64,000 bases of DNA. Origin: Propionicimonas paludicola. Its GTDB lineage: Bacteria > Actinomycetota > Actinomycetes > Propionibacteriales > Propionibacteriaceae. Location: contig NZ_PDJC01000001.1 of NCBI RefSeq assembly GCF_002563675.1, positions 2,604,001-2,668,000 of the forward strand, in the 5' to 3' direction. Positions 1-64,000 of the stretch are shown here, in pieces. The translations under genes were made by a program, and so were the position numbers. Under the pieces are notes generated by a model. It was not told the DNA's origin and made no database searches. It was given only the letters and a program-made list of their open reading frames with translations. Within the stretch, counting starts at the first letter, position 1. Each line of letters opens with the position of its first letter.

Positions 1-388
1 TCATCGGGGTCGAGCAGGCCAGCGTGAACATGGCCAGCGTTGCGGCCAGCGCCCGGACGGCCAACTGGACGGCCGCCGCCGTGCCGGCGTCGGTCACCTC
101 CAGCCGCAGCCCGTCGGCCCAGCTGACGCTGACGGCCACGGTGGCCACTCCGATCAGGATCGAAACCAGCGGCAGCCAGCCGATCCGGAGCAGCCGCGTC
201 CACCCCACCCGAATCGGGCCGAGCAGCAGGGCCAGGCTGATCACCGCCACCGCAGCACCGCCGGGAACCGGCGGCAGGCAGATGGCGGCCAGCAGCAGGC
301 CCAGACAGAGAACGCCCTTGTCCCGCAGCGAGCGCGCCCGCCAGGGGCTGGACCACGCAGCGTGGTCCAGCGCCAGGCCGTGCGACAT
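1..388 (-). CDS. cbiQ: CbiQ, cobalt ECF transporter T component (partial)
   Basis: Transmembrane coupling subunit (EcfT) of the cobalt importer CbiMNQO. It connects the CbiM/CbiN substrate module to the CbiO ATPase. Only the first ~129 residues are inside the window; the C-terminal part with the coupling helices lies to the left. What can be read is an N-terminal segment typical of CbiQ (MSHGLALDHAAWSSPWRAR), several hydrophobic helices, and near the edge a cysteine-S-T-P-M stretch like the conserved S-S-T-P region of CbiQ. The start codon overlaps the cbiN stop by one base (TGATG), so translation is probably coupled. cbiO is not seen and is expected further left. Assignment rests on partial sequence plus the strong cbiM-cbiN context. 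Confidence 0.85.
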   Translation of the reverse strand, partial: MSHGLALDHAAWSSPWRARSLRDKGVLCLGLLLAAICLPPVPGGAAVAVISLALLLGPIRVGWTRLLRIGWLPLVSILIGVATVAVSVSWADGLRLEVTDAGTAAAVQLAVRALAATLAMFTLACSTPM

Positions 389-723
389 CAGGGCGTGGGT
401 TCGGTGGCCGCGGCCAGTGCCGTCCGCTCACCACGACGGCGACCCCACAGGCCGCCGATGGCGAAGCCGAGCACCGTCCCGCCGATGGCGGCCTGCAGCG
501 CGAACAGGCCGGACTCGACCTCCCCGGACGCCGGCTGGAAGAACGGCTCGAACCACGGCTGGTAGTCCGGGTGCGACTCCTGAATGGTGCTGGTGGCCAC
601 CGAGTCGGTGCCGGTGAAGCGCTCGTCCGGGTTGGTGTGCAGCCCGCCCACGACGAAGCTGACCCCGAAGATGATCACCAGGGCGGCGATCAGGGCGATG
701 GTGGTCCAGGTCTTCTTGCTCAT
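388..723 (-). CDS. cbiN: CbiN, cobalt transport accessory protein
   Basis: Small membrane protein that works with CbiM to give cobalt uptake activity in CbiMNQO importers. The start chosen is the ATG at 723 (MSKKTWTTIALIAAL), giving 111 residues, close to the usual ~100. A longer reading from 786 would run through the cbiM 3' end and is unlikely. Two membrane helices are visible (about residues 6-26 and 70-92), with a periplasmic-side loop between them containing HPDYQPWFEPFFQP, a typical CbiN feature. The C-terminus is basic (WGRRRGER). It lies one base downstream of cbiM and overlaps cbiQ by one base, so the three form one operon under the upstream B12 riboswitch. Confidence 0.93.
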   Translation of the reverse strand: MSKKTWTTIALIAALVIIFGVSFVVGGLHTNPDERFTGTDSVATSTIQESHPDYQPWFEPFFQPASGEVESGLFALQAAIGGTVLGFAIGGLWGRRRGERTALAAATEPTP

Positions 724-724
724 G

Positions 725-1405
725 TCAGGCCACCGCTTCCTTCGCCGCGCCGAAGACGCCCAGGCGCCGCAACTCGGGTGCGGCAACGTCGGTCAGCAGC
801 CGGAAGACCAGCACGCCGAGGATGCCCTCGGCGATCGCCAGCGGCACCTGCGAGATGGCGAAGACGCCGGCGAACTTGGCCACCGAGCCGGCCAGCCCCG
901 ACACCGGATCCGGGAACGCCAGCCCGAGTTGGACGCTGGTCACCAGGTACGTCGACAGGTCGGCGAACGCCAGGGCCAGGAACACCCCGACATTGCGATG
1001 CCAGCCCAGCCGGTTCGAGAGCGTCCACAGCGCGTAGCCCACCCAGGGTCCGGCGATGCCCATGCTGAACACGTTTGCGCCCAGCGTGGTGATCCCGCCG
1101 TGAGCCAGCAGCAGCGCCTGGAACAGCAACACGATGGTGGACAGGAACGCCATCACCGGCGGACGGAACAGGACCGCCCCCAGGCCGGTGCCGGTCGGGT
1201 GCGAGGAGCTGCCGGTGACCGAGGGCAGCTTGATCGAGGACAGCACGAAGGTGAAGGCACCGGCGGCGGCCAGCAGCAGCCGCGATTCGGGATGCTCTTT
1301 GGCTTCGGTGATGACTTTGCGGGCCCCGTGAATGACGAACGGAGCGGAGACTGCGTACCAAGCGACGCAGTGAATGACAGGTAGGAATCCCTCAGCGATA
1401 TGCAT
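725..1405 (-). CDS. cbiM: CbiM, cobalt-binding S component
   Basis: Substrate-specific subunit of the cobalt ECF importer. It begins MHIAEGFLP, the hallmark CbiM N-terminus in which the amino group of Met1, His2 and a downstream His form the metal site. The 226-residue protein is a multi-helix membrane protein with the conserved HPTGTGLG loop around residue 70 and an [17 protein letters not shown] region around residue 105, both characteristic of CbiM/NikM. The N-terminus fixes the start at 1405, with a Shine-Dalgarno-like AAAGGGA upstream. It is the first gene of cbiMNQ, which is transcribed leftward and preceded by a cobalamin riboswitch. NikM is the main alternative, but the B12 gene context favours cobalt. 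Confidence 0.96.
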
Positions 1406-1439
1406 CAGCGAGTTCCCTTTCTAGGTGACGTGGCCTAAG

Positions 1440-1590
1440 GAACGTTCCGTCCACGCGCGTATCTGACTCCCCCATCGCTGAGGTCACAGTGGCCCGACCG
1501 TCCCGGATTCACACCGGGTTCCGTTCGTGGACGACGGCGCCATCCTGGCACCAGATCGTGCTGACTACGCACGATTGCCCAGTTGGTGGA
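1440..1590 (-). promoter_or_regulatory. Cobalamin riboswitch upstream of cbiMNQ
   Basis: Read on the minus strand, this leader holds the conserved core of an AdoCbl riboswitch: GGAACCCGGTGTGAATCCGG, then the B12 box GCCACTGTGACC, then GGGGGAGTCAGATACG, in the canonical order and spacing. It ends about 35 bases before cbiM. B12 binding would be expected to shut off the cobalt importer. Boundaries are approximate; the core is clear. Confidence 0.9.
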
Positions 1591-1618
1591 CGGCGTCGTG
1601 CGGCGCCGAGCTGCGCGC

Positions 1619-3439
1619 CTAGCCGCGCCGGAAACGCTCCCCGAGCAGGGCCTTCATCGGGTCCTTGGCCAGCAGTCCGATCTCTTCGAAGTACGCCGTG
1701 AACGGCACGGCCAGCTTGGTCCCGTCGACCCGAGTGATGGTGAGCCGGGACGGGATGATCTGGAGCCGCGCACTGGCGATCTCCTCGGCCGGGATCCACT
1801 CGTTGACCGGATCCTGGCGAAGCTGCGCCAACTGAGTGGCGGACTCTTCGACGCGTCGTTGCTGGTTGTGCTTGGTGGTGCCCCCGGTGGCAACCTCCCA
1901 CCGAGTCATCGTCACCGGGACGAACAACAGGCCATCGGAGCAGATCAGGAGATCCCGCGCCTGGCGGCGAGGCTTCTTGTTCAGGGTCATCGTGAGCGCA
2001 CCGAGCACCACCGGACGGGCCGGACGAGCCTCGACCGCGGACTCCTCGACCACGACGTCCAGGTCGGCCCCGAAGGAGCGCAGTCGTTCAGCCAAGTCGG
2101 CCGACTCGGCCAGTTCGCGGGTCTTGATCAGCTGCCGATCGACGTCGACCAGGCACAGCCCGTCGGCGGCGTCCATCACCACCCGCACCCCGGACGCCGT
2201 GGCCAGCGTGCCCTGGGTGAGCACGACGGCCACCTCGGCCGCCGCTTCGGCGGGATGCTCGGCGTCCAGTTGGGCGCCGATCCGCTGCGGGTCTGTCTGC
2301 AGCGCGCTCAGCAGGGCGGACGGGCTGGGCTCACTGATCAGGCCCTCGCTGGACAGCCCCTGCAAGAGCCGGTTCAGCCGCTGCGGGAGCATCCGGCGAG
2401 CGGCGGCCGAGGCCACCTCGTCCCAGCTGCGCAACGGCCAGTCCTCGGTGAGCAACTCCCCCTCGGCGGCCGCCAGGCTCGGCCCGTCGGCCAGCAGGGT
2501 GAGCGCGGGCCGATCATCGGTGGCGAACGTCGCCGGCGGCAGGGCCGCAAAGGCGGCCACCCGGTCCTGGGTCCGGGGATGGGTGTCGTCCCAGCGCGGT
2601 CGCTGCTGCTCCAGGATCTGTGTGCCGGCCTGCTGCAGGCCCTCGGACTCGGCCGCCATCAGGGTCGAGACCGCCTCGGCCAGCGGGGCTCGGGCACCGG
2701 CCTGGTCGAACAGCGATACCCGCTGCTCGACCACGTGGTTCCAGGCGATGTCGATCTGGACGAGCTTGATCAGGGCCGATGCCGCAGCCTGCGGCCCGGC
2801 CGCCTGGGCCGAGTAGCGGTCGGCCCGCGCCTCGAGGTCGCGGTTGCTGGCCGCCGAGACCCACACGAAGATCCGGTAGTACAGGGCGAAGAACCAGCGG
2901 AACAGCGAGCCGGCATTGTCCCGGGCTGCCCGCAGGAAGATCTTCGCGCCGTAGGTCCGGGCGCTCAGGGCGGTGTCTCCACCCGCGAAGTGGCCCAGTT
3001 CGTGGGCGAGCACCGAGCGCAGCTCGCTCACGCTGAGTCCGGCCAGCAGGGGCAGCCCCAGCAGCAACTCGCGCTCGGAGCCGACCTGGTGAACCGCGGC
3101 ATTGACCTCGGGGATCAGCACCACCCGTCTCGGCGGCTCGGTCTTGGCCAGCCGGGCCAGCTCCACAATCGTGGCCCACAGCGTCGGGTACTCCTCCCGG
3201 AGCAGCTGCGGCCCCGCCACCGGCTGCAGCCGGGCCCGTCGCGCCTCCCGGATGGCGGCGAAGATGGCGATCAGCAGCGGAACCACGATCAGCTGAGCGA
3301 GAACGCGACCCAACGCGCTGCTGCCGACGGCGAAGGCGACCATCACGATCGCGAAGAAGACCCCGATCACCAAGGCGACCACGACGAGCGGGAACAGGAA
3401 CAACACCAGCAGGGAGACGGCGGCACGCAGCTTGGACAT
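1619..3439 (-). CDS. M48-family membrane zinc metalloprotease
   Basis: 606-residue protein with a hydrophobic N-terminus (two membrane segments within residues ~5-65), then a peptidase domain containing the zinc motif HELGH (about residues 145-150, in VLAHELGHFAGGD). The downstream NRDLEARADRYSAQAAG supplies the third zinc-ligand glutamate (E-x3-D), as in HtpX/Ste24-type M48 enzymes. The segment that follows (~residue 300 onward) is long and not recognised; HtpX itself is about half this length. A likely role is turnover of membrane proteins. It is flanked by cobalamin genes, but nothing in the sequence links it to B12. It runs leftward toward the riboswitch; 13 bases separate its stop from the 3-prime-most part of the cbiM leader region, so it may be an independent unit. 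Confidence 0.85.
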   Translation of the reverse strand: MSKLRAAVSLLVLFLFPLVVVALVIGVFFAIVMVAFAVGSSALGRVLAQLIVVPLLIAIFAAIREARRARLQPVAGPQLLREEYPTLWATIVELARLAKTEPPRRVVLIPEVNAAVHQVGSERELLLGLPLLAGLSVSELRSVLAHELGHFAGGDTALSARTYGAKIFLRAARDNAGSLFRWFFALYYRIFVWVSAASNRDLEARADRYSAQAAGPQAAASALIKLVQIDIAWNHVVEQRVSLFDQAGARAPLAEAVSTLMAAESEGLQQAGTQILEQQRPRWDDTHPRTQDRVAAFAALPPATFATDDRPALTLLADGPSLAAAEGELLTEDWPLRSWDEVASAAARRMLPQRLNRLLQGLSSEGLISEPSPSALLSALQTDPQRIGAQLDAEHPAEAAAEVAVVLTQGTLATASGVRVVMDAADGLCLVDVDRQLIKTRELAESADLAERLRSFGADLDVVVEESAVEARPARPVVLGALTMTLNKKPRRQARDLLICSDGLLFVPVTMTRWEVATGGTTKHNQQRRVEESATQLAQLRQDPVNEWIPAEEIASARLQIIPSRLTITRVDGTKLAVPFTAYFEEIGLLAKDPMKALLGERFRRG

Positions 3440-3509
3440 GATCGGCAGTATGGCGAACCGCGGGCCCGGCTATGAGCGATCCTGAAAAAGCCCGTCCATT
3501 CGGATGTGA

Positions 3510-4097
3510 CTAGGGCTTCGTTCCCGCCCAACTGGTCACGGTGCGCAGCGGACGAAAGCCGGTGAATCGCCCGATCGGCTCGGCCACCTCGACCCCGATC
3601 CGGGCCAGCTCACCACCGCGCTCACGGTAGGCCTGGGCCAGCACGGCCTCGGTTTCGGCGGTGACGCCGTGGGCGACCAGGCGTCCGCCGCTGTCCAATC
3701 GCTGCCAGCAGCGCTCGAGGGTCTCGCCGGTCACCCCGCCGCCGATGAAGACCGCGGACGGCGCGGGCAGGGCGGCCAGTTCGGCGTCGATGGCGGCCAC
3801 CCGGACGTCCAGCTGCCCGGTCACGCCGAAGCGGACGGCGTTGGCGCCGATCCGCGCGGCCCGTTCTGAGTCCCGCTCGACGGCGATGGCCCGGTTGGTC
3901 GGGCGCAGCCGGCACCACTCGATGCTGATCGAGCCCGTGCCTGCGCCGAGGTCCCAGAGCAGTTCGCCGGCCCGCGGCGCCAGCATGGCCAGCGCGTAGG
4001 CGCGCAGCGCGCGTTTGGTGAGCAGACCGTCGGTGGCGAACTCCTCGTCGGGGAGCCCGGCACTGAGCTGGCTGAGGTCGGCGGGCTGGTCGTCCAT
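3510..4097 (-). CDS. cbiT: CbiT, cobalt-precorrin-6B C15-methyltransferase (decarboxylating)
   Basis: SAM-dependent enzyme that methylates C-15 and decarboxylates the C-12 acetate side chain of the corrin intermediate. The start is the ATG at 4097 (MDDQPADLSQLSAGLPDEEF), giving 195 residues, the size of a stand-alone CbiT. The GLPDEEFATDGLLTKRALRA start region is a CbiT/CobL-C signature, and the SAM-binding loop LLWDLGAGTGSISIEW is clear at about residue 50. The partner activity CbiE (C-5 methylation) is not adjacent; it is the N-terminal domain of the CbiEGH fusion at 11655. Divergent from cobO with a 64-bp shared upstream region. Confidence 0.93.
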   Translation of the reverse strand: MDDQPADLSQLSAGLPDEEFATDGLLTKRALRAYALAMLAPRAGELLWDLGAGTGSISIEWCRLRPTNRAIAVERDSERAARIGANAVRFGVTGQLDVRVAAIDAELAALPAPSAVFIGGGVTGETLERCWQRLDSGGRLVAHGVTAETEAVLAQAYRERGGELARIGVEVAEPIGRFTGFRPLRTVTSWAGTKP

Positions 4098-4161
4098 GGC
4101 GAGCACCCTAACGCCGATGCGGCACAATCGTGGGCCATGAGCACCCCCAGCGAGCGTTCCG

Positions 4162-4776
4162 ATGCCGGCCGGTGAGCCGTCCGCGGTGCCGTCCGACGGG
4201 CTGACCACCCGGCAGCGGCGACTGCGTCCGGCCCTGATCGTGAACACCGGGGACGGCAAGGGCAAGACCACGGCAGCCATGGGCCTGGCCCTGCGCGGCT
4301 GGCATCAGGGCTGGTCAATCGGGGTTTTCCAGTTCATCAAGTCGGGCAAGTGGGCGAGCGGAGAGCGGCTGGCACTGGAGGCGCTCGGCGCCGAGCACGA
4401 ACGCAGCGGGGCCGGCGGCGAGGTGGCCTGGTTCACCAGCGGCGCCGGACGCAGCTGGGTCCGCAAGCCCGACGATCGCAGCGAACAGGCTGAGGCCGCC
4501 CGGCAGTCCTGGGCCGAGGTGTCGGCTCGGCTGGCCGCCGAACGCCACCAGCTGTACGTGCTGGACGAGTTCACCTACCCGCTGGTCTGGGGCTGGCTCG
4601 ACGTGGCCGAAGTGGTGGCCACCTTGCGGGATCGTCCGGGCACCCAGCACGTGGTGATCACCGGACGCAATGCGCCGGCCGAGCTGTGCGAGATCGCCAC
4701 CACGGTCACCGAGATGGGCAAGCGCAAGCACCCGTTCGACGCCGGCCAGAAGGGGCAGGCGGGGATCGAATGGTGA
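4162..4776 (+). CDS. cobO: CobO/BtuR-type corrinoid adenosyltransferase
   Basis: Transfers the 5'-deoxyadenosyl group of ATP to Co(I) corrinoid. The 204-residue protein has the P-loop NTGDGKGKTTAAMGLALRG at about residues 28-46, the VFQFIKSGKW segment, and the VLDEFTYPLVWGWLDV and VVITGRNAP motifs that define the CobA/CobO/BtuR family, as opposed to PduO or EutT. The extra ~25 N-terminal residues before the core match the extended type. It overlaps the next gene, cobB-cobC, by seven bases, indicating an operon and coupled translation. The start at 4162 lacks a strong ribosome-binding site; a later start is possible but would trim only the variable tail. Confidence 0.95.
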   Translation: MPAGEPSAVPSDGLTTRQRRLRPALIVNTGDGKGKTTAAMGLALRGWHQGWSIGVFQFIKSGKWASGERLALEALGAEHERSGAGGEVAWFTSGAGRSWVRKPDDRSEQAEAARQSWAEVSARLAAERHQLYVLDEFTYPLVWGWLDVAEVVATLRDRPGTQHVVITGRNAPAELCEIATTVTEMGKRKHPFDAGQKGQAGIEW

Positions 4777-7223
4777 ACATTCCGCGGCTGGTGATCGCCG
4801 CCGCCAACTCCTCGGCCGGCAAGACCACCATCGCCACCGGCCTGATGGCCGCACTACGGGCCGCCGGGGTGGAAGTGGCCGGGTTCAAGGTGGGCCCGGA
4901 CTTCATCGACCCCGGCTATCACGGCCTGGCCACCGGACGTCCCGGACGCAACCTCGACCCGGTGCTGACCAGCGAGGAGCTGGTGCCGCGGCTGTTCGTC
5001 CATGGCGCACTGACTCCGCGTCCGGCCGAGATTGCCCTTGTCGAAGGGGTAATGGGGCTGTTCGACGGCCAGCTGGGCCGCGACGGCTTCGGTTCCACGG
5101 CCCACGTGGCGAAGCTGCTGGGCGCCCCGGTGCTGCTGGTGGTGGACGCGGCCGGTTCGTCGCGGACGGCGGCTGCCGCCGCCCTCGGCTTGGGCGCTTT
5201 CGACCCGGAGCTGCGGGTCGGTGGAGTGATCCTGAACCGGGTCGGCAGCACCCGGCATGCCGACGAGCTGCGTGCGGTCTTCGCCGAGGCTGGCTGGCCG
5301 GTGCTGGGCGCCGTCCCGCGCAGTGCGTCGATCAGCGCGCCGTCGCGGCATCTGGGCTTGGTTCCGGCCGCCGAGCGGGACGAGTCGGCGGCCACCATCG
5401 CCGCGCTGGCCGCCCATATCGCTGCCCACGTCGAGCTGGATGCCGTGTTGGCGCTGGCTTCGTCGGCACCGGACCTGGCCGTCGAGCCGTGGCGTCCGAC
5501 CGAGGTGGTGTCGCCGGTCTCCGGGCGTCCGCGGATCGCGGTGCTGGCCGGGCGCGCGTTCACCTTCCGCTACCCCGAGACCACCGAGTTGCTCACCGCC
5601 GCCGGCTGCGAGGTGGTAGAGGTGGATCCGCTGAGCGACACCCGGCTGCCCGAACTGGTCGCCGGGCTGTACATCGGCGGCGGCTTCCCGGAGGTGCACG
5701 CGGTCGAGCTGAGCCGCAATGCCGCGCTGCGGGCGGCCATCGCGGACGCCGTGGTGGCTGGGCTGCCCACGGTGGCCGAGTGCGCCGGCCAGCTGTACCT
5801 GGCCGAGCAGCTGGACGGGCATCCGATGGTGGCTGCCTTGCCGGCCACGGCCCGGATGACGCCGCGGCTGACCCTGGGCTATCGGGACGCGGTCGCACCC
5901 GCCGACACCCTGCTGGCCAGGGCAAATGAGCGCGTGGTCGGGCACGAGTTTCACCGGACCCAGACCGCGCCGGCCGGCGCCGATACCGCGGCCTGGAGCT
6001 GGGCCGACCGCCGTGAGGGCTTCTCGCTGGACCCGTCCGGCAGCGGACGACCCAGCCTGCACGCCTCCTACCTGCACCTGCACTGGGCCGGCCATCCCGG
6101 GTTGGCCCAGCGGTTCGCCGAGACCGCGTCCCGGTTCGCGGCGACCGTCGTTCGTCCGGCTGCGCCGGCGGATGCCGCTGGCCGCAGCAACGGCGACACG
6201 CGCATCGACGGGATCGACCTGCAGCACCACGGCGACCACGATCTGGCTCCGGGCCTGATCGACCTGGCCGTGAACGTGATGCTGCCCGGTCCACCGGAGT
6301 GGCTGGCCGAGGTTCTGGCCGGCTCCATGACCGGCCTGGGCAGCTATCCGGACGCCGCAGAGGCCCGGGCCGCGATCGCCGCAGCCCACGGGGTTCCGCC
6401 CGAGATGGTGCTGCCCACCGCCGGTGGCGCGGAGGGCTTCGCCCTGATCGCGCGGACGCTCACCGCGGCCCGTCCGCTGGTGGTGCACCCACAGTTCACC
6501 GAGCCCGAGGCCGCGCTGCGGGCGGCCGGACATGCCGTCCAGCGCTGGCTGCTGCCGCTGCAGCCGTCCACCCCGCCGCTGGCCGACCTGCCCACCTGGG
6601 CGGACGCGGTCTTCGTCGGCAACCCGACCAACCCGACCGGCTGGCTGCATGCGCGCGCCGACCTGCTCGCTGCCGGCGCCGGGCGGCTGCTGGTGGTCGA
6701 CGAAGCCTTCATGGACGCCACCGACGAGGCCGAGTCGCTGATCAGCCCGGAGATGCCGGGGCTGCTGGTGCTGCGCTCGCTGTCCAAGACCTGGGGGCTG
6801 GCCGGACTACGGGTCGGCTATGTGGTGGGCGATCCGGCGCTGATCGCTCGTCTCGAACAGGCCCAGCCGGCCTGGCCGATCTCGGCTCCGGCTGCCGCAG
6901 CCATAGTCGCCACCAGCACGGACGCGGCCCGCGCCGAGGCGTCCGCCCGCTACGCCGAACTGGCCACCCACCGCGACCACCTGGTCGCCGGGCTCACCGC
7001 GGCCGGCTTCCCGACCCTGACCTCGCAGGCGCCGTTCGTGCTGATCGACACCGCGGCCTGCGGGCCGGACTCGGTGCGTCCGGCGCTGGCTCGGGCCGGC
7101 TTCGCGGTCCGCCGCGGCGAGTCCTTCCCCGGGCTCGGCCCGACCTGGATCCGGGTCAAGGTTCCCGCCCCTGACGTGGCGGACGCCCTGGTCAGCGCCC
7201 TGGCCTCGCTCTCCCGAGGCTGA
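4770..7223 (+). CDS. cobB: Fusion of cobyrinate a,c-diamide synthase (CobB/CbiA) and CobC/CobD-like PLP enzyme
   Basis: 817-residue two-domain protein. Residues 1-~455 are CobB/CbiA, the ATP- and glutamine-dependent a,c-amidation enzyme. It has a P-loop (AANSSAGKTTIATGL), the VGPDFIDPGYH motif, and a class I glutaminase with its nucleophile in AECAGQLYL (~Cys338). Residues ~475-817 are a class I/II aminotransferase fold with the PLP lysine in SLSKTWGLAG (Lys673), NPTNPTGW and a C-terminal WIRVKV. This matches CobC/CobD, which makes the (R)-1-amino-2-propanol (phosphate) linker from threonine phosphate. Either ATG 4770 or GTG 4773 could be the start. The two activities act at distant pathway steps, so the fusion probably serves stoichiometry rather than channelling. 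Confidence 0.92.
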   Translation: MVNIPRLVIAAANSSAGKTTIATGLMAALRAAGVEVAGFKVGPDFIDPGYHGLATGRPGRNLDPVLTSEELVPRLFVHGALTPRPAEIALVEGVMGLFDGQLGRDGFGSTAHVAKLLGAPVLLVVDAAGSSRTAAAAALGLGAFDPELRVGGVILNRVGSTRHADELRAVFAEAGWPVLGAVPRSASISAPSRHLGLVPAAERDESAATIAALAAHIAAHVELDAVLALASSAPDLAVEPWRPTEVVSPVSGRPRIAVLAGRAFTFRYPETTELLTAAGCEVVEVDPLSDTRLPELVAGLYIGGGFPEVHAVELSRNAALRAAIADAVVAGLPTVAECAGQLYLAEQLDGHPMVAALPATARMTPRLTLGYRDAVAPADTLLARANERVVGHEFHRTQTAPAGADTAAWSWADRREGFSLDPSGSGRPSLHASYLHLHWAGHPGLAQRFAETASRFAATVVRPAAPADAAGRSNGDTRIDGIDLQHHGDHDLAPGLIDLAVNVMLPGPPEWLAEVLAGSMTGLGSYPDAAEARAAIAAAHGVPPEMVLPTAGGAEGFALIARTLTAARPLVVHPQFTEPEAALRAAGHAVQRWLLPLQPSTPPLADLPTWADAVFVGNPTNPTGWLHARADLLAAGAGRLLVVDEAFMDATDEAESLISPEMPGLLVLRSLSKTWGLAGLRVGYVVGDPALIARLEQAQPAWPISAPAAAAIVATSTDAARAEASARYAELATHRDHLVAGLTAAGFPTLTSQAPFVLIDTAACGPDSVRPALARAGFAVRRGESFPGLGPTWIRVKVPAPDVADALVSALASLSRG

Positions 7224-7232
7224 CTGCCCGCG

Positions 7233-7340
7233 CTTCGCTACCCGTGCAGCGACTTCGCTACCCGTAACCCTGCTTCGCTACCCGTCCAGCGGTAGCGAAG
7301 CGGCCCAACCGGTAGCGAAGCGACCCAACCGGTAGCGAAG
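7233..7340. repeat. Period-20 repeat array with opposed halves (hairpin)
   Basis: Three direct copies of CTTCGCTACCCGT begin at 7233, 7253 and 7273, exactly 20 bases apart. They are followed by three copies of GGTAGCGAAG at 7291, 7311 and 7331, also 20 apart, which are the reverse complement of the first set. The array can fold into a long hairpin in either strand. It fills much of the gap between cobB-cobC and cobF, which share orientation. Confidence 0.9.
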
Positions 7341-7407
7341 CGGAGCGGACCGGACCGCGACGCCGTGACGAGTCGGACGATCTGGATCGGCGCGATAGCG
7401 TGACCCG

Positions 7408-8163
7408 ATGCGTGAACTGCTGCTGATCGGGATCGGGGCCGGCGATCCGGACTGGATCACCCTGCAGGCCGTCGGCGCCATCCAGCGCCTCGACGTGCTG
7501 TTCGTGGTGGTCAAGAGCGACGAGTTGGACGATCTGGTTCAGGCCCGGCGCGCGGTGATCGCCCGACATCGCAGCGAGCCGCTGCGAGTCGTCGAGTTGG
7601 CCGACCCACCGCGTCCGTGGCGCAGCGCCCCCGACTACGACCAGGCGGTCGCTCGCTGGCGGGCCGAGCGACTGGCTCAGTGGAGCGACGCAGTCGCCGC
7701 CGCCCTCGGCGAGGGCGAAGTCGGCGGCTTCCTGGTCTGGGGCGACCCGGGCCTGTACGAGAGCACCCTGGCGATCTGCACCGAGCTGGTCGCGTCCGCC
7801 CCGAACCCGATCACCCTCGACGTGATCCCCGGCATCAGTAGCGCGTTCGCGCTGGCCGCTCGGCACCGGATCCCGCTGAACCGGCAGGGACGCGCGGTCC
7901 AACTCAGCCCGGCTCGGCTGCTGCGAACGGGGATGCCAGACGGCATCGACGACGTCGTGGTGATGCTCGACCAGCATCAGGTCTTCGCCAGCATCGACCC
8001 CACCGGCCTCGAGCTGTACTGGGGCGCCTACCTGGGCACCCCGGACGAGTTGCTGATCGCCGGCCCACTGGCCGAGGTCCGCGACGAGGTGCTTCGAGTC
8101 CGCACCGAGGCCATCGCCCGCAAGGGCTGGATGTTCGACACCTACCTGCTGCGCCGGGTCTGA
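7408..8163 (+). CDS. cobF: CobF-type precorrin-6A synthase (C-1 methyltransferase)
   Basis: Member of the tetrapyrrole methylase superfamily. The N-terminal IGIGAGDPDWITLQAV, the VVKSDELDDLVQARRAVIARH block and the GISSAFALAARHRIPLNR region are specific to CobF, which in the oxygen-dependent route methylates C-1 of precorrin-5 and removes the extruded acyl unit. The 251-residue length fits. CobF is unexpected here because the cluster otherwise carries oxygen-independent markers (CbiG domain, CbiX cobalt chelatase) and no cbiD is present in the window; CobF may fill the CbiD methylation step. Its last 22 bases overlap the 3' end of convergent cobK. Confidence 0.9.
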   Translation: MRELLLIGIGAGDPDWITLQAVGAIQRLDVLFVVVKSDELDDLVQARRAVIARHRSEPLRVVELADPPRPWRSAPDYDQAVARWRAERLAQWSDAVAAALGEGEVGGFLVWGDPGLYESTLAICTELVASAPNPITLDVIPGISSAFALAARHRIPLNRQGRAVQLSPARLLRTGMPDGIDDVVVMLDQHQVFASIDPTGLELYWGAYLGTPDELLIAGPLAEVRDEVLRVRTEAIARKGWMFDTYLLRRV

Positions 8164-8885
8164 GCCAGCCACTGCTGCGCTTCAGCCACGGACGCCACCG
8201 CGGCCACTCCGTCCGGTGCCGGCGGACGGCGCACCATCACCACGGCCACCCCGAGTTCGGCGGCAGCGTCCAGCTTGGCCGTGGTCGGCCCGCCGGAGTC
8301 CTTGGCCACCAGCACCTCGACCCGGTGCCCGGCGAACAGGGCGCGCTCCTCGGCCACCGAGAACGGGCCGCGCGCGGCAACCAGCTGCCAGTTGGTCGGC
8401 AACGCGACCGCGGGCGGCTCCACCACCCGGGCCACGATCGTGCGATCGGTCCAGTCGGCCAGCTCGGCCAGGCCCTGCCGGCCCACGGCCAGAAAGATCC
8501 GCCGGCCCCGTTCGCCGGCCGCGGTTCGGGCCGCGGCCAGGTCATCGACCCAGCACCAGCCGGACGCGTCCGGGCGCTCGGCCCAGCTGGGACGCTCCAA
8601 CCGCAGCAGCGGGGTGGACGTCGCCGCACACGCCAGCGCCGCATGAGCGCTGATCCGGGCCGCGAACGGGTGAGTGGCATCGATCACGGACTCGATGAGG
8701 CGCTCGCGCAGGTAGTCGGCCAGGCCGTCCGCGCCGCCGAAGCCGCCGACCCGGACCTGCCCGGGCGGCAGGCGCACCGAGGCCAGCGCCCCGGCCAGCG
8801 AACTGACCACGTCGATCCCCTGGCCGACCAGGACATCGGCCAGGGCCCGGGCCTCGGCCGTGCCACCGAGCAGCAGGACGCTCAC
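8142..8885 (-). CDS. cobK: Precorrin-6A reductase (CobK/CbiJ)
   Basis: NAD(P)H-dependent reductase of the corrin macrocycle. Begins MSVLLLGGTAEARALADVL, the typical CobK/CbiJ N-terminus, and includes the conserved VIDATHPFAARIS motif (about residue 70), FLAVGRQGL and LVAKDSGG(P)T near residue 205. At 247 residues it is the normal length. It reads leftward just after cobD (28-base gap), so cobD-cobK are probably one transcript. Its tail overlaps the convergent cobF tail by 22 bases. Confidence 0.95.
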   Translation of the reverse strand: MSVLLLGGTAEARALADVLVGQGIDVVSSLAGALASVRLPPGQVRVGGFGGADGLADYLRERLIESVIDATHPFAARISAHAALACAATSTPLLRLERPSWAERPDASGWCWVDDLAAARTAAGERGRRIFLAVGRQGLAELADWTDRTIVARVVEPPAVALPTNWQLVAARGPFSVAEERALFAGHRVEVLVAKDSGGPTTAKLDAAAELGVAVVMVRRPPAPDGVAAVASVAEAQQWLAQTRRSR

Positions 8886-8913
8886 CGCAGTCGCCTCGAC
8901 TCCGGACTGGCCG

Positions 8914-9885
8914 TCACCGGTGTCGCCTCACCTGCGGCAGCCGGCCTCGATGCACCAGCGCGGCCAATCCGGCGCTGACCAGCACCGATCCGGCCGAGAC
9001 CGCCAGCGCCAGCCGGTTCGCCCGGACCAGATCGGACGGCGTGGGCGCCGACCCGTAGCCGAGCTCGCCGCGATCCTCCACGACGCCGTCGTAGCTGTTG
9101 CGTCCGCCGATCCGCACCCCGAGGGCTCCGGCGAAGCCGGCCTCGACCACCCCGCCGTTCGGGCTGGGGTGCGCCCCGGACTGCTCGACGATCGCCCGGA
9201 CGGCCTGGCTCGGCTCCCCGCCGACCACCGGCGCGGCGACCACGGCCAGGGCTCCGGCCAGCCGGGCCGGCAGCCAGTTGGCCAGGTCGTCCAGCTTCGC
9301 GGCGGCCCAGCCGAAGTTGCCGTAGCGGTCGTTGCGGTAGCCGACCATGGCGTCCAGGGTGTTGATGGCCCGGTAGGCCAGCAGCCCCGGAATCCCGGCC
9401 ACGGCCCCCCAGAACAGCGGGGCCACCACGGCGTCGGAGGTGTTCTCGGCCACCGATTCCAGGGCGGCCCGGGCCACCCCATCGGCGTCCAGTGCCTGCG
9501 TATCGCGGCTCACCAGATGGCTGACCTGCTCCCGGGCCGCAGGTAGATCATCGGCGGCCAGATGGGCGGCCACGGCCTCGGCCTCGCGGGCCAGCGAACG
9601 TCCGCCGAGCACCGTCCAGGTGGCCAGCGCGGTCATGCACACTCGTGCGAAAGGACGCCGCGCGCCGGAACTCAGCGCCACCCCCAGTCCGGTGACGGCA
9701 CCGACCAGGACGACCTCGTTGAGCACCCCGTTGGTTCGCCGGTCGGCATAGCTCACTCGCTCATAAGCCGTAGCCACACGGCCAAAGCCAGCGACCGGAT
9801 GGCCGCGCTGCGGATCGCCGAACGCCTGATCGGCCAGCCAGCCGAGCATCAGTCCGGCGGCCGTCAGGACACCCGTCCGCGCCAT
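8914..9885 (-). CDS. cobD: Adenosylcobinamide-phosphate synthase (CobD/CbiB)
   Basis: Membrane enzyme that joins adenosylcobyrate to the aminopropanol (phosphate) linker. Start set at ATG 9885 (MARTGVLTAAGLMLGWLADQ), giving 323 residues. A longer open frame to 10422 exists but would cross the riboswitch and the antisense of cbiL, so it is rejected. Family motifs seen are the ADQAFGDPQRGHPVAGFG opening, SVAENTSDAVVAPLFWG around residue 150, YRAINTLDAMVGYRN, and membrane helices at both ends. It diverges from the riboswitch-cbiL operon, with only ~35 bases between its start and the riboswitch region. It shares the leftward transcript with cobK. Confidence 0.95.
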   Translation of the reverse strand: MARTGVLTAAGLMLGWLADQAFGDPQRGHPVAGFGRVATAYERVSYADRRTNGVLNEVVLVGAVTGLGVALSSGARRPFARVCMTALATWTVLGGRSLAREAEAVAAHLAADDLPAAREQVSHLVSRDTQALDADGVARAALESVAENTSDAVVAPLFWGAVAGIPGLLAYRAINTLDAMVGYRNDRYGNFGWAAAKLDDLANWLPARLAGALAVVAAPVVGGEPSQAVRAIVEQSGAHPSPNGGVVEAGFAGALGVRIGGRNSYDGVVEDRGELGYGSAPTPSDLVRANRLALAVSAGSVLVSAGLAALVHRGRLPQVRRHR

Positions 9886-9919
9886 GCCCACTCCCTCGCC
9901 GCTGGTAAATCCGGTGCCG

Positions 9920-10075
9920 CCGAGTGTGCCAGACTGAGCCCCGCAGCGATCAGCGCAGGAACTCCGGTGAGCCCCTAGTGGGCGAGTCCGGGGCGGTCCC
10001 GCCACTGTGACCGGAAGCGATTCCGGGAGCCAGGAACTCGCCTCGCTGCCGAGCAACACATCGGGCGCGGAAACC
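9920..10075 (+). promoter_or_regulatory. Cobalamin riboswitch upstream of cbiL operon
   Basis: Leader with the conserved AdoCbl riboswitch core: GGAACTCCGGTGAG (9958 on), GAGTCCGGGGCGGTCCCG, the B12 box GCCACTGTGACCGGAAG (~10001-10017) and GGGAGCCAGGAACTCGCC downstream. It stops just before the cbiL ribosome-binding site (CTGAGGAGGCTCC), a layout that suits control of translation start. It would repress corrin-ring genes when B12 is plentiful. Outer limits are approximate. Confidence 0.92.
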
Positions 10076-10087
10076 TGAGGAGGCTCC

Positions 10088-10849
10088 ATGGCGGCAACGC
10101 CTGCTCCCCCGACGCCTACCCTGGTCGGGGTAGGCGTGGGTCCTGGCGACCCGGAACTCATCACCGTGAAGGCGGTCGCCGTCCTGCAGCGGGCGGACGT
10201 GATCCTGGTGCCGGCCACCGAAGCCAGCGCGGACGCAGCTGGACGCGCCGAGCAGATCGTCCTGGCCGCCTGCCCTGAAGCCGCGACCAAGCTGCGCCGA
10301 ATCCCGTTCAGCATGGCCCAGCGGCGTGGCGTCGGCCGCGCGCGCACCGAATCCTGGCAGGCCTCCGCCCAGGCGGCGGTCGATGCCTTCTCCGCGGGGG
10401 CGACCACGGTCGCCTTCGCCACCGTCGGCGATCCGAGCGTCTACTCGACGTTCTCCTACCTCGCCGCCCAAGTACAGGCAGTGATGCCCGGCGTTGACGT
10501 GTCGGTCGTGCCGGGCATCACTGCCATGCAAGCTCTCGCCGCGGCCAGCCGGACGCCGCTGGTCGAGGGTACCGAGTCGCTCACTCTGGTGCCGGCCACG
10601 GCCGGCCTGGAGACCGTCCGCGAGGCGCTAGCCCACTCCGACACCGTGGTCGCCTACAAGGGCGGACGCCAGCTGGCCGAGCTGCGCGCCGTGGTGGCCG
10701 CGTCCGGCCGGGACGGCGTCCTCGGGGTGAACCTCGGCCGTGCGGACCAGACAGTCACCCCGCTGGCCGAGGTGACCGAAGCCAGCGCGCCCTACTTCTC
10801 CACGGTCCAGATCGTCGGAGCCCGGGACGGCATCGGCGGTCGGCTGTGA
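10088..10849 (+). CDS. cbiL: CbiL/CobI, (cobalt-)precorrin-2 C20-methyltransferase
   Basis: First corrin-specific methylation, at C-20 of (cobalt-)precorrin-2. The tetrapyrrole methylase opening VGVGVGPGDPELITVKA (residues ~12-29) and FATVGDPSVYSTFSYLA (~residue 120) are the CbiL/CobI signatures. VVPGITAMQALAAASRTPL follows in the second half. At 253 residues it is full length. A strong AGGAGG lies just upstream of the ATG, right after the riboswitch. The next gene, cbiF, starts on a GTG overlapping this stop (GTGA). With CbiX in the same operon the substrate is probably cobalt-precorrin-2. Confidence 0.95.
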   Translation: MAATPAPPTPTLVGVGVGPGDPELITVKAVAVLQRADVILVPATEASADAAGRAEQIVLAACPEAATKLRRIPFSMAQRRGVGRARTESWQASAQAAVDAFSAGATTVAFATVGDPSVYSTFSYLAAQVQAVMPGVDVSVVPGITAMQALAAASRTPLVEGTESLTLVPATAGLETVREALAHSDTVVAYKGGRQLAELRAVVAASGRDGVLGVNLGRADQTVTPLAEVTEASAPYFSTVQIVGARDGIGGRL

Positions 10850-11658
10850 GCGCCGCCACCCCCGCCGGCGAGGTGGTCTTCGTCGGGGCCGGGCCGGGCG
10901 CGTCCGACCTGATCACCGTCCGCGGGGCCGCGGTGATCGCCGCGGCCGACATCGTGATCTGGGCGTCCAGCCTTGTCGATGCTGGAATCGTGGCCAACCT
11001 CAAGCCCGGTGCGCTGCTGGTCGACTCGGCTAGCGCCTCGCTGGAGGAGATCACTCCGCTGTACGAACGGGCCCGCGACGAGGGCCTGCTGGTGGCCCGG
11101 GTGCACACCGGCGATCCGAGCATCTACGGCGCCACGGCCGAGCAGCGCCGGGTCTGCGACCAGCTCGGTATCGCCCACCGGACGATCCCCGGAGTCTCGG
11201 CGTTCTCGGCGGCCGCCGCGGTCGCCGACGCCGAGATCACCGTCCCGGAGGTATCCCAGAGCTTGATCCTGACCCGGCTGGAGGGTGGCCGGACCCCGAT
11301 GCCGGACCGGGAGACCGTCCGCGGCTTCGCGGCCCACGGCGCCACCATGGCGCTGTACCTGTCCGCAGCCCGCAACAAGGTGCTCCAGGCCGAACTGATG
11401 GCCGGCGGCTACCCGGCCGACACCCCCTGCATCGTCGGCTACCGGGTCAGCTGGCCCGACCAGCTGCTGCTGCGCTGCCGGCTGGACGAGCTGTCGGCGA
11501 CCATGCGCGAACACAAGCTGTGGAAGCACACCGTGGTGCTGGTTGGCCCGGCCCTGGCCGAGACCTCGACCACCCGCAGCCACCTGTATCACCCCGGCTT
11601 CCGGCACGAGTTCCGGGCCGCGGACGGCAGCGAACTCATCACCAAGGAGCCTCAGTGA
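10846..11658 (+). CDS. cbiF: CbiF/CobM, (cobalt-)precorrin-4 C11-methyltransferase
   Basis: Methylates C-11 of (cobalt-)precorrin-4. The protein has the opening VFVGAGPGASDLITVRGA, WASSLVDAGIV, and RVHTGDPSIYGATAEQ, which are diagnostic for CbiF/CobM among tetrapyrrole methylases, plus the IPGVSAFSAAAAV loop. Length is 270 residues. Start GTG 10846 overlaps the cbiL stop by four bases, and its own stop overlaps the GTG start of cbiEGH the same way. The operon is therefore read as one coupled unit. Confidence 0.95.
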   Translation: MSAATPAGEVVFVGAGPGASDLITVRGAAVIAAADIVIWASSLVDAGIVANLKPGALLVDSASASLEEITPLYERARDEGLLVARVHTGDPSIYGATAEQRRVCDQLGIAHRTIPGVSAFSAAAAVADAEITVPEVSQSLILTRLEGGRTPMPDRETVRGFAAHGATMALYLSAARNKVLQAELMAGGYPADTPCIVGYRVSWPDQLLLRCRLDELSATMREHKLWKHTVVLVGPALAETSTTRSHLYHPGFRHEFRAADGSELITKEPQ

Positions 11659-14078
11659 TCACCGTCCACGGCCTGCTCGGCACTCCCGACGACCGGCTGC
11701 GGGCCGCTGCGTCCGGCGCCGACTGGGTGGTGGCCGGCACCCGGCAGCTGGACGCTCTGGCCGTGCCGGCCGAGCGCCGGATCGTCCTGGGCGCGCTGAG
11801 CACGGCCGTTGCCGAAGTTGTCGCCCTTCCGGCCGAGGCGGACGTCCTGGTGGTGGCCAGCGGCGACCCGGGCTACTTCGGGGTGCTGCGCGCACTGCGC
11901 CGCCACGGGCTGCGCCCGCAGGTAGTGCCTGCCGTGTCCTCGATCGCGTCCGCATTCGCCGCCGTGGGCCTGCCCTGGGACGACGCCGCCGTGGTCAGCG
12001 TGCACGGCCGTCCGCTGGAGCCGGCCCTACGGCTGGCCCGGGACTGCGCCAAGGTGGCGGTGTTCACCTCGGCCGAGCACGGCATCCGCGAGTTGGCCGC
12101 CGGACTGAGCGATCTCGAGCGCCACTGGGTGCTGGCCGAGCGGCTCGGTGAACCGGACCAGCGGGTGCGGCTGCTGGACAGCGCACAGGCCCGCCAGGTC
12201 GAGCCGGTCGAGCCGAATGTGGTGCTGATCCTGGACCGGCCGCCGGCTGCGGCCGACCCGGCGTGGGCCGGCGTGATCGCCGAGCCGAGCCTCGCAGACT
12301 CCGCAGCGGACGCCGCCACGTCCGCTGCGGCTCATCCGTCCGAGCCGGTGATCGGCCAGGTCACCTCCGGGTTGGCCAGTCAGGCCCGGGCCGATCGGGT
12401 GGACGCCATCCTGGGCGTCACCACCCGGCGCTACACCTCCGGCGCCGTGGCCGGGCTGCCGCAGGCCTGGGCCGAATGCGACCTGGTGATATCTCACCTG
12501 GCTCTGGGCGCCACCACCCGGCTGATCGCGCCCCTGCTCCAGTCGAAGCTCACCGACCCGGGCGTGGTGGTCCTGGACGAAGCCGGACGCTTCGCCATCC
12601 CGCTGGTCGGCGGGCACACCGGCGGCGCCAACGACCTGGCCCGCCGGCTGGCCGACGGCCTGGACGCCACCGCCGTGCTGACCACTGCCACCGACGCGGT
12701 CGGCCTGCCCGGCCTGGACACCCTCGGCTGGCCGTGGTCGGGGGCCGTCGCCGAGGTGACCCGGGCCATTCTCGACGAGCGTCCGGTGCGGCTGGTCCGC
12801 AGCCAGCCGTGGCTGCTGCCCGCGTTGCCCCCGAACGTCACCGTGCAGACCGGCGAGGCGGCCGATGCGCCAACCCCCAACGACGCGGACGTGGCCGGGC
12901 TGATCCTGGTCACCGACCGGCTCACCGAGCCGTCCGCGCTGCCGACCGTAGTGCTGAACCCGCCCAGCCTGGTCGCCGGGCTGGGCTGCAATGCCGGCAC
13001 CGAGTCGTCCGCGCTGCGGGCACTGCTCACCGAGAGCCTCACCGAGGCTGGCCTGGCCCTGACCTCGGTTGCCGCGCTGACAACGGTCGATGCGAAAGCC
13101 GACGAGCCGGGCCTGGTCGCCTTGGCCGCCGAACTCGGCGTCCCGCTGGTGGCCTATCCGGCCCCGACCCTGGCCGCTCAGGACGTCCCGAACCCCAGCG
13201 AGGCACCGCTGCGGGCGGTGGGCACCCCCAGCGTGGCCGAGGCGTCCGTGCTCGCCCACGGGGCGATGTTGATCGTCGAGAAGCAGCGGACGCCGCAGGC
13301 CACCTGCGCCATCGGACGGCTCCCGGCCCGCGGCAAGCTGACCGTGGTCGGGCTCGGCCCGGGCTCCCGGGATTTGACCACTCCACGAGCCCAGGCCGCC
13401 ATCCGGGAGGCCTCGGTGGTGGTCGGCTACCGGCCCTATGTGGCCCAGGTGAAGGACCTGCTGGCCCCCGGCGTGCGGATCGCGTCCACCCCGATGGGCA
13501 AGGAGGCCGAGCGGACCGCCACGGCCATCGAACTGGCCCGGCAGGGCAACAAGGTGGCCCTGGTCTGCTCCGGCGACCCGGCCATCTACGCCATGGCCTC
13601 GCCCACCCTCGAGCAGGGCACCGACGGGATCGACGTGGAGATCGTCCCCGGGGTGACCGCCAGCCTGGCCGCGTCCGCGATTCTGGGCGCGCCGCTGGGC
13701 CACGACCACGCCACCATCTCGCTGTCGGATCTGCACACCGACTGGGACACCATCCTTCGGCGGCTGCGGGCCGCCGCCGAGGCCGACCTGGTCACCGTGC
13801 TGTACAACCCGCGGAGTCGGACCCGGCTGCATCACCTGCCCGATGCCGTGGCCATCTTCGCCGCGCGCCGGCCGGGGACCACGCCGATCGCCGTGGTCGA
13901 AGAGGCCGACCGGCCCGACCAACGAGTCACTTTGTCGACAATCGCCGAGTTCGACCCGTCCGTGGTGAACATGAACTCCCTAGTGGTGATCGGATCCTCG
14001 ACCACCCGCTACCTGCCCACCGGCGTCGGTGGCACCGCCATGGTGACCCCGCGCGACTACCACTGGATGAACCGATGA
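11655..14078 (+). CDS. cbiEGH: CbiE-CbiG-CbiH triple fusion
   Basis: 807-residue three-domain protein from GTG 11655 (GTGA overlap with cbiF). Residues 1-~200 are a CbiE-like C-5 methyltransferase (VVASGDPGYFGVLRALRRH; PAVSSIASAFAAVGLPWDD). Residues ~230-555 are CbiG, which opens the ring lactone and releases the C-20 fragment; visible are VDAILGVTTRRYTSGA, VVLDEAGRFAIPLVGGHTGG and AGLGCNAGTESSALR. Residues ~560-807 are CbiH/CobJ, the C-17 methyltransferase for ring contraction (VVGLGPGSRDLTTPRAQ; ALVCSGDPAIYAMA; VLYNPRSRTR). CbiG and CbiH act in succession, so the fusion may pass an unstable intermediate. A cbiEGH fusion is known from Propionibacterium. CbiT is separate at 3510. Confidence 0.94.
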   Translation: MITVHGLLGTPDDRLRAAASGADWVVAGTRQLDALAVPAERRIVLGALSTAVAEVVALPAEADVLVVASGDPGYFGVLRALRRHGLRPQVVPAVSSIASAFAAVGLPWDDAAVVSVHGRPLEPALRLARDCAKVAVFTSAEHGIRELAAGLSDLERHWVLAERLGEPDQRVRLLDSAQARQVEPVEPNVVLILDRPPAAADPAWAGVIAEPSLADSAADAATSAAAHPSEPVIGQVTSGLASQARADRVDAILGVTTRRYTSGAVAGLPQAWAECDLVISHLALGATTRLIAPLLQSKLTDPGVVVLDEAGRFAIPLVGGHTGGANDLARRLADGLDATAVLTTATDAVGLPGLDTLGWPWSGAVAEVTRAILDERPVRLVRSQPWLLPALPPNVTVQTGEAADAPTPNDADVAGLILVTDRLTEPSALPTVVLNPPSLVAGLGCNAGTESSALRALLTESLTEAGLALTSVAALTTVDAKADEPGLVALAAELGVPLVAYPAPTLAAQDVPNPSEAPLRAVGTPSVAEASVLAHGAMLIVEKQRTPQATCAIGRLPARGKLTVVGLGPGSRDLTTPRAQAAIREASVVVGYRPYVAQVKDLLAPGVRIASTPMGKEAERTATAIELARQGNKVALVCSGDPAIYAMASPTLEQGTDGIDVEIVPGVTASLAASAILGAPLGHDHATISLSDLHTDWDTILRRLRAAAEADLVTVLYNPRSRTRLHHLPDAVAIFAARRPGTTPIAVVEEADRPDQRVTLSTIAEFDPSVVNMNSLVVIGSSTTRYLPTGVGGTAMVTPRDYHWMNR

Positions 14079-15349
14079 GCCACCCGAACCTGCCGCCCAC
14101 CCCCTCCGCGCCCGCCGCGGCCACCCCGCCACTGGTCATCGCCGGCCACGGCACCCGGGTGGCCGCCGGTGCGGCCGCTGCCGAGGAGTTGGTGGCCCGG
14201 GTCCGGGAGTTGTTGCCGGACGTTCAGGTCGAGGCAGGCTTCGTCGAACTCACCGAGCCCACCATCGACGCCGCGCTGGCTCCGCTGCTGGCTCGGGCCG
14301 GACGGGCCGTGGTGGTGCCGCTGATGATCGGCAGCGGCGGCCACGTCCGCGACGACATCCCCGAGGCGATCGCCGCGGCCCAGGCCACCCAGCCGGACGC
14401 CGCCGTGGCCCACACCCGGCACCTGGGCTCGCCGAAGGCGTTGCTGGCCGCAGTTCGGCAGCGGATCGACGCAGCCCGCGGCGACTGGGCGGCCGCCGAC
14501 ACCGACGTGATTCTGGTCGGACGCGGCTGCAGCATCGCAGAGACCAATGCCGACCACGTCCGGCTCATCCGGTTGCTGTTCGAGGCCGGCGGCTATCGGC
14601 AGGTGGCCGCGGCGTTCATCCAGGTGGCCCGGCCGTCGCTGCCCGAGGCGCTGGCCCAGGCCGCAGCTGCCGGCAGCCGGCGGATCGTGGTGATGCCGCA
14701 CTTCCTGTTCACCGGACGGCTCGACCAGTGGACTCAGCAGCAGACCGCCGAGTTCGTGGCCGCCCATCCCGAGGTCGAGGTGCGAGTGGCCGGAGTGATC
14801 GGCGCCTGCACCGAGCTGGCCGAGGTGGTCGTCCAGCGCTACCGGGAGGGCGTGCTGAAGCTGCGCGCCGAGGCCGGTTCGTCGGCCTACCTGAGCGGAC
14901 TGCTGCTGGCCGGACGCCGGGTGGTCGCGGTCGGCGGCGGCTGCGTGAACCGGCGCCGGGTGCCCAAGCTGCTGGCCGCCGGCGCCGAGGTGACCGTGGT
15001 GGCCCCCGAGTTGCATCCCGCCCTAGCCACGCTGGCCGAGGCCGGGAAGATCGGCTGGCGCGAGCGCACCTTCCTGGACTCCGACCTGGACGGCGCCTGG
15101 TACGTCCTGGCCGCCACCGACGACCCGGAGACCAATGCGCAGGTGGCTGCGGCCGCCGAGGCCCGGCACACCTTCTGCGTCCGCGCCGACCGGGCCGACC
15201 AGGGCTCGGCCTGGACCCCGGCCACGGCCACCATCGACGGCCTGTCGGTGGCCGTCCTGGCCGGCGGCGATCCGCGCCGCTCCCGCACCGTCCGCGACCA
15301 GCTGGTGGCGCTGTGGGGCGAGGCATCGAGCGAGGTGAGCGGCTCATGA
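14075..15349 (+). CDS. cbiX: CbiX cobaltochelatase fused to CysG(B)-like precorrin-2 dehydrogenase
   Basis: 424-residue protein. Residues ~18-265 are a long-type CbiX, an ATP-independent chelatase placing cobalt in sirohydrochlorin. It has the metal-binding LVIAGHGTR (His25) and the late MPHFLFTGRLDQW. Residues ~270-424 are the Rossmann domain of precorrin-2 dehydrogenase, with LLLAGRRVVAVGGGCVNRRR, VTVVAPELHP and YVLAATDDPETN. The protein could thus oxidise precorrin-2 and insert metal into the product, two consecutive steps. The methyltransferase part of CysG is absent; cobA at 16046 supplies it. Start ATG overlaps the cbiEGH stop (ATGA). It implies early cobalt insertion, the oxygen-independent route. 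Confidence 0.93.
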   Translation: MSHPNLPPTPSAPAAATPPLVIAGHGTRVAAGAAAAEELVARVRELLPDVQVEAGFVELTEPTIDAALAPLLARAGRAVVVPLMIGSGGHVRDDIPEAIAAAQATQPDAAVAHTRHLGSPKALLAAVRQRIDAARGDWAAADTDVILVGRGCSIAETNADHVRLIRLLFEAGGYRQVAAAFIQVARPSLPEALAQAAAAGSRRIVVMPHFLFTGRLDQWTQQQTAEFVAAHPEVEVRVAGVIGACTELAEVVVQRYREGVLKLRAEAGSSAYLSGLLLAGRRVVAVGGGCVNRRRVPKLLAAGAEVTVVAPELHPALATLAEAGKIGWRERTFLDSDLDGAWYVLAATDDPETNAQVAAAAEARHTFCVRADRADQGSAWTPATATIDGLSVAVLAGGDPRRSRTVRDQLVALWGEASSEVSGS

Positions 15350-15981
15350 CCTACCTCAAGGACGGGGCCGAGATCTATCGGCAGTCGTTCGCCATCATCG
15401 AGGCCGAGACCGACCTGGCCCGGGTGCCTGCCGGGCTGCGGGCCGCCGCCATCCGGATGGTGCACGCGTCCGGTCAGCCCGACCTGGTCGAAGATCTGGC
15501 CTGGTCGGACGGCTTCGCGGACGCCGCCGCCTCCGCCCTGCGGGCCGGCGCCCCGATCCTGTGCGATTCGAAGATGGTGGCCAGCGGCGTGATCCGGTCC
15601 CGACTGCCCCGGGACAACCAGGTGGTCTGCATGCTGGGCGATCCGCGGCTGGACGCCCTGGCCGCCGAGCTGGGCACCACCAAGACTGCTGCGGCCGTCG
15701 AGCTGTGGTGTCCGCTGCTGCCTGGTGCCGTGGTGGCCATCGGCAACGCCCCGACCGCGCTGTTCCACCTGCTCGAGCTCGTGGCCGACGAGCCGGCCCT
15801 GGCCCCGGCCGCCGTGCTCGGCATCCCGGTGGGCTTCGTGGGCGCGGCCGAGTCCAAGCACGCGCTGGCCACCAACAAGCTCGGCCTGGAGTACCTCATC
15901 GTCCATGGACGCCGCGGCGGCAGTGCCGTCACCGTGGCCGCCCTGAACGCCCTGTGCGGCCCGGACGGACGCACCGGCTGA
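15346..15981 (+). CDS. cbiC: CbiC/CobH, (cobalt-)precorrin-8 methylmutase
   Basis: Moves the C-11 methyl group to C-12 to give cobyrinate. The start ATG overlaps the cbiX stop (ATGA) and gives 211 residues, the usual CbiC length. The catalytic histidine is in IRMVHASGQPDLV (about residue 40). ILCDSKMVASGVIRSRLP and VGFVGAAESKHAL are typical CbiC/CobH blocks. It is the last gene of the riboswitch-led run; cobA follows after 64 bases with its own ribosome-binding site. Confidence 0.95.
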   Translation: MTYLKDGAEIYRQSFAIIEAETDLARVPAGLRAAAIRMVHASGQPDLVEDLAWSDGFADAAASALRAGAPILCDSKMVASGVIRSRLPRDNQVVCMLGDPRLDALAAELGTTKTAAAVELWCPLLPGAVVAIGNAPTALFHLLELVADEPALAPAAVLGIPVGFVGAAESKHALATNKLGLEYLIVHGRRGGSAVTVAALNALCGPDGRTG

Positions 15982-16045
15982 GCCGCCCGCGGCCCCCACC
16001 CACCTCCCATCCGACCCGCTTCCGCCATAGCGAAAGGAACCCTTC

Positions 16046-16798
16046 ATGAACGTCCGCCCTGCTCCGACCGGGGAAGTGATCCTGGTCGGCGGCGGCCCCG
16101 GCGACCCCGACCTGCTCACCGTCGGCGGCCTGCGCGCCCTGCAGCGCGCGGACGTCGTGCTCTACGACCACCTGGCCCCACTGGCCTGCCTGGACGAGAC
16201 CAAGCCGGACGCCACCCTGATCGACGTCGGCAAGCTGCCCGGCGGTCGGCACACGGACCAGGCTGAGATCAACCGGCTGCTCATCGAGCACGCCGCCACC
16301 GGGGCCAGCGTCGTCCGGTTCAAGGGCGGCGACCCGTTCGTGCTGGGCCGCGGCAGCGAGGAGTGGCTGGCCTGCGCCGAAGCCGGGATCCCGGTACGCG
16401 TGATCCCCGGGGTCTCCTCGGCCATCGCCGGCCCCGAGCTGGCCGGCATCCCGCTCACCCATCGCGGCCTCACCCAGGGGTTCACCGTGGTCTCCGGCCA
16501 CGTCGGCCCCACCCACCCGTCCAGCACCGTGAACTGGGAGGTGGTGGCCCAGACCGCCGGCACCATCGTGATCCTGATGGGGGTCCGGCACCTGGCCGAC
16601 ATCTGCGCGGCGCTGACTTCGCACGGCCTGGACGCCCAGACGCCGGCCGCCGTGGTGGCCCAGGCCACCACCCCCGATCAGCAGGTGGTCCGCGGCACCG
16701 TGGACACTCTGCCCGCCCTGGCCGCCGCGGCCGGCATCCAGCCGCCGGCGCTCACCGTGATCGGCTCGGTGGTCGGGCTCGACCTGCTCCACAAGTGA
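16046..16798 (+). CDS. cobA: Uroporphyrinogen III C-methyltransferase (CobA/SUMT)
   Basis: Adds methyl groups at C-2 and C-7 of uroporphyrinogen III to make precorrin-2, the branch point from heme to B12/siroheme. The 250-residue protein shows VGGGPGDPDLLTVGGLRALQ, VLYDHLAP, RFKGGDPFVLGRGSEE and VIPGVSSAIAGPELAGIPLTHR, the complete SUMT signature set. A good Shine-Dalgarno (CGAAAGGAAC) precedes the ATG. It stands between the B12 operon and the heme operon. Confidence 0.97.
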   Translation: MNVRPAPTGEVILVGGGPGDPDLLTVGGLRALQRADVVLYDHLAPLACLDETKPDATLIDVGKLPGGRHTDQAEINRLLIEHAATGASVVRFKGGDPFVLGRGSEEWLACAEAGIPVRVIPGVSSAIAGPELAGIPLTHRGLTQGFTVVSGHVGPTHPSSTVNWEVVAQTAGTIVILMGVRHLADICAALTSHGLDAQTPAAVVAQATTPDQQVVRGTVDTLPALAAAAGIQPPALTVIGSVVGLDLLHK

Positions 16799-16881
16799 CC
16801 GGACGGCCCCCGTCGCCGGCCTGCCAGCGGACGCCCACAGCCCCCACCCCGGTTCGGGCCAACGCTGGCTCAGCGATTACC

Positions 16882-18126
16882 ATGCTGAACGTGCCTGTGA
16901 CCAGCGTCGGCGTGAACCACAACCTGGTAGCCCTGGACGAGCTGGCCAGGTTGAGCGTCGCTTCCGAACAGATCCTGGCCCGACTTGATCGGGCCGACGT
17001 CCCCGGACGCATCCTGCTCAACACCTGCAACCGCTTCGAGCTCTACGTAGAAACACCTACCTTCCACGGCGGCCTCGAACTGGTGCTCGCCGCGGTCCGG
17101 GATGCGCTGGCTCCCGCCGATCAACACCTGGTCGATCAGTTCGAGGTGTACGCCGCGGACGCCGCCGTCCAGCACCTGCTCGAAGTGGCCAGCGGCCTGG
17201 ACTCGATGGTGGTCGGCGAGGCCGAGATCATCGGTCAGGTCCGGGGCGCCCTGACGACGGCCGGCCCCCGGGCCAGCGCGGCCCTGCACCGGCTCTTCGA
17301 TGCGGCTCTGACCACGGCAAAGGCGGTCGCCAGCGAGAGTGGGCTGGGTGAAGCCGGACGCTCCCTGGCCCAAGTCGGCCTGGACCTGGTCGAGGCCCGG
17401 CACTTCCCCCTGGCCGGCCGCCGGGTGCTGCTGATCGGCACCGGCAGCTACGCCCGGGTGGTCACCGCTGCACTGCTGCGCCGCGGCTGCACCGACCTGT
17501 CGGTCTACTCCCCCAGTGGCCGGGCCGAGCAGTTCGCCACCAGCCACGACGTCCGTCCGGTGACCGAGGCCGAGCTGGACGCGGCTCTGGCCGCCACCGA
17601 GCTGGTGATCACCTGCAGCGGTGGGCAACACCGCGGCGAGCCGGTCCTGGGCACCTTCCAACTGGCCGCCACCCGGGCCGGGGCGCCACTGCTGCCGGTA
17701 CTGGATCTGTCCTTGTCCGGTGACGTTGCCGCGGACGCCGACAAGCTGGCCAATGTCGACCTCATCGATCTGGACGAGGTGGGCGCCGCCGCCCCGGCCG
17801 CTCAGACCGCCGCCGTGCTGCGGGCTCGCGACCTGGTCAACCGCGGCGTGGAGACCTACCTGCATCTGGAGCAGGGACGCCAGGCCACCCCGGCGGTCAC
17901 CGCGATCAGAGCACATGTCACCCAGTTCATCGAGCGGGAGATCGAGTCGGCCAACCGCCGCTACGACGCCGAGACCGCGGCCGCCGTGGCCCACTCGCTG
18001 CGCCGGGTGTCGAACGCCCTACTGCACACTCCCTCGCTGCGCGCGGCCGAACTGGCCCGCACCGGCGGACTCGACGACTACTCCCACGCCCTGCACACCC
18101 TCTTCGGAATCGAGATCCCACGATGA
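16882..18126 (+). CDS. hemA: Glutamyl-tRNA reductase
   Basis: First committed enzyme of the C5 tetrapyrrole pathway; reduces glutamyl-tRNA to glutamate-1-semialdehyde with NADPH. The ATG at 16882 gives 414 residues; GTG 16891 is an alternative start. The catalytic cysteine is in LLNTCNRFELY (Cys49), followed by GLDSMVVGEAEIIGQVR (~residue 105) and the NADPH-binding loop VLLIGTGSYARV (~residue 187). The C-terminal dimerisation helices end with LLHTPSLRAAEL. It opens the heme run, with hemE starting within its stop codon (ATGA). HemL, the next enzyme in the pathway, is at 30501. Confidence 0.96.
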   Translation: MLNVPVTSVGVNHNLVALDELARLSVASEQILARLDRADVPGRILLNTCNRFELYVETPTFHGGLELVLAAVRDALAPADQHLVDQFEVYAADAAVQHLLEVASGLDSMVVGEAEIIGQVRGALTTAGPRASAALHRLFDAALTTAKAVASESGLGEAGRSLAQVGLDLVEARHFPLAGRRVLLIGTGSYARVVTAALLRRGCTDLSVYSPSGRAEQFATSHDVRPVTEAELDAALAATELVITCSGGQHRGEPVLGTFQLAATRAGAPLLPVLDLSLSGDVAADADKLANVDLIDLDEVGAAAPAAQTAAVLRARDLVNRGVETYLHLEQGRQATPAVTAIRAHVTQFIEREIESANRRYDAETAAAVAHSLRRVSNALLHTPSLRAAELARTGGLDDYSHALHTLFGIEIPR

Positions 18127-19157
18127 GCCAGCCCACCTCTCCGTTGCTGGCCGCCTACCGAGGCCAGCCGGTCACCCGGCGTCCGGTGTGGTTCATGCGC
18201 CAGGCCGGCCGCTCGCTGCCGGAGTACCGGGCGCTGCGCGAAGGCACGTCCATGCTGGAGGCCTGCCTGACTCCGGAGCTGGCCGCCGAGATCACCGTCC
18301 AGCCGGTTCGACGGCACGACGTGGACGCCGGCATCTTCTTCTCCGACATCGTGGTGCCGCTGCGGCTGGCCGGGATCGGCGTCGAGATCGTCCCGGGCGT
18401 CGGCCCGGTGCTGGATTCGCCGATTCGCAGTGCGGCCGACGTGGCCGCCCTCCCCGAACTCGACCCGGACGCCCTGGCGCCGGTCCGGGCCGGGGTTGCC
18501 GGTGCCGTGGCCGAACTCGGCGCCACTCCGCTGATCGGCTTCGCGGGCGCCCCGTTCACCCTGGCCTCCTACCTGATCGAGGGCCGGCCCAACCGCGACC
18601 TGCCCGCGACCAAAGCCCTGTTGGCCGAGGACCCGGAGACCTTCAACCGGCTGCTGGGATGGGTGGCCGGGATCACGGCCACCTTCCTGCGCGCCCAGGT
18701 CGAGGCCGGGGCCGTCGCCCTGCAGCTGTTCGACTCCTGGGTGGGTCGGCTGTCCCCGGCCGAGTATCGCATCAACGTCCAGCCGCATTCGGCCGCGGTG
18801 TTCGCGGCCATCGCCGACCTAGGCGTCCCCCGAGTGCACTTCGGCACGGCCACCGCGAACCTGCTGCCCGACCTGCTGGCCGCCGGAGCCGACGTGATCG
18901 GAGTGGCCTCCGATCTGGGCCTTGACCAGGCCAATCAGCTGCTCGGCGGGGCCGTCCCGCTGCAGGGGAACCTGGACCCGGCCCTCCTCAGCGGCGACTG
19001 GGCCACCCTCGAGGCGGCCACCCGTGACGTCGTGGCCCGCGGTGCGGCCGCACCGGGACATGTCTTCAACCTGGGTCACGGCGTCCCGCCGGACACCAAC
19101 CCGGACGTCCTCACCCGGCTCGTCGAGCTGGTCCACTCGATCCCTCCGGAGCACTGA
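18123..19157 (+). CDS. hemE: Uroporphyrinogen decarboxylase
   Basis: Removes the four acetate carboxyls of uroporphyrinogen III to give coproporphyrinogen III. The protein of 344 residues begins with a leader followed by RPVWFMRQAGRSLPEYR, the substrate-binding signature with essential arginines, and later has FSDIVVPLRLAGIG, GFAGAPFTLASYLIEG, LFDSWVGRLSP and FNLGHGVPPDTNPD, all hallmark blocks. It overlaps hemA by four bases and is followed after one base by the radical SAM gene, so it is inside one transcript. Confidence 0.97.
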   Translation: MSQPTSPLLAAYRGQPVTRRPVWFMRQAGRSLPEYRALREGTSMLEACLTPELAAEITVQPVRRHDVDAGIFFSDIVVPLRLAGIGVEIVPGVGPVLDSPIRSAADVAALPELDPDALAPVRAGVAGAVAELGATPLIGFAGAPFTLASYLIEGRPNRDLPATKALLAEDPETFNRLLGWVAGITATFLRAQVEAGAVALQLFDSWVGRLSPAEYRINVQPHSAAVFAAIADLGVPRVHFGTATANLLPDLLAAGADVIGVASDLGLDQANQLLGGAVPLQGNLDPALLSGDWATLEAATRDVVARGAAAPGHVFNLGHGVPPDTNPDVLTRLVELVHSIPPEH

Positions 19158-19158
19158 T

Positions 19159-20340
19159 ATGCATCCCGCCAGCACTGGACACCCCGGCCACGCCCAGCCC
19201 GGACACCCGGGCGCCGGCCACCCGGGCGCCGGACGTCCCTCGCACGGCATCGGCTCGGTGAAGCCGGACGGCTGGGCCTACCAGCGCGCTCCGATGATCA
19301 TCTACTGGGAGCTGACCAATGCCTGCGGGCTGGCCTGCCGGCACTGCCGGGCCACGGCCATGCCGGACGCGGCCCCCGGTGAGCTGACCACGTCCGAGGC
19401 CATCGCGCTGCTCGACGACATCCTCGGTTTCGCCGGTCCGGACGAGGCCCTGCCCCATGTGGTGATGACCGGCGGCGACCCGCTGCGCCGGGCCGACCTG
19501 CCCGAGCTCGTGGCCGCGGCCACCGCCCGCGGGATCGGGGTCTCCCTGGCCCCGGCGGTCACCCCGCTGCTCACCCGGGAGCGGATGTTCTGGATGAAGG
19601 AGATCGGCATCCAGGCCATCTCGCTGTCCCTGGACGGCTCCACGGCCGCCTACCACGACGGCGTCCGGATGGTGCCGGGCACCTTCGACGCCACCCTCAC
19701 CGCGCTGGACGATGCCGCCGACGCCGGCCTGTCGGTGCAGGTGAACACCCTGGTCACCGCCAACACCGCGGCCGACCTGCCGGCGGTCTACGAGCTGCTC
19801 AGCCAGCACACCTTGATGCAGTGGAGCCTGTTCTTCCTGATCTCGATCGGACGCGGCACCGAGCTGACCGAGCTCAGCCCCGGCGAGGCCGAGCGATGGC
19901 TGCTGTGGGCCGCGGGGATCAACCGCGAGGCGCCGTTCCGGGTGAAGACCACCGAGGCCATGCACTACCGCCGCCTGGTGGCCCAGCCGCTGCTGCGCGC
20001 CGGCAAGAGCAAGGAGGACCTCGAGGCGCATCCGATGTCGCGGGCCTTCGGGATCCGGGACGGCAACGGCATCGTCTTCATCTCCAACCTGGGCGAGGTC
20101 ACCCCGTCCGGCTTCCTGCCGATCAGCGTGGGCAACGTCAAGCAGCGCTCGCTGGTCGAGCTGTACCGCGACGATCCGCTGATGCGCGCGCTGCGCGACC
20201 CGTCCCAGTTCAAGGGACGCTGCGGGGTCTGCGAGTTCCAGGATTGGTGCGGCGGCTCCCGGGCCCGCGCCTACGCCTGGACCGGTGATCCGCTGGAGTC
20301 CGACCCGCTGTGCCCCTATCAGCCCAAGGCCGGCAAGTGA
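19159..20340 (+). CDS. Radical SAM/SPASM protein of the heme cluster (AhbD-like; possible coproheme decarboxylase)
   Basis: 393-residue radical SAM protein. The 4Fe-4S motif C-x3-C-x2-C is in TNACGLACRHCRA (~residues 52-64), followed by VVMTGGDPLRR. The C-terminus carries a SPASM-like cysteine set (GRCGVCEFQDWCGGSRAR, then LCPYQP). The first 30 residues are His/Pro/Gly-rich with GHPGA-type repeats. It lies between hemE and hemY with near-zero spacing, so it should act on a late heme precursor. Related AhbD enzymes decarboxylate Fe-coproporphyrin III to heme without oxygen. That role here, as an anaerobic alternative to HemQ, is inference. Other possibilities are an oxygen-independent porphyrin oxidase or a maturase. 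Start ATG 19159 is chosen because it follows the hemE stop. Confidence 0.8.
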   Translation: MHPASTGHPGHAQPGHPGAGHPGAGRPSHGIGSVKPDGWAYQRAPMIIYWELTNACGLACRHCRATAMPDAAPGELTTSEAIALLDDILGFAGPDEALPHVVMTGGDPLRRADLPELVAAATARGIGVSLAPAVTPLLTRERMFWMKEIGIQAISLSLDGSTAAYHDGVRMVPGTFDATLTALDDAADAGLSVQVNTLVTANTAADLPAVYELLSQHTLMQWSLFFLISIGRGTELTELSPGEAERWLLWAAGINREAPFRVKTTEAMHYRRLVAQPLLRAGKSKEDLEAHPMSRAFGIRDGNGIVFISNLGEVTPSGFLPISVGNVKQRSLVELYRDDPLMRALRDPSQFKGRCGVCEFQDWCGGSRARAYAWTGDPLESDPLCPYQPKAGK

Positions 20341-21785
20341 AGCTGCTGGTCGTCGGTGGCGGGATCGCCGGGCTGGCCGCAGCCTGGGAGGCCATCGCTC
20401 GGCCCGGCACCGAAGTGGTGCTGGTCGAGGCCGATGACCGGCTCGGCGGCAAGCTGCACACGGAGAGCGTCGACGGCTTCCTGATCGAGCACGGCCCGGA
20501 TTCGTTCGTCAGCTACCGTCCGGCGGCCGCCCAGCTGGCCCGCGAGGTCGGCCTGGGCGATGAGCTGATCGGGACTTCCGGAACCCGCCAGGTCTACCTG
20601 CGCTCGCGGGACAAGCTGCGTCCGATCCCGGCCGGGATGGGCATGGTGCTGCCGACCCGGCTGCTGCCGTTCGCCACCACCGGCATCCTCTCGGTGGGCG
20701 CCAAGCTGCGCGCCGGGCTCGATCTGGTCTTGCCGCGCCAACTGGGCACCGACGACGTGGCCATCGGCGCCTTCCTGCGCCGCCGGCTCGGTGGCGGCAT
20801 CGTCACCGGCTTCGCCGACCCCATGGTCGGCGGCATCTACGGAGCCAGCGTGGACGAGCTGAGCCTGGACGCCGTGCTGCCCAGCCTGCGCTCGGACGAG
20901 GCGGCCCACCGCAGCCTGATCCTGGCCTCGCTGGCTTCGGGCCGTAAGGCCCGCGCGGCCCGCCGGGCCTCGGGTGCCCGCGGACCGGGCTCCCCCTTCC
21001 AGACCCTGCGTGGCGGCCTGGGCACCCTGGTGGACTCCGTCGCCGACCGGCTCACCGCGGCCGGAGCTGAGGTGCGCACCGGCGTCTCGGTGCGCTCGCT
21101 GACCCGAACCGAGGGCGGCGGAGCGCACGCCGAACTGAGCGACGGAACCGTGATCGAGGCCGACGCCGTGGTGCTGGCCGGCGGCGTCCGCAGCAGCGCC
21201 GAACTACTGGCCGAGGTCGCCCCGTCCGCCGCGGCAGCACTGGCCGACGTGCCGCTGGCTACCTCGAATGTGATCAACCTCGGCTACCGGGCGTCCGCCT
21301 TCCCGGCCCCGGTGACCACCCACGGCTGGCTGGAAGCACAGGCCGCCCCGATCAGCGGAGTAACGGTCAGCTCGGCCAAGTGGGCCGGACGCGCCGGGGG
21401 CGATCAGGTGCTGATCCGCGCATTCGTCCCCGAACGCCTCGGCCCGATCGCCACCGCCGACACCGACGAACTGCTGGCCACGGTGATCGCGCACGTGGGC
21501 ACCGTGCTGGGCGCCACCGGGGCTCCGTTCCTGACCCGGCTCACCCGCTGGACCTCGGTGATGCCGAAGTACACCGTCGGCCACCTGGACCGGATCGCCA
21601 CGGCCGAAGCCGCCTTGGCCGAACTGCCCAGCTGGCGGATCGCCGGGTCGGCACTGCGCGGCGTCGGGGTGCCCGATTGCATTGCCGACGGACGCCGCCA
21701 GGCCGCCGCCGCCCTAGACGCCGCCACCACCCCCGAAGCCACCCCTGCACGCGAAACCGCCGCCAGAGTTAGGGTCGATTCATGA
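20337..21785 (+). CDS. hemY: Coproporphyrinogen III oxidase, HemY/CgoX type
   Basis: FAD-dependent oxidase making coproporphyrin III (in HemQ-type pathways) or protoporphyrin IX. Start is GTG 20337 within the previous stop (GTGA), giving VKLLVVGGGIAGLAAAWEA, the dinucleotide-binding fold, with EADDRLGGKLHTE next. GFADPMVGGIYGASVDELSL and a C-terminal FAD contact (LRGVGVPDCIADGRR) complete the HemY pattern. Length is 482 residues. With hemQ and hemH immediately following, the coproporphyrin-dependent branch is favoured. Confidence 0.94.
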   Translation: MKLLVVGGGIAGLAAAWEAIARPGTEVVLVEADDRLGGKLHTESVDGFLIEHGPDSFVSYRPAAAQLAREVGLGDELIGTSGTRQVYLRSRDKLRPIPAGMGMVLPTRLLPFATTGILSVGAKLRAGLDLVLPRQLGTDDVAIGAFLRRRLGGGIVTGFADPMVGGIYGASVDELSLDAVLPSLRSDEAAHRSLILASLASGRKARAARRASGARGPGSPFQTLRGGLGTLVDSVADRLTAAGAEVRTGVSVRSLTRTEGGGAHAELSDGTVIEADAVVLAGGVRSSAELLAEVAPSAAAALADVPLATSNVINLGYRASAFPAPVTTHGWLEAQAAPISGVTVSSAKWAGRAGGDQVLIRAFVPERLGPIATADTDELLATVIAHVGTVLGATGAPFLTRLTRWTSVMPKYTVGHLDRIATAEAALAELPSWRIAGSALRGVGVPDCIADGRRQAAAALDAATTPEATPARETAARVRVDS

Positions 21786-22438
21786 CTGATGCGATCAGCT
21801 ACACCTGCTATGCCGTCTTCACCCGCCGCGGCCCGGCCCCGGTGGACGTGGCCGCCGACGTCACCGAACTGATCGGCGAGCTAGCCGAGGGCGGGGTGAC
21901 CACCCGCGGCCTCTACGACGTCCACGGGATGCCGGCGAAGGCCGACCTGCTGGTCTGGCTGCACGGCGATTCGGCCGAGCGGCTCCAGGAGGCGCAACGC
22001 CGCTTCCAGCGCGAGGCGCTGGGTGGGGCCGTCGAGCTGACCTGGTCCGGCTTCGGGGTGCACCGGCAGGCCGAGTTCAGCCGCAGCCATCGTCCGGCCT
22101 TCCTGCGCGGTGTCGAGCCGAAGACTTGGCTGACCGTCTATCCGTTCGTCCGCTCGTATGAGTGGTATCTGCTGCCCGAGGACGAGCGTCGCGCCTTGTT
22201 GGCCGAGCATGGCGAGCAGGGACGGGAGTTCCCGCAGGTGCTCAGCAACACGGTGGCCGCCTTCGCGCTGGGCGACTACGAGTGGCTGCTGGCCCTGGAG
22301 GCCGACGAGCTGGTCGACCTGACCGACCTGATGCGCCACCTGCGCGGCTCCGGCGCGCGCCGGCACGTCCGGCTGGAGGTGCCGTTCTTCACCGGACACC
22401 GGATCGCGCCGTCCGACCTGCCCCGAGTCTTGCGATGA
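21782..22438 (+). CDS. hemQ: Coproheme decarboxylase HemQ (ChdC)
   Basis: Converts coproheme to heme b using peroxide, the last step of the coproporphyrin-dependent route. The 218-residue protein has the chlorite-dismutase-like fold signature TVYPFVRSYEWYLLPEDERR. By a constant 15-residue offset from the numbering used for Corynebacterium diphtheriae ChdC, Tyr120 fits the catalytic tyrosine, His143 (AEHGEQGREF) the proximal heme ligand and His103 (SRSHRPAF) the distal histidine. So this is the actinobacterial subtype with all key residues. Overlaps hemY and hemH by four bases each. Confidence 0.96.
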   Translation: MTDAISYTCYAVFTRRGPAPVDVAADVTELIGELAEGGVTTRGLYDVHGMPAKADLLVWLHGDSAERLQEAQRRFQREALGGAVELTWSGFGVHRQAEFSRSHRPAFLRGVEPKTWLTVYPFVRSYEWYLLPEDERRALLAEHGEQGREFPQVLSNTVAAFALGDYEWLLALEADELVDLTDLMRHLRGSGARRHVRLEVPFFTGHRIAPSDLPRVLR

Positions 22439-23478
22439 CCGACGCCGTCCTGCTGCTCGGCTTCGGCGGCCCGGAGGGCGTCGACGAGGTGGTGCCGTTC
22501 CTGGAGCGGGTCACCACCGGACGCGGGATTCCGCCCGAGCGGCTGGTCGAGGTGGGACAGCACTACTTCACCCTCGGCGGGGTGAGCCCGTTGAACGCTC
22601 AGAACCGTGCGCTGCGGACGGCGCTGGCCGAGGCGCTCGCCGCTCAGGGCTCGCCGATCGAGGTGGCCCTGGCCAACCGGAACTCGCCTCCCTTCGTGCC
22701 GGACGTGCTGGCCGAACTCGCTGCGACCGGACACCGCGAGCTGCTGGCCGTGGCCACGGCGGCCTACTCCGGCTACTCCAGCTGTCGGCAGTACCGGGAG
22801 GATCTGGGGACGGCGCTCGCTGCGTCCGACCTCGGCCTGGCCGTGCGCAAGCTGTCCCCCTTCTACGACCTGCCCGAGTTCGCCGGCACCATCGCCGCGC
22901 TGCTGCTGGAGGCGTTGCCCCGTGACATGTCACTGGACGATCCGGGCACCCAGTTGGTCTTCACCACCCACTCCGTGCCGACCTCGGCGGCCCGGGCGTC
23001 CGGCCCGTCCGGGGACGCGTACGTGAGCCAGCACCGCTGGGTGGCCGAGCAGGTGGTGGGCCATTTGGCCGAGGCCATCGGCGTCACCAAGCCGTGGGAG
23101 CTGGTCTTCCAGTCGCGCAGCGGCCCGCCGACCATGCCCTGGCTGGAGCCGGACGTGAACGACGCGCTGCGGGCCTACGCCGCCGAGGGCGCCACGGCCG
23201 TGGTGCTGGTGCCGATCGGCTTCCTGTCCGATCACATGGAGGTGATCTGGGACCTGGACACCCAGGCCCGCGATACCGCCGCTGAGCTGGGCGTTCGCCT
23301 GGTCCGGACGCCGACCGTGGGCACCGATCCGCGCTTCGTGGCAGCTTTGGCCCGGCGGATCGCCGCCGAGCTGGCCGCGCCGTCCCCCGAGCCTGAGGCC
23401 GGCGACTTCTGCTCCGGCGGCTGCTGCGCGAACCCGCGCCGGGAGCTGCCGACCGTGCCCGGGACGGGACGAGCCTGA
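22435..23478 (+). CDS. hemH: Coproporphyrin III ferrochelatase with [2Fe-2S] cysteines
   Basis: Inserts Fe(II) into coproporphyrin III to form coproheme. The 347-residue protein opens with VLLLGFGGPEG, and has the FTTHSVPTSAA histidine motif and LVFQSRSGPPTMPWLEPDV. An internal cysteine (YSSCRQYRED) and three C-terminal cysteines (FCSGGCCANPR; Cys326, 330, 331) match the arrangement that holds a [2Fe-2S] cluster in actinobacterial ferrochelatases such as that of Mycobacterium tuberculosis. Begins inside the hemQ stop (ATGA) and ends in TGATG shared with hemC-hemD. Confidence 0.96.
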   Translation: MTDAVLLLGFGGPEGVDEVVPFLERVTTGRGIPPERLVEVGQHYFTLGGVSPLNAQNRALRTALAEALAAQGSPIEVALANRNSPPFVPDVLAELAATGHRELLAVATAAYSGYSSCRQYREDLGTALAASDLGLAVRKLSPFYDLPEFAGTIAALLLEALPRDMSLDDPGTQLVFTTHSVPTSAARASGPSGDAYVSQHRWVAEQVVGHLAEAIGVTKPWELVFQSRSGPPTMPWLEPDVNDALRAYAAEGATAVVLVPIGFLSDHMEVIWDLDTQARDTAAELGVRLVRTPTVGTDPRFVAALARRIAAELAAPSPEPEAGDFCSGGCCANPRRELPTVPGTGRA

Positions 23479-25094
23479 TGAAGCTGAGGCTGGCCACCCG
23501 CGGTTCGAAGCTGGCCTGGGCGCAGTCCGGGATGGTCGCCGACCTGCTGCGGACGCACGGGCATGAGGTCGAGTTGGTCCGGGTCACCACGCACGGCGAT
23601 GTGACCACGGCACCCCTGGCCAGCCTGGGCGGAGCCGGGGTGTTCGTCGGTGCCGTGCGGGCGGCCGTGCTGGCCGGTGAGGCCGACCTGGCCGTCCATT
23701 CGTTCAAGGATCTGCCGACCGAGCCGAACGACGACTTCGTGCTCGCCGCGGTGCCCGAGCGCGAGGATCTGGCCGATGCGCTGTGCGCACGCGACAGGCT
23801 GAGTCTGGCCGCGTTGCCGGCCGGAGCGCGGGTGGGGACGGGTTCGCCGCGGCGGGCTGCACAGCTGCTGTTGCGGCGGCCGGATCTGGAGCCGGTGGCG
23901 ATCCGCGGCAACGTGGAGACCCGGCTTTCCCGGGTGGGGGCCGACCTGGACGCTGTGCTGCTGGCTGCGGCCGGACTGCGCCGGCTCGGCTTGGCTGCGG
24001 CCATCACCGAGCGCCTGGATCCGTCGGAGTTCTTGCCGGCCCCGGCCCAGGGTGCGCTGGCGCTGGAGTGCCGCGCCGATGCGTCCGACGAGCTGCGGGC
24101 TGCGCTGGCCGAGGTGGACGACCCGGCTTCCCGGCTGGCGGCGCTGGCCGAGCGCGCCGTGCTGCTCCGGCTGCAGGCCGGCTGTGCGGCCCCGGTCGCC
24201 GCGCATGCCACGGTTGCCGATGGTCGGCTGGAGTTGGTGGCCACGGTCACCGCCGTGGACGGCACCGCCCAGCTCACCGAACACGTCTCCGGAGCATCGA
24301 GCTCAGCCGAGGAGTTGGGACGCCAGGTGGCCGACCAGCTGCTCGCCGCCGGCGCCGCCGACCTCGTCGATCTGTCCGCTGACAAGCCCAAGCCCCTGGC
24401 CGGCCGGACCATCCTGGTCCCCGAGCGGGCTCCCTCCGGCACTGCAGCCACCCTGACCGCCGCCGGCGCCGATGTGATCCTGGCCGCCTTCACCGAGCAG
24501 CAGCCGCTGCCTCTGGACGAGTTGCGTGCCGCCCTGGCCGAAGACTGGGACTGGCTCGTGCTCAGCTCCGCCAAGGCCGTCCCCGCCCTGGTCGAGGCGC
24601 TCGCCGGACGCCCCCTCACCGCTCAGGTTGCCGCCGTCGGCCCAGCCACCGCCGCTGCGCTTTCCGAAGTAGGCCTCACGCCCACCCTCGTCGCCCAGCC
24701 CGCGAACGGCGCCGCCCTGGTCGCCGCCTTCCCCGCCGGACCCGGCCGCATCCTCATTCCCGGCGCCGCCGACCACTCCGTCGAGCCCACCGCAGGTCTT
24801 GTTGCCAAGGGCTGGGACGTCCACAACCTCGCCGTCTACCGGACGATCAGCCTTCCGCTGCCCGAGTCGGTCGTCTCCCGCTGGCAAGCCGGCACCATCG
24901 ACGCCTTCATCGTCACCGCCGGCTCCGTCGCCCGGTCTGCCGTCGCCTCCGCCGGCCTCCCCGGCCCGAAAGTCGTCGCCCTCGGCCCTTCGGCCGCCAG
25001 AGTGTCTACAGAACTCGGCCTCACCGTCGCCGCGACCGCGACCCGCCCCCTCGCCGCCGCTATCGCTGATTCGGTCCTAGTCGCCCTCGCCTGA
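23478..25094 (+). CDS. hemC: Fusion of porphobilinogen deaminase (HemC) and uroporphyrinogen III synthase (HemD)
   Basis: 538-residue bifunctional protein. Residues 1-~300 are HemC, which polymerises four porphobilinogens: LRLATRGSKLAWAQ, VHSFKDLPTE, the arginine-rich RVGTGSPRRAAQLL, AIRGNVETRL, and the dipyrromethane cofactor cysteine in RLQAGCAAPVAAH (Cys236). Residues ~303-538 are HemD, which closes and inverts ring D: GRTILVPERA, WLVLSSAKAV (family: FTS-type), LIPGAADHSVEP and FIVTAGSVAR. Fusion makes sense because HemC's product is unstable and must be cyclised at once. Starts in the hemH stop. It is the last gene before the accessory island. Confidence 0.96.
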   Translation: MKLRLATRGSKLAWAQSGMVADLLRTHGHEVELVRVTTHGDVTTAPLASLGGAGVFVGAVRAAVLAGEADLAVHSFKDLPTEPNDDFVLAAVPEREDLADALCARDRLSLAALPAGARVGTGSPRRAAQLLLRRPDLEPVAIRGNVETRLSRVGADLDAVLLAAAGLRRLGLAAAITERLDPSEFLPAPAQGALALECRADASDELRAALAEVDDPASRLAALAERAVLLRLQAGCAAPVAAHATVADGRLELVATVTAVDGTAQLTEHVSGASSSAEELGRQVADQLLAAGAADLVDLSADKPKPLAGRTILVPERAPSGTAATLTAAGADVILAAFTEQQPLPLDELRAALAEDWDWLVLSSAKAVPALVEALAGRPLTAQVAAVGPATAAALSEVGLTPTLVAQPANGAALVAAFPAGPGRILIPGAADHSVEPTAGLVAKGWDVHNLAVYRTISLPLPESVVSRWQAGTIDAFIVTAGSVARSAVASAGLPGPKVVALGPSAARVSTELGLTVAATATRPLAAAIADSVLVALA

Positions 25095-25170
25095 TCACCC
25101 AGCCCGACTGCCGGTCAGAAAGCCCACACAGCCCGAAACGAGTTGTGTTGCTAGTTCAAGTGAAGCGCCG

Positions 25171-26070
25171 TCAGATCCACTCCTGTAGGAGGGGACCGAC
25201 TGGTGCGCCGTCAAGAGCGACGGCCTCCGCTCGCTGCCGCTTCGGTCGTCGATCCGGTCGCACCGCGCGCGCCAAGTAGTCTGAGTAGAGGTCCCGTTGC
25301 CAGGAGAGCGTGGCAAGAAGCAGGACTTCGATCCGATGTTCGCCGCGACGGTGTTGCAGAGTGGATAGCGACTGCTCAAGCGCCGCAACGTCGGAGACTC
25401 GACCGATTTCGGACGTCCACATCTTCATCGGCTTTGAAGCAATATCAAGCGAGTAGTTGATCGCATTGCGAAAGGCACTCACGTGCTGCGGGTGGCTAAT
25501 GAGCGTTCTCAGTGTGCTGATGATATTCGTAGAGGTCAGATCCAGACCTCCAAGCGTGAGCAGATCTGCCAGCACCAGGTCCAACTCCCTCCAAGCGGCT
25601 TTGTGGCTTCCGCCTTGGCCTTGAGGTTTGCAGATCAGCGTGGAGGTGTTGACGCTTGGGCCTTGCACTACACGAAGGTCATATAGACCTTGTGGCAACA
25701 CGCCACCGCGACCAAGCGTTCGATGGCCAACACCAACGCCGTAGAGTAGCGCCCGACAGGAGAAGAATGCGGCATAGTAGCCCGTTACGGCGGTCCATTC
25801 GGGGTTGATTGGCGAGAAGACCGAATGCAAATAGGTCCGCGTCTGCGTTATTGCGATACTATATGCGGCTTCCCAATCCGCCAGCCACGCCGCTTCGAGA
25901 TACTCCGATGGGATCTCAATCTCAAAACGGGAAGGTCCGGCAAGTTTGGCTTGAGTTCGATACGCGTCCACCATGGAGGCAAGGTCCACTGTGGGCTGCA
26001 ATGCGGATACACCAACAACTAGGCGGTTACGCGCGCGAAGCTCAGCCGCCGCCACCGACGCTGTCAACAC
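25171..26070 (-). CDS. Unknown protein coupled to DGQHR gene, possible HEPN-like
   Basis: 299-residue protein not assigned to a named family. It starts at GTG 26070, two bases after the DGQHR gene stop, so the two are almost certainly co-translated. Largely alpha-helical in appearance, no signal peptide or membrane helix. The segment GYYAAFFSCRALL (~residues 97-109) resembles the YYA.F.AARALL helix of HEPN-type proteins. RTLISH (~residue 187) fits the R-x4-H RNase pattern of that superfamily, and RNAINYSLD follows. These are weak pattern matches, so the HEPN idea is a hypothesis. Codon use and base composition are AT-richer than the flanking hem genes, suggesting transfer. The C-terminus is basic (RPDRRPKRQR), compatible with nucleic acid binding. 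Confidence 0.7.
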   Translation of the reverse strand: MLTASVAAAELRARNRLVVGVSALQPTVDLASMVDAYRTQAKLAGPSRFEIEIPSEYLEAAWLADWEAAYSIAITQTRTYLHSVFSPINPEWTAVTGYYAAFFSCRALLYGVGVGHRTLGRGGVLPQGLYDLRVVQGPSVNTSTLICKPQGQGGSHKAAWRELDLVLADLLTLGGLDLTSTNIISTLRTLISHPQHVSAFRNAINYSLDIASKPMKMWTSEIGRVSDVAALEQSLSTLQHRRGEHRIEVLLLATLSWQRDLYSDYLARAVRPDRRPKRQRAEAVALDGAPVGPLLQEWI

Positions 26071-26072
26071 GA

Positions 26073-27080
26073 TCAGAGCATGTCTGAGGTGACTGCTGCT
26101 GTCGGAATCAACGCAGCGCGCATGTCGGCCACCAGTTTGGCCTTGCTGGGACGGTTGCTGCCGATGTAGTTGTCGAAGGCTAGACGCGCTAAGGGGCGCA
26201 TGATCTCGGTGAGATCGTCAGGCTTCAGTGAATGCCGCTGATCTAGCGACATCGTCACGACATCGTCAAATACCTCGAAAAACGCTTGAAGGATCGTCGA
26301 CTTATTCAAGTGATTGTTCATGGCTCCGCTGGCCGTAACGATCCGGTCAGCAGCGATTAGGAAGTTGATCACCAAGCTCACTTGAAGCTCCGATGAGCCG
26401 ATGTTTGCAAGAGGGCCGGCCTCGAATCGCTTCTTAACGGCGGAATTGAATGTGACCCTCGAGATGAAACCAGATCGCGTTGCCGAGGCCGACATCTTTC
26501 CATAAAGCGGTGACCGGCGATCCCTCGCAACCTCATCGAACAAATGCCGAAGTTGCGACTCAAGATCCGTCTCATTTCCGGCGAGATGCTTGATGTCAAG
26601 GAGCAGTGCGGGTGGCACGCCCTTCTGGTTCGTATTAATGTCGATAAATAGTTGGACCTCGTCTTGCGGGGAGAGGTTGTCGTAGATCGCCACAACGAAA
26701 TCATAATCCGACTGGGTATAGGCCATGCTAAAGAGGCGATGCTGTCCATCGAGGACAAGGAAGTTGGATCCGTTGTTCTGCCAGGTGAGGGTCGAGTCTG
26801 CGAAGTGGAGCCCAGCGTTCCGCTGAGCACTCAGAATGATGTTGGTCGGGATCGATGAACCTCTGTCGAGGTACCTTGCGATGTCCCGGGCTCGGGCCGT
26901 GCTCAGCGCCCTGTTGAAGCCGCCGTGTTCATTGTCTGTGCGGCGGGAAACGAAGCAACTGTCAAGCAGGGCCTTGCCTGGCACGATCGCCGAGTAAAAC
27001 TGATAGTCATTCTGCTGAACCACAGTTGCGGGCACTGACAGTTCGGCTGTTGACACTGGGATCAGTCCTGATTGCGTCAT
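26073..27080 (-). CDS. DGQHR-domain (DndB-like) protein
   Basis: 335-residue cytosolic protein with the namesake motif VLDGQHRLFSM (DGQHR at residues 111-115), preceded by RARDIARYLDRG and IPTNIILSA and followed by LFIDINTNQKGV. This matches the DGQHR domain known from DndB, the regulator of DNA phosphorothioation, and from related proteins in DNA-modification and defence loci. No dndA/C/D/E genes are nearby, so it is not a standard Dnd locus. It is the first gene of a leftward two-gene cassette with the 299-residue protein and is AT-richer than the heme genes. The exact role (nucleotide/DNA binding, regulator, or effector part of a defence pair) cannot be told from sequence. Confidence 0.85.
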   Translation of the reverse strand: MTQSGLIPVSTAELSVPATVVQQNDYQFYSAIVPGKALLDSCFVSRRTDNEHGGFNRALSTARARDIARYLDRGSSIPTNIILSAQRNAGLHFADSTLTWQNNGSNFLVLDGQHRLFSMAYTQSDYDFVVAIYDNLSPQDEVQLFIDINTNQKGVPPALLLDIKHLAGNETDLESQLRHLFDEVARDRRSPLYGKMSASATRSGFISRVTFNSAVKKRFEAGPLANIGSSELQVSLVINFLIAADRIVTASGAMNNHLNKSTILQAFFEVFDDVVTMSLDQRHSLKPDDLTEIMRPLARLAFDNYIGSNRPSKAKLVADMRAALIPTAAVTSDML

Positions 27081-27204
27081 GCGTTCGCGTCCTCTGAATC
27101 GGGCCCAACGGCGTCAAGCCGATGTAGGGCAACCCTACTTGAGGCAGGCTTGCCTTTGGTTCTGCTTGATCAACTGGCGAGGCTTGCCCACCCCGGCCGA
27201 TCTA

Positions 27205-27405
27205 GGCGGGCTGACTGGCAACTAGCGAGGTTCGACAGGGCGGTCGGGCCGCTGGCCCACCAGGGGGTGATGTGGTGGGCTTCGCAGCGGGCGGCGGGGG
27301 GCGTCGCAGCCGGGGAACACACAGCCACGATCACGCACCACCAGAGCAGTCCGGATCGCCGGGGCGATCAGGGGTTCGGCGCGTCCGACATCGAGCGACC
27401 TTGCA
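27205..27405 (-). pseudogene. Broken partial copy of the DUF222/HNH gene
   Basis: On the minus strand this stretch encodes LDVGRAEPLIAPAIRTAL, then VVRDRGCVFPGCDA, nearly the same as the C-terminal part of the HNH protein at 28009-29358. An extra base in a run of G/C then shifts the frame, and AARCEAHHITPWWA continues in another frame. DNA similarity to 28215-28410 is obvious by eye over ~200 bases. No N-terminal part is present. It is a decayed duplicate or recombination scar. Confidence 0.88.
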
Positions 27406-27475
27406 GCAGCTCCCTCTCAACCGAGGCGGATCGGCACGCATGGGCCCACGCGTTCAGCCCGGGCGGCGAAGCTGT

Positions 27476-27898
27476 TCAGCGGAGACAAGACTTCGCTGCT
27501 GCTACTGACGGGTCAGCGGCGCTGATCTTCGCCGTGGTGGATGAGCCCGGACCCCAGTCGCTGAACTGCTGCGCGACGCCGTCGATCGCCATGATGAGAC
27601 CGCCACCGGGCTCGAGAGAGTTGGAGGCCCAGACTCCGACCTGGTCTTCGACGCCAGTGGCCGAGAACTTCATGGCTATGAAGTACACCTTCGAGAAGTC
27701 AGGCGACTTGATCGCCTTGGCCGAGACGAACGTCATTCCCTCGCCAGTAGTGCCCTTCATGATCCCGTTCATGGCGAGGTTCGTGGCTTCGAGGCACTCC
27801 GCGCCCGCACTCGGCATCGATGAGGCCTGCCCGCCGGCGCACGCTGCTAGCGGCATGAGTCCAGCCACGATGACTGCAACTGCGACTGATCTGCGCAT
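27476..27898 (-). CDS. Small lipoprotein of unknown function
   Basis: 140-residue predicted lipoprotein: basic start MRRSV, hydrophobic core, and lipobox LAAC with the lipidated cysteine at residue 20. The mature part has one more pair of cysteines (ECLEATN and the terminal KSCLR), which could form a disulfide. VYFIAMKFSATGVEDQVGVWASN suggests a compact beta-rich fold, but no family is recognised; the string is reported only as residues ~70-92 in outline. It sits between the HNH remnant and the intact HNH gene inside the accessory island. Function unknown. Confidence 0.75.
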   Translation of the reverse strand: MRRSVAVAVIVAGLMPLAACAGGQASSMPSAGAECLEATNLAMNGIMKGTTGEGMTFVSAKAIKSPDFSKVYFIAMKFSATGVEDQVGVWASNSLEPGGGLIMAIDGVAQQFSDWGPGSSTTAKISAADPSVAAAKSCLR

Positions 27899-28008
27899 GA
27901 TGATCTCCCCCTGAAGGTCGCCTCAACTCACGCTACCGAGCGAAAGAGCCCGCGGTGGCGAAACAACCAAGCATCGCAAGCAGAGCACCGCCTCCCTCTG
28001 CTCCCAGG

Positions 28009-29358
28009 TCAGGCAGCTGGGGGCGGGCCCGTGGCCGGGGTGGGCGGTGAGTCGGCTGTGTGTCTCGTATGGCGGGAGTGCCGAACGGGCTTCTGGTTGG
28101 GGTCGATCCGGGCTGGTGGGGTGAACTCGGGGAGGCCGTCGGGGGCGATCCGCAACTGCCATTGGTCGCGGAGGGGGCCGTGGGCGGGTTCGACCAGCGG
28201 GTGATGGGTGTGACACAGGAGTGCGAGGTTGGAAAGGGAGGTTCGTCCGCCGGCCCACCAAGGAATGATGTGATGCGCTTCGCAGCGGGAGGCGGGAGCG
28301 TCGCAGCCAGGGAACACACAGCCACGATCACGCACCAGGAGAGCAGTCCGAATCGCCGGGGTCACCAGGCGCTCGGCGCGCCCGACGTCCAACACTTCAG
28401 AGTGGGAGCCGAGGACGACCGGAATCAGTTCGGCGTCGCAGCAGATCCGACGCAACTCACCCGCAGGCAACTGCTGCCCAGCTCCAACCAGCCCCACTCC
28501 AGCCGCACCAGCCAACAGCTGGGCATAGTCCAGCTGCACCAGCACCCGTCCGCCCCACGACTCTTTGCCCTTGCCACCGGCCTGAATCAGCGCAATCAGC
28601 GCATCAGCTCGCCGCTGATCGGCGGTCGGCAGCTCAGCGAGCCGATCGCGGCGCTCCAGCAGCGTCCGCCGAGTCTGCTCGGCCATGGCGTCCAGCTGCG
28701 CGATCCAGGCCTCGGCCGCGAGCCGGGGCAGCGAACCATCAAACCGGACCGATGCACCCTCGAAGAAGAACCGCAACGACCGCTGCCGGTGCGCCGCCTC
28801 CGCCTCACGCTGCAACCGAGCCTCCATGGTCTCGGCAGCCGTGGCCGGCGCGACCGCAGCCAGCACCTTGCCGGCCGACCGGGTCAGCTGATCCGCATCC
28901 ATCTGACCAGCCCAGCCCACCAACAACTCCTCAGCCTGCGCGGCCTGCTCACCACTCAACTGAGGCGCCAGACCGTCCAGCAGCCCAGTGATCGCCCGCA
29001 CCTGACCGGTACCGAGCCGCCCGGCCACCGCAGCCTCACCCACCACCGGATGCGAACCCAACGAGCGGGCCTGCCGCACCGCACCGGCCGCCTCCCGACG
29101 AGAGACCGTCTCGCCCATCCCGATCCAGGAACCCAACCCCGTCCCGGCAGCCCGCTCCGCAGCATGGGCACGTTCCGCCTCGGCGGTCACCACCGACGCC
29201 AACGCGTCCACCCGGCTCCGCACCCGCCGAGCCAACCGCACCAAAGCCAGCCGATCAGCCGGATCCATGCGATGCTCCCGCGGCGCCACCCGATCCAGCA
29301 GCGCGTCAACCTCGGCCAACACCTGGCTGGCCGGAAGGAGGCTGCTGCTCGTCGTCAT
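28009..29358 (-). CDS. DUF222/HNH endonuclease-domain protein (13E12 repeat family type)
   Basis: 449-residue protein: an N-terminal helical DUF222 region (residues ~10-330, with DPADRLALVRLARRVRSR and repeated helices) followed by an HNH nuclease motif, CVFPGCDAPASRCEAHHI, then WWAGGRTSLSNLALLCHTHH, at ~residues 350-395. The zinc/catalytic Cys and His residues are present. The tail is Pro/His-rich and probably disordered. This family (the 13E12-type repeats of mycobacteria) is multi-copy and variable among actinobacteria, and behaves like a mobile or recombination-prone gene. A decayed partial copy lies 0.8 kb downstream (27205-27405). Physiological role unknown. Confidence 0.9.
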   Translation of the reverse strand: MTTSSSLLPASQVLAEVDALLDRVAPREHRMDPADRLALVRLARRVRSRVDALASVVTAEAERAHAAERAAGTGLGSWIGMGETVSRREAAGAVRQARSLGSHPVVGEAAVAGRLGTGQVRAITGLLDGLAPQLSGEQAAQAEELLVGWAGQMDADQLTRSAGKVLAAVAPATAAETMEARLQREAEAAHRQRSLRFFFEGASVRFDGSLPRLAAEAWIAQLDAMAEQTRRTLLERRDRLAELPTADQRRADALIALIQAGGKGKESWGGRVLVQLDYAQLLAGAAGVGLVGAGQQLPAGELRRICCDAELIPVVLGSHSEVLDVGRAERLVTPAIRTALLVRDRGCVFPGCDAPASRCEAHHIIPWWAGGRTSLSNLALLCHTHHPLVEPAHGPLRDQWQLRIAPDGLPEFTPPARIDPNQKPVRHSRHTRHTADSPPTPATGPPPAA

Positions 29359-29523
29359 AGCTAGATTTCACCACCCGCCACTGACACTTTTTCGCACGCC
29401 TGTTCGATTACAGGCCCTCAGAGAGCCGGACCCCGCGCACGTCCCCTGACCCCGAATCGCCACCCTCCACCCCATGGGCGAGAATGGGAACTCCGCCACT
29501 AGCGTCCACGCAGGAGCACGAGC

Positions 29524-30504
29524 ATGAACCCACCGGTCCGGCGTCCCCGTCGGCTGCGTACCAATCCGGCGATCCGCAGGCTGGTCGCGCAGACCCGTCC
29601 GCAGCCGGCCCAACTGCTGCTGCCGGTCTTCGTGGCGGACGGACTGGCCGAGCCGAAGCCGATCGGCTCGCTGCCCGGGGTCGTCCAGCACAGTCTTGAC
29701 TCGGTGCGTGCCGAGGCCGTCCGCGCGGTCGAGGCCGGGCTGGGCGGACTGGTCCTGTTCGGCGTCCCGGACGACGCCGACAAGGACCCCGCAGGCAGCT
29801 GTGGCTACGCCGAAGACGGCATCCTGAACCGCGCCCTGGCAGCCGTCCGCGCAGAGGTGGGCGATGACCTGGTGATCGTCGCCGACACCTGCCTGGACGA
29901 GTTCACCGACCACGGCCACTGCGGCGTGCTCACCCCCGGCGGCTCCGTCGACAACGACGCCACCGTCGAGCTGTACGTCCGCCAAGCGATCGCCCAAGCC
30001 GAAGCCGGAGCCCACTTCGTCTCCCCCTCGGGAATGATGGACGGCCAGGTCGCCGCCATCCGCGCCGGCCTGGACGCCGCCGGCCACCTCGAGACCGGCA
30101 TCCTGGCCTACGCGGCCAAGTACGCCTCCGCCTTCTACGGACCCTTCCGCGAGGCGGTCGGCTCGTCCCTGGTCGGCGACCGGCGGGCCTACCAGCAGGA
30201 TCCGGCCAACCGCCGCGAGGGCGTCCTCGAAGCCGCACTGGACGAGGCCGAAGGCGCCGACATCGTCATGGTGAAGCCGGCCGGCTACTACCTGGACGTC
30301 CTGGCCGACGTCGCCGCCGCCGTGGACGTCCCGGTGGCCGCCTACCAAGTCTCCGGCGAGTACGCCATGATCGCGGCCGCGGCCGAACGCGGCTGGATCG
30401 ACCGCCGCACGGCCTTGGTCGAGTCGACCACGGCGATCGTGAGAGCCGGGGCCGACATCGTGCTCACCTACGCCGCGCTCGAGCTGGCCGGGTGGCTGCG
30501 ATGA
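29524..30504 (+). CDS. hemB: Porphobilinogen synthase (delta-aminolevulinate dehydratase)
   Basis: Condenses two 5-aminolevulinate molecules to porphobilinogen. 326 residues, with the two Schiff-base lysines in [15 protein letters not shown] (Lys199) and [12 protein letters not shown] (Lys251), and the [14 protein letters not shown] block. In the metal site [14 protein letters not shown], Cys123 and Cys133 remain but the middle cysteine of zinc enzymes is Asp125, so the metal need may differ from the classical three-cysteine form. Directly coupled to hemL (ATGA). In sequence order it belongs to the heme cluster but is separated from hemC-hemD by the accessory island. Confidence 0.96.
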
Positions 30505-31790
30505 CCACGAACAATGAGGCTTTCGACCGCGCCCGCGCGGTGATTCCGGGCGGGGTCTCGTCCCCGGTGCGGGCCTTCGGCTCGGTCGGCGGCACCCCGG
30601 TCTTCGTGTCCCGCGCCGAGGGTTCCCGGGTCTGGGACGTGGCCGGACGCGAGTACCTCGACCTGGTCGGCTCCTGGGGCCCGGCCATCCTGGGTCACGC
30701 GCACCCGCAGGTGGTGGCCGCGGTCCGGCATGCCGCCGGGCGCGGACTGTCCTTCGGCGCCCCGACCGTGGCCGAGGCCGAGCTGGCCGAACTGGTCCGC
30801 GAGCGCGTCCCGCTGGCCGAGAAGGTGCGCTTCGTCTCCACCGGCACCGAGGCCTGCATGACCGCGATCCGGCTGGCCCGCGGCGCCACCGGACGCGACC
30901 TGATCGTGAAGTTCGCCGGCTGCTACCACGGCCACTCGGACGCCCTGCTGGCCGCCGCCGGCTCGGGCCTGGCAACGGCCGGCCTGCCCGGATCGGCCGG
31001 GGTCCCGGCCGCCGCAACCGCACAGACCCTGGTGGTCCCCTACAACGATCCGGACGCGATCCGCGAAGTCTTCGCGGCCCGCGGCGCCGAGATCGCCGCA
31101 GTGATCACCGAGCCGGCCGCCGCGAACATGGGCGTGGTGGCACCAGCCCCGGGCTTCAACGCGCTGCTCCGCGAACTGACCTCGGCCCACGGCGCCCTGC
31201 TGATCTACGACGAGGTGCTGACCGGCTTCCGGGTTTCGGCGGCCGGCTGGTGGGGCCTCGAGCAGGGCGCGATCACCCCGGACCTGTTCACCTTCGGCAA
31301 GGTCATCGGCGGCGGCATGCCGCTGGCCGCCCTGGGCGGACGCCCCGAGCTGCTCGACCTGCTGGCCCCGCTCGGCCCGGTCTACCAGGCCGGCACCCTG
31401 TCCGGGAACCCGCTGGCCACCGCGGCCGGGATCGCCACCTTGAAGCTGGCCGACGCCGAGGTCTACGCCCGGGTGGACGCGGTGGCGTCCGCGCTCTCGA
31501 CGGCCGTGGACGACGCCCTGACCCAGGCCGGCGTCCCGCACGTGATCTCGCGGGCAGGCTCGCTGTTCTCGATCTTCTGGGGCGTGGACGCACCGGTGAC
31601 CAACTACGCGCAGGCCCAGACCCAGGACGCAGGTGCCTACCGGCGCTTCTTCCACGCCATGCTCGACGCCGGGGTGGCCCTGCCGCCTTCTGCCTACGAG
31701 GCCTGGTTCTGTTCGGCCGCCCACTCCGACGCCGACCTCGACCAGCTCATCGCCGCCCTGCCCGCCGCCGCCCGCGCCGCCGCCGGATAA
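30501..31790 (+). CDS. hemL: Glutamate-1-semialdehyde 2,1-aminomutase
   Basis: PLP enzyme turning glutamate-1-semialdehyde (from HemA) into 5-aminolevulinate. Start ATG 30501 overlaps the hemB stop; a GTG nine bases earlier is less likely. 429 residues with [54 protein letters not shown] and the PLP lysine in [17 protein letters not shown] (Lys267), all diagnostic for HemL rather than general class III aminotransferases. It ends the heme genes of this window. Confidence 0.97.
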
Positions 31791-31839
31791 GCGGGGACGG
31801 TGTCGTTGCCCGTGCCAGATGACAGCAACGGGGGGCCGT

Positions 31840-32802
31840 TCAGCACGGTGAGACCCCTTCGTCGCTTGGCGCCACCATGGGCCGGAACAGCCAGGTGTCG
31901 TCGTTCGTGGTGCCGCTGCAGAGCTGCCAGGAGAGCACCTCGGATCGCGGCCAAATCCTTGCCTGAGTCAGACTCTCGTCCAGCACAAGGAAGTCATCGC
32001 GTCCTCGAACCAGGTATCCAGGCCGAGATCCCTCTTCCGTGGTAACGAGGTAAAGCGCGGAGAAGGTGGGGGGCGAGATTAGGAGCGAAACAAGGTAGAG
32101 GCTAGCTGCAGACCAAACCGCCGCTAACCTCGCCAGATCCGCAGGAAGTTTCAGCTGGCCTTCGCGGTCCTGTATCTCTTGGACGAGAGCCTCACGTTCG
32201 TTCTCGTTCAGTCGCGCAGAGTCTCTGGCACGCCTCGAGAGACCTCGGATCTGGCCGTCGCCGTGGTAACGAGACCTTCGCCCCCATTCAGCGAGGTCAA
32301 TCACTCTTGTGGTTCCTCGGCCACGTGATCGGCGAAGATCGGCATACCGAACAAGCAGATAGCAAGCAACACCGCACAGCCAGGAGATGTTGGGAATGGC
32401 CTTGCTGAACACGGTTAGGTCACAGACCACAGCCACTGCCCAGAACACCTGCATCCGAGGAGACGTACTAGAAGTGGCCAGTGACACGAAGCCCCAAACC
32501 AGCGACATCGGCAGCAGGCTGGCACCAAGGGTAGCGAGAGTCATTCCGGCTAGTGCCGACAACGACACCCTCTCCATAACCGCGGCCAAGTACTGCCCGT
32601 TGCCACCAAGCCCCAGAACCAGCTTGATTAGCGTTACCCCGAGGGAGGCAGTTACGAAAACCCCAGCTAGGCCGGCTAGTCTGGCGAGAATCTGAAGATT
32701 TGTCTGCCTCTCGGCAAGGAGGTCCCGCGGCACCGGGCGCGGAGGAAGGATCAGCGCCCAAAACCTCAGGCGCCACAGCCGAAAGCGCCGCCTGAGGCTC
32801 AC
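31840..32802 (-). CDS. Membrane protein of unknown function
   Basis: About 320 residues from GTG 32802 (VSLRRRFRLWRLRFWALI); a longer frame to 33027 would overlap the alcohol dehydrogenase tail and is not used. Several hydrophobic helices are seen in residues ~40-150 and again near ~225-245, with a soluble basic middle section (RYADLRRSRGRG, then RYHGDGQIRGLSRRARD). The C-terminal ~70 residues (YLVRGRDDFLVLDES, WPRSEVLSWQLC) look like a small beta domain. No known family was recognised. The region is AT-richer than its neighbours, so it may have been acquired. It runs toward hemL tail-to-tail. Confidence 0.6.
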   Translation of the reverse strand: MSLRRRFRLWRLRFWALILPPRPVPRDLLAERQTNLQILARLAGLAGVFVTASLGVTLIKLVLGLGGNGQYLAAVMERVSLSALAGMTLATLGASLLPMSLVWGFVSLATSSTSPRMQVFWAVAVVCDLTVFSKAIPNISWLCGVACYLLVRYADLRRSRGRGTTRVIDLAEWGRRSRYHGDGQIRGLSRRARDSARLNENEREALVQEIQDREGQLKLPADLARLAAVWSAASLYLVSLLISPPTFSALYLVTTEEGSRPGYLVRGRDDFLVLDESLTQARIWPRSEVLSWQLCSGTTNDDTWLFRPMVAPSDEGVSPC

Positions 32803-32968
32803 AGCGGTGAGGATATCCGAACAGCGAAGAGCAGTAGTGTGTCGAATCCAAACGCGCCGCGCGCAGGGCTGTGCGCGCCGACCCAAGTGGCTCGCGTGCC
32901 TTAGTGCCGCAAGGCACCAAGCGCGTGAAGGCCTTGCGGTCCAGCCGGCCGAGCGACCCGCGGCAGCC

Positions 32969-33985
32969 TCAGTTGTGCAGCACGGCCCGCGACGAGAGCC
33001 GTCCGGCGGCGAGCAAGTCGAGAGCATGGGCGGCGTCCGCCATCCCGAACCGCTCGACGACAGTGGTGATCTTCCCGGACGCGGCCAGCGCCAGCACCGT
33101 CCGCATCTGCTCCCGGTTGCCCAGGATGGACGCCTTGATGGTCTGTGCCTTGTTGAAGTGGAAGCCGGTCACGTTCAGCGGTACGCCGGCCACCAGCGTC
33201 CCGCCCCACTTCAGCGCGGCCAGGGCCTGCGCAGTGACCACATCGGCGTCGGCGAAGGTCAAGACCACGTCCGCAGAGTCCTCCAACGCGGCCAGCTGCG
33301 CCGGGTCGGTCGAGTCCACGGCGTCCGACGCCCCCAGCTCGCGAGCCACCCGCAGGTGCTCGGCATTGCGTCCGACCGCCACGACGTCACCCCCGGCCAA
33401 TCGGGCGAACTGGACGGCCATGTGCCCGACCCCACCCAGCCCGAAGACGGCCACCCGCTGACCAGGCACGATGCCGGCCTTTTCGACGGCGCCGTACGCG
33501 GTGATTCCCGGGCAGAACAGCGGCGCGGCGTCGATCAGGTCGAGCTCGGCGGGGACCGGGTAGGTGTGAGCAGCATTGGCCAGCATGAACTCGGCATAGC
33601 CGCCATTCACATGCTCCCCGGTAATGATCCGGCGGTGGCACAGCTGCTCGCGTCCGCTGGTGCAGAACTCGCACTCCTCACACGTCCACCACACCGGCTG
33701 GACGCCCACCGGGTCACCGACCGCGAAGTCGCTGACACCGGCGCCGAGGGCAGCCACCCGTCCGGTCACCTCGTGGCCGGGGATGATCGGTGAGATCGCC
33801 GGCACCCCGCCGGCCACCCAGTCGCCCTGCACCATGTGCAGGTTCGAGCGGCACACCCCGCAGGAGGCCACCTCGATCACCAGTTGCCCCGGCCCGGGCT
33901 CGGGACGCGTGGTCGTCCGCCAGCTCAGTGGCGCCGACGCCAGCGGGCCGGGGGTATCAAGTTCCTGCGCGAACATCGAAGTCAT
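32969..33985 (-). CDS. Zinc-dependent alcohol dehydrogenase (MDR family)
   Basis: 338-residue medium-chain dehydrogenase. Start ATG 33985 (MTSMFAQELDTPG); the longer frame would cross the hairpin at 34038-34085. The catalytic zinc site is in ASCGVCRSNLHMVQGDW and PGHEVTG, and the structural zinc site is CEECEFCTSGREQLC. The nucleotide-binding loop is VFGLGGVGHMAVQFA (~residue 175). It resembles AdhA-type enzymes acting on primary alcohols with NAD(P). It follows the dhaK-dhaL operon in the same direction but beyond a terminator-like hairpin, so joint use with that pathway is possible but not shown. Confidence 0.92.
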   Translation of the reverse strand: MTSMFAQELDTPGPLASAPLSWRTTTRPEPGPGQLVIEVASCGVCRSNLHMVQGDWVAGGVPAISPIIPGHEVTGRVAALGAGVSDFAVGDPVGVQPVWWTCEECEFCTSGREQLCHRRIITGEHVNGGYAEFMLANAAHTYPVPAELDLIDAAPLFCPGITAYGAVEKAGIVPGQRVAVFGLGGVGHMAVQFARLAGGDVVAVGRNAEHLRVARELGASDAVDSTDPAQLAALEDSADVVLTFADADVVTAQALAALKWGGTLVAGVPLNVTGFHFNKAQTIKASILGNREQMRTVLALAASGKITTVVERFGMADAAHALDLLAAGRLSSRAVLHN

Positions 33986-34037
33986 CGGGCTACCTGCCTG
34001 TTGTTGGGTCTGCGGGCCGACCGGCCCGAAACAAAGG

Positions 34038-34085
34038 CCGGGGTGTGTTTCGATCTGCGAGAGTCCAGATCGAAACACACCCCGG
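34038..34085 (-). terminator. Perfect 20-bp inverted repeat after dhaL
   Basis: Left arm 34038-34057 (CCGGGGTGTGTTTCGATCTG) is the exact reverse complement of 34066-34085, with an 8-base loop. It lies 42 bases beyond the dhaL stop and before the adh start, both leftward. On the minus strand the hairpin is followed by a short T-rich run (CCTTTGTTTC). Best read as the terminator of the ABC-dhaKL operon. Confidence 0.85.
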
Positions 34086-34126
34086 GGCTTGCCAACGGCA
34101 CGTGGCGGCGCGCCGCTCGCCGGGTC

Positions 34127-34765
34127 TCAGCCGACTTCCGCCGGGCTGTTCGCTGCGTGCCAGGACTGCAGGAACCTCAGGTACGCGGTGGCACCGGGAT
34201 CCTTCAGACCGATGCTGCGCTCCTGCATCCAGGACGCCCGCCCGCGACGAGACTGCAGGCCGGTCGAACGGATCACCCCCGCCTCGGCGGCCTCGATGGC
34301 CGCAGCCAGGTCGGCAACACCGTCCGGGGAGGCCAGCAGAGCCTCGGCGGCCGGGAACATCGCGTCCAGGATGGTCTTGTCGCCGACCTGCGACTTGCCG
34401 CGCTGGCTGATCGACTCGGCCGCGGCCAGGGCGAACTTGCCGGCCTGGCCGGGCGCAACCTCGGTCGCATCGCCCAGGGTCCGGGAACCGGCCAGCAGCG
34501 CGCCGGCCACCAGGGCAGCCATGGTGGACGGATTGGCATTGGCGAACGCCTTCGCGCAGGCCAGCACCACCTCGGCCGGCGTGGCCGAGTCGTCCAGGTT
34601 GCTCAGCGCCTCGCTGGCGGCCTTCGCCCCCAGCGACACGGTGATCCCCAGGTCCCCGTCGCCCAGTGCCTGATCCAGGTCACCGAGTTCGTCGGCGTAG
34701 TCGGTGAACAGTGCCAGGCACTTCTGAATCGCCTCGGCGAGTTCTTTTCCATTCATTACTGTCAT
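34127..34765 (-). CDS. dhaL: DhaL-type kinase subunit
   Basis: Nucleotide-binding subunit of a dihydroxyacetone-kinase-like enzyme. 212 residues from the ATG overlapping the dhaK stop; an internal ATG at 34756 (MNGKELAEAI) may be the true start. Mg/ATP-binding acidic residues are in DLDQALGDGDLG, followed by NPSTMAALVAGALLAGSR and the later RGRASWMQERSIG with a C-terminal DPGA. No dhaM (phosphotransfer subunit) is present, so the enzyme probably uses ATP rather than PEP. Last gene of a six-gene transport/kinase operon. Confidence 0.9.
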   Translation of the reverse strand: MTVMNGKELAEAIQKCLALFTDYADELGDLDQALGDGDLGITVSLGAKAASEALSNLDDSATPAEVVLACAKAFANANPSTMAALVAGALLAGSRTLGDATEVAPGQAGKFALAAAESISQRGKSQVGDKTILDAMFPAAEALLASPDGVADLAAAIEAAEAGVIRSTGLQSRRGRASWMQERSIGLKDPGATAYLRFLQSWHAANSPAEVG

Positions 34766-35763
34766 GCCTCAATGAAGAAGGGCGAGCGAGCCGCCGCGTT
34801 GAGTAGTTCGAGCCGGCTGTCGTTGAGCTTCAGCAGCGAGATGGACGCACCGGCCATCTCGAGGCTGGTGGCGTACTCGCCGACGTAGTTCTTGGCGATC
34901 TCGATGCCGGCCGCGGCCAGGTTCTGGTGCACCCGGCGGTAGAGGACGTACAGCTCCTCCAGCGGGGTCGCGCCCAGGCCGTTGACCAGGACGGCCACCC
35001 GATCACCGGCGACCAGGGAGAGGTCGGCCATCAGCGGGGCCAGCAGGTGATCGGCGATCTCGTCGGCGCTCTCCAGCTCACCGCGGTGGATGCCCGGCTC
35101 GCCATGAATGCCGATGCCGATCTCCATCTCGCGCTCGGCCAGCTCGAAGCTCGGCTTGCCGGTGGTCGGCAGGATCGTCGGGGTCAGCCCCACACCCATG
35201 GTGGCGGTGTTCTCGACGATGTCCTGAGCCACAGCGGCCACCTCATCGAGGCTGTCGCCACGCTCGGCAGCGGCACCGGCCGCCTTGAACGCGAAGATGA
35301 TGCCGGCCACCCCGCGACGATCCGCGGCCCGCTCCTTCGGCTGGCTGGCGACGTCGTCGCAGCCCAGCACCGTCCGGGTCGGAATGCCCTCCAGCTCGGC
35401 CAGATCCACCGACAGGTCGAAGTTGAAGACGTCGCCGCCGTAGTTGCCATAGAGATACAGGACGCCCGCGCCGCCGTCGACGGCCTTGGTCGCCTCGAAC
35501 ACCTGGGCCGAAGACGGGGACGAGAAGACGTTGCCGATCGCGACGCCGTCGCACAGTCCCTTGCCGACGTAGCCCTTGAACAGCGGCAGGTGCCCCGAGC
35601 CGCCACCGGTGACGATGCCGACCTTGCCGGCCACCGGAGCGTCCGCCCGAACCAGGATCCGCGGGTCGTCACCCGGGGTCTTCACCAGGTCGGGGTGAGC
35701 GAGCAGGATGCCCTCGAGGAACTCGTCGACGAACCGGAGCGGCTCGTTGATGATCTTCTTCAT
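34762..35763 (-). CDS. dhaK: DhaK-type kinase subunit
   Basis: Substrate-binding subunit of a dihydroxyacetone or ketotetrose kinase. The 333-residue protein begins MKKIINEPLRFVDEFLEG and has VTGGGSGHLPLFKGYVGKG, AIGNVFSSPS, YLYGNYGGDVFNF and GIGIHGEPGIHRGEL, in which the histidine of GIHGEPG forms the covalent hemiaminal with the ketone substrate in the family. It overlaps the upstream permease by four bases and dhaL by four. Association with a sugar importer rather than a glycerol dehydrogenase suggests the substrate is imported, perhaps a tetrulose such as erythrulose; dihydroxyacetone itself is also possible. Confidence 0.92.
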   Translation of the reverse strand: MKKIINEPLRFVDEFLEGILLAHPDLVKTPGDDPRILVRADAPVAGKVGIVTGGGSGHLPLFKGYVGKGLCDGVAIGNVFSSPSSAQVFEATKAVDGGAGVLYLYGNYGGDVFNFDLSVDLAELEGIPTRTVLGCDDVASQPKERAADRRGVAGIIFAFKAAGAAAERGDSLDEVAAVAQDIVENTATMGVGLTPTILPTTGKPSFELAEREMEIGIGIHGEPGIHRGELESADEIADHLLAPLMADLSLVAGDRVAVLVNGLGATPLEELYVLYRRVHQNLAAAGIEIAKNYVGEYATSLEMAGASISLLKLNDSRLELLNAAARSPFFIEA

Positions 35764-36899
35764 TCTTGTTCCTTATCTTTCTTGATTGATCCGACCTGTG
35801 TCGTCTGCAATGAAGCTGAATCGGTTGTCACGGCGGGTTTGCGCAACTTGGGACGCGACCAGTTGATGGTGTCGAGGATCATCACCACGACCAGGATCAC
35901 GCCCTGTGCGATCGAGTACTGATAGGGCGAAAGCCGCAGTGCCGTGAACCCGCTGGCCACCACCTGAAGGGTGAGCGTGGCCAGCACCACCCCGGCCACC
36001 GTGGCGAAACCACCGTTGGGGTTGGTGCCACCGAGCACGGCGATCACGATCACCAGCAGCACATAGGACGCGCCGTAGTCGGCCGATGCGGTGGGGTTGC
36101 GGCACAGGAAGAGCACTCCAGCCAGGCCGGCCAACGTCCCACCGATCGTGTAGCTGGCGATCAGCACCGACCGGCTCGGGATCCCGGAGAACCGGGCGGC
36201 CACCGGATTGGCCCCCTGCAACTCAAGCTTGCGTCCCAGCGCAGTGCTCCGGACCACGGTAGCGATCACGATGGCCACCAGGATGAACACGATGAACAGC
36301 ATCGGCACCGGGCCGAGTGCGGTCTTGCCGAAGGTGGTCAGCGCGGCCGGTGCCCCATAGAGGGTCTTGCCGCCGGTCCACACGATGGCGATCCCATTGA
36401 GGATCTGCATGGTGGCCAGGGTGGCCAGGATCGGGGTGATCCCGACCAGGCTGATCAGCAAGCCGTTCAGCAGGCCGCAGGCAGCACCGACCAGCAGCCC
36501 GATCAGCACGAGCGGCACGGTCATCGACTGCCCCGTGGCCGGGTTGGACGCCGCCATCATCGTGAACAGCGTGGACATGGTCACCGCCGACAGGTTGGCG
36601 ATCGAGACCAGCGAAAGGTCGATCCCGCCGGTCAGCATGGCCAGCATCATGGCGATGGCGATCACGCCCACCTCGGGCGCTGCGACCATGATGTTCTGCA
36701 TGTTGATCGGGCCCAGGAAGATCTGCGGCCGCATGATCGCGAAGAAGGCGAAGGCCGCCACCAAGGCGATCAGCATCCGGGAGACGCCGCGATCCCGCAG
36801 GGTTCGTCCGACGGCCTCGGCGACCACCCGTCCGATCCGGTTGTTCATCGCCGCGAAGCTGTTCGCGCCGGTCTCGGGCTGTGCTTGCTCAGTCTTCAT
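35760..36899 (-). CDS. Sugar ABC transporter permease (RbsC family), second copy
   Basis: 379-residue integral membrane protein of the ribose/AI-2 type permease family (BPD_transp_2). Many hydrophobic helices; the conserved MMLAMLTGGIDLSLVSIANL near residue 85 and the C-terminal VIVIAVLGGTNPNGGFATV are family signatures. The first ~40 residues are polar, and the C-terminal ~25 residues are charged and cytosolic. It follows a paralogous permease gene with ATGA overlap; the pair forms a heteromeric channel with the ATPase at 37944. Substrate not deducible; context suggests a small polyol or ketose. Confidence 0.92.
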   Translation of the reverse strand: MKTEQAQPETGANSFAAMNNRIGRVVAEAVGRTLRDRGVSRMLIALVAAFAFFAIMRPQIFLGPINMQNIMVAAPEVGVIAIAMMLAMLTGGIDLSLVSIANLSAVTMSTLFTMMAASNPATGQSMTVPLVLIGLLVGAACGLLNGLLISLVGITPILATLATMQILNGIAIVWTGGKTLYGAPAALTTFGKTALGPVPMLFIVFILVAIVIATVVRSTALGRKLELQGANPVAARFSGIPSRSVLIASYTIGGTLAGLAGVLFLCRNPTASADYGASYVLLVIVIAVLGGTNPNGGFATVAGVVLATLTLQVVASGFTALRLSPYQYSIAQGVILVVVMILDTINWSRPKLRKPAVTTDSASLQTTQVGSIKKDKEQE

Positions 36900-37942
36900 G
36901 ACACCTTCTCCAGCTCTGGCCCGGCGGCTTCGACCGCGTCGTCCACTGTGTGAATGCGCTGCGAGTTGCGCCGGGCACTGACCGCCTGGACGCCCACGCC
37001 CAGGATCAGCAGCAGACCGACCGCCGCCCGCAGCCAGGCGCTCGGGACGCCGACCAACAACAGACTGTTGTTGATCACCTGAATCAGCAGCACGCCCAAC
37101 ACGGTTCCCAGCACGGAGCCGCGTCCGCCGAAGATGGACGCCCCGCCCAACACCACGGCCGCGATGATGTCCAGCTCGCCGCCGACCAGATCCTGGGGGT
37201 TGGCGCTGCGGCTCATCACCACATAGGCAACCCCGCCGATGGCGGCCACCATGCCGACCAGCACGTAGATCAACAGCTGAGTGCGGACCACCCGGATGCC
37301 GGCCCGACGAGCGCCTTCGACGTCACCGCCGATGGCGTACAGGGCTCGTCCGAACATCGTGAACTTCAGCACCGCCCAGATGGCGATGGCGATCGCGATC
37401 GACAGCAGCACCAGCACGTGCAGGTAGGCCCGTCCGGCGCCGGTGGTCAGTTCGACCACGTTGACCGCAGAGAGTGCGGCCATCGAGGCCGGCAGGCTCG
37501 GGTAGTAGCGCGTGCCGACGTAAACCAGCATGGCGCCGAAGAAGATGCCCTGGGTGCCCAGAGTGACGATCAGGGTGGGCAGCCGGAACTTGGCGATCAC
37601 GAAGCCGTTCACCAAGCCGAGCAGTCCGCCGATGATGATGGCCATCCCGAAGATGGCCGGCAGCCCCGGATCGAAGCCGGTCTTCAGGCAGATGGTCACC
37701 GCCGTGTAGGCCGAGCCGATCGCCACCACCGGGAACGAGACGTCGATGCCGCCGGAGATGATCACCAGAAGGACGGCCAGGGCCAGGATCATCGGGACGG
37801 TGGCCGCCCGCAGGATTGAGAACGCGGTGTTGACGCTGAAGAACACCGGGTTGAGCAGGGACATGCCGAGGACGACCACGAGCAGGATCAGCGCCAGGCT
37901 GCCCTCGTTGTTGGCGCCCCGGAACTTGCGAAGGAGCTGCAT
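36896..37942 (-). CDS. Sugar ABC transporter permease (RbsC family), first copy
   Basis: 348-residue membrane protein of the same family as its downstream neighbour: LALAVLLVIISGGIDVSFPV near residue 60, GGLLGLVNGFVIAKFRLP, ALYAIGGDVEGARRAGI, and AAVVLGGASIFGGRGSVLG near residue 275. It starts one base after the ATPase stop and overlaps the second permease. Two different permeases in one operon suggest a heterodimer, as in the AI-2 importer (LsrC/LsrD) and some polyol importers. Confidence 0.92.
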   Translation of the reverse strand: MQLLRKFRGANNEGSLALILLVVVLGMSLLNPVFFSVNTAFSILRAATVPMILALAVLLVIISGGIDVSFPVVAIGSAYTAVTICLKTGFDPGLPAIFGMAIIIGGLLGLVNGFVIAKFRLPTLIVTLGTQGIFFGAMLVYVGTRYYPSLPASMAALSAVNVVELTTGAGRAYLHVLVLLSIAIAIAIWAVLKFTMFGRALYAIGGDVEGARRAGIRVVRTQLLIYVLVGMVAAIGGVAYVVMSRSANPQDLVGGELDIIAAVVLGGASIFGGRGSVLGTVLGVLLIQVINNSLLLVGVPSAWLRAAVGLLLILGVGVQAVSARRNSQRIHTVDDAVEAAGPELEKVS

Positions 37943-37943
37943 A

Positions 37944-39479
37944 TCAGACCGCCATGCTTTCCTGGATCGACTCCTCGGTTACCTGATCGGCAACCAACTC
38001 ACGCGTGATCTGCCCGTGAGCCACCACCAGGACGCGGTGGCAGCAGGCGACGAGCTCATTGGTGTCGTCGGAGATGATCACGACGGCCATTCCCCGCTCT
38101 GCCTGAATCCGCAGCAGGTCGAGGATCTGAGCCTTCGAGCCGACGTCCACGCCGACGGTCGGGCCGTTGAGAATGAGCACCTTGGGATCAGTGGCCAGCC
38201 ACTTGGCCAGCACCACTCGCTGCGCGTTTCCGCCCGACAGCGCCCGGACCGCCCGGTTCGGGTGCGGCGCGTGGATCTTGAGCTGATCGAAGAAGTGGGT
38301 GATCGTCTTCCAGATCCGCGCGCGATCCAGCAGCTTCCACCAGTTGCGGTGCTCGTCGAGCGAGGCCGCGATGATGTTGTCGGCGATCGGCTTCTCCAGG
38401 AACAGGCCCTGGGTGAGCCGATCCTCGGGGACGTAGCCGATGCCGGCCGCCACGGCATCCTGGATGTTGCGGACGCGCACCGGGGCTCCGTCGATCGCGA
38501 TCGTGCCGGACTTGGCCGGCAGTACTCCGAAAATCGACTCGGCCAACTCCGTGCGTCCGGATCCCAGCAGGCCGGTGACGCCGACGATCTCGCCCTTGCC
38601 GACCTGGAAGGAGACATCCCGGAAGGCGCCGGGCAAGGTCAGCCCGCGCACCTCGAGGGCCGGGGTCGCGGCCTGGTCGAAGTCGGGCACCCGCCGGGAC
38701 TCCTCGACGTCGCTTCCGGTCATGTGCCGGGCGATCGAGCGCCGGTCGAAGTCGGCGGCCGGGCCGGAGATGACCACTCGTCCCGAACGCATGATGGTGA
38801 GCCGCTGGGAGATGGCCAGCACCTCTTGCAGCTTGTGGGAGACGAAAACTAGGGCCACGCCGCGGGCCCGCAGCCGCTCGACGACGGTGAAGAGATGCTC
38901 CACCTCGGAGTGGGTCAGGGCCGTGGTCGGCTCGTCCATGATGATCACCCGGGCATCGCTGACCAGAGCCCGGCAGATCGCGGTGAGCTGCCGATCGGCC
39001 ACCGACAGGTTCTCGACGTCGGCGCCCAGATCCAGATCGAGCTGCAACTCCTCGACGATGGCCCGCGCCTTCTCGCGAGCCTCGGCGGCCCGGTAGAGCT
39101 TCTGCTTGGCGGCCACCGCGGAGGTGAGCACGATGTTCTCGGCCACCGTCAGGTTCCCGAATAGGGAGAAGTCCTGGTAGATCACCTGGATCCCGCTCTG
39201 GATGGCCGAGGTGGTGTTCATCCGGGTGTGGACGACACCGTCCACCTCGATCTCGCCGGAGTCGGGACGCTCGGCGCCGGAGATCATTTTGATCAGCGTG
39301 GACTTGCCACAGCCGTTCTCGCCGGCCAGGCAGTGCACCTCGCCGGGGAGCAGGTCCAGCGAGACATCATCCAGAGCCTGGACGCCGCCGAATCGCTTCG
39401 AAATGTGTCGGGCCTGCAGGACCGGGGGCTGCCCGGCCGCGACCCAGGGTTGGGTTGCTGGTGCTGTCGTGGAACTCAT
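37944..39479 (-). CDS. Sugar ABC transporter ATP-binding protein (RbsA family)
   Basis: 511-residue double ATPase. Start at ATG 39479 (MSSTTAPATQPWV), with extension to 39530 judged unlikely. The first cassette has Walker A LAGENGCGKSTLIKM, signature region NLSVADRQLTAICRAL and Walker B VIIMDEPTTAL. The second has the degenerate Walker A TGLLGSGRTELAESIFG and the signature ALSGGNAQRVVLAKWL, with Walker B VLILNGPTVGVDVG, in which the usual D-E pair is changed (N-G), as is common in RbsA/MglA-type proteins whose second site is modified. Drives the two permeases. Confidence 0.93.
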   Translation of the reverse strand: MSSTTAPATQPWVAAGQPPVLQARHISKRFGGVQALDDVSLDLLPGEVHCLAGENGCGKSTLIKMISGAERPDSGEIEVDGVVHTRMNTTSAIQSGIQVIYQDFSLFGNLTVAENIVLTSAVAAKQKLYRAAEAREKARAIVEELQLDLDLGADVENLSVADRQLTAICRALVSDARVIIMDEPTTALTHSEVEHLFTVVERLRARGVALVFVSHKLQEVLAISQRLTIMRSGRVVISGPAADFDRRSIARHMTGSDVEESRRVPDFDQAATPALEVRGLTLPGAFRDVSFQVGKGEIVGVTGLLGSGRTELAESIFGVLPAKSGTIAIDGAPVRVRNIQDAVAAGIGYVPEDRLTQGLFLEKPIADNIIAASLDEHRNWWKLLDRARIWKTITHFFDQLKIHAPHPNRAVRALSGGNAQRVVLAKWLATDPKVLILNGPTVGVDVGSKAQILDLLRIQAERGMAVVIISDDTNELVACCHRVLVVAHGQITRELVADQVTEESIQESMAV

Positions 39480-39557
39480 CGTGAGCTTCTGTTCTCTTTG
39501 GGTTGGTTCCGGGGCGTGCCGCCTGGACACGCCCCGGAGCCGGTTAGCGCTGAGTGA

Positions 39558-40601
39558 CTAGAACTGGTACTGCTTCGCGCTTTCCTTATCGGCCGCCACC
39601 TGAGCGGTGCCCACGAAGACGTTCGTCTGTCCGGCCATCGGCTGCAGGTTCTCGTAGCCCTTGATGCCCAGGTCGGTGCCAGCGGTGATCTTGCCGCCCT
39701 CGGAGAGGATCTTGGCGATCTGCAGCTGGGCCTCGCCGGCCAGCGCCGGATCCCAGAAGAAGATCTTGTCGATCGAGCCGTCCTCGAGGTACTGGCTGGC
39801 CACCGACGGAATCGAGGTGCCCATCACGCAGACCTTGTCCTGCAGACCGGCTTCCTTGACCGCCCGAGCGATGCCGGGGACGTCATTGCCGGCCGAGCCC
39901 TGGAAGCCCGCGATATCGGGGTACTTGGCCAGGATCTCGCGAGCCCGCTGGTAGGCGGTCTCCTGGTTGTCGGTGCTCTCGATCGGGGTCTCGACCCGCT
40001 TCATGTCGGGCAGGTTCTTGGTCTGGTAGTCATAGGCCGCACCGACCCACTCCATGTGCGTCTTGGCGGTCAGGCCACCGACGAACTGGACGTACTTGCC
40101 CTTGCCCTTCATGCACTCGCCGAGGTTCTTCATGATGTCCGAGCCATAGGCCGCGTTATCGAAGGCCTCGATGTCGATGTCGACGTTCTTCATGCCGGTG
40201 GCCTCGTGGGAGACCACGATGATGCCCTGTTCGCGAGCCTTGGCCAGTGCGCTCTCCAGCGCCTCCGGCGAGTTCGGGACGACAGTGATCGCGGTCGGGC
40301 GCTGGGCGATCAGGTCTTCGATGATCTTGACCTGCTTCTCCGGAGCCACGTCGTCGGCGCCCTCCTGGCGGGCGTCGATCTTGGTGCGCTCGGCGAAGGC
40401 CTTGACGCCTTCGGCCATCCGCTGGAACCACGGGATGGTCTGCGCCTTGACGACGGTCACCATCACCTTTTCACCGGCCGGAGCGGCCGACGAGGCGGCG
40501 CCGGATGCGGACGGGGCAGCCTCGCCGACCGTCGTGCAACCAACCACCGAGAAGGACAGCCCGACCGCGAGAACGGCGGCGGGCATGAACCTGCGCTTCA
40601 T
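39558..40601 (-). CDS. Sugar ABC transporter substrate-binding lipoprotein (RbsB family)
   Basis: 347-residue lipoprotein; ATG 40601 (MKRRFMPAAVLAVGL) gives a clean signal peptide with lipobox VVGC (Cys22). Mature protein: Ser/Ala linker, then a periplasmic-binding type I fold (VMVTVVKAQTIPWFQRMAEG, IEDLIAQRPTAITVVPNSPE, GIIVVSHEATGMKNVDID, GFQGSAGNDVPGIARAV). The pattern is close to AI-2/LsrB-like and rhamnose-type binding proteins. It is the first gene of the leftward operon, facing the DeoR regulator across a ~325-bp control region. Confidence 0.92.
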   Translation of the reverse strand: MKRRFMPAAVLAVGLSFSVVGCTTVGEAAPSASGAASSAAPAGEKVMVTVVKAQTIPWFQRMAEGVKAFAERTKIDARQEGADDVAPEKQVKIIEDLIAQRPTAITVVPNSPEALESALAKAREQGIIVVSHEATGMKNVDIDIEAFDNAAYGSDIMKNLGECMKGKGKYVQFVGGLTAKTHMEWVGAAYDYQTKNLPDMKRVETPIESTDNQETAYQRAREILAKYPDIAGFQGSAGNDVPGIARAVKEAGLQDKVCVMGTSIPSVASQYLEDGSIDKIFFWDPALAGEAQLQIAKILSEGGKITAGTDLGIKGYENLQPMAGQTNVFVGTAQVAADKESAKQYQF

Positions 40602-40699
40602 AGGAACTCCTTTGTCCAAAGCCTGGTTTGGGGGCTGCACGAGCCTTCATGCCGCGCCCCATTGCGGTGGACGCTAGCCCCTGCGCCACCCCCGGGTCA

Positions 40700-40890
40700 A
40701 GCGAAAACGTGCACAATCTTGCGCTACATCGCGCAAAACGCGCGAAGGGCCATCTTTCGAACGCGCAACCACTTCGCTGGACCGTGCGGTGTGCGCGCGG
40801 GGGGCGCTTCATTTCGTGCGAGGGCGGGTCTGGCTTGCAGTACGGTTGCTGATGCACGATTTCGCGCGCTTGCTGCGCGCGGACGCTAGT
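40700..40890. promoter_or_regulatory. Divergent control region with candidate DeoR operators
   Basis: The gap between the binding-protein gene and deoR holds TTGCGC-tacatc-GCGCAA (40719-40736), a perfect 6+6 dyad, and GCGCGC-ttgct-GCGCGC (40864-40880). TTTCG-containing steps (around 40696, 40755, 40812 and 40859) recur on both strands. These are plausible operator parts for the DeoR protein encoded next door. No promoter hexamers can be named with confidence. Confidence 0.45.
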
Positions 40891-40927
40891 CGGGCTAGCC
40901 TTTGCAGCAAGACGGATGAGGAGGGAC

Positions 40928-41689
40928 ATGTCTCGGCAAGCGGAGATCGTGGAGGTGCTCAGCGACCACGGCTTCCAGTCGGTGCGTGATCTCGCGCAGG
41001 CCTTTGGGGTCACTGAATCCACTATCCGTCGCGACCTTGAGCAGCTGGAGTCGATGGATCTGATCCGGCGCACGCATGGCGGGGCCACCCCGATCAAGCA
41101 GTCGGAGACACCACACCACTTCAAAGAGGAACTGCACCGTCAGGAGAAGGCGGCGATCGGCAAAGCCATGGCCGAGCGAGTCCTCGAGGGCCAGACCATC
41201 CTGCTCGACGGCGGGACCACCACGCTCGAAGTCGCGCGCAACCTGAACCACCAGCGAGTCACCGTCGTCACCAACGATCTGAGGGTCGGCCTGGAGATTG
41301 CGCGAAAACGATCAATGCACTTGGTGTTCATCGGCGGCGAGCTGCTGCCGAACCTCTACACCATGTGGGGGCCGACCTCAGTGCAGCAGTTGGCCAACCT
41401 CCGGGTCGATGTGGCCATCTTTGGATCGGACACCGTCTCCGAGGACGGGCTGTACCACGCCAACAGCTACGAGCTGGAGCTGAAGCGCGTCATGCGCTCG
41501 GTGGCCAAGGAGGCCTTCTTCGTGGCCGACAGCTCCAAGTTCGGCCGCGAAGCCCTGTTCAAAGTCTTCGCCATCGACGACTTCACCGCCGGCATCACCG
41601 ATGACCTGCTCGACCCGCTGCGGGCGTCCCGGTTCCCGATCCCGATCATCCAGGCCAACGTGAGCCGAGCCGACCAGCCCGGTCGCTAG
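40928..41689 (+). CDS. DeoR-family transcriptional regulator
   Basis: 253-residue regulator. ATG 40928 is preferred because AGGAGG lies five bases before it; an in-frame ATG at 40916 adds four residues. N-terminal winged helix (RQAEIVEVLSDHGFQSVRDL, then FGVTESTIRRDLEQLE) is the DeoR HTH. The C-terminal sugar-phosphate-sensing domain has ILLDGGTTTLEVARNL, VTNDLRVGLEIARKR, VFIGGELL and IFGSDTVSEDGLY, and VADSSKFG. Likely represses the divergent ABC-dhaKL operon until a phosphorylated sugar binds. Confidence 0.94.
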   Translation: MSRQAEIVEVLSDHGFQSVRDLAQAFGVTESTIRRDLEQLESMDLIRRTHGGATPIKQSETPHHFKEELHRQEKAAIGKAMAERVLEGQTILLDGGTTTLEVARNLNHQRVTVVTNDLRVGLEIARKRSMHLVFIGGELLPNLYTMWGPTSVQQLANLRVDVAIFGSDTVSEDGLYHANSYELELKRVMRSVAKEAFFVADSSKFGREALFKVFAIDDFTAGITDDLLDPLRASRFPIPIIQANVSRADQPGR

Positions 41690-41703
41690 TCCCCCGCCTC
41701 ATC

Positions 41704-41768
41704 GGGGACGGTTCCACAACCGTCCACCCTTGTCCCCGCGACTGGTGGGGACGGCTCCACAACGTCCG
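41704..41768. terminator. GGGGACGGTTCC-type hairpins between convergent genes
   Basis: GGACGGT-tccaca-ACCGTCC (within 41706-41725) is followed by a second related unit, GGGGACGGCTCCACAACGTCC. It lies between deoR (rightward) and the DUF1003 gene (leftward), so it can end transcripts from both sides. The same sequence family recurs at 45785, 45927 and 51266. Confidence 0.75.
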
Positions 41769-41770
41769 AG

Positions 41771-42244
41771 CTAGGCCTTCGGCGGGAACTCCCCGACCCC
41801 TGGAGTCTGCGCGGTCACATGCCGATGGATCTCGTCGAGAAGATCGGTGTTGCGCTTCACCTCTTGGATCAGCTGCAGGTTCTGCGCCAGCAGGTCCTTG
41901 ATGTCGTCGGTGTTGTGCTCGGTGTGGATCGCGATCTCGGACGCGATGGCGTCCGACCGCTTGGCGGCGATCAGCAGCGCCGCCGCCTGCACCCCGGCCA
42001 TCATCGACAAGAACAGGTTCAGCAGGATGTAGGGGTACGGATCGAAGCCGTGCGGCCCACCGATCGCCAGCACCGTGTTGACGATCACCCAGCCGATCAT
42101 CACGGCGAAGAACCCGAAGACGAATGGCCACGATCCCATGGCATTGCGCATCCGGTCGGCGGCTCGCTCGCCGAGGGTGAGTTGGTCTCCCGAGCGGACG
42201 CCCGGATGCTTGTGCCAGTGAGTCTGCCAGCCCTTGTTACTCAT
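41771..42244 (-). CDS. DUF1003 membrane protein
   Basis: 157-residue protein of the DUF1003 family: soluble start (LTLGERAADRMRNAMGSW), two membrane helices (~residues 42-62 and 73-93) with the conserved FDPYPYILLNLFLSMMAG in the second, and RSDAIASEIAIHTEHNTDDI leading to a coiled-coil tail (LLAQNLQLIQEVKRNTDLLDEI in outline, ~residues 118-139). Found in many bacteria, function unknown. No operon partners: it converges with deoR and is separated by 52 bases from the SDR gene tail. Confidence 0.9.
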   Translation of the reverse strand: MSNKGWQTHWHKHPGVRSGDQLTLGERAADRMRNAMGSWPFVFGFFAVMIGWVIVNTVLAIGGPHGFDPYPYILLNLFLSMMAGVQAAALLIAAKRSDAIASEIAIHTEHNTDDIKDLLAQNLQLIQEVKRNTDLLDEIHRHVTAQTPGVGEFPPKA

Positions 42245-42296
42245 GCACCGAGTATCCGCCGCGACTGGTCACAACCGGTGGCGGAGCACCGGCGAA

Positions 42297-43007
42297 CTAC
42301 CACCCGAGCTCGCCGTCGTCCTCCTGGAAGGTGCCGGTCGGTCCGTCGGAGCCGATGCAGGCCAGCCGCGCCACCACCTTTGCGCTCTCGGCGGCCGGAC
42401 GACCCGGGTGGCTCTTCGGATCGCCGCCACCCAACGAGGTCTGGGTGATTCCCGGCTCGACGGCGTTGATCCGCAGCTGCGGATAGCTCAGCGCGTACTG
42501 GACGGTGATCATCGACACCGCGGCCTTGCTCGAGCCGTAGGCGATCGAGCGGAAGTGCGAGGCTGGCCGGGACGGCTCGTGGGTGGCCCAGAACGAGCCG
42601 AGGGCACTGGAGATGTTCACGATCACCGGGTTGGACGAACGCTGCAGCAGCGGCAGCGCGGCCTCGGTGACCCGGATGATCCCGACGGCATTGGTGTCGA
42701 ATACCTCCAGGACGCTCGGTCCGTCCAGAGCCTCCGAGCCGCCGGCGCCCCGACGCGCGATGCCGGCGTTGTTCACCAGGACATCCAGCCCGGTTCCGGA
42801 GGCCTCGATCGCGGCCAGCGCGGCGGCGACGGACGCGTCGTCGGTGACGTCGAGCTGGACGAAGCGCGCCCCGAGCTCGTCCGCTGCCGCCTGTCCGCGG
42901 GCTTCGTCGCGGGCGCCGAGCCACACCGTGTGGCCTGCCTCGACGAGGAGTCTTGCCGTTTGCTTGCCGAGGCCTGTGTTCGCCCCGGTGATCAGTGTTG
43001 TGGTCAT
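42297..43007 (-). CDS. Short-chain dehydrogenase/reductase
   Basis: 236-residue NAD(P)-dependent oxidoreductase. Start ATG 43007 (MTTTLITGANTGLGKQTARL), where TGANTGLG is the cofactor loop; then LDVLVNNAGIARRG, and the catalytic pair in AYGSSKAAV (Y-x3-K) after the SSALGSF serine. The substrate is not predictable. It is divergent from an XRE-type regulator gene starting at 43109, a common arrangement in actinobacteria in which the regulator controls the reductase. Confidence 0.93.
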   Translation of the reverse strand: MTTTLITGANTGLGKQTARLLVEAGHTVWLGARDEARGQAAADELGARFVQLDVTDDASVAAALAAIEASGTGLDVLVNNAGIARRGAGGSEALDGPSVLEVFDTNAVGIIRVTEAALPLLQRSSNPVIVNISSALGSFWATHEPSRPASHFRSIAYGSSKAAVSMITVQYALSYPQLRINAVEPGITQTSLGGGDPKSHPGRPAAESAKVVARLACIGSDGPTGTFQEDDGELGW

Positions 43008-43108
43008 GGTTCGATGATTGGCCGCCAACCTCAGCGCAACCAGGTCCCTGATTGTCGTAGGACTGACAGGGCCAGGACGTCCGCTCGCACAGCGCGCAGA
43101 ATGGAGCG

Positions 43109-43984
43109 ATGGAGGCAAGCGAGTTCGGCAAGGCGCTACGTCGCCAGCGCGAGCAGGTGCGGCCCGAGAGCGTCGGCCTGCCGGTCGGCTCTCGCCGGCG
43201 GGCCGCCGGCTTGCGCCGCGAGGAGGTGGCCGGCCTGGCCGGGATCTCCGTCGACTACCTCACCCGACTGGAGCAGGGACGTGCGACGTCACCCTCACCT
43301 CAGATCGTGGAGGCCTTGGCCCGGGCGCTGCGGCTTGCCGACACCGAACGGGAGCTGCTGTTCACACTGGCCGGGCTCGTCGCACCTGGCCCGGGCTTGA
43401 TCTGCACCCGGATCACAGCCAGCGTCCAGCGCCTGCTGGATCGGCTCGGCAACGTCCCGCTGGTGGTCTACGACGCGGCCTGGAATCTGATCGTCGCCAA
43501 CGCCCCCTACGACGCCCTGATGGGAGCGACCTCCGCCCTGAAAGGCAACGACCGCAACGGCGTGTGGCGCAACCTCGTCGGGCCCGGCTCTCGCGCCGTT
43601 CAGAGCGCCGAGGAGCAGGGCGCGGCCGCCGCCCGCCTGGTGGCCGACCTTCGGCTGACCGCGGCCCGCTATCCGAAGGATCCGGGCCTGCGGCGACTGC
43701 TCGCCGAACTGCGCTCTGCCAGCCCCTTGTTCGTCGAGTTGTGGACGGCCGCAAGCGAGCCACTTCCCCCAGATCCCAGCCGTCACAAGGTGATTCGTCA
43801 CCCGGCCGTGGGCGACATCGCCCTGACCTGCGACACCTTGGTGGTCGCCTCCGATGATCTGCGGATCATGGTCTACACCGCCGAGCCGGGTAGCCCGGAC
43901 GCCGAGCTGCTCGAGCTCGCCATCGTCCTCGGCACCCAGGAGCTGACCGCGCCGGTTGCCGGTCGGTTGCGCGCCGGGGGATGA
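43109..43984 (+). CDS. XRE-family regulator with MmyB-like ligand domain
   Basis: 291-residue DNA-binding protein. N-terminal HTH (ASEFGKALRRQREQV; AAGLRREEVAGLAGISVDY with LTRLEQGR) followed by a C-terminal PAS-like MmyB domain (VPLVVYDAAWNLIVANAPYD; NGVWRNLVGP; WTAASEPLPPDPSRHKVIRH). Such regulators bind fatty-acid-like ligands in the few studied cases. It is divergent from the SDR at 42297, which is its likely target. Confidence 0.92.
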   Translation: MEASEFGKALRRQREQVRPESVGLPVGSRRRAAGLRREEVAGLAGISVDYLTRLEQGRATSPSPQIVEALARALRLADTERELLFTLAGLVAPGPGLICTRITASVQRLLDRLGNVPLVVYDAAWNLIVANAPYDALMGATSALKGNDRNGVWRNLVGPGSRAVQSAEEQGAAAARLVADLRLTAARYPKDPGLRRLLAELRSASPLFVELWTAASEPLPPDPSRHKVIRHPAVGDIALTCDTLVVASDDLRIMVYTAEPGSPDAELLELAIVLGTQELTAPVAGRLRAGG

Positions 43985-44033
43985 TTTCTGGTGCGCCGAC
44001 ACCGGGTCGGACGGGTGAACGGAGGCGGCCGCG

Positions 44034-44885
44034 ATGCAGATCGTCCGTGACGTCGCCGGGGTGCGAGCCGCGATCGCCGAGGCCCGGGCCGCCGCATCGT
44101 CCCCGCTCCGGGTCGGCCTGGTGCCGACGATGGGCGCCTTCCACGAGGGCCACCTGTCGCTGATCCGGGCGGCGCGGACGTCCTGCGACCTGGTCGTGGT
44201 CTGGCTGTTCGTGAATCCCACCCAGTTCAACGACGCCGCCGACCTGACCAGCTATCCGCGCGACGAGGCCCGGGACGCCGAGCTGGCCGCCGCGGGCGGC
44301 GCCGACCTGCTGTTCGCGCCGGACGTGGCCGAGGTCTATCCGGACGGCCACGCCACCACCATCACCGTCTCCGGCATCGCGGACGTCCTGGAGGGCGCGC
44401 ATCGTCCCGGGCACTTCGCCGGTGTGGCCACTGTGGTGGCCAAGATGCTGAACATGGTGCAGCCGAACGTCGCCTTCTTCGGGGCCAAGGACGCCCAGCA
44501 GGTGGCCGTGGTGCGCCGGATGATCACCGACCTGAACCTGCCAGTTGCTCTCGAGGTGTGTCCCACCGTCCGCGAGCCGGACGGCCTGGCGATGAGCAGC
44601 CGCAACGTCCGGCTGAACCCCGATCAGCGCCGTCGCGCGGCCGCGCTGTCCCGCGGGCTGAGTGCGGCCAAAGCCGCCGTTGACCAGGGCGAACGCAGCG
44701 CGACGAGCCTTACTACGATCATCGCGGCCGTACTCGCGGCGGACGGCCTGAGTGCGGAGTACATCGCCGTGGTCGATCCGTCCACCTTCGTTCCGATCGA
44801 CGAGCTGGACGGCCGGGCACTGCTCGCGCTGGCCGTCCCGGTCGGCCCGGTTCGGCTGATCGACAACCTGGAGGTGGCGCCATGA
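44034..44885 (+). CDS. panC: Pantothenate synthetase
   Basis: Joins pantoate and beta-alanine with ATP to give pantothenate. 283 residues; family motifs VGLVPTMGAFHEGHLSLIR (adenylate-binding HIGH-like histidines), VSIFVNP-equivalent VVWLFVNPTQFN, YPRDEARD, GAHRPGHFAGVATVVAKM, FFGAKDAQQVAVVRRM and AMSSRNVRL are all present. The start of panB overlaps the stop (ATGA), so the two are coupled. Confidence 0.96.
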   Translation: MQIVRDVAGVRAAIAEARAAASSPLRVGLVPTMGAFHEGHLSLIRAARTSCDLVVVWLFVNPTQFNDAADLTSYPRDEARDAELAAAGGADLLFAPDVAEVYPDGHATTITVSGIADVLEGAHRPGHFAGVATVVAKMLNMVQPNVAFFGAKDAQQVAVVRRMITDLNLPVALEVCPTVREPDGLAMSSRNVRLNPDQRRRAAALSRGLSAAKAAVDQGERSATSLTTIIAAVLAADGLSAEYIAVVDPSTFVPIDELDGRALLALAVPVGPVRLIDNLEVAP

Positions 44886-45781
44886 GCGCAGCAGGACGTC
44901 CGCAGGCTGCGGCCTCCGAGGAGCGCCCGGTGACCCTGACCGTCCTGGCCGAGCGCAAGGCCGCCGGCGAACCGGTGGTGATGGTGACCGCCTACGACTA
45001 CCCGAGCGCGTTGATCGCCGATCAGGCAGGGGTCGATCTGGTGCTGGTCGGCGACTCGGCGGCCAATGTCGTCCTCGGCTACGACAGCACAATCCCGGTC
45101 AGCGTGGACGAGTTGCTGGTGCTCACCAAGGCCGTCCGTCGCGGCCTGCGCCGGGCGCTACTGGTGGCCGATCTGCCGTTCGGGTCGTATGAGGCCAGCG
45201 ATCTTGAGGCCGTCCACACCGCGCAGCGCTTCGTGAAAGAGGGCGGCGCGGACGCGGTGAAGCTCGAGCGCGGCGGCACCAGCATCGATCGGGCCCGAGC
45301 CATCGTTGCCGCAGGCATCCCGGTGGTCGGCCACCTCGGCCTGACCCCGCAGGCGGCCACCGCGCTGGGTGGCTACCGGGTCCAGGGACGCAGCGCCGAC
45401 CAGGCCGAGCAACTGCTCGCCGATGCGTTGGCCCTGCAGAATGCCGGCTGCTTCGCGATCGTGTTCGAAGCGGTTCCGGCAGCGGTCACCGAGTTGATCA
45501 CATCTCGGCTGGATTGCCTGACCATCGGCATCGGCGCCGGCTCGTCCACCGACGGCCAGGTCCTGGTCTGGCACGACCTGCTCGGGATCACCCAAGGCTC
45601 GCTGGCCAAGTTCGTCCGGACCTTCGCCGACGTGCACACCGAGACTCTGCGCGGGGTCACCGCCTACGCCGACGCCGTCCGCGCCCGCGAGTTCCCGGCC
45701 GCCGAGCACACCTACGCCATCCCCGCCGACGAGCTCGCCGACCTCACCACCCGGCTGGCCCGGCTCACTCGTCCCGCCTAA
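44882..45781 (+). CDS. panB: 3-methyl-2-oxobutanoate hydroxymethyltransferase
   Basis: Makes ketopantoate from 2-oxoisovalerate and methylene-tetrahydrofolate. 299 residues; VMVTAYDYPSALIADQAGVD, VLVGDSAANVVLGYDST (metal-binding Asp), ADLPFGSY, VKLERGG, GHLGLTPQ, FAIVFEAVPA and TIGIGAGSSTDGQVLVWHD are conserved PanB blocks. In the common panB motif the last is IGAGxxxDGQVLV; here intact. A 142-bp tandem duplication begins inside its last 17 codons, leaving a second copy of the C-terminal sequence downstream (45873 on), which is untranslated. Confidence 0.96.
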   Translation: MSAAGRPQAAASEERPVTLTVLAERKAAGEPVVMVTAYDYPSALIADQAGVDLVLVGDSAANVVLGYDSTIPVSVDELLVLTKAVRRGLRRALLVADLPFGSYEASDLEAVHTAQRFVKEGGADAVKLERGGTSIDRARAIVAAGIPVVGHLGLTPQAATALGGYRVQGRSADQAEQLLADALALQNAGCFAIVFEAVPAAVTELITSRLDCLTIGIGAGSSTDGQVLVWHDLLGITQGSLAKFVRTFADVHTETLRGVTAYADAVRAREFPAAEHTYAIPADELADLTTRLARLTRPA

Positions 45782-46003
45782 CCCGGGGACGGTTCCGAAA
45801 CTCGTAGCGCGGCCCGCTGACTAGGGGTTGGTACGAATCGGAACCGTCCCCATTTCGTACCATTTCGTACCCGAGCTGGCCGAGCTCACCACCCGGCTGG
45901 CCCGGCTCACTCGTCCCGCCTAACCCGGGGACGGTTCCGAAACTCGTAGCGCAGCCCGCTGACTAGGGGTTGGTACGAATCGGAACCGTCCCCATTTCGT
46001 ACC
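45731..46003. repeat. 142-bp tandem duplication containing panB 3' end and a REP-like hairpin
   Basis: The sequence from 45731 (panB codons for ELADLTTRLARLTRPA and stop, then a hairpin) is repeated from 45873 with few changes. Each copy carries GGGGACGGTTCCG and its exact reverse complement CGGAACCGTCCCC (45785-45797 with 45839-45851; 45927-45939 with 45981-45993). The hairpins probably end panCB transcripts and those of the convergent gene at 46018. Confidence 0.93.
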
Positions 46004-46017
46004 GGGGGGCCACGGGA

Positions 46018-46950
46018 TCAGTCGGCGGGAACCATCACCTTCAGCGCCAGCGGACGCACTCGCACGGTCATCGTGGTTCGCTCACCGACCGCATCTCCGT
46101 CCAGCTGGGCCAGGATCGGACGGCCCAGCCTGATCCGGACCGAGTCGGCGCGAAGCCGGCGCAGGCTGCGATCTCCGCGGCCGGTGATCAGCTCGCGCAG
46201 CAGTCCGAACCAGCCGGACAGGCCGTGCGGGGCGGCCAGCACCAGGTCGAGCAGCCCGTCGTCCAGCCGGGCGTCCGGCATCAGATCCAGGCCGCCGGGC
46301 AGCTGCCCACAGTTGCCGACCACCACGGTTCGGGCCCGCCGGCTGCCCTCCCGGCGTCCGGGAGCCGTGATGTGCGCGGAGAAGCCCCAGTCGAACAGCC
46401 CACGCACCCCGGACAGCAGGTAGGCCGGCCAGCCGACCGCCTTCTTGATCCGCTCATCGGCCTCGCCGATCATCCGCGCGTCCAGCCCCATCCCGGCGAT
46501 CACCAGGAAGATCTGTTCGGGGTCGTCGTCCCAGGTCACCGCTCCGACATCGACCGGACGAGGCACTCCGGTGAGCGCCACCTGCGCTGCGGCGACTAGG
46601 TCGTCCACCGGCAGCCCCAGGTTGCGGGCCAGCAGGTTCCCGGTGCCGCCCGGCAGAATCCCCAATGGGACCTCGGTCCCGACCAGCCCCGACGCAACCG
46701 CCCGGACGGTGCCGTCGCCACCCAGCGAACAGACCAGCTCCGCCCCTTCGTCCACCGCCTGCCGGGCCTGGCTCTCGCCGGGTTCGTCCTGCGTGGTCTC
46801 GTGCCAGCTCACCGTCCACCCGGCCGCCGCAGCGCCATCCTCCAGAGAGCCCTTGAGCTGCTCAAGGTCGTCGATCTTGACCGGATTCACCACCACGGCC
46901 ACCCGCCTGCGCTGGCCCGGACTAGCCGCGTCCTGCTCGATCGTGGCCAC
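46018..46950 (-). CDS. Diacylglycerol/lipid kinase family protein
   Basis: DAGK-catalytic-domain protein, probably phosphorylating a lipid. GTG 46950 is chosen because GGAGG stands six bases before it; this gives 310 residues starting VATIEQDAASPGQ. An ATG at 47004 would add 18. The nucleotide-binding motif SLGGDGTVRAVASGL, then LGILPGGTGNLLARNLGLP, is the hallmark, with VIAGMGLDARMIGEADE and VVVGNCGQLPGGLDLMPDA later. Divergent from treY-treZ. Alternative: sphingosine-kinase-like YegS type; the sequence does not separate these. Confidence 0.9.
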   Translation of the reverse strand: MATIEQDAASPGQRRRVAVVVNPVKIDDLEQLKGSLEDGAAAAGWTVSWHETTQDEPGESQARQAVDEGAELVCSLGGDGTVRAVASGLVGTEVPLGILPGGTGNLLARNLGLPVDDLVAAAQVALTGVPRPVDVGAVTWDDDPEQIFLVIAGMGLDARMIGEADERIKKAVGWPAYLLSGVRGLFDWGFSAHITAPGRREGSRRARTVVVGNCGQLPGGLDLMPDARLDDGLLDLVLAAPHGLSGWFGLLRELITGRGDRSLRRLRADSVRIRLGRPILAQLDGDAVGERTTMTVRVRPLALKVMVPAD

Positions 46951-47115
46951 CTGCCACCTCCGCTCGGATCGGGCGGTCGCCGCGACCGCTACGTTGAGCA
47001 TCACACGGATGGCCGCGTGATGGCGTCCACACCGGGTACTTCCACGATGATGACGCGCTCAGGTAGCGCGAGCTAGCCTCGAGAGACCGACTCCGATCCA
47101 GAAAGAGAGGTAGGC

Positions 47116-50100
47116 GTGCGGCGCACCCCGACCAGCACCTACCGGCTTCAGATCACCGAGGACTTCGACTTGGTCGCGGCCGCCCGGCACCTGAGCTATC
47201 TGCACGAGTTGGGCGTCGACTGGGTCTATCTCTCCCCGCTGCTGGCCTCCGAGTCGGGCAGCGAACACGGCTACGACGTCTCCGACCATCGGGCCATCGA
47301 TCCCTCCCGCGGACGCGCCTCCGGGCTGGCCGCGCTGTCGTCCGAAGCCCGCCGGCTGGGCATGGGCGTGCTGGTCGACATCGTCCCCAACCACGTCGGC
47401 GTGGCCCGTCCATGGGAGAACGACTGGTGGTGGCAGGTGCTCACTCACGGCCACGAATCCCCTTATGCCTCGGCTTTCGACATCGACTGGGCGGCCGGGG
47501 ACGGCAAGCTGCGACTCCCGGTGATCGGTGACGACGACCTCGGCCCGGACGGACGGATCGAGCACCTGCAGGTGCTCGGCGGCGAGCTGCACTACTACGA
47601 CCAACGCTTCCCGCTGGCGCCGGGCACCACCTTCGGCCCCGACGAGGATCCCAACCTGGTGCACAGTCGCCAGCACTACCAGCTGGTCAGCTGGCGGGAG
47701 GCCGATCGGACGCTCAACTACCGCCGCTTCTTCGCAGTGAACACCCTGGTGGCGATCCGGGTCGAGGATCCGGAGTGGTTCAGCAAGTCCCATGCCGAGA
47801 TCCAGCGCTGGTTCGACGAGGGCCTGATGGACGGGCTGCGGGTCGATCACCCCGACGGCCTGCGCGACCCCGGGCGCTACCTGGAGGATCTGGCCGGGCT
47901 GACCCGGGACAGCTACGTCCTGGTCGAGAAGATCCTCTCGATCACCGACGGCGAGTCCGGACGCCTGGGCCTGGAGAAGCTACCGAACACCTGGGCCACG
48001 GCCGGCACCACCGGCTACGAGGCCATGGCCCTGATCGACCGGGTGCTGGTCGACCCGGCCGGCGAGGCCCCGCTGACCGAGCTCGAGGCCGAGCTGCGCG
48101 GGCACGCCACCGACTGGCCCACCCTGGTGCACGCCAGCAAACTGGCCGTGGCCCAAGGGATCCTGGCTTCCGAGACCCGCCGGATCGCGCGCGAGGTGTG
48201 GGCCACCCTTGAGCCCGAGCAGGCCCCCGAGCTGGACGCCCTGGCCAAGGCCATCGCCGAACTGCTGGCCGACTTCGAGGTGTACCGCTCCTACCTGCCC
48301 GAGGGGCGCGAGTACGTCGATCGGGCCTTCGAGACCGCCCGCCGGCATCGTCCGGACCTGTCGGAGTTGCTGGACGTCCTGGTGCCGATCCTGTCCGACG
48401 GCGCGTCCGCCCCGGCGCAGCGCTTCCAGCAGACCTCGGGCATGGTGATGGCCAAGGGCGTCGAGGACGCGGCCTTCTACCGCTGGGCGCGGCTGACCTC
48501 GCTGAACGAGGTGGGCGGCAACCCGAACCTGTTCTCGGTCGGAGTGGACGACTTCCACGCCCTGATGGCCGCCCGTCAGCAGGACTGGCCGCGTGCGCTG
48601 ACCGCCGGCACCACCCATGACACCAAGCGCGGCGAGGACGTCCGGGCTCGGATCAGCGTGCTGGCCGAGGTTCCGCAGCTGTGGGCCGAGGCTCTCAGCG
48701 AGTTGCTGGCCCTGGTGCCGGTGCCGGACGCCGGGATGGCGAACCTGCTCTGGCAGGCCATCGTGGGCGCCTGGCCGGCCAGCCGGGAACGCCTACGTGA
48801 CTACGCCGAAAAGGCGATGCGGGAGGCCGGAGAGCACACCCGATGGACGGCGCCGGACGCCGGCTACGAGCGGGCCCTGGAGGCCTGCGTGCACGCCTGC
48901 TTCGACGATCCGCGGGTGGCCGCGGTGCTGGAGCGGGTGCTGGCCGTGGTGGCCGGCCCCGGACGCAGCAACTCGCTGTCCGCCAAGTTGCTGACCCTGA
49001 CCGTCCCCGGCGTCCCGGACCTCTACCAGGGCAGCGAGCTGTGGGAGCAGAGCCTGGTCGACCCGGACAACCGGCGTCCGGTCGATTTCGCGGCCCGAGC
49101 CGAGCTGCTGCGCCGGGTCCGCACCGGCGCCCGTCCGCCACTGAGCACCGGGATCACCGACGACGGGGCGGCCAAGCTGCTGCTGTGCCACCAGCTGCTG
49201 ACCCTGCGCCGGGACCGTCCCGAGCTGTTCGCCGAGTACACCCCGCTGGCCGCCCAAGGTCCGGCCGCCGCACATCTGGTGGCCTTCGACCGGGGCGGGG
49301 TGATCGCCGTGGCCACCCGGCTGCCGGTGGGCCTGGCTGCGGCCGGCGGCTGGCGGGATACGTCCCTGCCGCTGCCCGAGGGACGCTGGCGGGACCTGAT
49401 CTCCGGACGCCTGGTCGAGCGCGACCCGGCCGGTGCGGTGCCACTGGCCGACCTGCTGGCCCAGTACCCGGTGGCCGCCCTGGTCCGCGAGGAGCGTCGG
49501 GCCGGCGAACGAGGACGCTTCGACGTCTGGGCGCCGCTGCCGCACCGCATCCGGCTGGTCACCGACGAGCGGGTGGTGGCCATGCAGCGCGGCGCCGACG
49601 GCTGGTGGACTCCGGCCGAGCCGGAGCCGCTGGGCCGCGTCGACTACGGCTACCTGCTCGACGACGATCCCACGGTGCTGCCCGATCCGCGCAGCCGCTG
49701 GCTGCCGCACGGCGTCCATGGACGCTCCCGCACCTTCGACCCGGACGGCTTCGCCTGGCACGACCAGGCCTGGACCGGACGCCAGCTGGCCGGCTCCGTC
49801 CTCTACGAGCTACACCTGGGCACCTTCACCCCCGAGGGCACCTTGGATGCGGCCATCGCCAAACTGCCGCACCTGGTCGAGTTGGGCGTCGACTTCGTCG
49901 AGCTGATGCCGGTCAACGCCTTCAACGGCGACCGCGGCTGGGGCTACGACGGGGTGGCCTGGTTCGCCGTCCACGAGCCCTACGGCGGCCCGGACGCCTA
50001 TCGCCGCTTCGTCGACGCCGCGCACGGCCTGGGCCTGGCCGTGATCCAGGACGTCGTCTACAACCACCTGGGACCCAGCGGCAACTACCTGCCCCGGTTC

Positions 50101-51261
50101 GGCCCCTACCTCGGTGCCGGGGACGACGCCGAAAGCGGCTGGGGCACCCGGGTGAACCTGGACGGCCCGGGCAGCGACGAGGTGCGCCGATACCTGGCCG
50201 ACAACCTGCGGCACTGGTTCGTCGACATGCACGTGGACGCCCTACGCCTGGACGCCGTGCACGCGCTGATCGACAACTCGCCGACCCACATCCTCACCGA
50301 GCTGGCCGCAGTGGCGGCCGACTTGTCGGTGCATCTGCGTCGCCCGCTGACGCTGATCGCCGAGTCCGACCAGAACGATCCGCGACTGACCGCTCCGGCC
50401 AGCTCCGGCGGGCTGGGCATCGACGCGCAGTGGAGCGACGACTTCCACCACGCCCTGCATGTGGCGCTGACCGGGGAGACCGACGGCTACTACGCCGACT
50501 TCGAACCGCTGTCGGCGCTGGCCAAGGTCTGTGAGCAGGGCTTCTTCCACGACGGCACCTGGTCGAGTTTCCGCGGACGCCACCACGGCGCGCCGCTGGA
50601 TCGGGCCCACCAGGCCGCCTGGCGGCTGGTCGGCTACAGCGCCAACCATGACCAGGTCGGCAACCGGGCCGCGGGCGACCGTCCGTCCGCCCACCTCGAT
50701 GTCGACCAGCTGGCCTGCGCCGCCCTACTGACCCTGACCAGCGGCTTCACTCCGCTGATCTTCGCCGGTGAGGAGTGGGCGGCCCGCACCCCGTTCCCGT
50801 TCTTCGCCGGTCACCCCGAATCCGAGCTGGCCGCCGCGGTCAGCGCCGGCCGGCTGGCCGAGTTCGATCGGATGAACTGGGATCACGACGCCGTCCCCGA
50901 CCCGATGGCCATCGAGACCTTCGAGGCAGCGAAGCTGAACTGGGACGAGCGCGAGGACGGCGACCACCGGCGGCTGTTCGGGGCCTATCGCGAGCTGATC
51001 ACCTTGCGCCGGCAGTACGCCGAGCTGACCAACCCGTCCCTGCTGCGCACCAGCTGCGAGTTCGACGAGCAGTCCCGCTGGTTCCTGCTGCGCCGCGGCG
51101 GCCTGGTGGTGGCCATCAACTTCAGCGACTACCAGAACCCGATCGAGCTCGGTGGGTCCTACCAGTTGCGCTGGACGACCCCGGCCGGGGCCCGGCTGGG
51201 CGGCTCGGAGATCCTGCTCCCGCCGCACGCCGGCGCCCTGCTGCTCCCCCTCCAGCCCTGA
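47116..51261 (+). CDS. treY: Fusion of maltooligosyltrehalose synthase (TreY) and trehalohydrolase (TreZ)
   Basis: 1381-residue bifunctional protein from GTG 47116 with AGAGAGG upstream. Residues 1-~790 are TreY, which turns the reducing-end linkage of a maltooligosaccharide into trehalose: TPTSTYRLQITEDFDL, DIVPNHVG, MDGLRVDHPDGLRDP (catalytic Asp ~240) and VEKIL (Glu). Residues ~796-1381 are TreZ, which releases trehalose: RGRFDVWAPLPHRIRLV, VDFVELMPVNAFNGDRGWGY, VVYNHLGPSGNYLPRF, DALRLDAVHALID, LIAESDQND and NHDQVGNRAAGDR. Consecutive steps in one chain should favour direct use of the intermediate. The debranching partner treX is not in the window. Confidence 0.95.
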   Translation: MRRTPTSTYRLQITEDFDLVAAARHLSYLHELGVDWVYLSPLLASESGSEHGYDVSDHRAIDPSRGRASGLAALSSEARRLGMGVLVDIVPNHVGVARPWENDWWWQVLTHGHESPYASAFDIDWAAGDGKLRLPVIGDDDLGPDGRIEHLQVLGGELHYYDQRFPLAPGTTFGPDEDPNLVHSRQHYQLVSWREADRTLNYRRFFAVNTLVAIRVEDPEWFSKSHAEIQRWFDEGLMDGLRVDHPDGLRDPGRYLEDLAGLTRDSYVLVEKILSITDGESGRLGLEKLPNTWATAGTTGYEAMALIDRVLVDPAGEAPLTELEAELRGHATDWPTLVHASKLAVAQGILASETRRIAREVWATLEPEQAPELDALAKAIAELLADFEVYRSYLPEGREYVDRAFETARRHRPDLSELLDVLVPILSDGASAPAQRFQQTSGMVMAKGVEDAAFYRWARLTSLNEVGGNPNLFSVGVDDFHALMAARQQDWPRALTAGTTHDTKRGEDVRARISVLAEVPQLWAEALSELLALVPVPDAGMANLLWQAIVGAWPASRERLRDYAEKAMREAGEHTRWTAPDAGYERALEACVHACFDDPRVAAVLERVLAVVAGPGRSNSLSAKLLTLTVPGVPDLYQGSELWEQSLVDPDNRRPVDFAARAELLRRVRTGARPPLSTGITDDGAAKLLLCHQLLTLRRDRPELFAEYTPLAAQGPAAAHLVAFDRGGVIAVATRLPVGLAAAGGWRDTSLPLPEGRWRDLISGRLVERDPAGAVPLADLLAQYPVAALVREERRAGERGRFDVWAPLPHRIRLVTDERVVAMQRGADGWWTPAEPEPLGRVDYGYLLDDDPTVLPDPRSRWLPHGVHGRSRTFDPDGFAWHDQAWTGRQLAGSVLYELHLGTFTPEGTLDAAIAKLPHLVELGVDFVELMPVNAFNGDRGWGYDGVAWFAVHEPYGGPDAYRRFVDAAHGLGLAVIQDVVYNHLGPSGNYLPRFGPYLGAGDDAESGWGTRVNLDGPGSDEVRRYLADNLRHWFVDMHVDALRLDAVHALIDNSPTHILTELAAVAADLSVHLRRPLTLIAESDQNDPRLTAPASSGGLGIDAQWSDDFHHALHVALTGETDGYYADFEPLSALAKVCEQGFFHDGTWSSFRGRHHGAPLDRAHQAAWRLVGYSANHDQVGNRAAGDRPSAHLDVDQLACAALLTLTSGFTPLIFAGEEWAARTPFPFFAGHPESELAAAVSAGRLAEFDRMNWDHDAVPDPMAIETFEAAKLNWDEREDGDHRRLFGAYRELITLRRQYAELTNPSLLRTSCEFDEQSRWFLLRRGGLVVAINFSDYQNPIELGGSYQLRWTTPAGARLGGSEILLPPHAGALLLPLQP

Positions 51262-51265
51262 CCCC

Positions 51266-51291
51266 GGGGACGGTTTTCCACCACCGTCCCC
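51266..51291 (+). terminator. Hairpin terminator after treY-treZ
   Basis: GGGGACGGT (51266-51274) pairs exactly with ACCGTCCCC (51283-51291) across an 8-base loop, five bases after the treY-treZ stop. The arm sequence is the same GGGGACGG family as the hairpins at 41704 and 45785. Confidence 0.85.
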
Positions 51292-51412
51292 CTTGCCAAC
51301 CCAACGTGCGGGGACAGACCCCCAAACATTCCACCCACGCCACCGAACTTCTGCGGCGAGGGGGTGTAACAGCGGCGTCCGACCGCGCGTTTACCCAGTT
51401 GGAAAGGTGGTC

Positions 51413-52186
51413 ATGGGCATCGACAAAGAGCAGGAGAACCGGCTGATCTCGCGAGAGCGGCCGGTTGATGACCCGACCTGGGGGGAGGTCTCCGCCTTCC
51501 TGGAAGCCGTGGAGTCGGCCTACGCCGACGTTCCCACTGCGCAGTACGAGGCGACCATCGTGGCCGCCGTCTCGCATGAGGCGCGCTCGCTCAGGAACGC
51601 ACCCCAGACCAACAGGAGGACCCGCATGAAGGACCTGTTCACGTTCAAGACCCACCGCCTACTGATCGGCTCGGTGATCGCGGCTGTCGTCGCCCTCACC
51701 GCAGGCGTCGGAGTGGCCGCCGCCACCGGAACCGGCCCATTGGCTCACTTGGTGCCCGCCGCACCCGAGACCATGGCCCCGTCGGTCGAGACGACCCCGA
51801 CCGAAGACCCCACTCCGACCGAGGAGCCGACCGCCAGCTCGTCCGCCGACGACGAGAGCGACGACCAGTCCGAGGCCGAGGACGAGTCCGGCGACGACAG
51901 CTCCCCCACCCCGAGCGCCACTCCCACCTCGCATCGCGAGGATGACGACGCCGAAGCCGACGAGACCGACGACGACGGCGACCATCACACCAAGGCCGGC
52001 CGCAGCCACGACTCCGACGACCAGGAGGCCGATGACGAGTCGGACGGTTCCAGTGACGACTCCAGCGACGAGCCCGACGACCAGGAGAGCGCCGGCAGCA
52101 GCCACGACCAGAGCGGTGACAACTCCGGCAACAACTCCGACAACAACTCCGGCGAAGACTCCGGTGACGATCACTCCGAAGACTGA
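51413..52186 (+). CDS. Single-pass membrane protein with acidic outer tail, probable anti-sigma partner
   Basis: 257-residue protein with no named family. Residues 1-~75 are soluble and charged (MGIDKEQENRLISRERP, DDPTWGEVSAFLEAVESAY). One membrane helix follows (LLIGSVIAAVVALTAGVGVA, ~residues 83-103). The remaining ~150 residues are Asp/Glu/Ser/Thr/Pro-rich, ending in an almost pure D-S-N-E tract, predicted to lie outside and be disordered. Such a layout plus the ECF sigma gene just downstream suggests an anti-sigma or signalling role, but there is no zinc-binding anti-sigma motif (H-x3-C-x2-C). Gene order is sensor before sigma, and a terminator separates them. Start ATG 51413 follows GGAAAGGTGG. 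Confidence 0.7.
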   Translation: MGIDKEQENRLISRERPVDDPTWGEVSAFLEAVESAYADVPTAQYEATIVAAVSHEARSLRNAPQTNRRTRMKDLFTFKTHRLLIGSVIAAVVALTAGVGVAAATGTGPLAHLVPAAPETMAPSVETTPTEDPTPTEEPTASSSADDESDDQSEAEDESGDDSSPTPSATPTSHREDDDAEADETDDDGDHHTKAGRSHDSDDQEADDESDGSSDDSSDEPDDQESAGSSHDQSGDNSGNNSDNNSGEDSGDDHSED

Positions 52187-52209
52187 TCCCCTGGCTGATG
52201 GTGGACGTA

Positions 52210-52243
52210 GTGCTGACCCGGTGACCGCCGCCCGGGTCAGCAC
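52210..52243 (+). terminator. Rho-independent terminator
   Basis: GTGCTGACCCGG (52210-52221) and its exact reverse complement (52232-52243), 10-base loop, followed by TTCTCTC. It would end the transcript of the acidic-tail gene before the sigma gene. Confidence 0.9.
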
Positions 52244-52273
52244 TTCTCTCCGCCTCGCGCAGGCATCCGTGCA

Positions 52274-52291
52274 GGTACCCGCACGGGTACC
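52274..52291. promoter_or_regulatory. 18-bp dyad upstream of the ECF sigma gene
   Basis: GGTACCCG-ca-CGGGTACC is a perfect inverted repeat ending 36 bases before the sigma start codon, placed where a regulator could bind. It could also be a leader hairpin. No protein can be assigned. Confidence 0.5.
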
Positions 52292-52327
52292 TTCCTCCCG
52301 CCGCTCCTAGCCGAGACCATCTGCGTC

Positions 52328-52915
52328 GTGGCTATCGGTGGACGATTCCCGCAGGTCCTCTCCGCTGCGGCCGAGGGAGCTGACTGGGCGTGGGGTGAGC
52401 TCTATCGCGAGCTGGCCCCTGGCGTGCTGCGGTTCTTGGCCGCGCACGGGGCTGCCGACCCGGAGGACTGCCTGGGCGAGGTGTTCCTGCAACTGGTCCG
52501 GCAGCTGCCGAAGTTCACCGGTGACGAGGCCGCCTTCCGCACGTGGGCCTTCACCATCGCCCGCAGCCGCCTGATCGACTCTTGGCGCCGCGAGCAGCGC
52601 CGTCCTGGCCGTAGCAGCGAGGACGTGACCGCGGCCGCCGACAAGCTGCGTCCAGAAGGCGCGACCGACTCACCCAGCGAACAGCAGGCCGCCGTGGCCG
52701 AGATCCTGGCCGGCCTGAGCCCCGATCAGCGGGCCGTCCTGCTGTTGCGCTACGTCCACCAGTTCTCCATCGAGGAGACCGCCCAGATCGTCGCCAAGTC
52801 CGAGGGCGCGGTCCGCGTGCTTCAGCATCGCGCACTGCGCTCACTGCGTCGCACTCTCGGCACCCAGCACCCCGGCCAGCCGGCGCCGTGGGCTCCGCAG
52901 TCGGCCGCTGTATAG
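52328..52915 (+). CDS. ECF-type RNA polymerase sigma factor
   Basis: 195-residue sigma-70 family factor with only regions 2 and 4. Region 2: EDCLGEVFLQLVRQLPKFTG and AFRTWAFTIARSRLIDSWRR (core and -10 recognition). Region 4: LAGLSPDQRAVLLLRYVHQF with SIEETAQIVAKSEGAVRVLQ and HRALRSLRR, the HTH for -35. Start is GTG 52328. It is preceded by the acidic-tail membrane protein gene, its likely regulator, and followed by a GCS2-family gene. Target promoters unknown; stress or envelope response is the common role for such pairs. Confidence 0.93.
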   Translation: MAIGGRFPQVLSAAAEGADWAWGELYRELAPGVLRFLAAHGAADPEDCLGEVFLQLVRQLPKFTGDEAAFRTWAFTIARSRLIDSWRREQRRPGRSSEDVTAAADKLRPEGATDSPSEQQAAVAEILAGLSPDQRAVLLLRYVHQFSIEETAQIVAKSEGAVRVLQHRALRSLRRTLGTQHPGQPAPWAPQSAAV

Positions 52916-53039
52916 GGAGCCGACCGGACACTTCTGCGACAAGCCGATTCATCAGGCGCCGCGCTGGGTATGGGACGGAGCCAGGCTGCTCGCTGGCCAG
53001 TGCCACTGGCCGGAACAGCCGACAGAGTCGGAGGCCGCC

Positions 53040-54233
53040 ATGCCCAGTCGTTCTCGCCGTTCGCCCTTCTCCACCCTGCCCGGCCGCGCATCGGAGCAAC
53101 GCACCTTCGGCGTGGAGGAGGAACTCCTAGTCGTCGACGCCACCACCTTGCGTCCCGTGCCGCGCGGAGAGGCCATCGTCGCCTCCGCCGAGACGTCCGC
53201 TGCCGGCCATCGGCTGACCACCGAGTTCAAGCGCGAGCAGGTCGAGGTGGTGAACCCACCGCAGACAACCCTGGACGGCCAGCTCGCCGCGATTCGCACC
53301 GGACGGGCCATCGCCGACGCCGCAGCCGCCCAGCACGACGCCCGGACAGTACCGCTGGCCACCAGCCCGTGGCCGCTGACCTCAACCCTGGTCGATCACC
53401 CGCGCTATGCCGAGATGGCCGGACGTTTCGCGCTCACCGCCGTCGACCAGCTCACCTGTGGCTTCCACGTCCACGTCGGCGTGGCCTCCGACCAGGAGGG
53501 CGTCGCGGCGCTGGACCGGATCCGTGGCTGGTTACCGGTGTTACTGGCGCTGAGCGCCAACTCGCCGCTGTGGATGGGGATGGACACCGGCTTCGCCAGC
53601 TACCGCTATCAGGTGTGGAGCCGGTGGCCGACGGCCGGGCCGTCCGAGCTGTTCGGATCGGCGGACGGCTACCGCCGGCATTGCGCAGAGTTGCTCGACA
53701 CCGGCGTCCCCCTGGACGAAGGGATGCTCTACTTCGACGCTCGGCTGTCCAACGCCTTCCCCACGATCGAGGTGCGGGTGGCCGACGTCTGCCTGCAGCC
53801 GACCCACGCCGCCGGGCTGGCCGCGATCATCCGGGCCCTGGTCGAGACCGCGGTCCGCGAATGGCAGGCCGGACGGGCTCCCGCCGCGGTCTCGGCTGCG
53901 GTCCTGAGGACGTGGAGCTGGCAGGCCAGCCGGTTCGGCCTGACCCGCTCCTTGGTCAGCCCGATCACTCGCAGTCCGGCACCGGCCGCCGAGGTGGTCG
54001 GCCAGCTCCTGGCCGCGATCGACCCGGTCCTGGCCGAGTTCGGCGAGCGGGAGCCGGTCGCCGAACTGATCCAGGAGCTGCTCGCCGGCGGCTCCGGTGC
54101 CGAGCGGCAGCGCGAGTTCCGCGCCTCGGCCACCGACACCCACAACCGCCGCGATCTGCGCACGGTGGTCCGGCGCGCGCTGCTCGAAGCCGGCGGCGAG
54201 GCAGCGGACGGCCGCCTCGAACTGCTCTCCTGA
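53040..54233 (+). CDS. Carboxylate-amine ligase, GCS2/YbdK family
   Basis: 397-residue ATP-dependent ligase of the glutamate-cysteine ligase type 2 family. RTFGVEEELLVVDATTLRPV carries the metal-binding glutamates, and FKREQVEVVNPP, CGFHVHVGVASDQEGVA, LLALSANSPLW and TIEVRVADVCLQPT are the other family blocks. The function may be gamma-glutamylcysteine synthesis (as EgtA in ergothioneine producers) or a related amide bond. No egtB/C/D genes are nearby, so the substrate is uncertain. 124 bases after the ECF sigma gene, so it may be a target of that sigma. Confidence 0.88.
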   Translation: MPSRSRRSPFSTLPGRASEQRTFGVEEELLVVDATTLRPVPRGEAIVASAETSAAGHRLTTEFKREQVEVVNPPQTTLDGQLAAIRTGRAIADAAAAQHDARTVPLATSPWPLTSTLVDHPRYAEMAGRFALTAVDQLTCGFHVHVGVASDQEGVAALDRIRGWLPVLLALSANSPLWMGMDTGFASYRYQVWSRWPTAGPSELFGSADGYRRHCAELLDTGVPLDEGMLYFDARLSNAFPTIEVRVADVCLQPTHAAGLAAIIRALVETAVREWQAGRAPAAVSAAVLRTWSWQASRFGLTRSLVSPITRSPAPAAEVVGQLLAAIDPVLAEFGEREPVAELIQELLAGGSGAERQREFRASATDTHNRRDLRTVVRRALLEAGGEAADGRLELLS

Positions 54234-54254
54234 GGCCGATTATCGGAACTGGAA

Positions 54255-54302
54255 ATAGGTGAGGCAAACCTCATTTCCATCAATGAGGTAAGGCATTCCT
54301 TG
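54255..54302 (+). promoter_or_regulatory. Tandem DtxR/IdeR-like iron boxes
   Basis: ATAGGTGAGGCAAACCTCA (54255-54273) matches the consensus TTAGGTTAGGCTAACCTAA at 15 of 19 positions. A second, weaker site, TGAGGTAAGGCATTCCTTG (54284-54302), matches at 12. Both lie directly before the P1B ATPase start at 54339. They suggest control by an iron (or Mn) sensing DtxR/IdeR-type protein. Match counts are by eye. Confidence 0.7.
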
Positions 54303-54338
54303 CTGGATATTGCCTGAATTTGCCGCGACTATTGCCTG

Positions 54339-56252
54339 GTGAGGCTGTTCAGTTCGATACGTCAGTACCCGGTCATTGCGGCCACCCTGGCAGTGGGCGT
54401 CGTGGGTGTGTTGCTGCTAGTCGCGGGGCATCCGACGCTGTCCTACTGGCTGGTCGGGGGCTATGCGCTGGCAATCGCGGCCTGGCAGGCGTGGTCGATG
54501 ATTCGCGATCTGCTGCGCGGCAATTTCGGCCTGGACGTCCTTGCCGTCACCGCAATCACCGCCACAGTTCTGGTCGGTGATCACTGGGCTGCGCTGATCG
54601 TTGTCCTGATGCTCACCGGCGGCGAGGCCCTCGAGGACTATGCCAATGCGCGGGCGCACCGGGAAGTCTCTGCACTGCTCGAACGCGCACCCCGTTTCGC
54701 TCACCGGGCCACAGCGGACGGCGGCTTCGTCGAGGTTCCCATCAGCGAGGTGGCGGCCGGTGATCTGGTGCTGGTCCGGCCGGGCGAAGTCGTCCCGGTG
54801 GACGGCCTGCTGGAAGGCGAGGCCGCTTCCTTCGACGAGTCGTCCATCACCGGTGAGCCGCTGCCGGTCGAGCATCTCCACGGCGATCAGGTGCTGTCCG
54901 GCTCAGTCAGCCAGCAGAAGGCGGCTCTGATCCGGGCCAGCCTCTCGGCCAAGGAGAGCCAGTACCAGCAGATCATCGATCTGGTCCAAGCCGCAGCAGA
55001 GAGCAAGTCTCCGATCGTCCGGCTGGCCGACCGCTACGCAGTGCCGTTCACCCTGGTCTCCCTGGCCATCGCCGGCCTGGCCTGGTACCTGTCCGGCGAC
55101 CCGGTGCGGTTCGCCGAGGTGCTCGTGGTGGCCACCCCGTGCCCGCTGTTGATCGCCGCACCGGTGGCCTTCCTGGCCGGGATGAGCCGGTCGGCCGCCA
55201 ACGGCGTGATCGTGAAGTCGGGTGGAGTGATGGAGACCCTCTCCCGAGTGCGGACCGTCGCCCTGGACAAGACCGGAACCCTCACCCACGGCCATCCCGT
55301 CGTCGACCTGATCGAACCGGCGAACGGCACCAGCGCCGACGACCTGCTGGCCACCGCGGCTGCCGCCGAGACCTTCTCCGCCCATGTGCTGGCCAAAACC
55401 ATCGTCAGTGCCGCGCACGAAGCGGGGCTGAGCGTGCCGGCCGCCACCGGGGTCGAAGAGGCCACCGCAGCCGGGATGATCGCCACCATCGGTGGTCTGC
55501 GAACCGCCGTCGGCAATGCCGGCCACGTGGCCCGCGTCACCGGGCATCAGCCTCCGGAGGCTCCCGTCCCACCGGGCCACATCGCCATCTATCTGGGCAA
55601 TGAGGACGGCTACCTGGGCCGCATCCTGCTCAGCGACCAGATCCGCAACAACGCCCCGGCCACCCTGCGCGCGCTGCACGGCCTGGGCGTGTGCAGCGTG
55701 GCCATGCTCACCGGGGACGCCGTGCCCACCGCCCGGCATATCGCCGAGCAGATCGGGATCGACGACGTCCGGGCCGGACTCCTGCCGGCCGACAAGGTCG
55801 CTCAGGTGGCCGAGTTGCCGCTGGGCCCGGTGGCCATGGTCGGCGACGGCGTCAATGACGCCCCGGTGCTGGCTGCCGCCGATGTCGGCATCGCCATGGG
55901 CGCCAAGGGGGCCACTGCGGCCAGCGAGTCCGCCGACGTGGTGATCATGCTGGACGACCTGAGCCGGGTGGCCACCAGCATCGCGATCGCCCAGCGGACC
56001 GTCCGGATCGCCCTGCAGGCGATCTGGCTGGGCATCATCATCAGCGTCGTGCTGATGCTGATCGCGGTCTGGGGAGTGCTGCCGGCCATCGTCGGCGCTG
56101 CCCTGCAGGAGCTGGTCGATCTGGCCGCGATCCTGACCGCGCTGCGCGCCGTGCGTCCCGGCCCGACCGAGCGGGAGCTGTCCCATCAGCTGGGGCACAC
56201 CGCCGCGCCGCTCGAGCCCGTCCGGGATGAGCCGCTCGAACTCGCCCGCTGA
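54339..56252 (+). CDS. P1B-type heavy-metal ATPase (TPCP motif, P1B-5-like)
   Basis: 637-residue metal pump, start GTG 54339. The transmembrane metal-binding motif is VVATPCPLLIAAPVAFL (~residue 265), a Thr-Pro-Cys-Pro form instead of Cys-Pro-Cys. Phosphorylation site ALDKTGTLTHG (Asp ~310), actuator TGEP, and hinge MVGDGVNDAPVLAAADVG are intact. There is no N-terminal metal-binding domain. TPC motifs occur in P1B-5 ATPases, for which nickel and iron transport has been reported. With iron boxes upstream, Fe(II) or another iron-linked metal efflux is a reasonable guess. The downstream convergent gene encodes a His-rich transporter. Confidence 0.9.
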   Translation: MRLFSSIRQYPVIAATLAVGVVGVLLLVAGHPTLSYWLVGGYALAIAAWQAWSMIRDLLRGNFGLDVLAVTAITATVLVGDHWAALIVVLMLTGGEALEDYANARAHREVSALLERAPRFAHRATADGGFVEVPISEVAAGDLVLVRPGEVVPVDGLLEGEAASFDESSITGEPLPVEHLHGDQVLSGSVSQQKAALIRASLSAKESQYQQIIDLVQAAAESKSPIVRLADRYAVPFTLVSLAIAGLAWYLSGDPVRFAEVLVVATPCPLLIAAPVAFLAGMSRSAANGVIVKSGGVMETLSRVRTVALDKTGTLTHGHPVVDLIEPANGTSADDLLATAAAAETFSAHVLAKTIVSAAHEAGLSVPAATGVEEATAAGMIATIGGLRTAVGNAGHVARVTGHQPPEAPVPPGHIAIYLGNEDGYLGRILLSDQIRNNAPATLRALHGLGVCSVAMLTGDAVPTARHIAEQIGIDDVRAGLLPADKVAQVAELPLGPVAMVGDGVNDAPVLAAADVGIAMGAKGATAASESADVVIMLDDLSRVATSIAIAQRTVRIALQAIWLGIIISVVLMLIAVWGVLPAIVGAALQELVDLAAILTALRAVRPGPTERELSHQLGHTAAPLEPVRDEPLELAR

Positions 56253-56267
56253 CGGGACGCCTTCATC

Positions 56268-57314
56268 TCAGTGCCGATGCCGGTGGTGGGCGTCCGGGTA
56301 GTGCTGATGCGAGTGGGTGATCGGCGCGTGGGTGTGCTCATGCCGATGGCGGACCCCGGCCGGCACCGGCCCGTCCGGGTGCTCGTGGTCGTGGTGCTCG
56401 TCGTGGGTGTGCCAGTGGGTGTGAGTGATGGCCTCATGGGTGTGGACGTGCTCGTGCCGCTCACTCAGGTGCAGCCAAACGCCCAGGCCCATCAGGACGG
56501 CCGCTGCCACCAGCGACCAGGTCACCGGCTCGCCGAGCGCAACTGCCAGGATCGCGCCGAAGAACGGTGCCACCGAGAAGTAGGCGCCCGCCCGGGCCGT
56601 CCCGACCTGGCGCATGCCCACGATGAACAGGGCCAGACTCACCCCGTAGGCGAACAGTCCGACCACCATGGCGCCGCCGACCGCCCCCAGCGGGGGCAAG
56701 GTGGCACCCAGCCCGAAGCCGAGCACCAGGTTGATCGGGCCAGCGACCAGGCCTTTCACCGCGGCCAGCCAGGTGGCATCGTTCAGCGCCACCTTGCGGG
56801 TCAGGTTGTTGTCCAGCCCCCAGGCCAGGCAGGCCCCCAGGATCGCCAGCGCCGGCAGCGGCGTCCCCAGCGACACCGTGGACGGCACCCCCAACACGAT
56901 GGCTCCGGCCACGATGGCGGCCATCCCGAGCAGAATCCGCCGATCGACGTGCTCGGAGAACACCAGCCAAGCCAGCAACGTGGTGAAGACCGCTTCAGCG
57001 TTCAATAGCAGGGAGGCCCCCGAAGCCGGCATGGCGGTCAGGCCGAGCATCAGCAACACCGGGCCGATCACCCCACCGAAGCCGACCGCCCCGACCAGCG
57101 CCCACAGCTCATTGCGAGCCAGCCGCACCCGCGGCAGCCGCCGAAGCAGCCGGTAGCCCAGCAGGCCCAGCCCGGAGCCGCAGTACAGCAGGCCGGCCAG
57201 CAGCCAGGGGTTCACCTCGCCCAGCAGCAGCTTGGCCAGTGGCGTCCCGGCTCCGAACAGGACGGCCGAGGCGAGCGCGGCCTGGACGCCGCGGTTGCGC
57301 AACGCGGATCTCAC
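56268..57314 (-). CDS. EamA/DMT-family transporter with His-rich C-terminal tail
   Basis: 348-residue membrane protein with ten hydrophobic helices arranged as two EamA repeats (AALASAVLFGAGTPLAKLLL; ALVGAVGFGGVIGPVLLMLG; ACLAWGLDNNLTRKVALND). After the last helix (about residue 285) the chain ends in a ~60-residue cytosolic tail full of histidines (THTHWHTHDEHHDHEHP, later HRHEHTHAPITHSHQHY), which could bind divalent metals. The transported compound is unknown; the tail and the adjacent metal ATPase hint at metal-related export. Tail-to-tail with the ATPase gene, 15 bases apart. Confidence 0.88.
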   Translation of the reverse strand: MRSALRNRGVQAALASAVLFGAGTPLAKLLLGEVNPWLLAGLLYCGSGLGLLGYRLLRRLPRVRLARNELWALVGAVGFGGVIGPVLLMLGLTAMPASGASLLLNAEAVFTTLLAWLVFSEHVDRRILLGMAAIVAGAIVLGVPSTVSLGTPLPALAILGACLAWGLDNNLTRKVALNDATWLAAVKGLVAGPINLVLGFGLGATLPPLGAVGGAMVVGLFAYGVSLALFIVGMRQVGTARAGAYFSVAPFFGAILAVALGEPVTWSLVAAAVLMGLGVWLHLSERHEHVHTHEAITHTHWHTHDEHHDHEHPDGPVPAGVRHRHEHTHAPITHSHQHYPDAHHRHRH

Positions 57315-57359
57315 TCAGCTCTCCCGGGTCACCGGCTCATGTCCGCACGACGGTACCGC

Positions 57360-58184
57360 TCAGCCTTTCGCGGCGACCAGTTCCTCGCTGCGTTGCCACA
57401 GCGCTCGGGCCAGTCCGGCGTCGTTGGCCTGCTTGGCAGGCGTAGCCAGCGTGGTCTTCTCGTAGTACTGGCCCGGGATCCAGTCCCGTCCAGGCGCCCC
57501 CTCGGCGAAGAAGGCCAGGAAACCGCCGGCGGTCTTCGAGCTGGTCAGCAGGTTGCGCAACCGGGTCCGGTACAGCAGGCCCATGAGGTTGGTGGCTTCG
57601 CCGGCGAAGTTCGAGGCGACCACGCCCGGGTGAAAGGCCAGGGTCGAGATCCCCTGGTCGTAGTAGCGCCGATGCAGCTCCTTGGTGAACAGGACGTTCT
57701 CCAGCTTGGACGTGCAGTAGGCCCGGGATGCCCCGTAGTGCCGCTCGGAGTTCAGGTCGGACAGATCGACGTGGCCGTACAGCTTGCTGCCGATGCTCGA
57801 GGTGTTCACCACCGTCGCCCTCGACTCGACCAGGCGCTCGATCAGCAAGGTGGTCAGCAGGAAGGGCGCCAGGTGGTTCACCTGGAAGGTCTTCTCGTAG
57901 CCGTCCGCGGTGACGCTACGAGCACCCATCTGGCCGCCGGCGTTGTTGGCCAGCACGTCGATCCGGGCGTAGGCCGCCAGCAGTTCGGCAGCCAGCGTCC
58001 GCACCTGGCCGAGGTCTGCGAAGTCCGCCACGAAGTAGTCGGCGTCGATGGCCTCGGCGACCTGTCTGGTCTTGATCGGCGACCGGCCGACCACCACCAC
58101 GTGGTGCCCGGACGCCGTCAGCTGCGCGGCGGCCGCCGCCCCGATCCCGTCGCTGGCCCCCGTGATGACGATGGTCTTGCTCAT
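57360..58184 (-). CDS. Short-chain dehydrogenase/reductase (retinol-dehydrogenase-like)
   Basis: 274-residue SDR. Cofactor loop TIVITGASDGIGAAAAAQL at the start, LANNAGGQMGARS, the active site serine in VVNTSSIGSKLYGHVDLSD, and Y-x3-K in GASRAYCTSKLENVLFTKEL. It resembles WW-oxidoreductase/retinol-dehydrogenase type SDRs, commonly of unknown substrate. Stands alone, facing leftward with the DMT gene 46 bases downstream; possibly co-transcribed with it. Confidence 0.93.
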   Translation of the reverse strand: MSKTIVITGASDGIGAAAAAQLTASGHHVVVVGRSPIKTRQVAEAIDADYFVADFADLGQVRTLAAELLAAYARIDVLANNAGGQMGARSVTADGYEKTFQVNHLAPFLLTTLLIERLVESRATVVNTSSIGSKLYGHVDLSDLNSERHYGASRAYCTSKLENVLFTKELHRRYYDQGISTLAFHPGVVASNFAGEATNLMGLLYRTRLRNLLTSSKTAGGFLAFFAEGAPGRDWIPGQYYEKTTLATPAKQANDAGLARALWQRSEELVAAKG

Positions 58185-58439
58185 GGCCGTCCCCTTCCCT
58201 CAGCCCCAGTATGACCTCACCCTGCGCCGACCGAGCCCATCGTTGGCTGACCCCGTCGAGGACACCCGACGGCTGGGCCTGTCGATGCCCCCGGGCGCGG
58301 GCTCGTCCGCCAGGGGCGGGGTTCGCAAGACCGACCCATCGGGCTGCGCATGCGGCCAGTTCGCGGACAGTTTCTGCGGCCCCGAGCGGGCGCTGACTAG
58401 GCCTGCTAGATTCCATAGCAGTCTCACAGGGAGCCCCCC

Positions 58440-60071
58440 ATGTCACGGTCGACCAGACTCGCTTGCGTCTTCGTTTCCACGCTTCTTGCGCTCTCCTTCG
58501 CGGTCAGCTCAACGCTCCCCGCCCAGGCGGAGGACACCACCGATCCGGCGCCGGCCCGCGCCACGGCGACTCGCGCCGATCGGCAGTTGGCTGCGCCGCC
58601 GGTTGACCACAGAGTGACGAAGAGGTCGGTTGCGACCAAGGGTGAGCGCGGATCGAGGCCCACCCGGACCGCAGCCGGGCTCGAACCCGCCAAGTCCGTC
58701 CAGAGCAGCCGGATCAGCGCGACGACCGACGACCCGGCGACCGAGCCGTCCATCTACGGCGAAGTCTGGGAGAGCTACTCCGGCGATGCGGTCGAGGGCA
58801 TAACGGCGAAGATCTGGCACGACAACCTCTTCGGTGGCCCCCCCGTCGCGACGGCCGTCACCGACGCCTACGGCTACTACTCCCTGGGCGCTCTGCCCGC
58901 CGGTGACTATGTGCTGGAGTTCAGCGGCGACGGCTTCATCACCCAATGGTGGGACCACAACAACTACGGCTCGATCGGCGCCAAGGTGATCACCGTCACC
59001 GCGGACGGCCCGGGGACTGAGGCCAACGCTGAACTCGACCACCTGGACACGATCTCCGGCACGCTCACCAACTCCAAGGGCAAGCCGGTTGCCGGCCGCT
59101 GGATCACTCTGTACATCTGGCTGACCAGCGGCCAGTACTGGGGCGAGTTGGACTCCGTCACCACCAACAGCGCCGGACGCTTCAGCTTCCCGGAGCTGCG
59201 TCCCGGCAGCTATGCGGTCGACGGCGAGTTGCCCAAGGGGGCCCGGCTGAAGGCCGAGGCTCACTATCTCAGTCTGCTCTCCTTCAGCGGACCCAAGAAC
59301 GCCGGCCTGCTTGCGCCCTGGGTAGTGGGATCGCCGAGCATCGGGCTGGAGCAGAAGGCCGATGCCGGTCCCGGAAAGTGGAAGAAGGCATCCTTCAGCT
59401 ACCAGTGGCTGCGCAACGGTGCGACGATCCCCAAGGCCACGAAGAAGACGTACACGCCGGGCTTGGCCGACCTGCACACCCAGCTGCAAGTCCGGGTGAC
59501 CAGCCGGGTCGGCAACTACTGGGTGACCGCAACATCGCCGACAAGCTGGCCCCTCCTGCGCAGCTCGGTCCCACAAATCCGTGGGACTTTGGCAGTGGGG
59601 TCCGAGGTGAGTGCTGATCCCGGGGCCTGGGAGTTGGCGTCGGTTCCCAGCTACCAGTGGTACGCCGACGGCAAGCAGATCGCGGGCGCGACCGCGCAGT
59701 CACTGACTCTCACCACCGCTCAGAAAGGGAAGCGGCTCACCGTGAAGGTGAGCGGCACCTACCAGAACTTCCCGGTGATCAGCCGGACGAGCTCGGCGAC
59801 CGCCAAGGTGACCACCGCCGGAACCCCGACGATCACCGGTTCGCCGGCCGTCGGCTCCACGCTGACCGCCAAGCCCGGAACCTGGAACAAGAAGACCAAG
59901 CTCAGCTATCAGTGGCTGCGCGACGGCAAGGCCATCTCCAAGGCCACCAAGGCGAGCTACAAGCTCGGCGCCGCGGACGCCGGCACCTTCATCTCTGTGC
60001 GCGTCACCGGCAAGCTGTCCGGCTACGCCACAGTCACGAAGATCAGCGGGCAGGTGCCGATCCCGGCCTGA
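58440..60071 (+). CDS. Secreted protein with CarboxypepD_reg-like and repeated Ig-like domains
   Basis: 543-residue exported protein; Sec signal with hydrophobic core VFVSTLLALSFAV and a cleavage-like site PAQAED (~residues 28-33). Residues ~100-275 hold two beta-sandwich units like carboxypeptidase regulatory domains (VTDAYGYYSLGALPAGDYVL; TTNSAGRFSFPELRPGSYAV). Residues ~300-543 hold three repeats built around SYQWLRNGATIPKATKKTY, SYQWYADGKQIAGATAQSL and SYQWLRDGKAISKATKASY, each closing with a beta strand VRVT/VKVS. No anchor (LPXTG or helix) is visible at the C-terminus, so it is probably released or held non-covalently. Role unknown, perhaps adhesion or matrix. Confidence 0.82.
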   Translation: MSRSTRLACVFVSTLLALSFAVSSTLPAQAEDTTDPAPARATATRADRQLAAPPVDHRVTKRSVATKGERGSRPTRTAAGLEPAKSVQSSRISATTDDPATEPSIYGEVWESYSGDAVEGITAKIWHDNLFGGPPVATAVTDAYGYYSLGALPAGDYVLEFSGDGFITQWWDHNNYGSIGAKVITVTADGPGTEANAELDHLDTISGTLTNSKGKPVAGRWITLYIWLTSGQYWGELDSVTTNSAGRFSFPELRPGSYAVDGELPKGARLKAEAHYLSLLSFSGPKNAGLLAPWVVGSPSIGLEQKADAGPGKWKKASFSYQWLRNGATIPKATKKTYTPGLADLHTQLQVRVTSRVGNYWVTATSPTSWPLLRSSVPQIRGTLAVGSEVSADPGAWELASVPSYQWYADGKQIAGATAQSLTLTTAQKGKRLTVKVSGTYQNFPVISRTSSATAKVTTAGTPTITGSPAVGSTLTAKPGTWNKKTKLSYQWLRDGKAISKATKASYKLGAADAGTFISVRVTGKLSGYATVTKISGQVPIPA

Positions 60072-60088
60072 TCCTGCCGAAGCCCATC

Positions 60089-60120
60089 CCTGGCTGGGCT
60101 GGACGAGAGCCCGGGCCAGG
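60089..60120 (+). terminator. Terminator-like hairpin after the secreted protein gene
   Basis: CCTGGC-t-GGGCT pairs with AGCCC-g-GGCCAGG around a short loop (left 60089-60100, right 60108-60120), beginning 18 bases after the stop. The rest of the ~300-bp gap up to 60368 shows no gene or clear motif. Confidence 0.65.
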
Positions 60121-60368
60121 CACCTCTCCGCCTGAGTGAACGGCTGGTCAGAGTCGCGTGCCCTGAGCGAGCCGAGGCGGCAACCGACTGCCAGCGGCCA
60201 AAGCGCGGACAAGGCCGGGAAGCTCCAGAAAGCTCGTCCCTCGGCGAGTAGCTTCGCCAACAGATGCGGGTCGGCATGGCCAGCCGACGGCCGGGATCAG
60301 GCTGCTGCCAATAACTCTGGCCTGACCGCCCCGCCGCCTCACCAGTGCCCACGTAGTCCAGGATCCAG

Positions 60369-61322
60369 ATGAAGCACCAGCAACCGTTCGTGATACTTGC
60401 CGCGCTGCTTGGCCTTGCGATTTCCGGTTGCACCGTGAGCCCGCAACCGGACATTCCGAGCGGCACGGTGTCCGCCGCGGTCTCGCCAACCTCGCCAGCG
60501 ACAACCACCTCGGTGGCGACGCCACGCCTCACGGTGGTACGCGCGCCTGCCGCCGATGCGCCGAGCAAGGCGCGGGTGCTCCTGGACCAGCCGAAGATGG
60601 TCCTCACCCGCCCCGAGGATCAGCCGTACGCGCCGGAGGCATTCGTCGTCCGCGGCGACACCGTCACCATCGCTGACCGCGTGAACAAACAGATCGTCAC
60701 CTTCCAGAACGGACGCCGCATTGGGGCCGTCGCCTTCCCGGATCTCAAGCTCGCCGACATGGCCATCCGCGACGGCCACTACTACTTCCTCAACGCCCTC
60801 GACCAGCGCGAGGTGGACGAGTTTGTGATGGACGACACCCGCACTCTGACCCAGGTCGGCAACCAGATACTGCCGGCCGAAGCAGACCGGATCGGCTGGG
60901 ACGATGGCCGGCTGGTCGCGCAGCTCACCGAGCAGAACACCTGGGTCGCCGTCGACGGTTCCGACCCCGTCGTGGCCAACCCCACCTTCGAACTGAACGG
61001 ACGCGGATTCCGGATCACCGACGGCCACACCGTGCTGGAGATCCCCACCCGCTACGAGCCGACTGGCGTTGAACTGATCGCTCGCGACGCCGATTACACG
61101 TACTACCAGGTCTACGACAACTACGTCCGAGCGAACGCCGAGCAGGTCTACCGTGGCTACGTGTACCAGTTCGACCGGTCCGAGCAGCTGGTCCACACCT
61201 ACACCTTGCACGTGGCCGCCGACGTCAAGCCGAGCCGAGAACTCCAGATCGTCGACGGCCGGGTGTACCAACTTTTCATCACCAACAAGACCGCCCGGGT
61301 GCTACTTCTCGCGCCCAACTAG
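60369..61322 (+). CDS. Lipoprotein with beta-propeller-like repeats, unknown function
   Basis: 317-residue lipoprotein. Signal peptide MKHQQPFVILAALLGLAISG with lipobox Cys21. A Thr/Pro/Ser-rich linker (~residues 25-55) leads to a folded part with repeated short strands of the type YAPEAFVVRGDTVTIADRV, IGAVAFPDLKLADMAI, RDGHYYFLNALDQREVDEF and RVYQLFITNKTARVLLLAPN, resembling blades of a beta-propeller. No enzyme motif or named family is seen. It is 27 bases from the next lipoprotein gene, so the two probably share a transcript. Confidence 0.75.
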   Translation: MKHQQPFVILAALLGLAISGCTVSPQPDIPSGTVSAAVSPTSPATTTSVATPRLTVVRAPAADAPSKARVLLDQPKMVLTRPEDQPYAPEAFVVRGDTVTIADRVNKQIVTFQNGRRIGAVAFPDLKLADMAIRDGHYYFLNALDQREVDEFVMDDTRTLTQVGNQILPAEADRIGWDDGRLVAQLTEQNTWVAVDGSDPVVANPTFELNGRGFRITDGHTVLEIPTRYEPTGVELIARDADYTYYQVYDNYVRANAEQVYRGYVYQFDRSEQLVHTYTLHVAADVKPSRELQIVDGRVYQLFITNKTARVLLLAPN

Positions 61323-61349
61323 ACAGATGCAAAGGAACAACGGCTAGGG

Positions 61350-62729
61350 ATGACGAGGATCCGCGTCGGCCGGCCCTCCGGCCGTCATTCACGCCTGACT
61401 CTGACGGTGGCAGCCGTCGTGGCCACAGTCGGGCTGGTGGCGTCCTGCACGCCGAGCCCGGCGCCGGTCAGCCACCCCCTCTCGGCGAGCGCGGCGCCCG
61501 CCCCGACCACACCGGCGTCCACACCTCGCACCGGGAACCCCGACTGGACGCCCACGGCGCCGTCACCGCTGGGCACTCGCTACGACGCGCTGGCGTTCTA
61601 CGCCGAGGGCCGCTACTACGTCCTTGGCGGCTACACCGGGATGACCGCCGAGATCTGGAACAACGACCAGGGCCTGCACGGTGACCCGGTCTTCGACGGC
61701 GCCAGCTACGACCCGGCCACCGATACCTGGACTCGACTGCCGTCGTTCACCGACGTCTTCCCGTGGGTGACGGCGAGCAGCGCGGCGGCCATCGTCGACG
61801 GACGGCTCTATGTGGTTTCACCGCTGGGGCCTCCGCTCCATGTCGACAGCGGCGAGCCGACCACCGGCGAGCGGAAGGCGGCCGTCCTCGATCTGCGGCC
61901 CGGCGGGGGCTGGACGGCCCTGCCCGCCCCACCGGCGACCCATGACCGGGGCGACCAGCTGCTGATGTCCTCCACGGACGGCGTGGCCCTGTTCGCCGAT
62001 GGCGACTCGACCGCCGGCAGGGGTGCCTTCTTCGCCTTCGCCACCACGTCGTGGACGCCGCTGCCCCGACCCCCGCAACGCAGCCTCGACAATCCCCAAG
62101 CGGCGCTCCTGGATGCCACTCATCTGTGGCTGCGGACGGAGTCCAGCTACGACGCCGACGACAACGAACGACCCGGTGGCAACGCCATCTTCGATCTGTC
62201 TGCTCGAAAGTGGCGAGCCGTCCGCCTCCTCGATGCGGAGTCGGTGCCCACGCAGATCGTGGGCGGCCTGGCCGCGTTCGACACCTACGGCCCCGGCGAG
62301 AGTGCACCGCCCCAGATCACCAGCTGCCACTTCGCCGGCATCGCTGGCGCCACCACCGATCGCTGCACCACCGTGAAGCTGACCGCGGACGAGGCGTCGA
62401 CCATCGGCGGCCTGACGGCCCGGATGGACGACCTGGGCGGCTCGATCGCCACCCGGCCGCTCTCCACGGGGAACGCCGTAGAGTCGCAGGGCAAGCTCTT
62501 CGACCCGCGCACCCAGGTGCTGTGGCAGGTGCCGGCGCTGCCCGGGGTGACCTATCCGAAGGAGAGCACCGAGGGCGGACCTTCATCGGCGGTGATGGCG
62601 GCCGGTAGCGGCAGCGTCCTGTCCTGTTTCGGCTACACCCACGACGCCGACACCCAGACTCTGACCAATCACGACCAGTGCTACCTGCTGACCGTCCCCG
62701 ACCCACTGCCAGGCACGGCACTGCACTGA
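61350..62729 (+). CDS. Kelch-like lipoprotein, unknown function
   Basis: 459-residue lipoprotein: signal helix ending in the lipobox VASC (Cys33), Ser/Ala/Pro/Thr linker, then Kelch-type motifs: RYDALAFYAEGRYYVLGGYT, SYDPATDTWTRLPSF, AAIVDGRLYVVSPLG, and AVLDLRPGGGWTALPAPPAT. This gives a beta-propeller resembling Kelch/galactose-oxidase central domains without visible copper ligands. Two cysteines near the middle (SCHFAG, DRCTTV) and two near the C-terminus (LSCFGY, DQCYLL) may form disulfides. Surface binding role is likely but not shown. Confidence 0.78.
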   Translation: MTRIRVGRPSGRHSRLTLTVAAVVATVGLVASCTPSPAPVSHPLSASAAPAPTTPASTPRTGNPDWTPTAPSPLGTRYDALAFYAEGRYYVLGGYTGMTAEIWNNDQGLHGDPVFDGASYDPATDTWTRLPSFTDVFPWVTASSAAAIVDGRLYVVSPLGPPLHVDSGEPTTGERKAAVLDLRPGGGWTALPAPPATHDRGDQLLMSSTDGVALFADGDSTAGRGAFFAFATTSWTPLPRPPQRSLDNPQAALLDATHLWLRTESSYDADDNERPGGNAIFDLSARKWRAVRLLDAESVPTQIVGGLAAFDTYGPGESAPPQITSCHFAGIAGATTDRCTTVKLTADEASTIGGLTARMDDLGGSIATRPLSTGNAVESQGKLFDPRTQVLWQVPALPGVTYPKESTEGGPSSAVMAAGSGSVLSCFGYTHDADTQTLTNHDQCYLLTVPDPLPGTALH

Positions 62730-62740
62730 CCCGAACCGTC

Positions 62741-62780
62741 GGTTGAGCCTGCCGTTGGCCGAGCCTGTCGAAGCCAACGC
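62741..62780. repeat. REP-like element (GTTGGC / GCCAAC hairpin)
   Basis: GGTTGAGCCTG is followed by GTTGGC-cgagcctgtcgaa-GCCAAC (62754-62759 with 62773-62778). The GAGCCTGTCGAA core is a sequence seen in REP elements of many bacteria (general knowledge). Directly downstream of the Kelch-like gene. Confidence 0.65.
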
Positions 62781-62837
62781 CAAGTTCCCTGACCACGCTC
62801 AGGTAGCGGAAGCACAGGCTCAGAAAGCAGACAAAAC

Positions 62838-62880
62838 CAAAGAGCCCCAGGCCGGGAATCCCGAAGCCTGGGGCTCTTTG
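62838..62880. terminator. Strong 15-bp hairpin terminator
   Basis: CAAAGAGCCCCAGGC (62838-62852) is the exact reverse complement of 62866-62880, with a 13-base loop. Its A/T-rich ends make it usable in both directions. Placed right beside the tRNA fragment, it looks like the terminator of a former minus-strand tRNA gene. Confidence 0.88.
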
Positions 62881-62910
62881 CGTTGTGCGCGAGAGAGGAG
62901 TTGAACCTAC
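62881..62910 (-). pseudogene. tRNA 3'-end fragment, possible attachment site
   Basis: On the minus strand, GGTTCAACTCCTCTCTCGCG looks like the T-loop, 3' T-stem strand and acceptor strand of a tRNA (G53, TTCAA, C61 all in place). The 5' T-stem strand (GTAGG) only partly pairs, and no anticodon or D arm is visible to the right. The match ends inside the T-arm, as expected of the half-site left by a tRNA-integrating element. Confidence 0.5.
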
Positions 62911-63207
62911 CGTGGGGCAGAGATGAACATGGCTCCCACTAAGGGTTATGTACAGTTCACGGACGGCGCCACGGGCCTCGTGGGGCAGATGTGGGGCAGG
63001 AGGGAGCTCCGCCGTCCCCAACCATCTTCCGTCCGCAGGCCCGATGTCCGTGGCGCTCCGAGCACTCAGCCAAGTGCTCACTGCGCGCTCGGACGGGGAC
63101 TTCCAGGACGGCGCGTTGCTTCCCCTGTCAGGCAGTGCCAACACGGGCCGCAAGGCGTTGTCCGTGTCACACTGGGAGTCGAGATCTCGCGTCAGGAGGT
63201 GGTCATC
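62911..63207. other. Non-coding stretch, no gene supported
   Basis: About 300 bases between the tRNA fragment and the antitoxin gene. Three copies of GTGGGGCAGA or GTGGGGCAGG occur (62912, 62980, 62990 regions). A frame continuous with the antitoxin runs through it but has no ribosome-binding site and no recognisable protein. Nothing else is seen. Confidence 0.6.
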
Positions 63208-63399
63208 GTGTCTACCAACCCACAACCGCTGCCCGCGCAGGACGGAAGTGACCGGGTCGACCTCGATGAGCTGTTCCGCGATGCCCGACCAGTCGGCGAC
63301 GGCAGCGACCTTGCCGCGCCCGGGGTCTTCGAGTCGACCGACGAACTCGACGAGTTCCTCGCCTGGCTCCGCGCCGACCGCGCCGCTGGACTCGCCTGA
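63208..63399 (+). CDS. VapB-like antitoxin (orphaned)
   Basis: 63-residue acidic protein from GTG 63208 (STNPQPLPAQDGSDRVDLDE), with AGGAGG eight bases upstream. A GTG at 63199 is possible. The C-terminal ESTDELDEFLAWLRADRAAG looks like the toxin-wrapping helix of small type II antitoxins. The gene is followed five bases later by the C-terminal end of a PIN toxin (63405-63515), so it is probably the surviving half of a vapBC module. Confidence 0.65.
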   Translation: MSTNPQPLPAQDGSDRVDLDELFRDARPVGDGSDLAAPGVFESTDELDEFLAWLRADRAAGLA

Positions 63400-63404
63400 G
63401 ACCC

Positions 63405-63515
63405 GATGCGGATCGTCCTCGCACCTACCACCTCCCGCTCGCCACCCTCAACACCGCTGGCTTCCAGCACTACGCCGACTACGAAGGCCTCCAGATCATC
63501 ACCAGCGGGACCTGA
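63405..63515 (+). pseudogene. VapC-like PIN toxin, C-terminal remnant
   Basis: Only ~36 codons remain: RTYHLPLATLNTAGFQHY then YADYEGLQIITS and a stop. This matches the end of PIN-domain toxins (H.LPLATLN.KDF...GL), while the N-terminal ~100 residues with the catalytic aspartates are gone. No start codon or ribosome-binding site remains in frame. The antitoxin gene just upstream is intact. Confidence 0.7.
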
Positions 63516-63645
63516 GCCGAAACCCAAAGCCACCAGCGGACACCAAGCCAGTCGGCCAGGGAGTCTGGGGATTGCGGCTGACCGACTGCCCGGGCTACCG
63601 GGTCACACCGGGATTGCTGCGCGCATCGACTGGGTTGTTTTGCTG

Positions 63646-63836
63646 CTACTCGTCAACACTCACAGACAGGTCCGGACGGCCGTCCTTGTCGACACCCATG
63701 CCGAAGAACGCCGCGGCCAAGGTCGCTCGCCCGAGGCGGCTGGCAGCCGGCGCCGGACGTCGGCGAGGACCCGGGCGACCTGGTCGTCGGGCAGCGCGTC
63801 CACGAGTTCGTGCAACTCCTGGCGATCGGCGGTCAC
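63646..63836 (-). pseudogene. Frameshifted small helical protein gene
   Basis: On the minus strand one frame reads (GTG) TADRQELHELVDALPDDQVA and continues RVLADVRRRLPAASGE, then the reading continues in another frame as AAFFGMGVDKDGRPDLSVSV and stops. The two parts together resemble a common small actinobacterial protein (LPDDQVARVLADVR ... FFG.G..DGRPDLS), normally a little longer. A frameshift near 63720 and the lost end suggest decay or a sequencing slip. Confidence 0.6.
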
Positions 63837-63913
63837 AGCACCGAGGGTACGGCCGATCACCCACGATCCCGAGGCTCCGCGCAGGGTGACGTGACGCACC
63901 CGGCTGCTCGTCA

Positions 63914-64000
63914 TCAGGCGTGGGTGTCGTTCTCGTGGCTGGTGTGGCTTGCTGGTTCGAGCTGGAAGGTGGAGTGCTCGACGCTGACGGGGAAGTGTTG
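63914..64000 (-). CDS. Cation diffusion facilitator, C-terminal end (partial)
   Basis: Only the last 28 codons are in the window: QHFPVSVEHSTFQLEPASH, then TSHENDTHA and stop. The HFPV..EHSTFQLEP pattern fits the cytoplasmic end of CDF-type zinc/cobalt/cadmium efflux proteins (HSTIQLE), with a His-containing tail. The rest lies beyond the right edge. The stop overlaps a start codon of the following leftward frame (TGATG). Confidence 0.6.
   Translation of the reverse strand, partial: QHFPVSVEHSTFQLEPASHTSHENDTHA

Follow-up and report, generated by a model that had tools for sequence, protein, structure and literature searches.

A DGQHR-domain gene (A) and the gene that directly follows it (B), whose product is probably HEPN-like, form a conserved and co-diverging unit that occurs in phages, on plasmids and in the chromosomes of scattered bacteria. 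We consider the A-B pair a good candidate for a so far undescribed system of defence against phages. On balance, we take it to be a horizontally moving two-component module of anti-phage (inter-element) immunity, in which a putative DGQHR sensor would control a putative HEPN effector with an alternative active site.

A co-diverging pair of genes

In the window, that is, the whole 64-kb stretch of DNA that was analyzed, gene A (26073..27080, minus strand) starts with ATG and encodes 335 aa, while gene B (25171..26070, minus strand) starts with GTG, encodes 299 aa and follows A after a gap of 2 nt. The first-pass annotation had described this pair with the same size of B, GTG start and spacing and had placed the DGQHR motif at residues 111-115; all of these were correct when we re-derived the coordinates. 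On one side the pair is bordered by hemCD (23478-25094) and on the other by a DUF222-HNH gene, followed by hemB and hemL, with heme gene names taken from the first-pass annotation and from our own reading by eye. The pair is also AT-richer than its surroundings, as had been claimed, with a GC content of 56.6% compared to 69.8% for the whole window. GC values as low as this are found in only 3 of the 1,242 sliding windows of the same size (step 50) along the 64 kb, and all three overlap the pair. Since full-length co-linear homologs of both A and B exist elsewhere, we consider them genuine genes and not chance ORFs.

The protein encoded by A scores 110.9 bits against TIGR03187 (E-value 8.9e-32, curated cut-off 58.85) and 32.8 bits against PF14072 (E-value 5.2e-8, cut-off 29.1), and therefore has a DGQHR domain of the DndB/ParB-Srx superfamily. 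Its DGQHR motif (residues 111-115; 26736..26750, minus strand) and its FxxxN motif (F145-N149; 26634..26648, minus strand; as defined in the accessible text of PMC4619093) show no variation across all 29 aligned A proteins. In the QR pair of the same alignment R57 is invariant, while Q56 is conserved in more than 90% of the relatives and is replaced by N in the window copy. At E ≤ 0.001, DGQHR is matched only once in the genome of the window. The score against the Dnd-specific model TIGR04172 is 74.7 bits, far under the cut-off of 450, and dndC is absent from the genome. We therefore rejected a linkage of A to Dnd systems, and the earlier description of the pair as standing without dnd genes holds, with dndC as the gene that was searched.

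When the window B was searched as a single sequence it appeared to be an orphan. No full-length relative was found in the relatives search (0 of 59 other genomes), B was not found in 29 other genomes of the same genus, only short matches in two genomes (E-values 0.001-0.005) were returned from 295 other genomes of the phylum, and nothing was returned from plasmids, phages, genome contigs or viral contigs. The relatives of A overturned this reading. A search of the genome collection with A returned six loci, five of which cover most of A and the sixth of which is partial, at 27%. The five near-full relatives come from unrelated phyla and belong to Fibrobacter (43% identity), Solitalea (42%), Lewinella (41%), Chryseobacterium (41%) and a Clostridia MAG (34%). 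In four of these loci the next gene after A encodes a protein of around 300 aa with the B motifs, and in the fifth the contig stops around 200 nt past A.

Overall, of the 46 A ORFs (A profile, E ≤ 1e-20, de-duplicated set), 37 are immediately followed by B, corresponding to 34 distinct B sequences. For this count we removed 14 locus ids, each of which duplicated either the window or a contig already present under a different id; the remaining loci are partly non-independent, some being near-identical (for example L049 and L074-L076, with the same A score). Among 5,175 ORFs we detected 37 B hits, every one directly behind A. The B profile was refined by iteration over these same ORFs, which makes the E-values of its later rounds optimistic; already in the first round, the seed profile built on nine sequences retrieved 24 B ORFs, 15 of them beyond the seed. 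The nine A ORFs without B comprise one at a contig end (L014), two with no recognizable B and interrupted frames behind A (L054 and L058), two divergent A genes (L036 and L037) and four A proteins of 759-821 aa (L005, L020, L032 and L033). When searches started from B, all eight viral loci that they returned (three new contigs and five already seen) had A upstream, and all 19 matched plasmid records contained A. In the searches made, B was encountered only adjoining A. Further A loci have B in 2 of 11 cases in the phylum of Solitalea, the other nine having divergent or long A, and in 0 of 4 cases, all of divergent A, in the phylum of the Clostridia MAG. The adjacency noticed first in the window thus recurs in other genomes.

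The two proteins also diverge together. Distances between A proteins and between their B partners are strongly correlated (33 pairs, Mantel r 0.823, none of 5,000 permutations as high), and the same trend is detectable when group 1 (22 pairs, r 0.879, 0 of 2,000 permutations) and group 2 (10 pairs, r 0.804, 1 of 2,000) are analyzed separately. A and B are therefore a conserved, co-diverging unit.

Other DGQHR layouts were seen alongside the pair. A divergent DGQHR branch without B has a hydrophobic protein upstream (L095:2226-2723, L096:2127-2642, L100:2157-2789 and L167:2138-2665; open frames of 166-211 aa, no Pfam match), and possibly represents a second module, composed of DGQHR and a membrane partner. 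In L168 (842-1405), a DGQHR-like gene has an HNH nuclease gene directly after it, which resembles a split GmrSD-like layout. Long or divergent DGQHR genes in L032, L033 and L095 adjoin proteins with the pattern FxxWxGGK...DPPY, which we take to be a Dam-like motif. On the conjugative plasmid pNL1 of Novosphingobium (L020), two DGQHR genes flank radical SAM and ATP-binding protein genes.

Carriage, phage hotspot and insertion site

The A-B module is rare. At E ≤ 1e-15, A is found in 12 of 345 genomes of the phylum of Solitalea, only two of them close and one of these being Solitalea itself, and in 5 of 348 genomes of the phylum of the Clostridia MAG, one being the MAG itself. Matches to A occur in 35 plasmid records and seven phage records. 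Among the five plasmids that we opened, the pair is present in those of Acinetobacter, Providencia, Burkholderia glumae and Leptospira weilii and is not present on Novosphingobium pNL1; both opened phages, the Pf-type phage PfAC19 and an Acinetobacter phage, carry it. Plasmid searches with the B of Solitalea and that of the Acinetobacter phage as queries returned nothing, and DNA searches with L062 and L038 found no copies of the pair in E. coli. Phages, plasmids and the chromosomes of scattered bacteria have thus repeatedly carried the pair, which is the kind of recurrence that the first-pass annotation had proposed to look for.

The position of the pair within phages points to defence. We examined 43 loci, two of which have A without B, for the phage genes gpA and gpQ, named from homology and from Pfam tallies that do not list individual members (3 of 40 upstream neighbors match Phage_GPA, 5 of 47 downstream neighbors match Phage_portal). 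In six loci gpA lies before and gpQ after the pair (L055, L056, L059, L061, L163 and L165; in L056 gpA is a 173-aa piece at the contig start), and in five more gpQ lies after it and gpA was not detected (L038, L039, L057, L079 and L164). These gpQ-only loci include groups 2 and 3. The region between gpA and gpQ of E. coli P2-like phages is reported to be a hotspot of anti-phage genes (PMC9122126), and the 11 viral loci thus place the pair at a published P2-like defence hotspot. In L062, the gene downstream of B is an integrase.

One subgroup is linked to a DNA methyltransferase gene. All 13 group-2 loci (10 distinct B) have an N6_N4 DNA methyltransferase gene directly upstream of A. In group 1, the gene order of L016 is methyltransferase, NotI endonuclease, A and B, and the other loci of the group have no match to either of two methyltransferase queries. 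The window copy has no adjoining methyltransferase.

In the window the pair sits in a variable island between hemCD and the DUF222-HNH gene (25070..28008). The closest genome of the same genus, G028, is around 93% identical to the window in DNA up to position 25069 and again from 28009, and has 3.5 kb of other DNA in between; the only part of the island that matches it is a 168-nt DUF222 piece, elsewhere in the G028 locus. The cargo of G028 at the site (L147:3076-6576) includes a 749-aa AAA_21/AAA_15 ATPase, which matches an OLD-like TOPRIM domain below the threshold, and an uncharacterized protein of 412 aa encoded on the other strand. Another genome of the genus, G022, has a PIN gene preceded by a weak RHH antitoxin-like gene (L156:1770-2545) between hemCD and the gene before hemB, a probable RHH/PIN pair. 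Given the OLD-like ATPase and the RHH/PIN genes, the site seems to be one where defence-type cargo is swapped. The 168-nt piece is a duplicated part of the DUF222-HNH gene (27225..27392, minus strand; other copy at 28223-28389). The two copies, around 1 kb apart, flank a 140-aa ORF with a lipoprotein-like start (27476..27898, minus strand; no Pfam match, signal judged by eye), and related pieces are present at three more places in the genome; this duplication may help cargo exchange. A second AT-richer patch, after hemL, contains a 395-aa ORF (31840-33027, minus strand) with no Pfam match.

Conserved residues of B and its probable relation to HEPN proteins

As the first-pass annotation stated, B belongs to no named family: neither NCBIfam nor PADLOC contains a match to it, and its sole Pfam hit is to an unrelated model (E-value 0.11). 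No HEPN model was matched by the window B alone. At the level of the family, a search of 177,635 PDB sequences with the B profile, up to an E-value of 10, returned only two matches, both to HEPN proteins (E-values 0.07 and 0.08). PF05168 is the Pfam family matched most often by B proteins (5 of 27 members at E ≤ 1, best E-value 0.0015), with all best scores under the Pfam cut-off. The B of L038, the one matching member pinned down when 9 of the 27 members, plus L048, were re-scanned one by one, scores 18.7 bits, below the cut-off of 22 bits.

We aligned the B profile with a template made of 9 of 19 fetched PF05168 proteins, seeded on their YY motif (the YY branch). In these nine proteins YY is followed by a His and then by R or K-x3-D-Y; the remaining ten have a different pattern, without the combined YY plus R-x3-[DN]-Y. 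The alignment spans 46 columns with a score of 33.8-36.5 and an hhalign probability of 45% (62% with group 3), compared to at most 16.0 (probability < 1%) for 40 column shuffles, 12.1 for the reversed profile and 15.4 for DGQHR. Taken alone, group 1 reaches only 10.8% and group 2 only 0.5%, so that the HEPN signal is weak and comes from the YY helix; the two groups themselves are one family (hhalign probability 96.4%, 256 columns). The order YY, His, R-x3-[DN]-Y, which is common to B and the YY branch, strengthens the profile evidence.

Across 33 B proteins the conserved core consists of Y98, then H156-x3-W160 and then R201-N-x2-[NQ]-Y206. The first element, YYAAFFSCRALL (residues 98-109; 25744..25779, minus strand), has Y at position 98 in 33 of 33 proteins and at position 99 in 23. 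The second, SHKAAW (residues 155-160; 25591..25608, minus strand), has both H156 and W160 in 31 of 33, and in the third, RNAINY (residues 201-206; 25453..25470, minus strand), R201 and Y206 are present in all 33 and N202 in 30. In the first nine sequences, the window B and eight relatives that are only 15-24% identical to it, W92, Y98, Y99, H156, R201, N202, N205 and Y206 are invariant. H156 and R201 are conserved far above the rest of the protein, as would suit an active site. The classical Rx4-6H is absent, the residue five past R201 being Y206 in 33 of 33 proteins.

The first-pass annotation had proposed a HEPN-like partner and had seen its catalytic motif in RTLISH (residues 188-193; 25492..25509, minus strand). 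The first part stands in kind, on the PF05168 and PDB matches described above, weak as they are. The proposed residues are wrong: of the 33 B proteins, eight have Arg at position 188 and one has His at position 193, and RTLISH is therefore not an active site of B. According to the accessible text of PMC3710099, HEPN-T proteins (AF0298 type) and AbiV typically lose the histidine of Rx4-6H and keep the basic residue, and a second conserved His, coming from an insert between helices 2 and 3, may form an alternative active site. B has this pattern in the order of its residues, with the Arg kept (R201), the classical His lost and a second His N-terminal to it (H156). We therefore consider B probably HEPN-like and H156 its candidate alternative catalytic His.

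Several other matches of the 27 B members were judged to be due to chance, because they come without supporting residue pattern or context. These are PADLOC CARF_m4 (one member, 4.2e-4, better than any HEPN score), PHROG 4353 (one, 0.0047), DnaG_cat_HB (one), Na_K-ATPase (two), CsoSCA_N (one) and five other Pfam families (one each). MAE_28990 is not among the nine Pfam families matched by the 27 members; Pfam presumably holds a HEPN model of that family.

Possible function and known systems

The DGQHR domain is reported to be related to the ParB/Srx fold and to DUF262/GmrS (PMC4619093). DndB is described as a protein of the ParB superfamily; it is claimed to act in negative regulation in an ATP-dependent manner and may be an effector with NTPase or nuclease activity (PMC10853773). 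We infer that A is a nucleotide-using DNA sensor. In the immunity module that we favor, A, as a ParB/Srx-type DGQHR protein, would recognize an infection-linked state of DNA, possibly a modification, through nucleotide and DNA binding. Upon this trigger A would release or activate B, a HEPN-like effector in which H156 and R201, together with N202 and Y206, would probably form the active site and replace the classical Rx4-6H. The activated B would then cut RNA and thereby stop the infected cell or the invader. The methyltransferase of group 2 allows a more specific version, which we put forward tentatively, as immunity similar to restriction-modification with an RNase as the restriction arm. 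The methyltransferase would mark self DNA, the DGQHR NTPase would detect whether this mark is present or absent, and RNA would be destroyed by the HEPN protein through its alternative His/Arg site; the family, largely phage-borne, would include stand-alone forms, such as that of the window, which would read a state set elsewhere.

The main alternative, which we regard as rather unlikely, inverts these roles. A would be the effector, acting as an NTPase or nuclease of ParB/Srx type that depletes nucleotides or introduces nicks into DNA, and B a non-catalytic helical binding subunit, as is thought for some HEPN domains without Rx4-6H. ParB/Srx proteins with NTPase and nuclease activity have been reported, and DndB has been proposed as a possible nucleotide-degrading effector (PMC10853773, PMC4619093); the invariant DGQHR motif of A and the loss of the canonical catalytic His from B agree with this. 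Against it, the exceptional conservation of H156 and R201 is better suited to a catalytic B. An addiction (toxin-antitoxin) module, in which B would be a HEPN toxin, A its neutralizer or repressor and any effect on phages secondary, appears improbable. HEPN toxins do occur in toxin-antitoxin systems (PMC3710099), and the two-gene format, the carriage on plasmids and the probable RHH/PIN pair behind hemCD in G022 would fit. However, A is a 330-aa protein of DNA-modification type, and a plain toxin-antitoxin system leaves the methyltransferase linkage of one subgroup unexplained. It is very improbable that A acts as a transcriptional regulator in the manner of DndB, with B as an accessory, and that the pair regulates a modification system with no direct role in defence: DndB, with which A shares its domain, does bind its own promoter (PMC4507180), but the genome has no dndC, the two methyltransferase queries match no group-1 locus except L016, and the pair occupies the P2 hotspot in 11 loci.

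In annotations, DGQHR proteins figure as accessories of DNA modification, whereas the branch to which A belongs keeps a single constant partner across phages, plasmids and chromosomes. The pair offers a small system in which two questions can be tested, namely the signal sensed by DGQHR/DndB proteins and the possible nuclease activity of HEPN domains that lack the classical histidine. In the literature searched, which excluded supplements, most subscription papers and preprints, we found no paper combining DGQHR and HEPN. The pair is not described in the accessible text of PMC10853773, PMC12839542 and PMC8649781, and that of PMC9519451, in which HEPN-like domains are found in 6 of 21 systems, does not mention DGQHR or DndB.

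Known systems share single features with the pair. A has in common with DndB/DGQHR proteins (PF14072, TIGR03187) the domain and the DGQHR and FxxxN motifs, but its genome lacks dndC. In the type IV restriction system GmrSD, the ParB/Srx-fold sensor GmrS is related to DGQHR (PMC4619093); its partner is the HNH protein GmrD, whereas that of A is HEPN-like. The gpA-gpQ location is shared with the defence systems of the P2 hotspot, and the accessible text of PMC9122126 describes none with this composition. B resembles HEPN-T (YY branch of PF05168, 9 of 19 proteins) and AbiV in the ordered YY helix, upstream His and R-x3-[DN]-Y and in the missing His of Rx4-6H (PMC3710099). It differs from them in its length of around 300 aa, its N-terminal region, its longer insert and its Pfam score under the cut-off (L038), and is tied to a DGQHR protein where the HEPN-T/AbiV comparison has a nucleotidyltransferase. 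A published relative of the pair in arrangement is the MAE_28990 HEPN family, which occurs beside a ParB nuclease and a DNA methylase (PMC3710099, Table 1); unlike B, it keeps the Rx4-6H motif.
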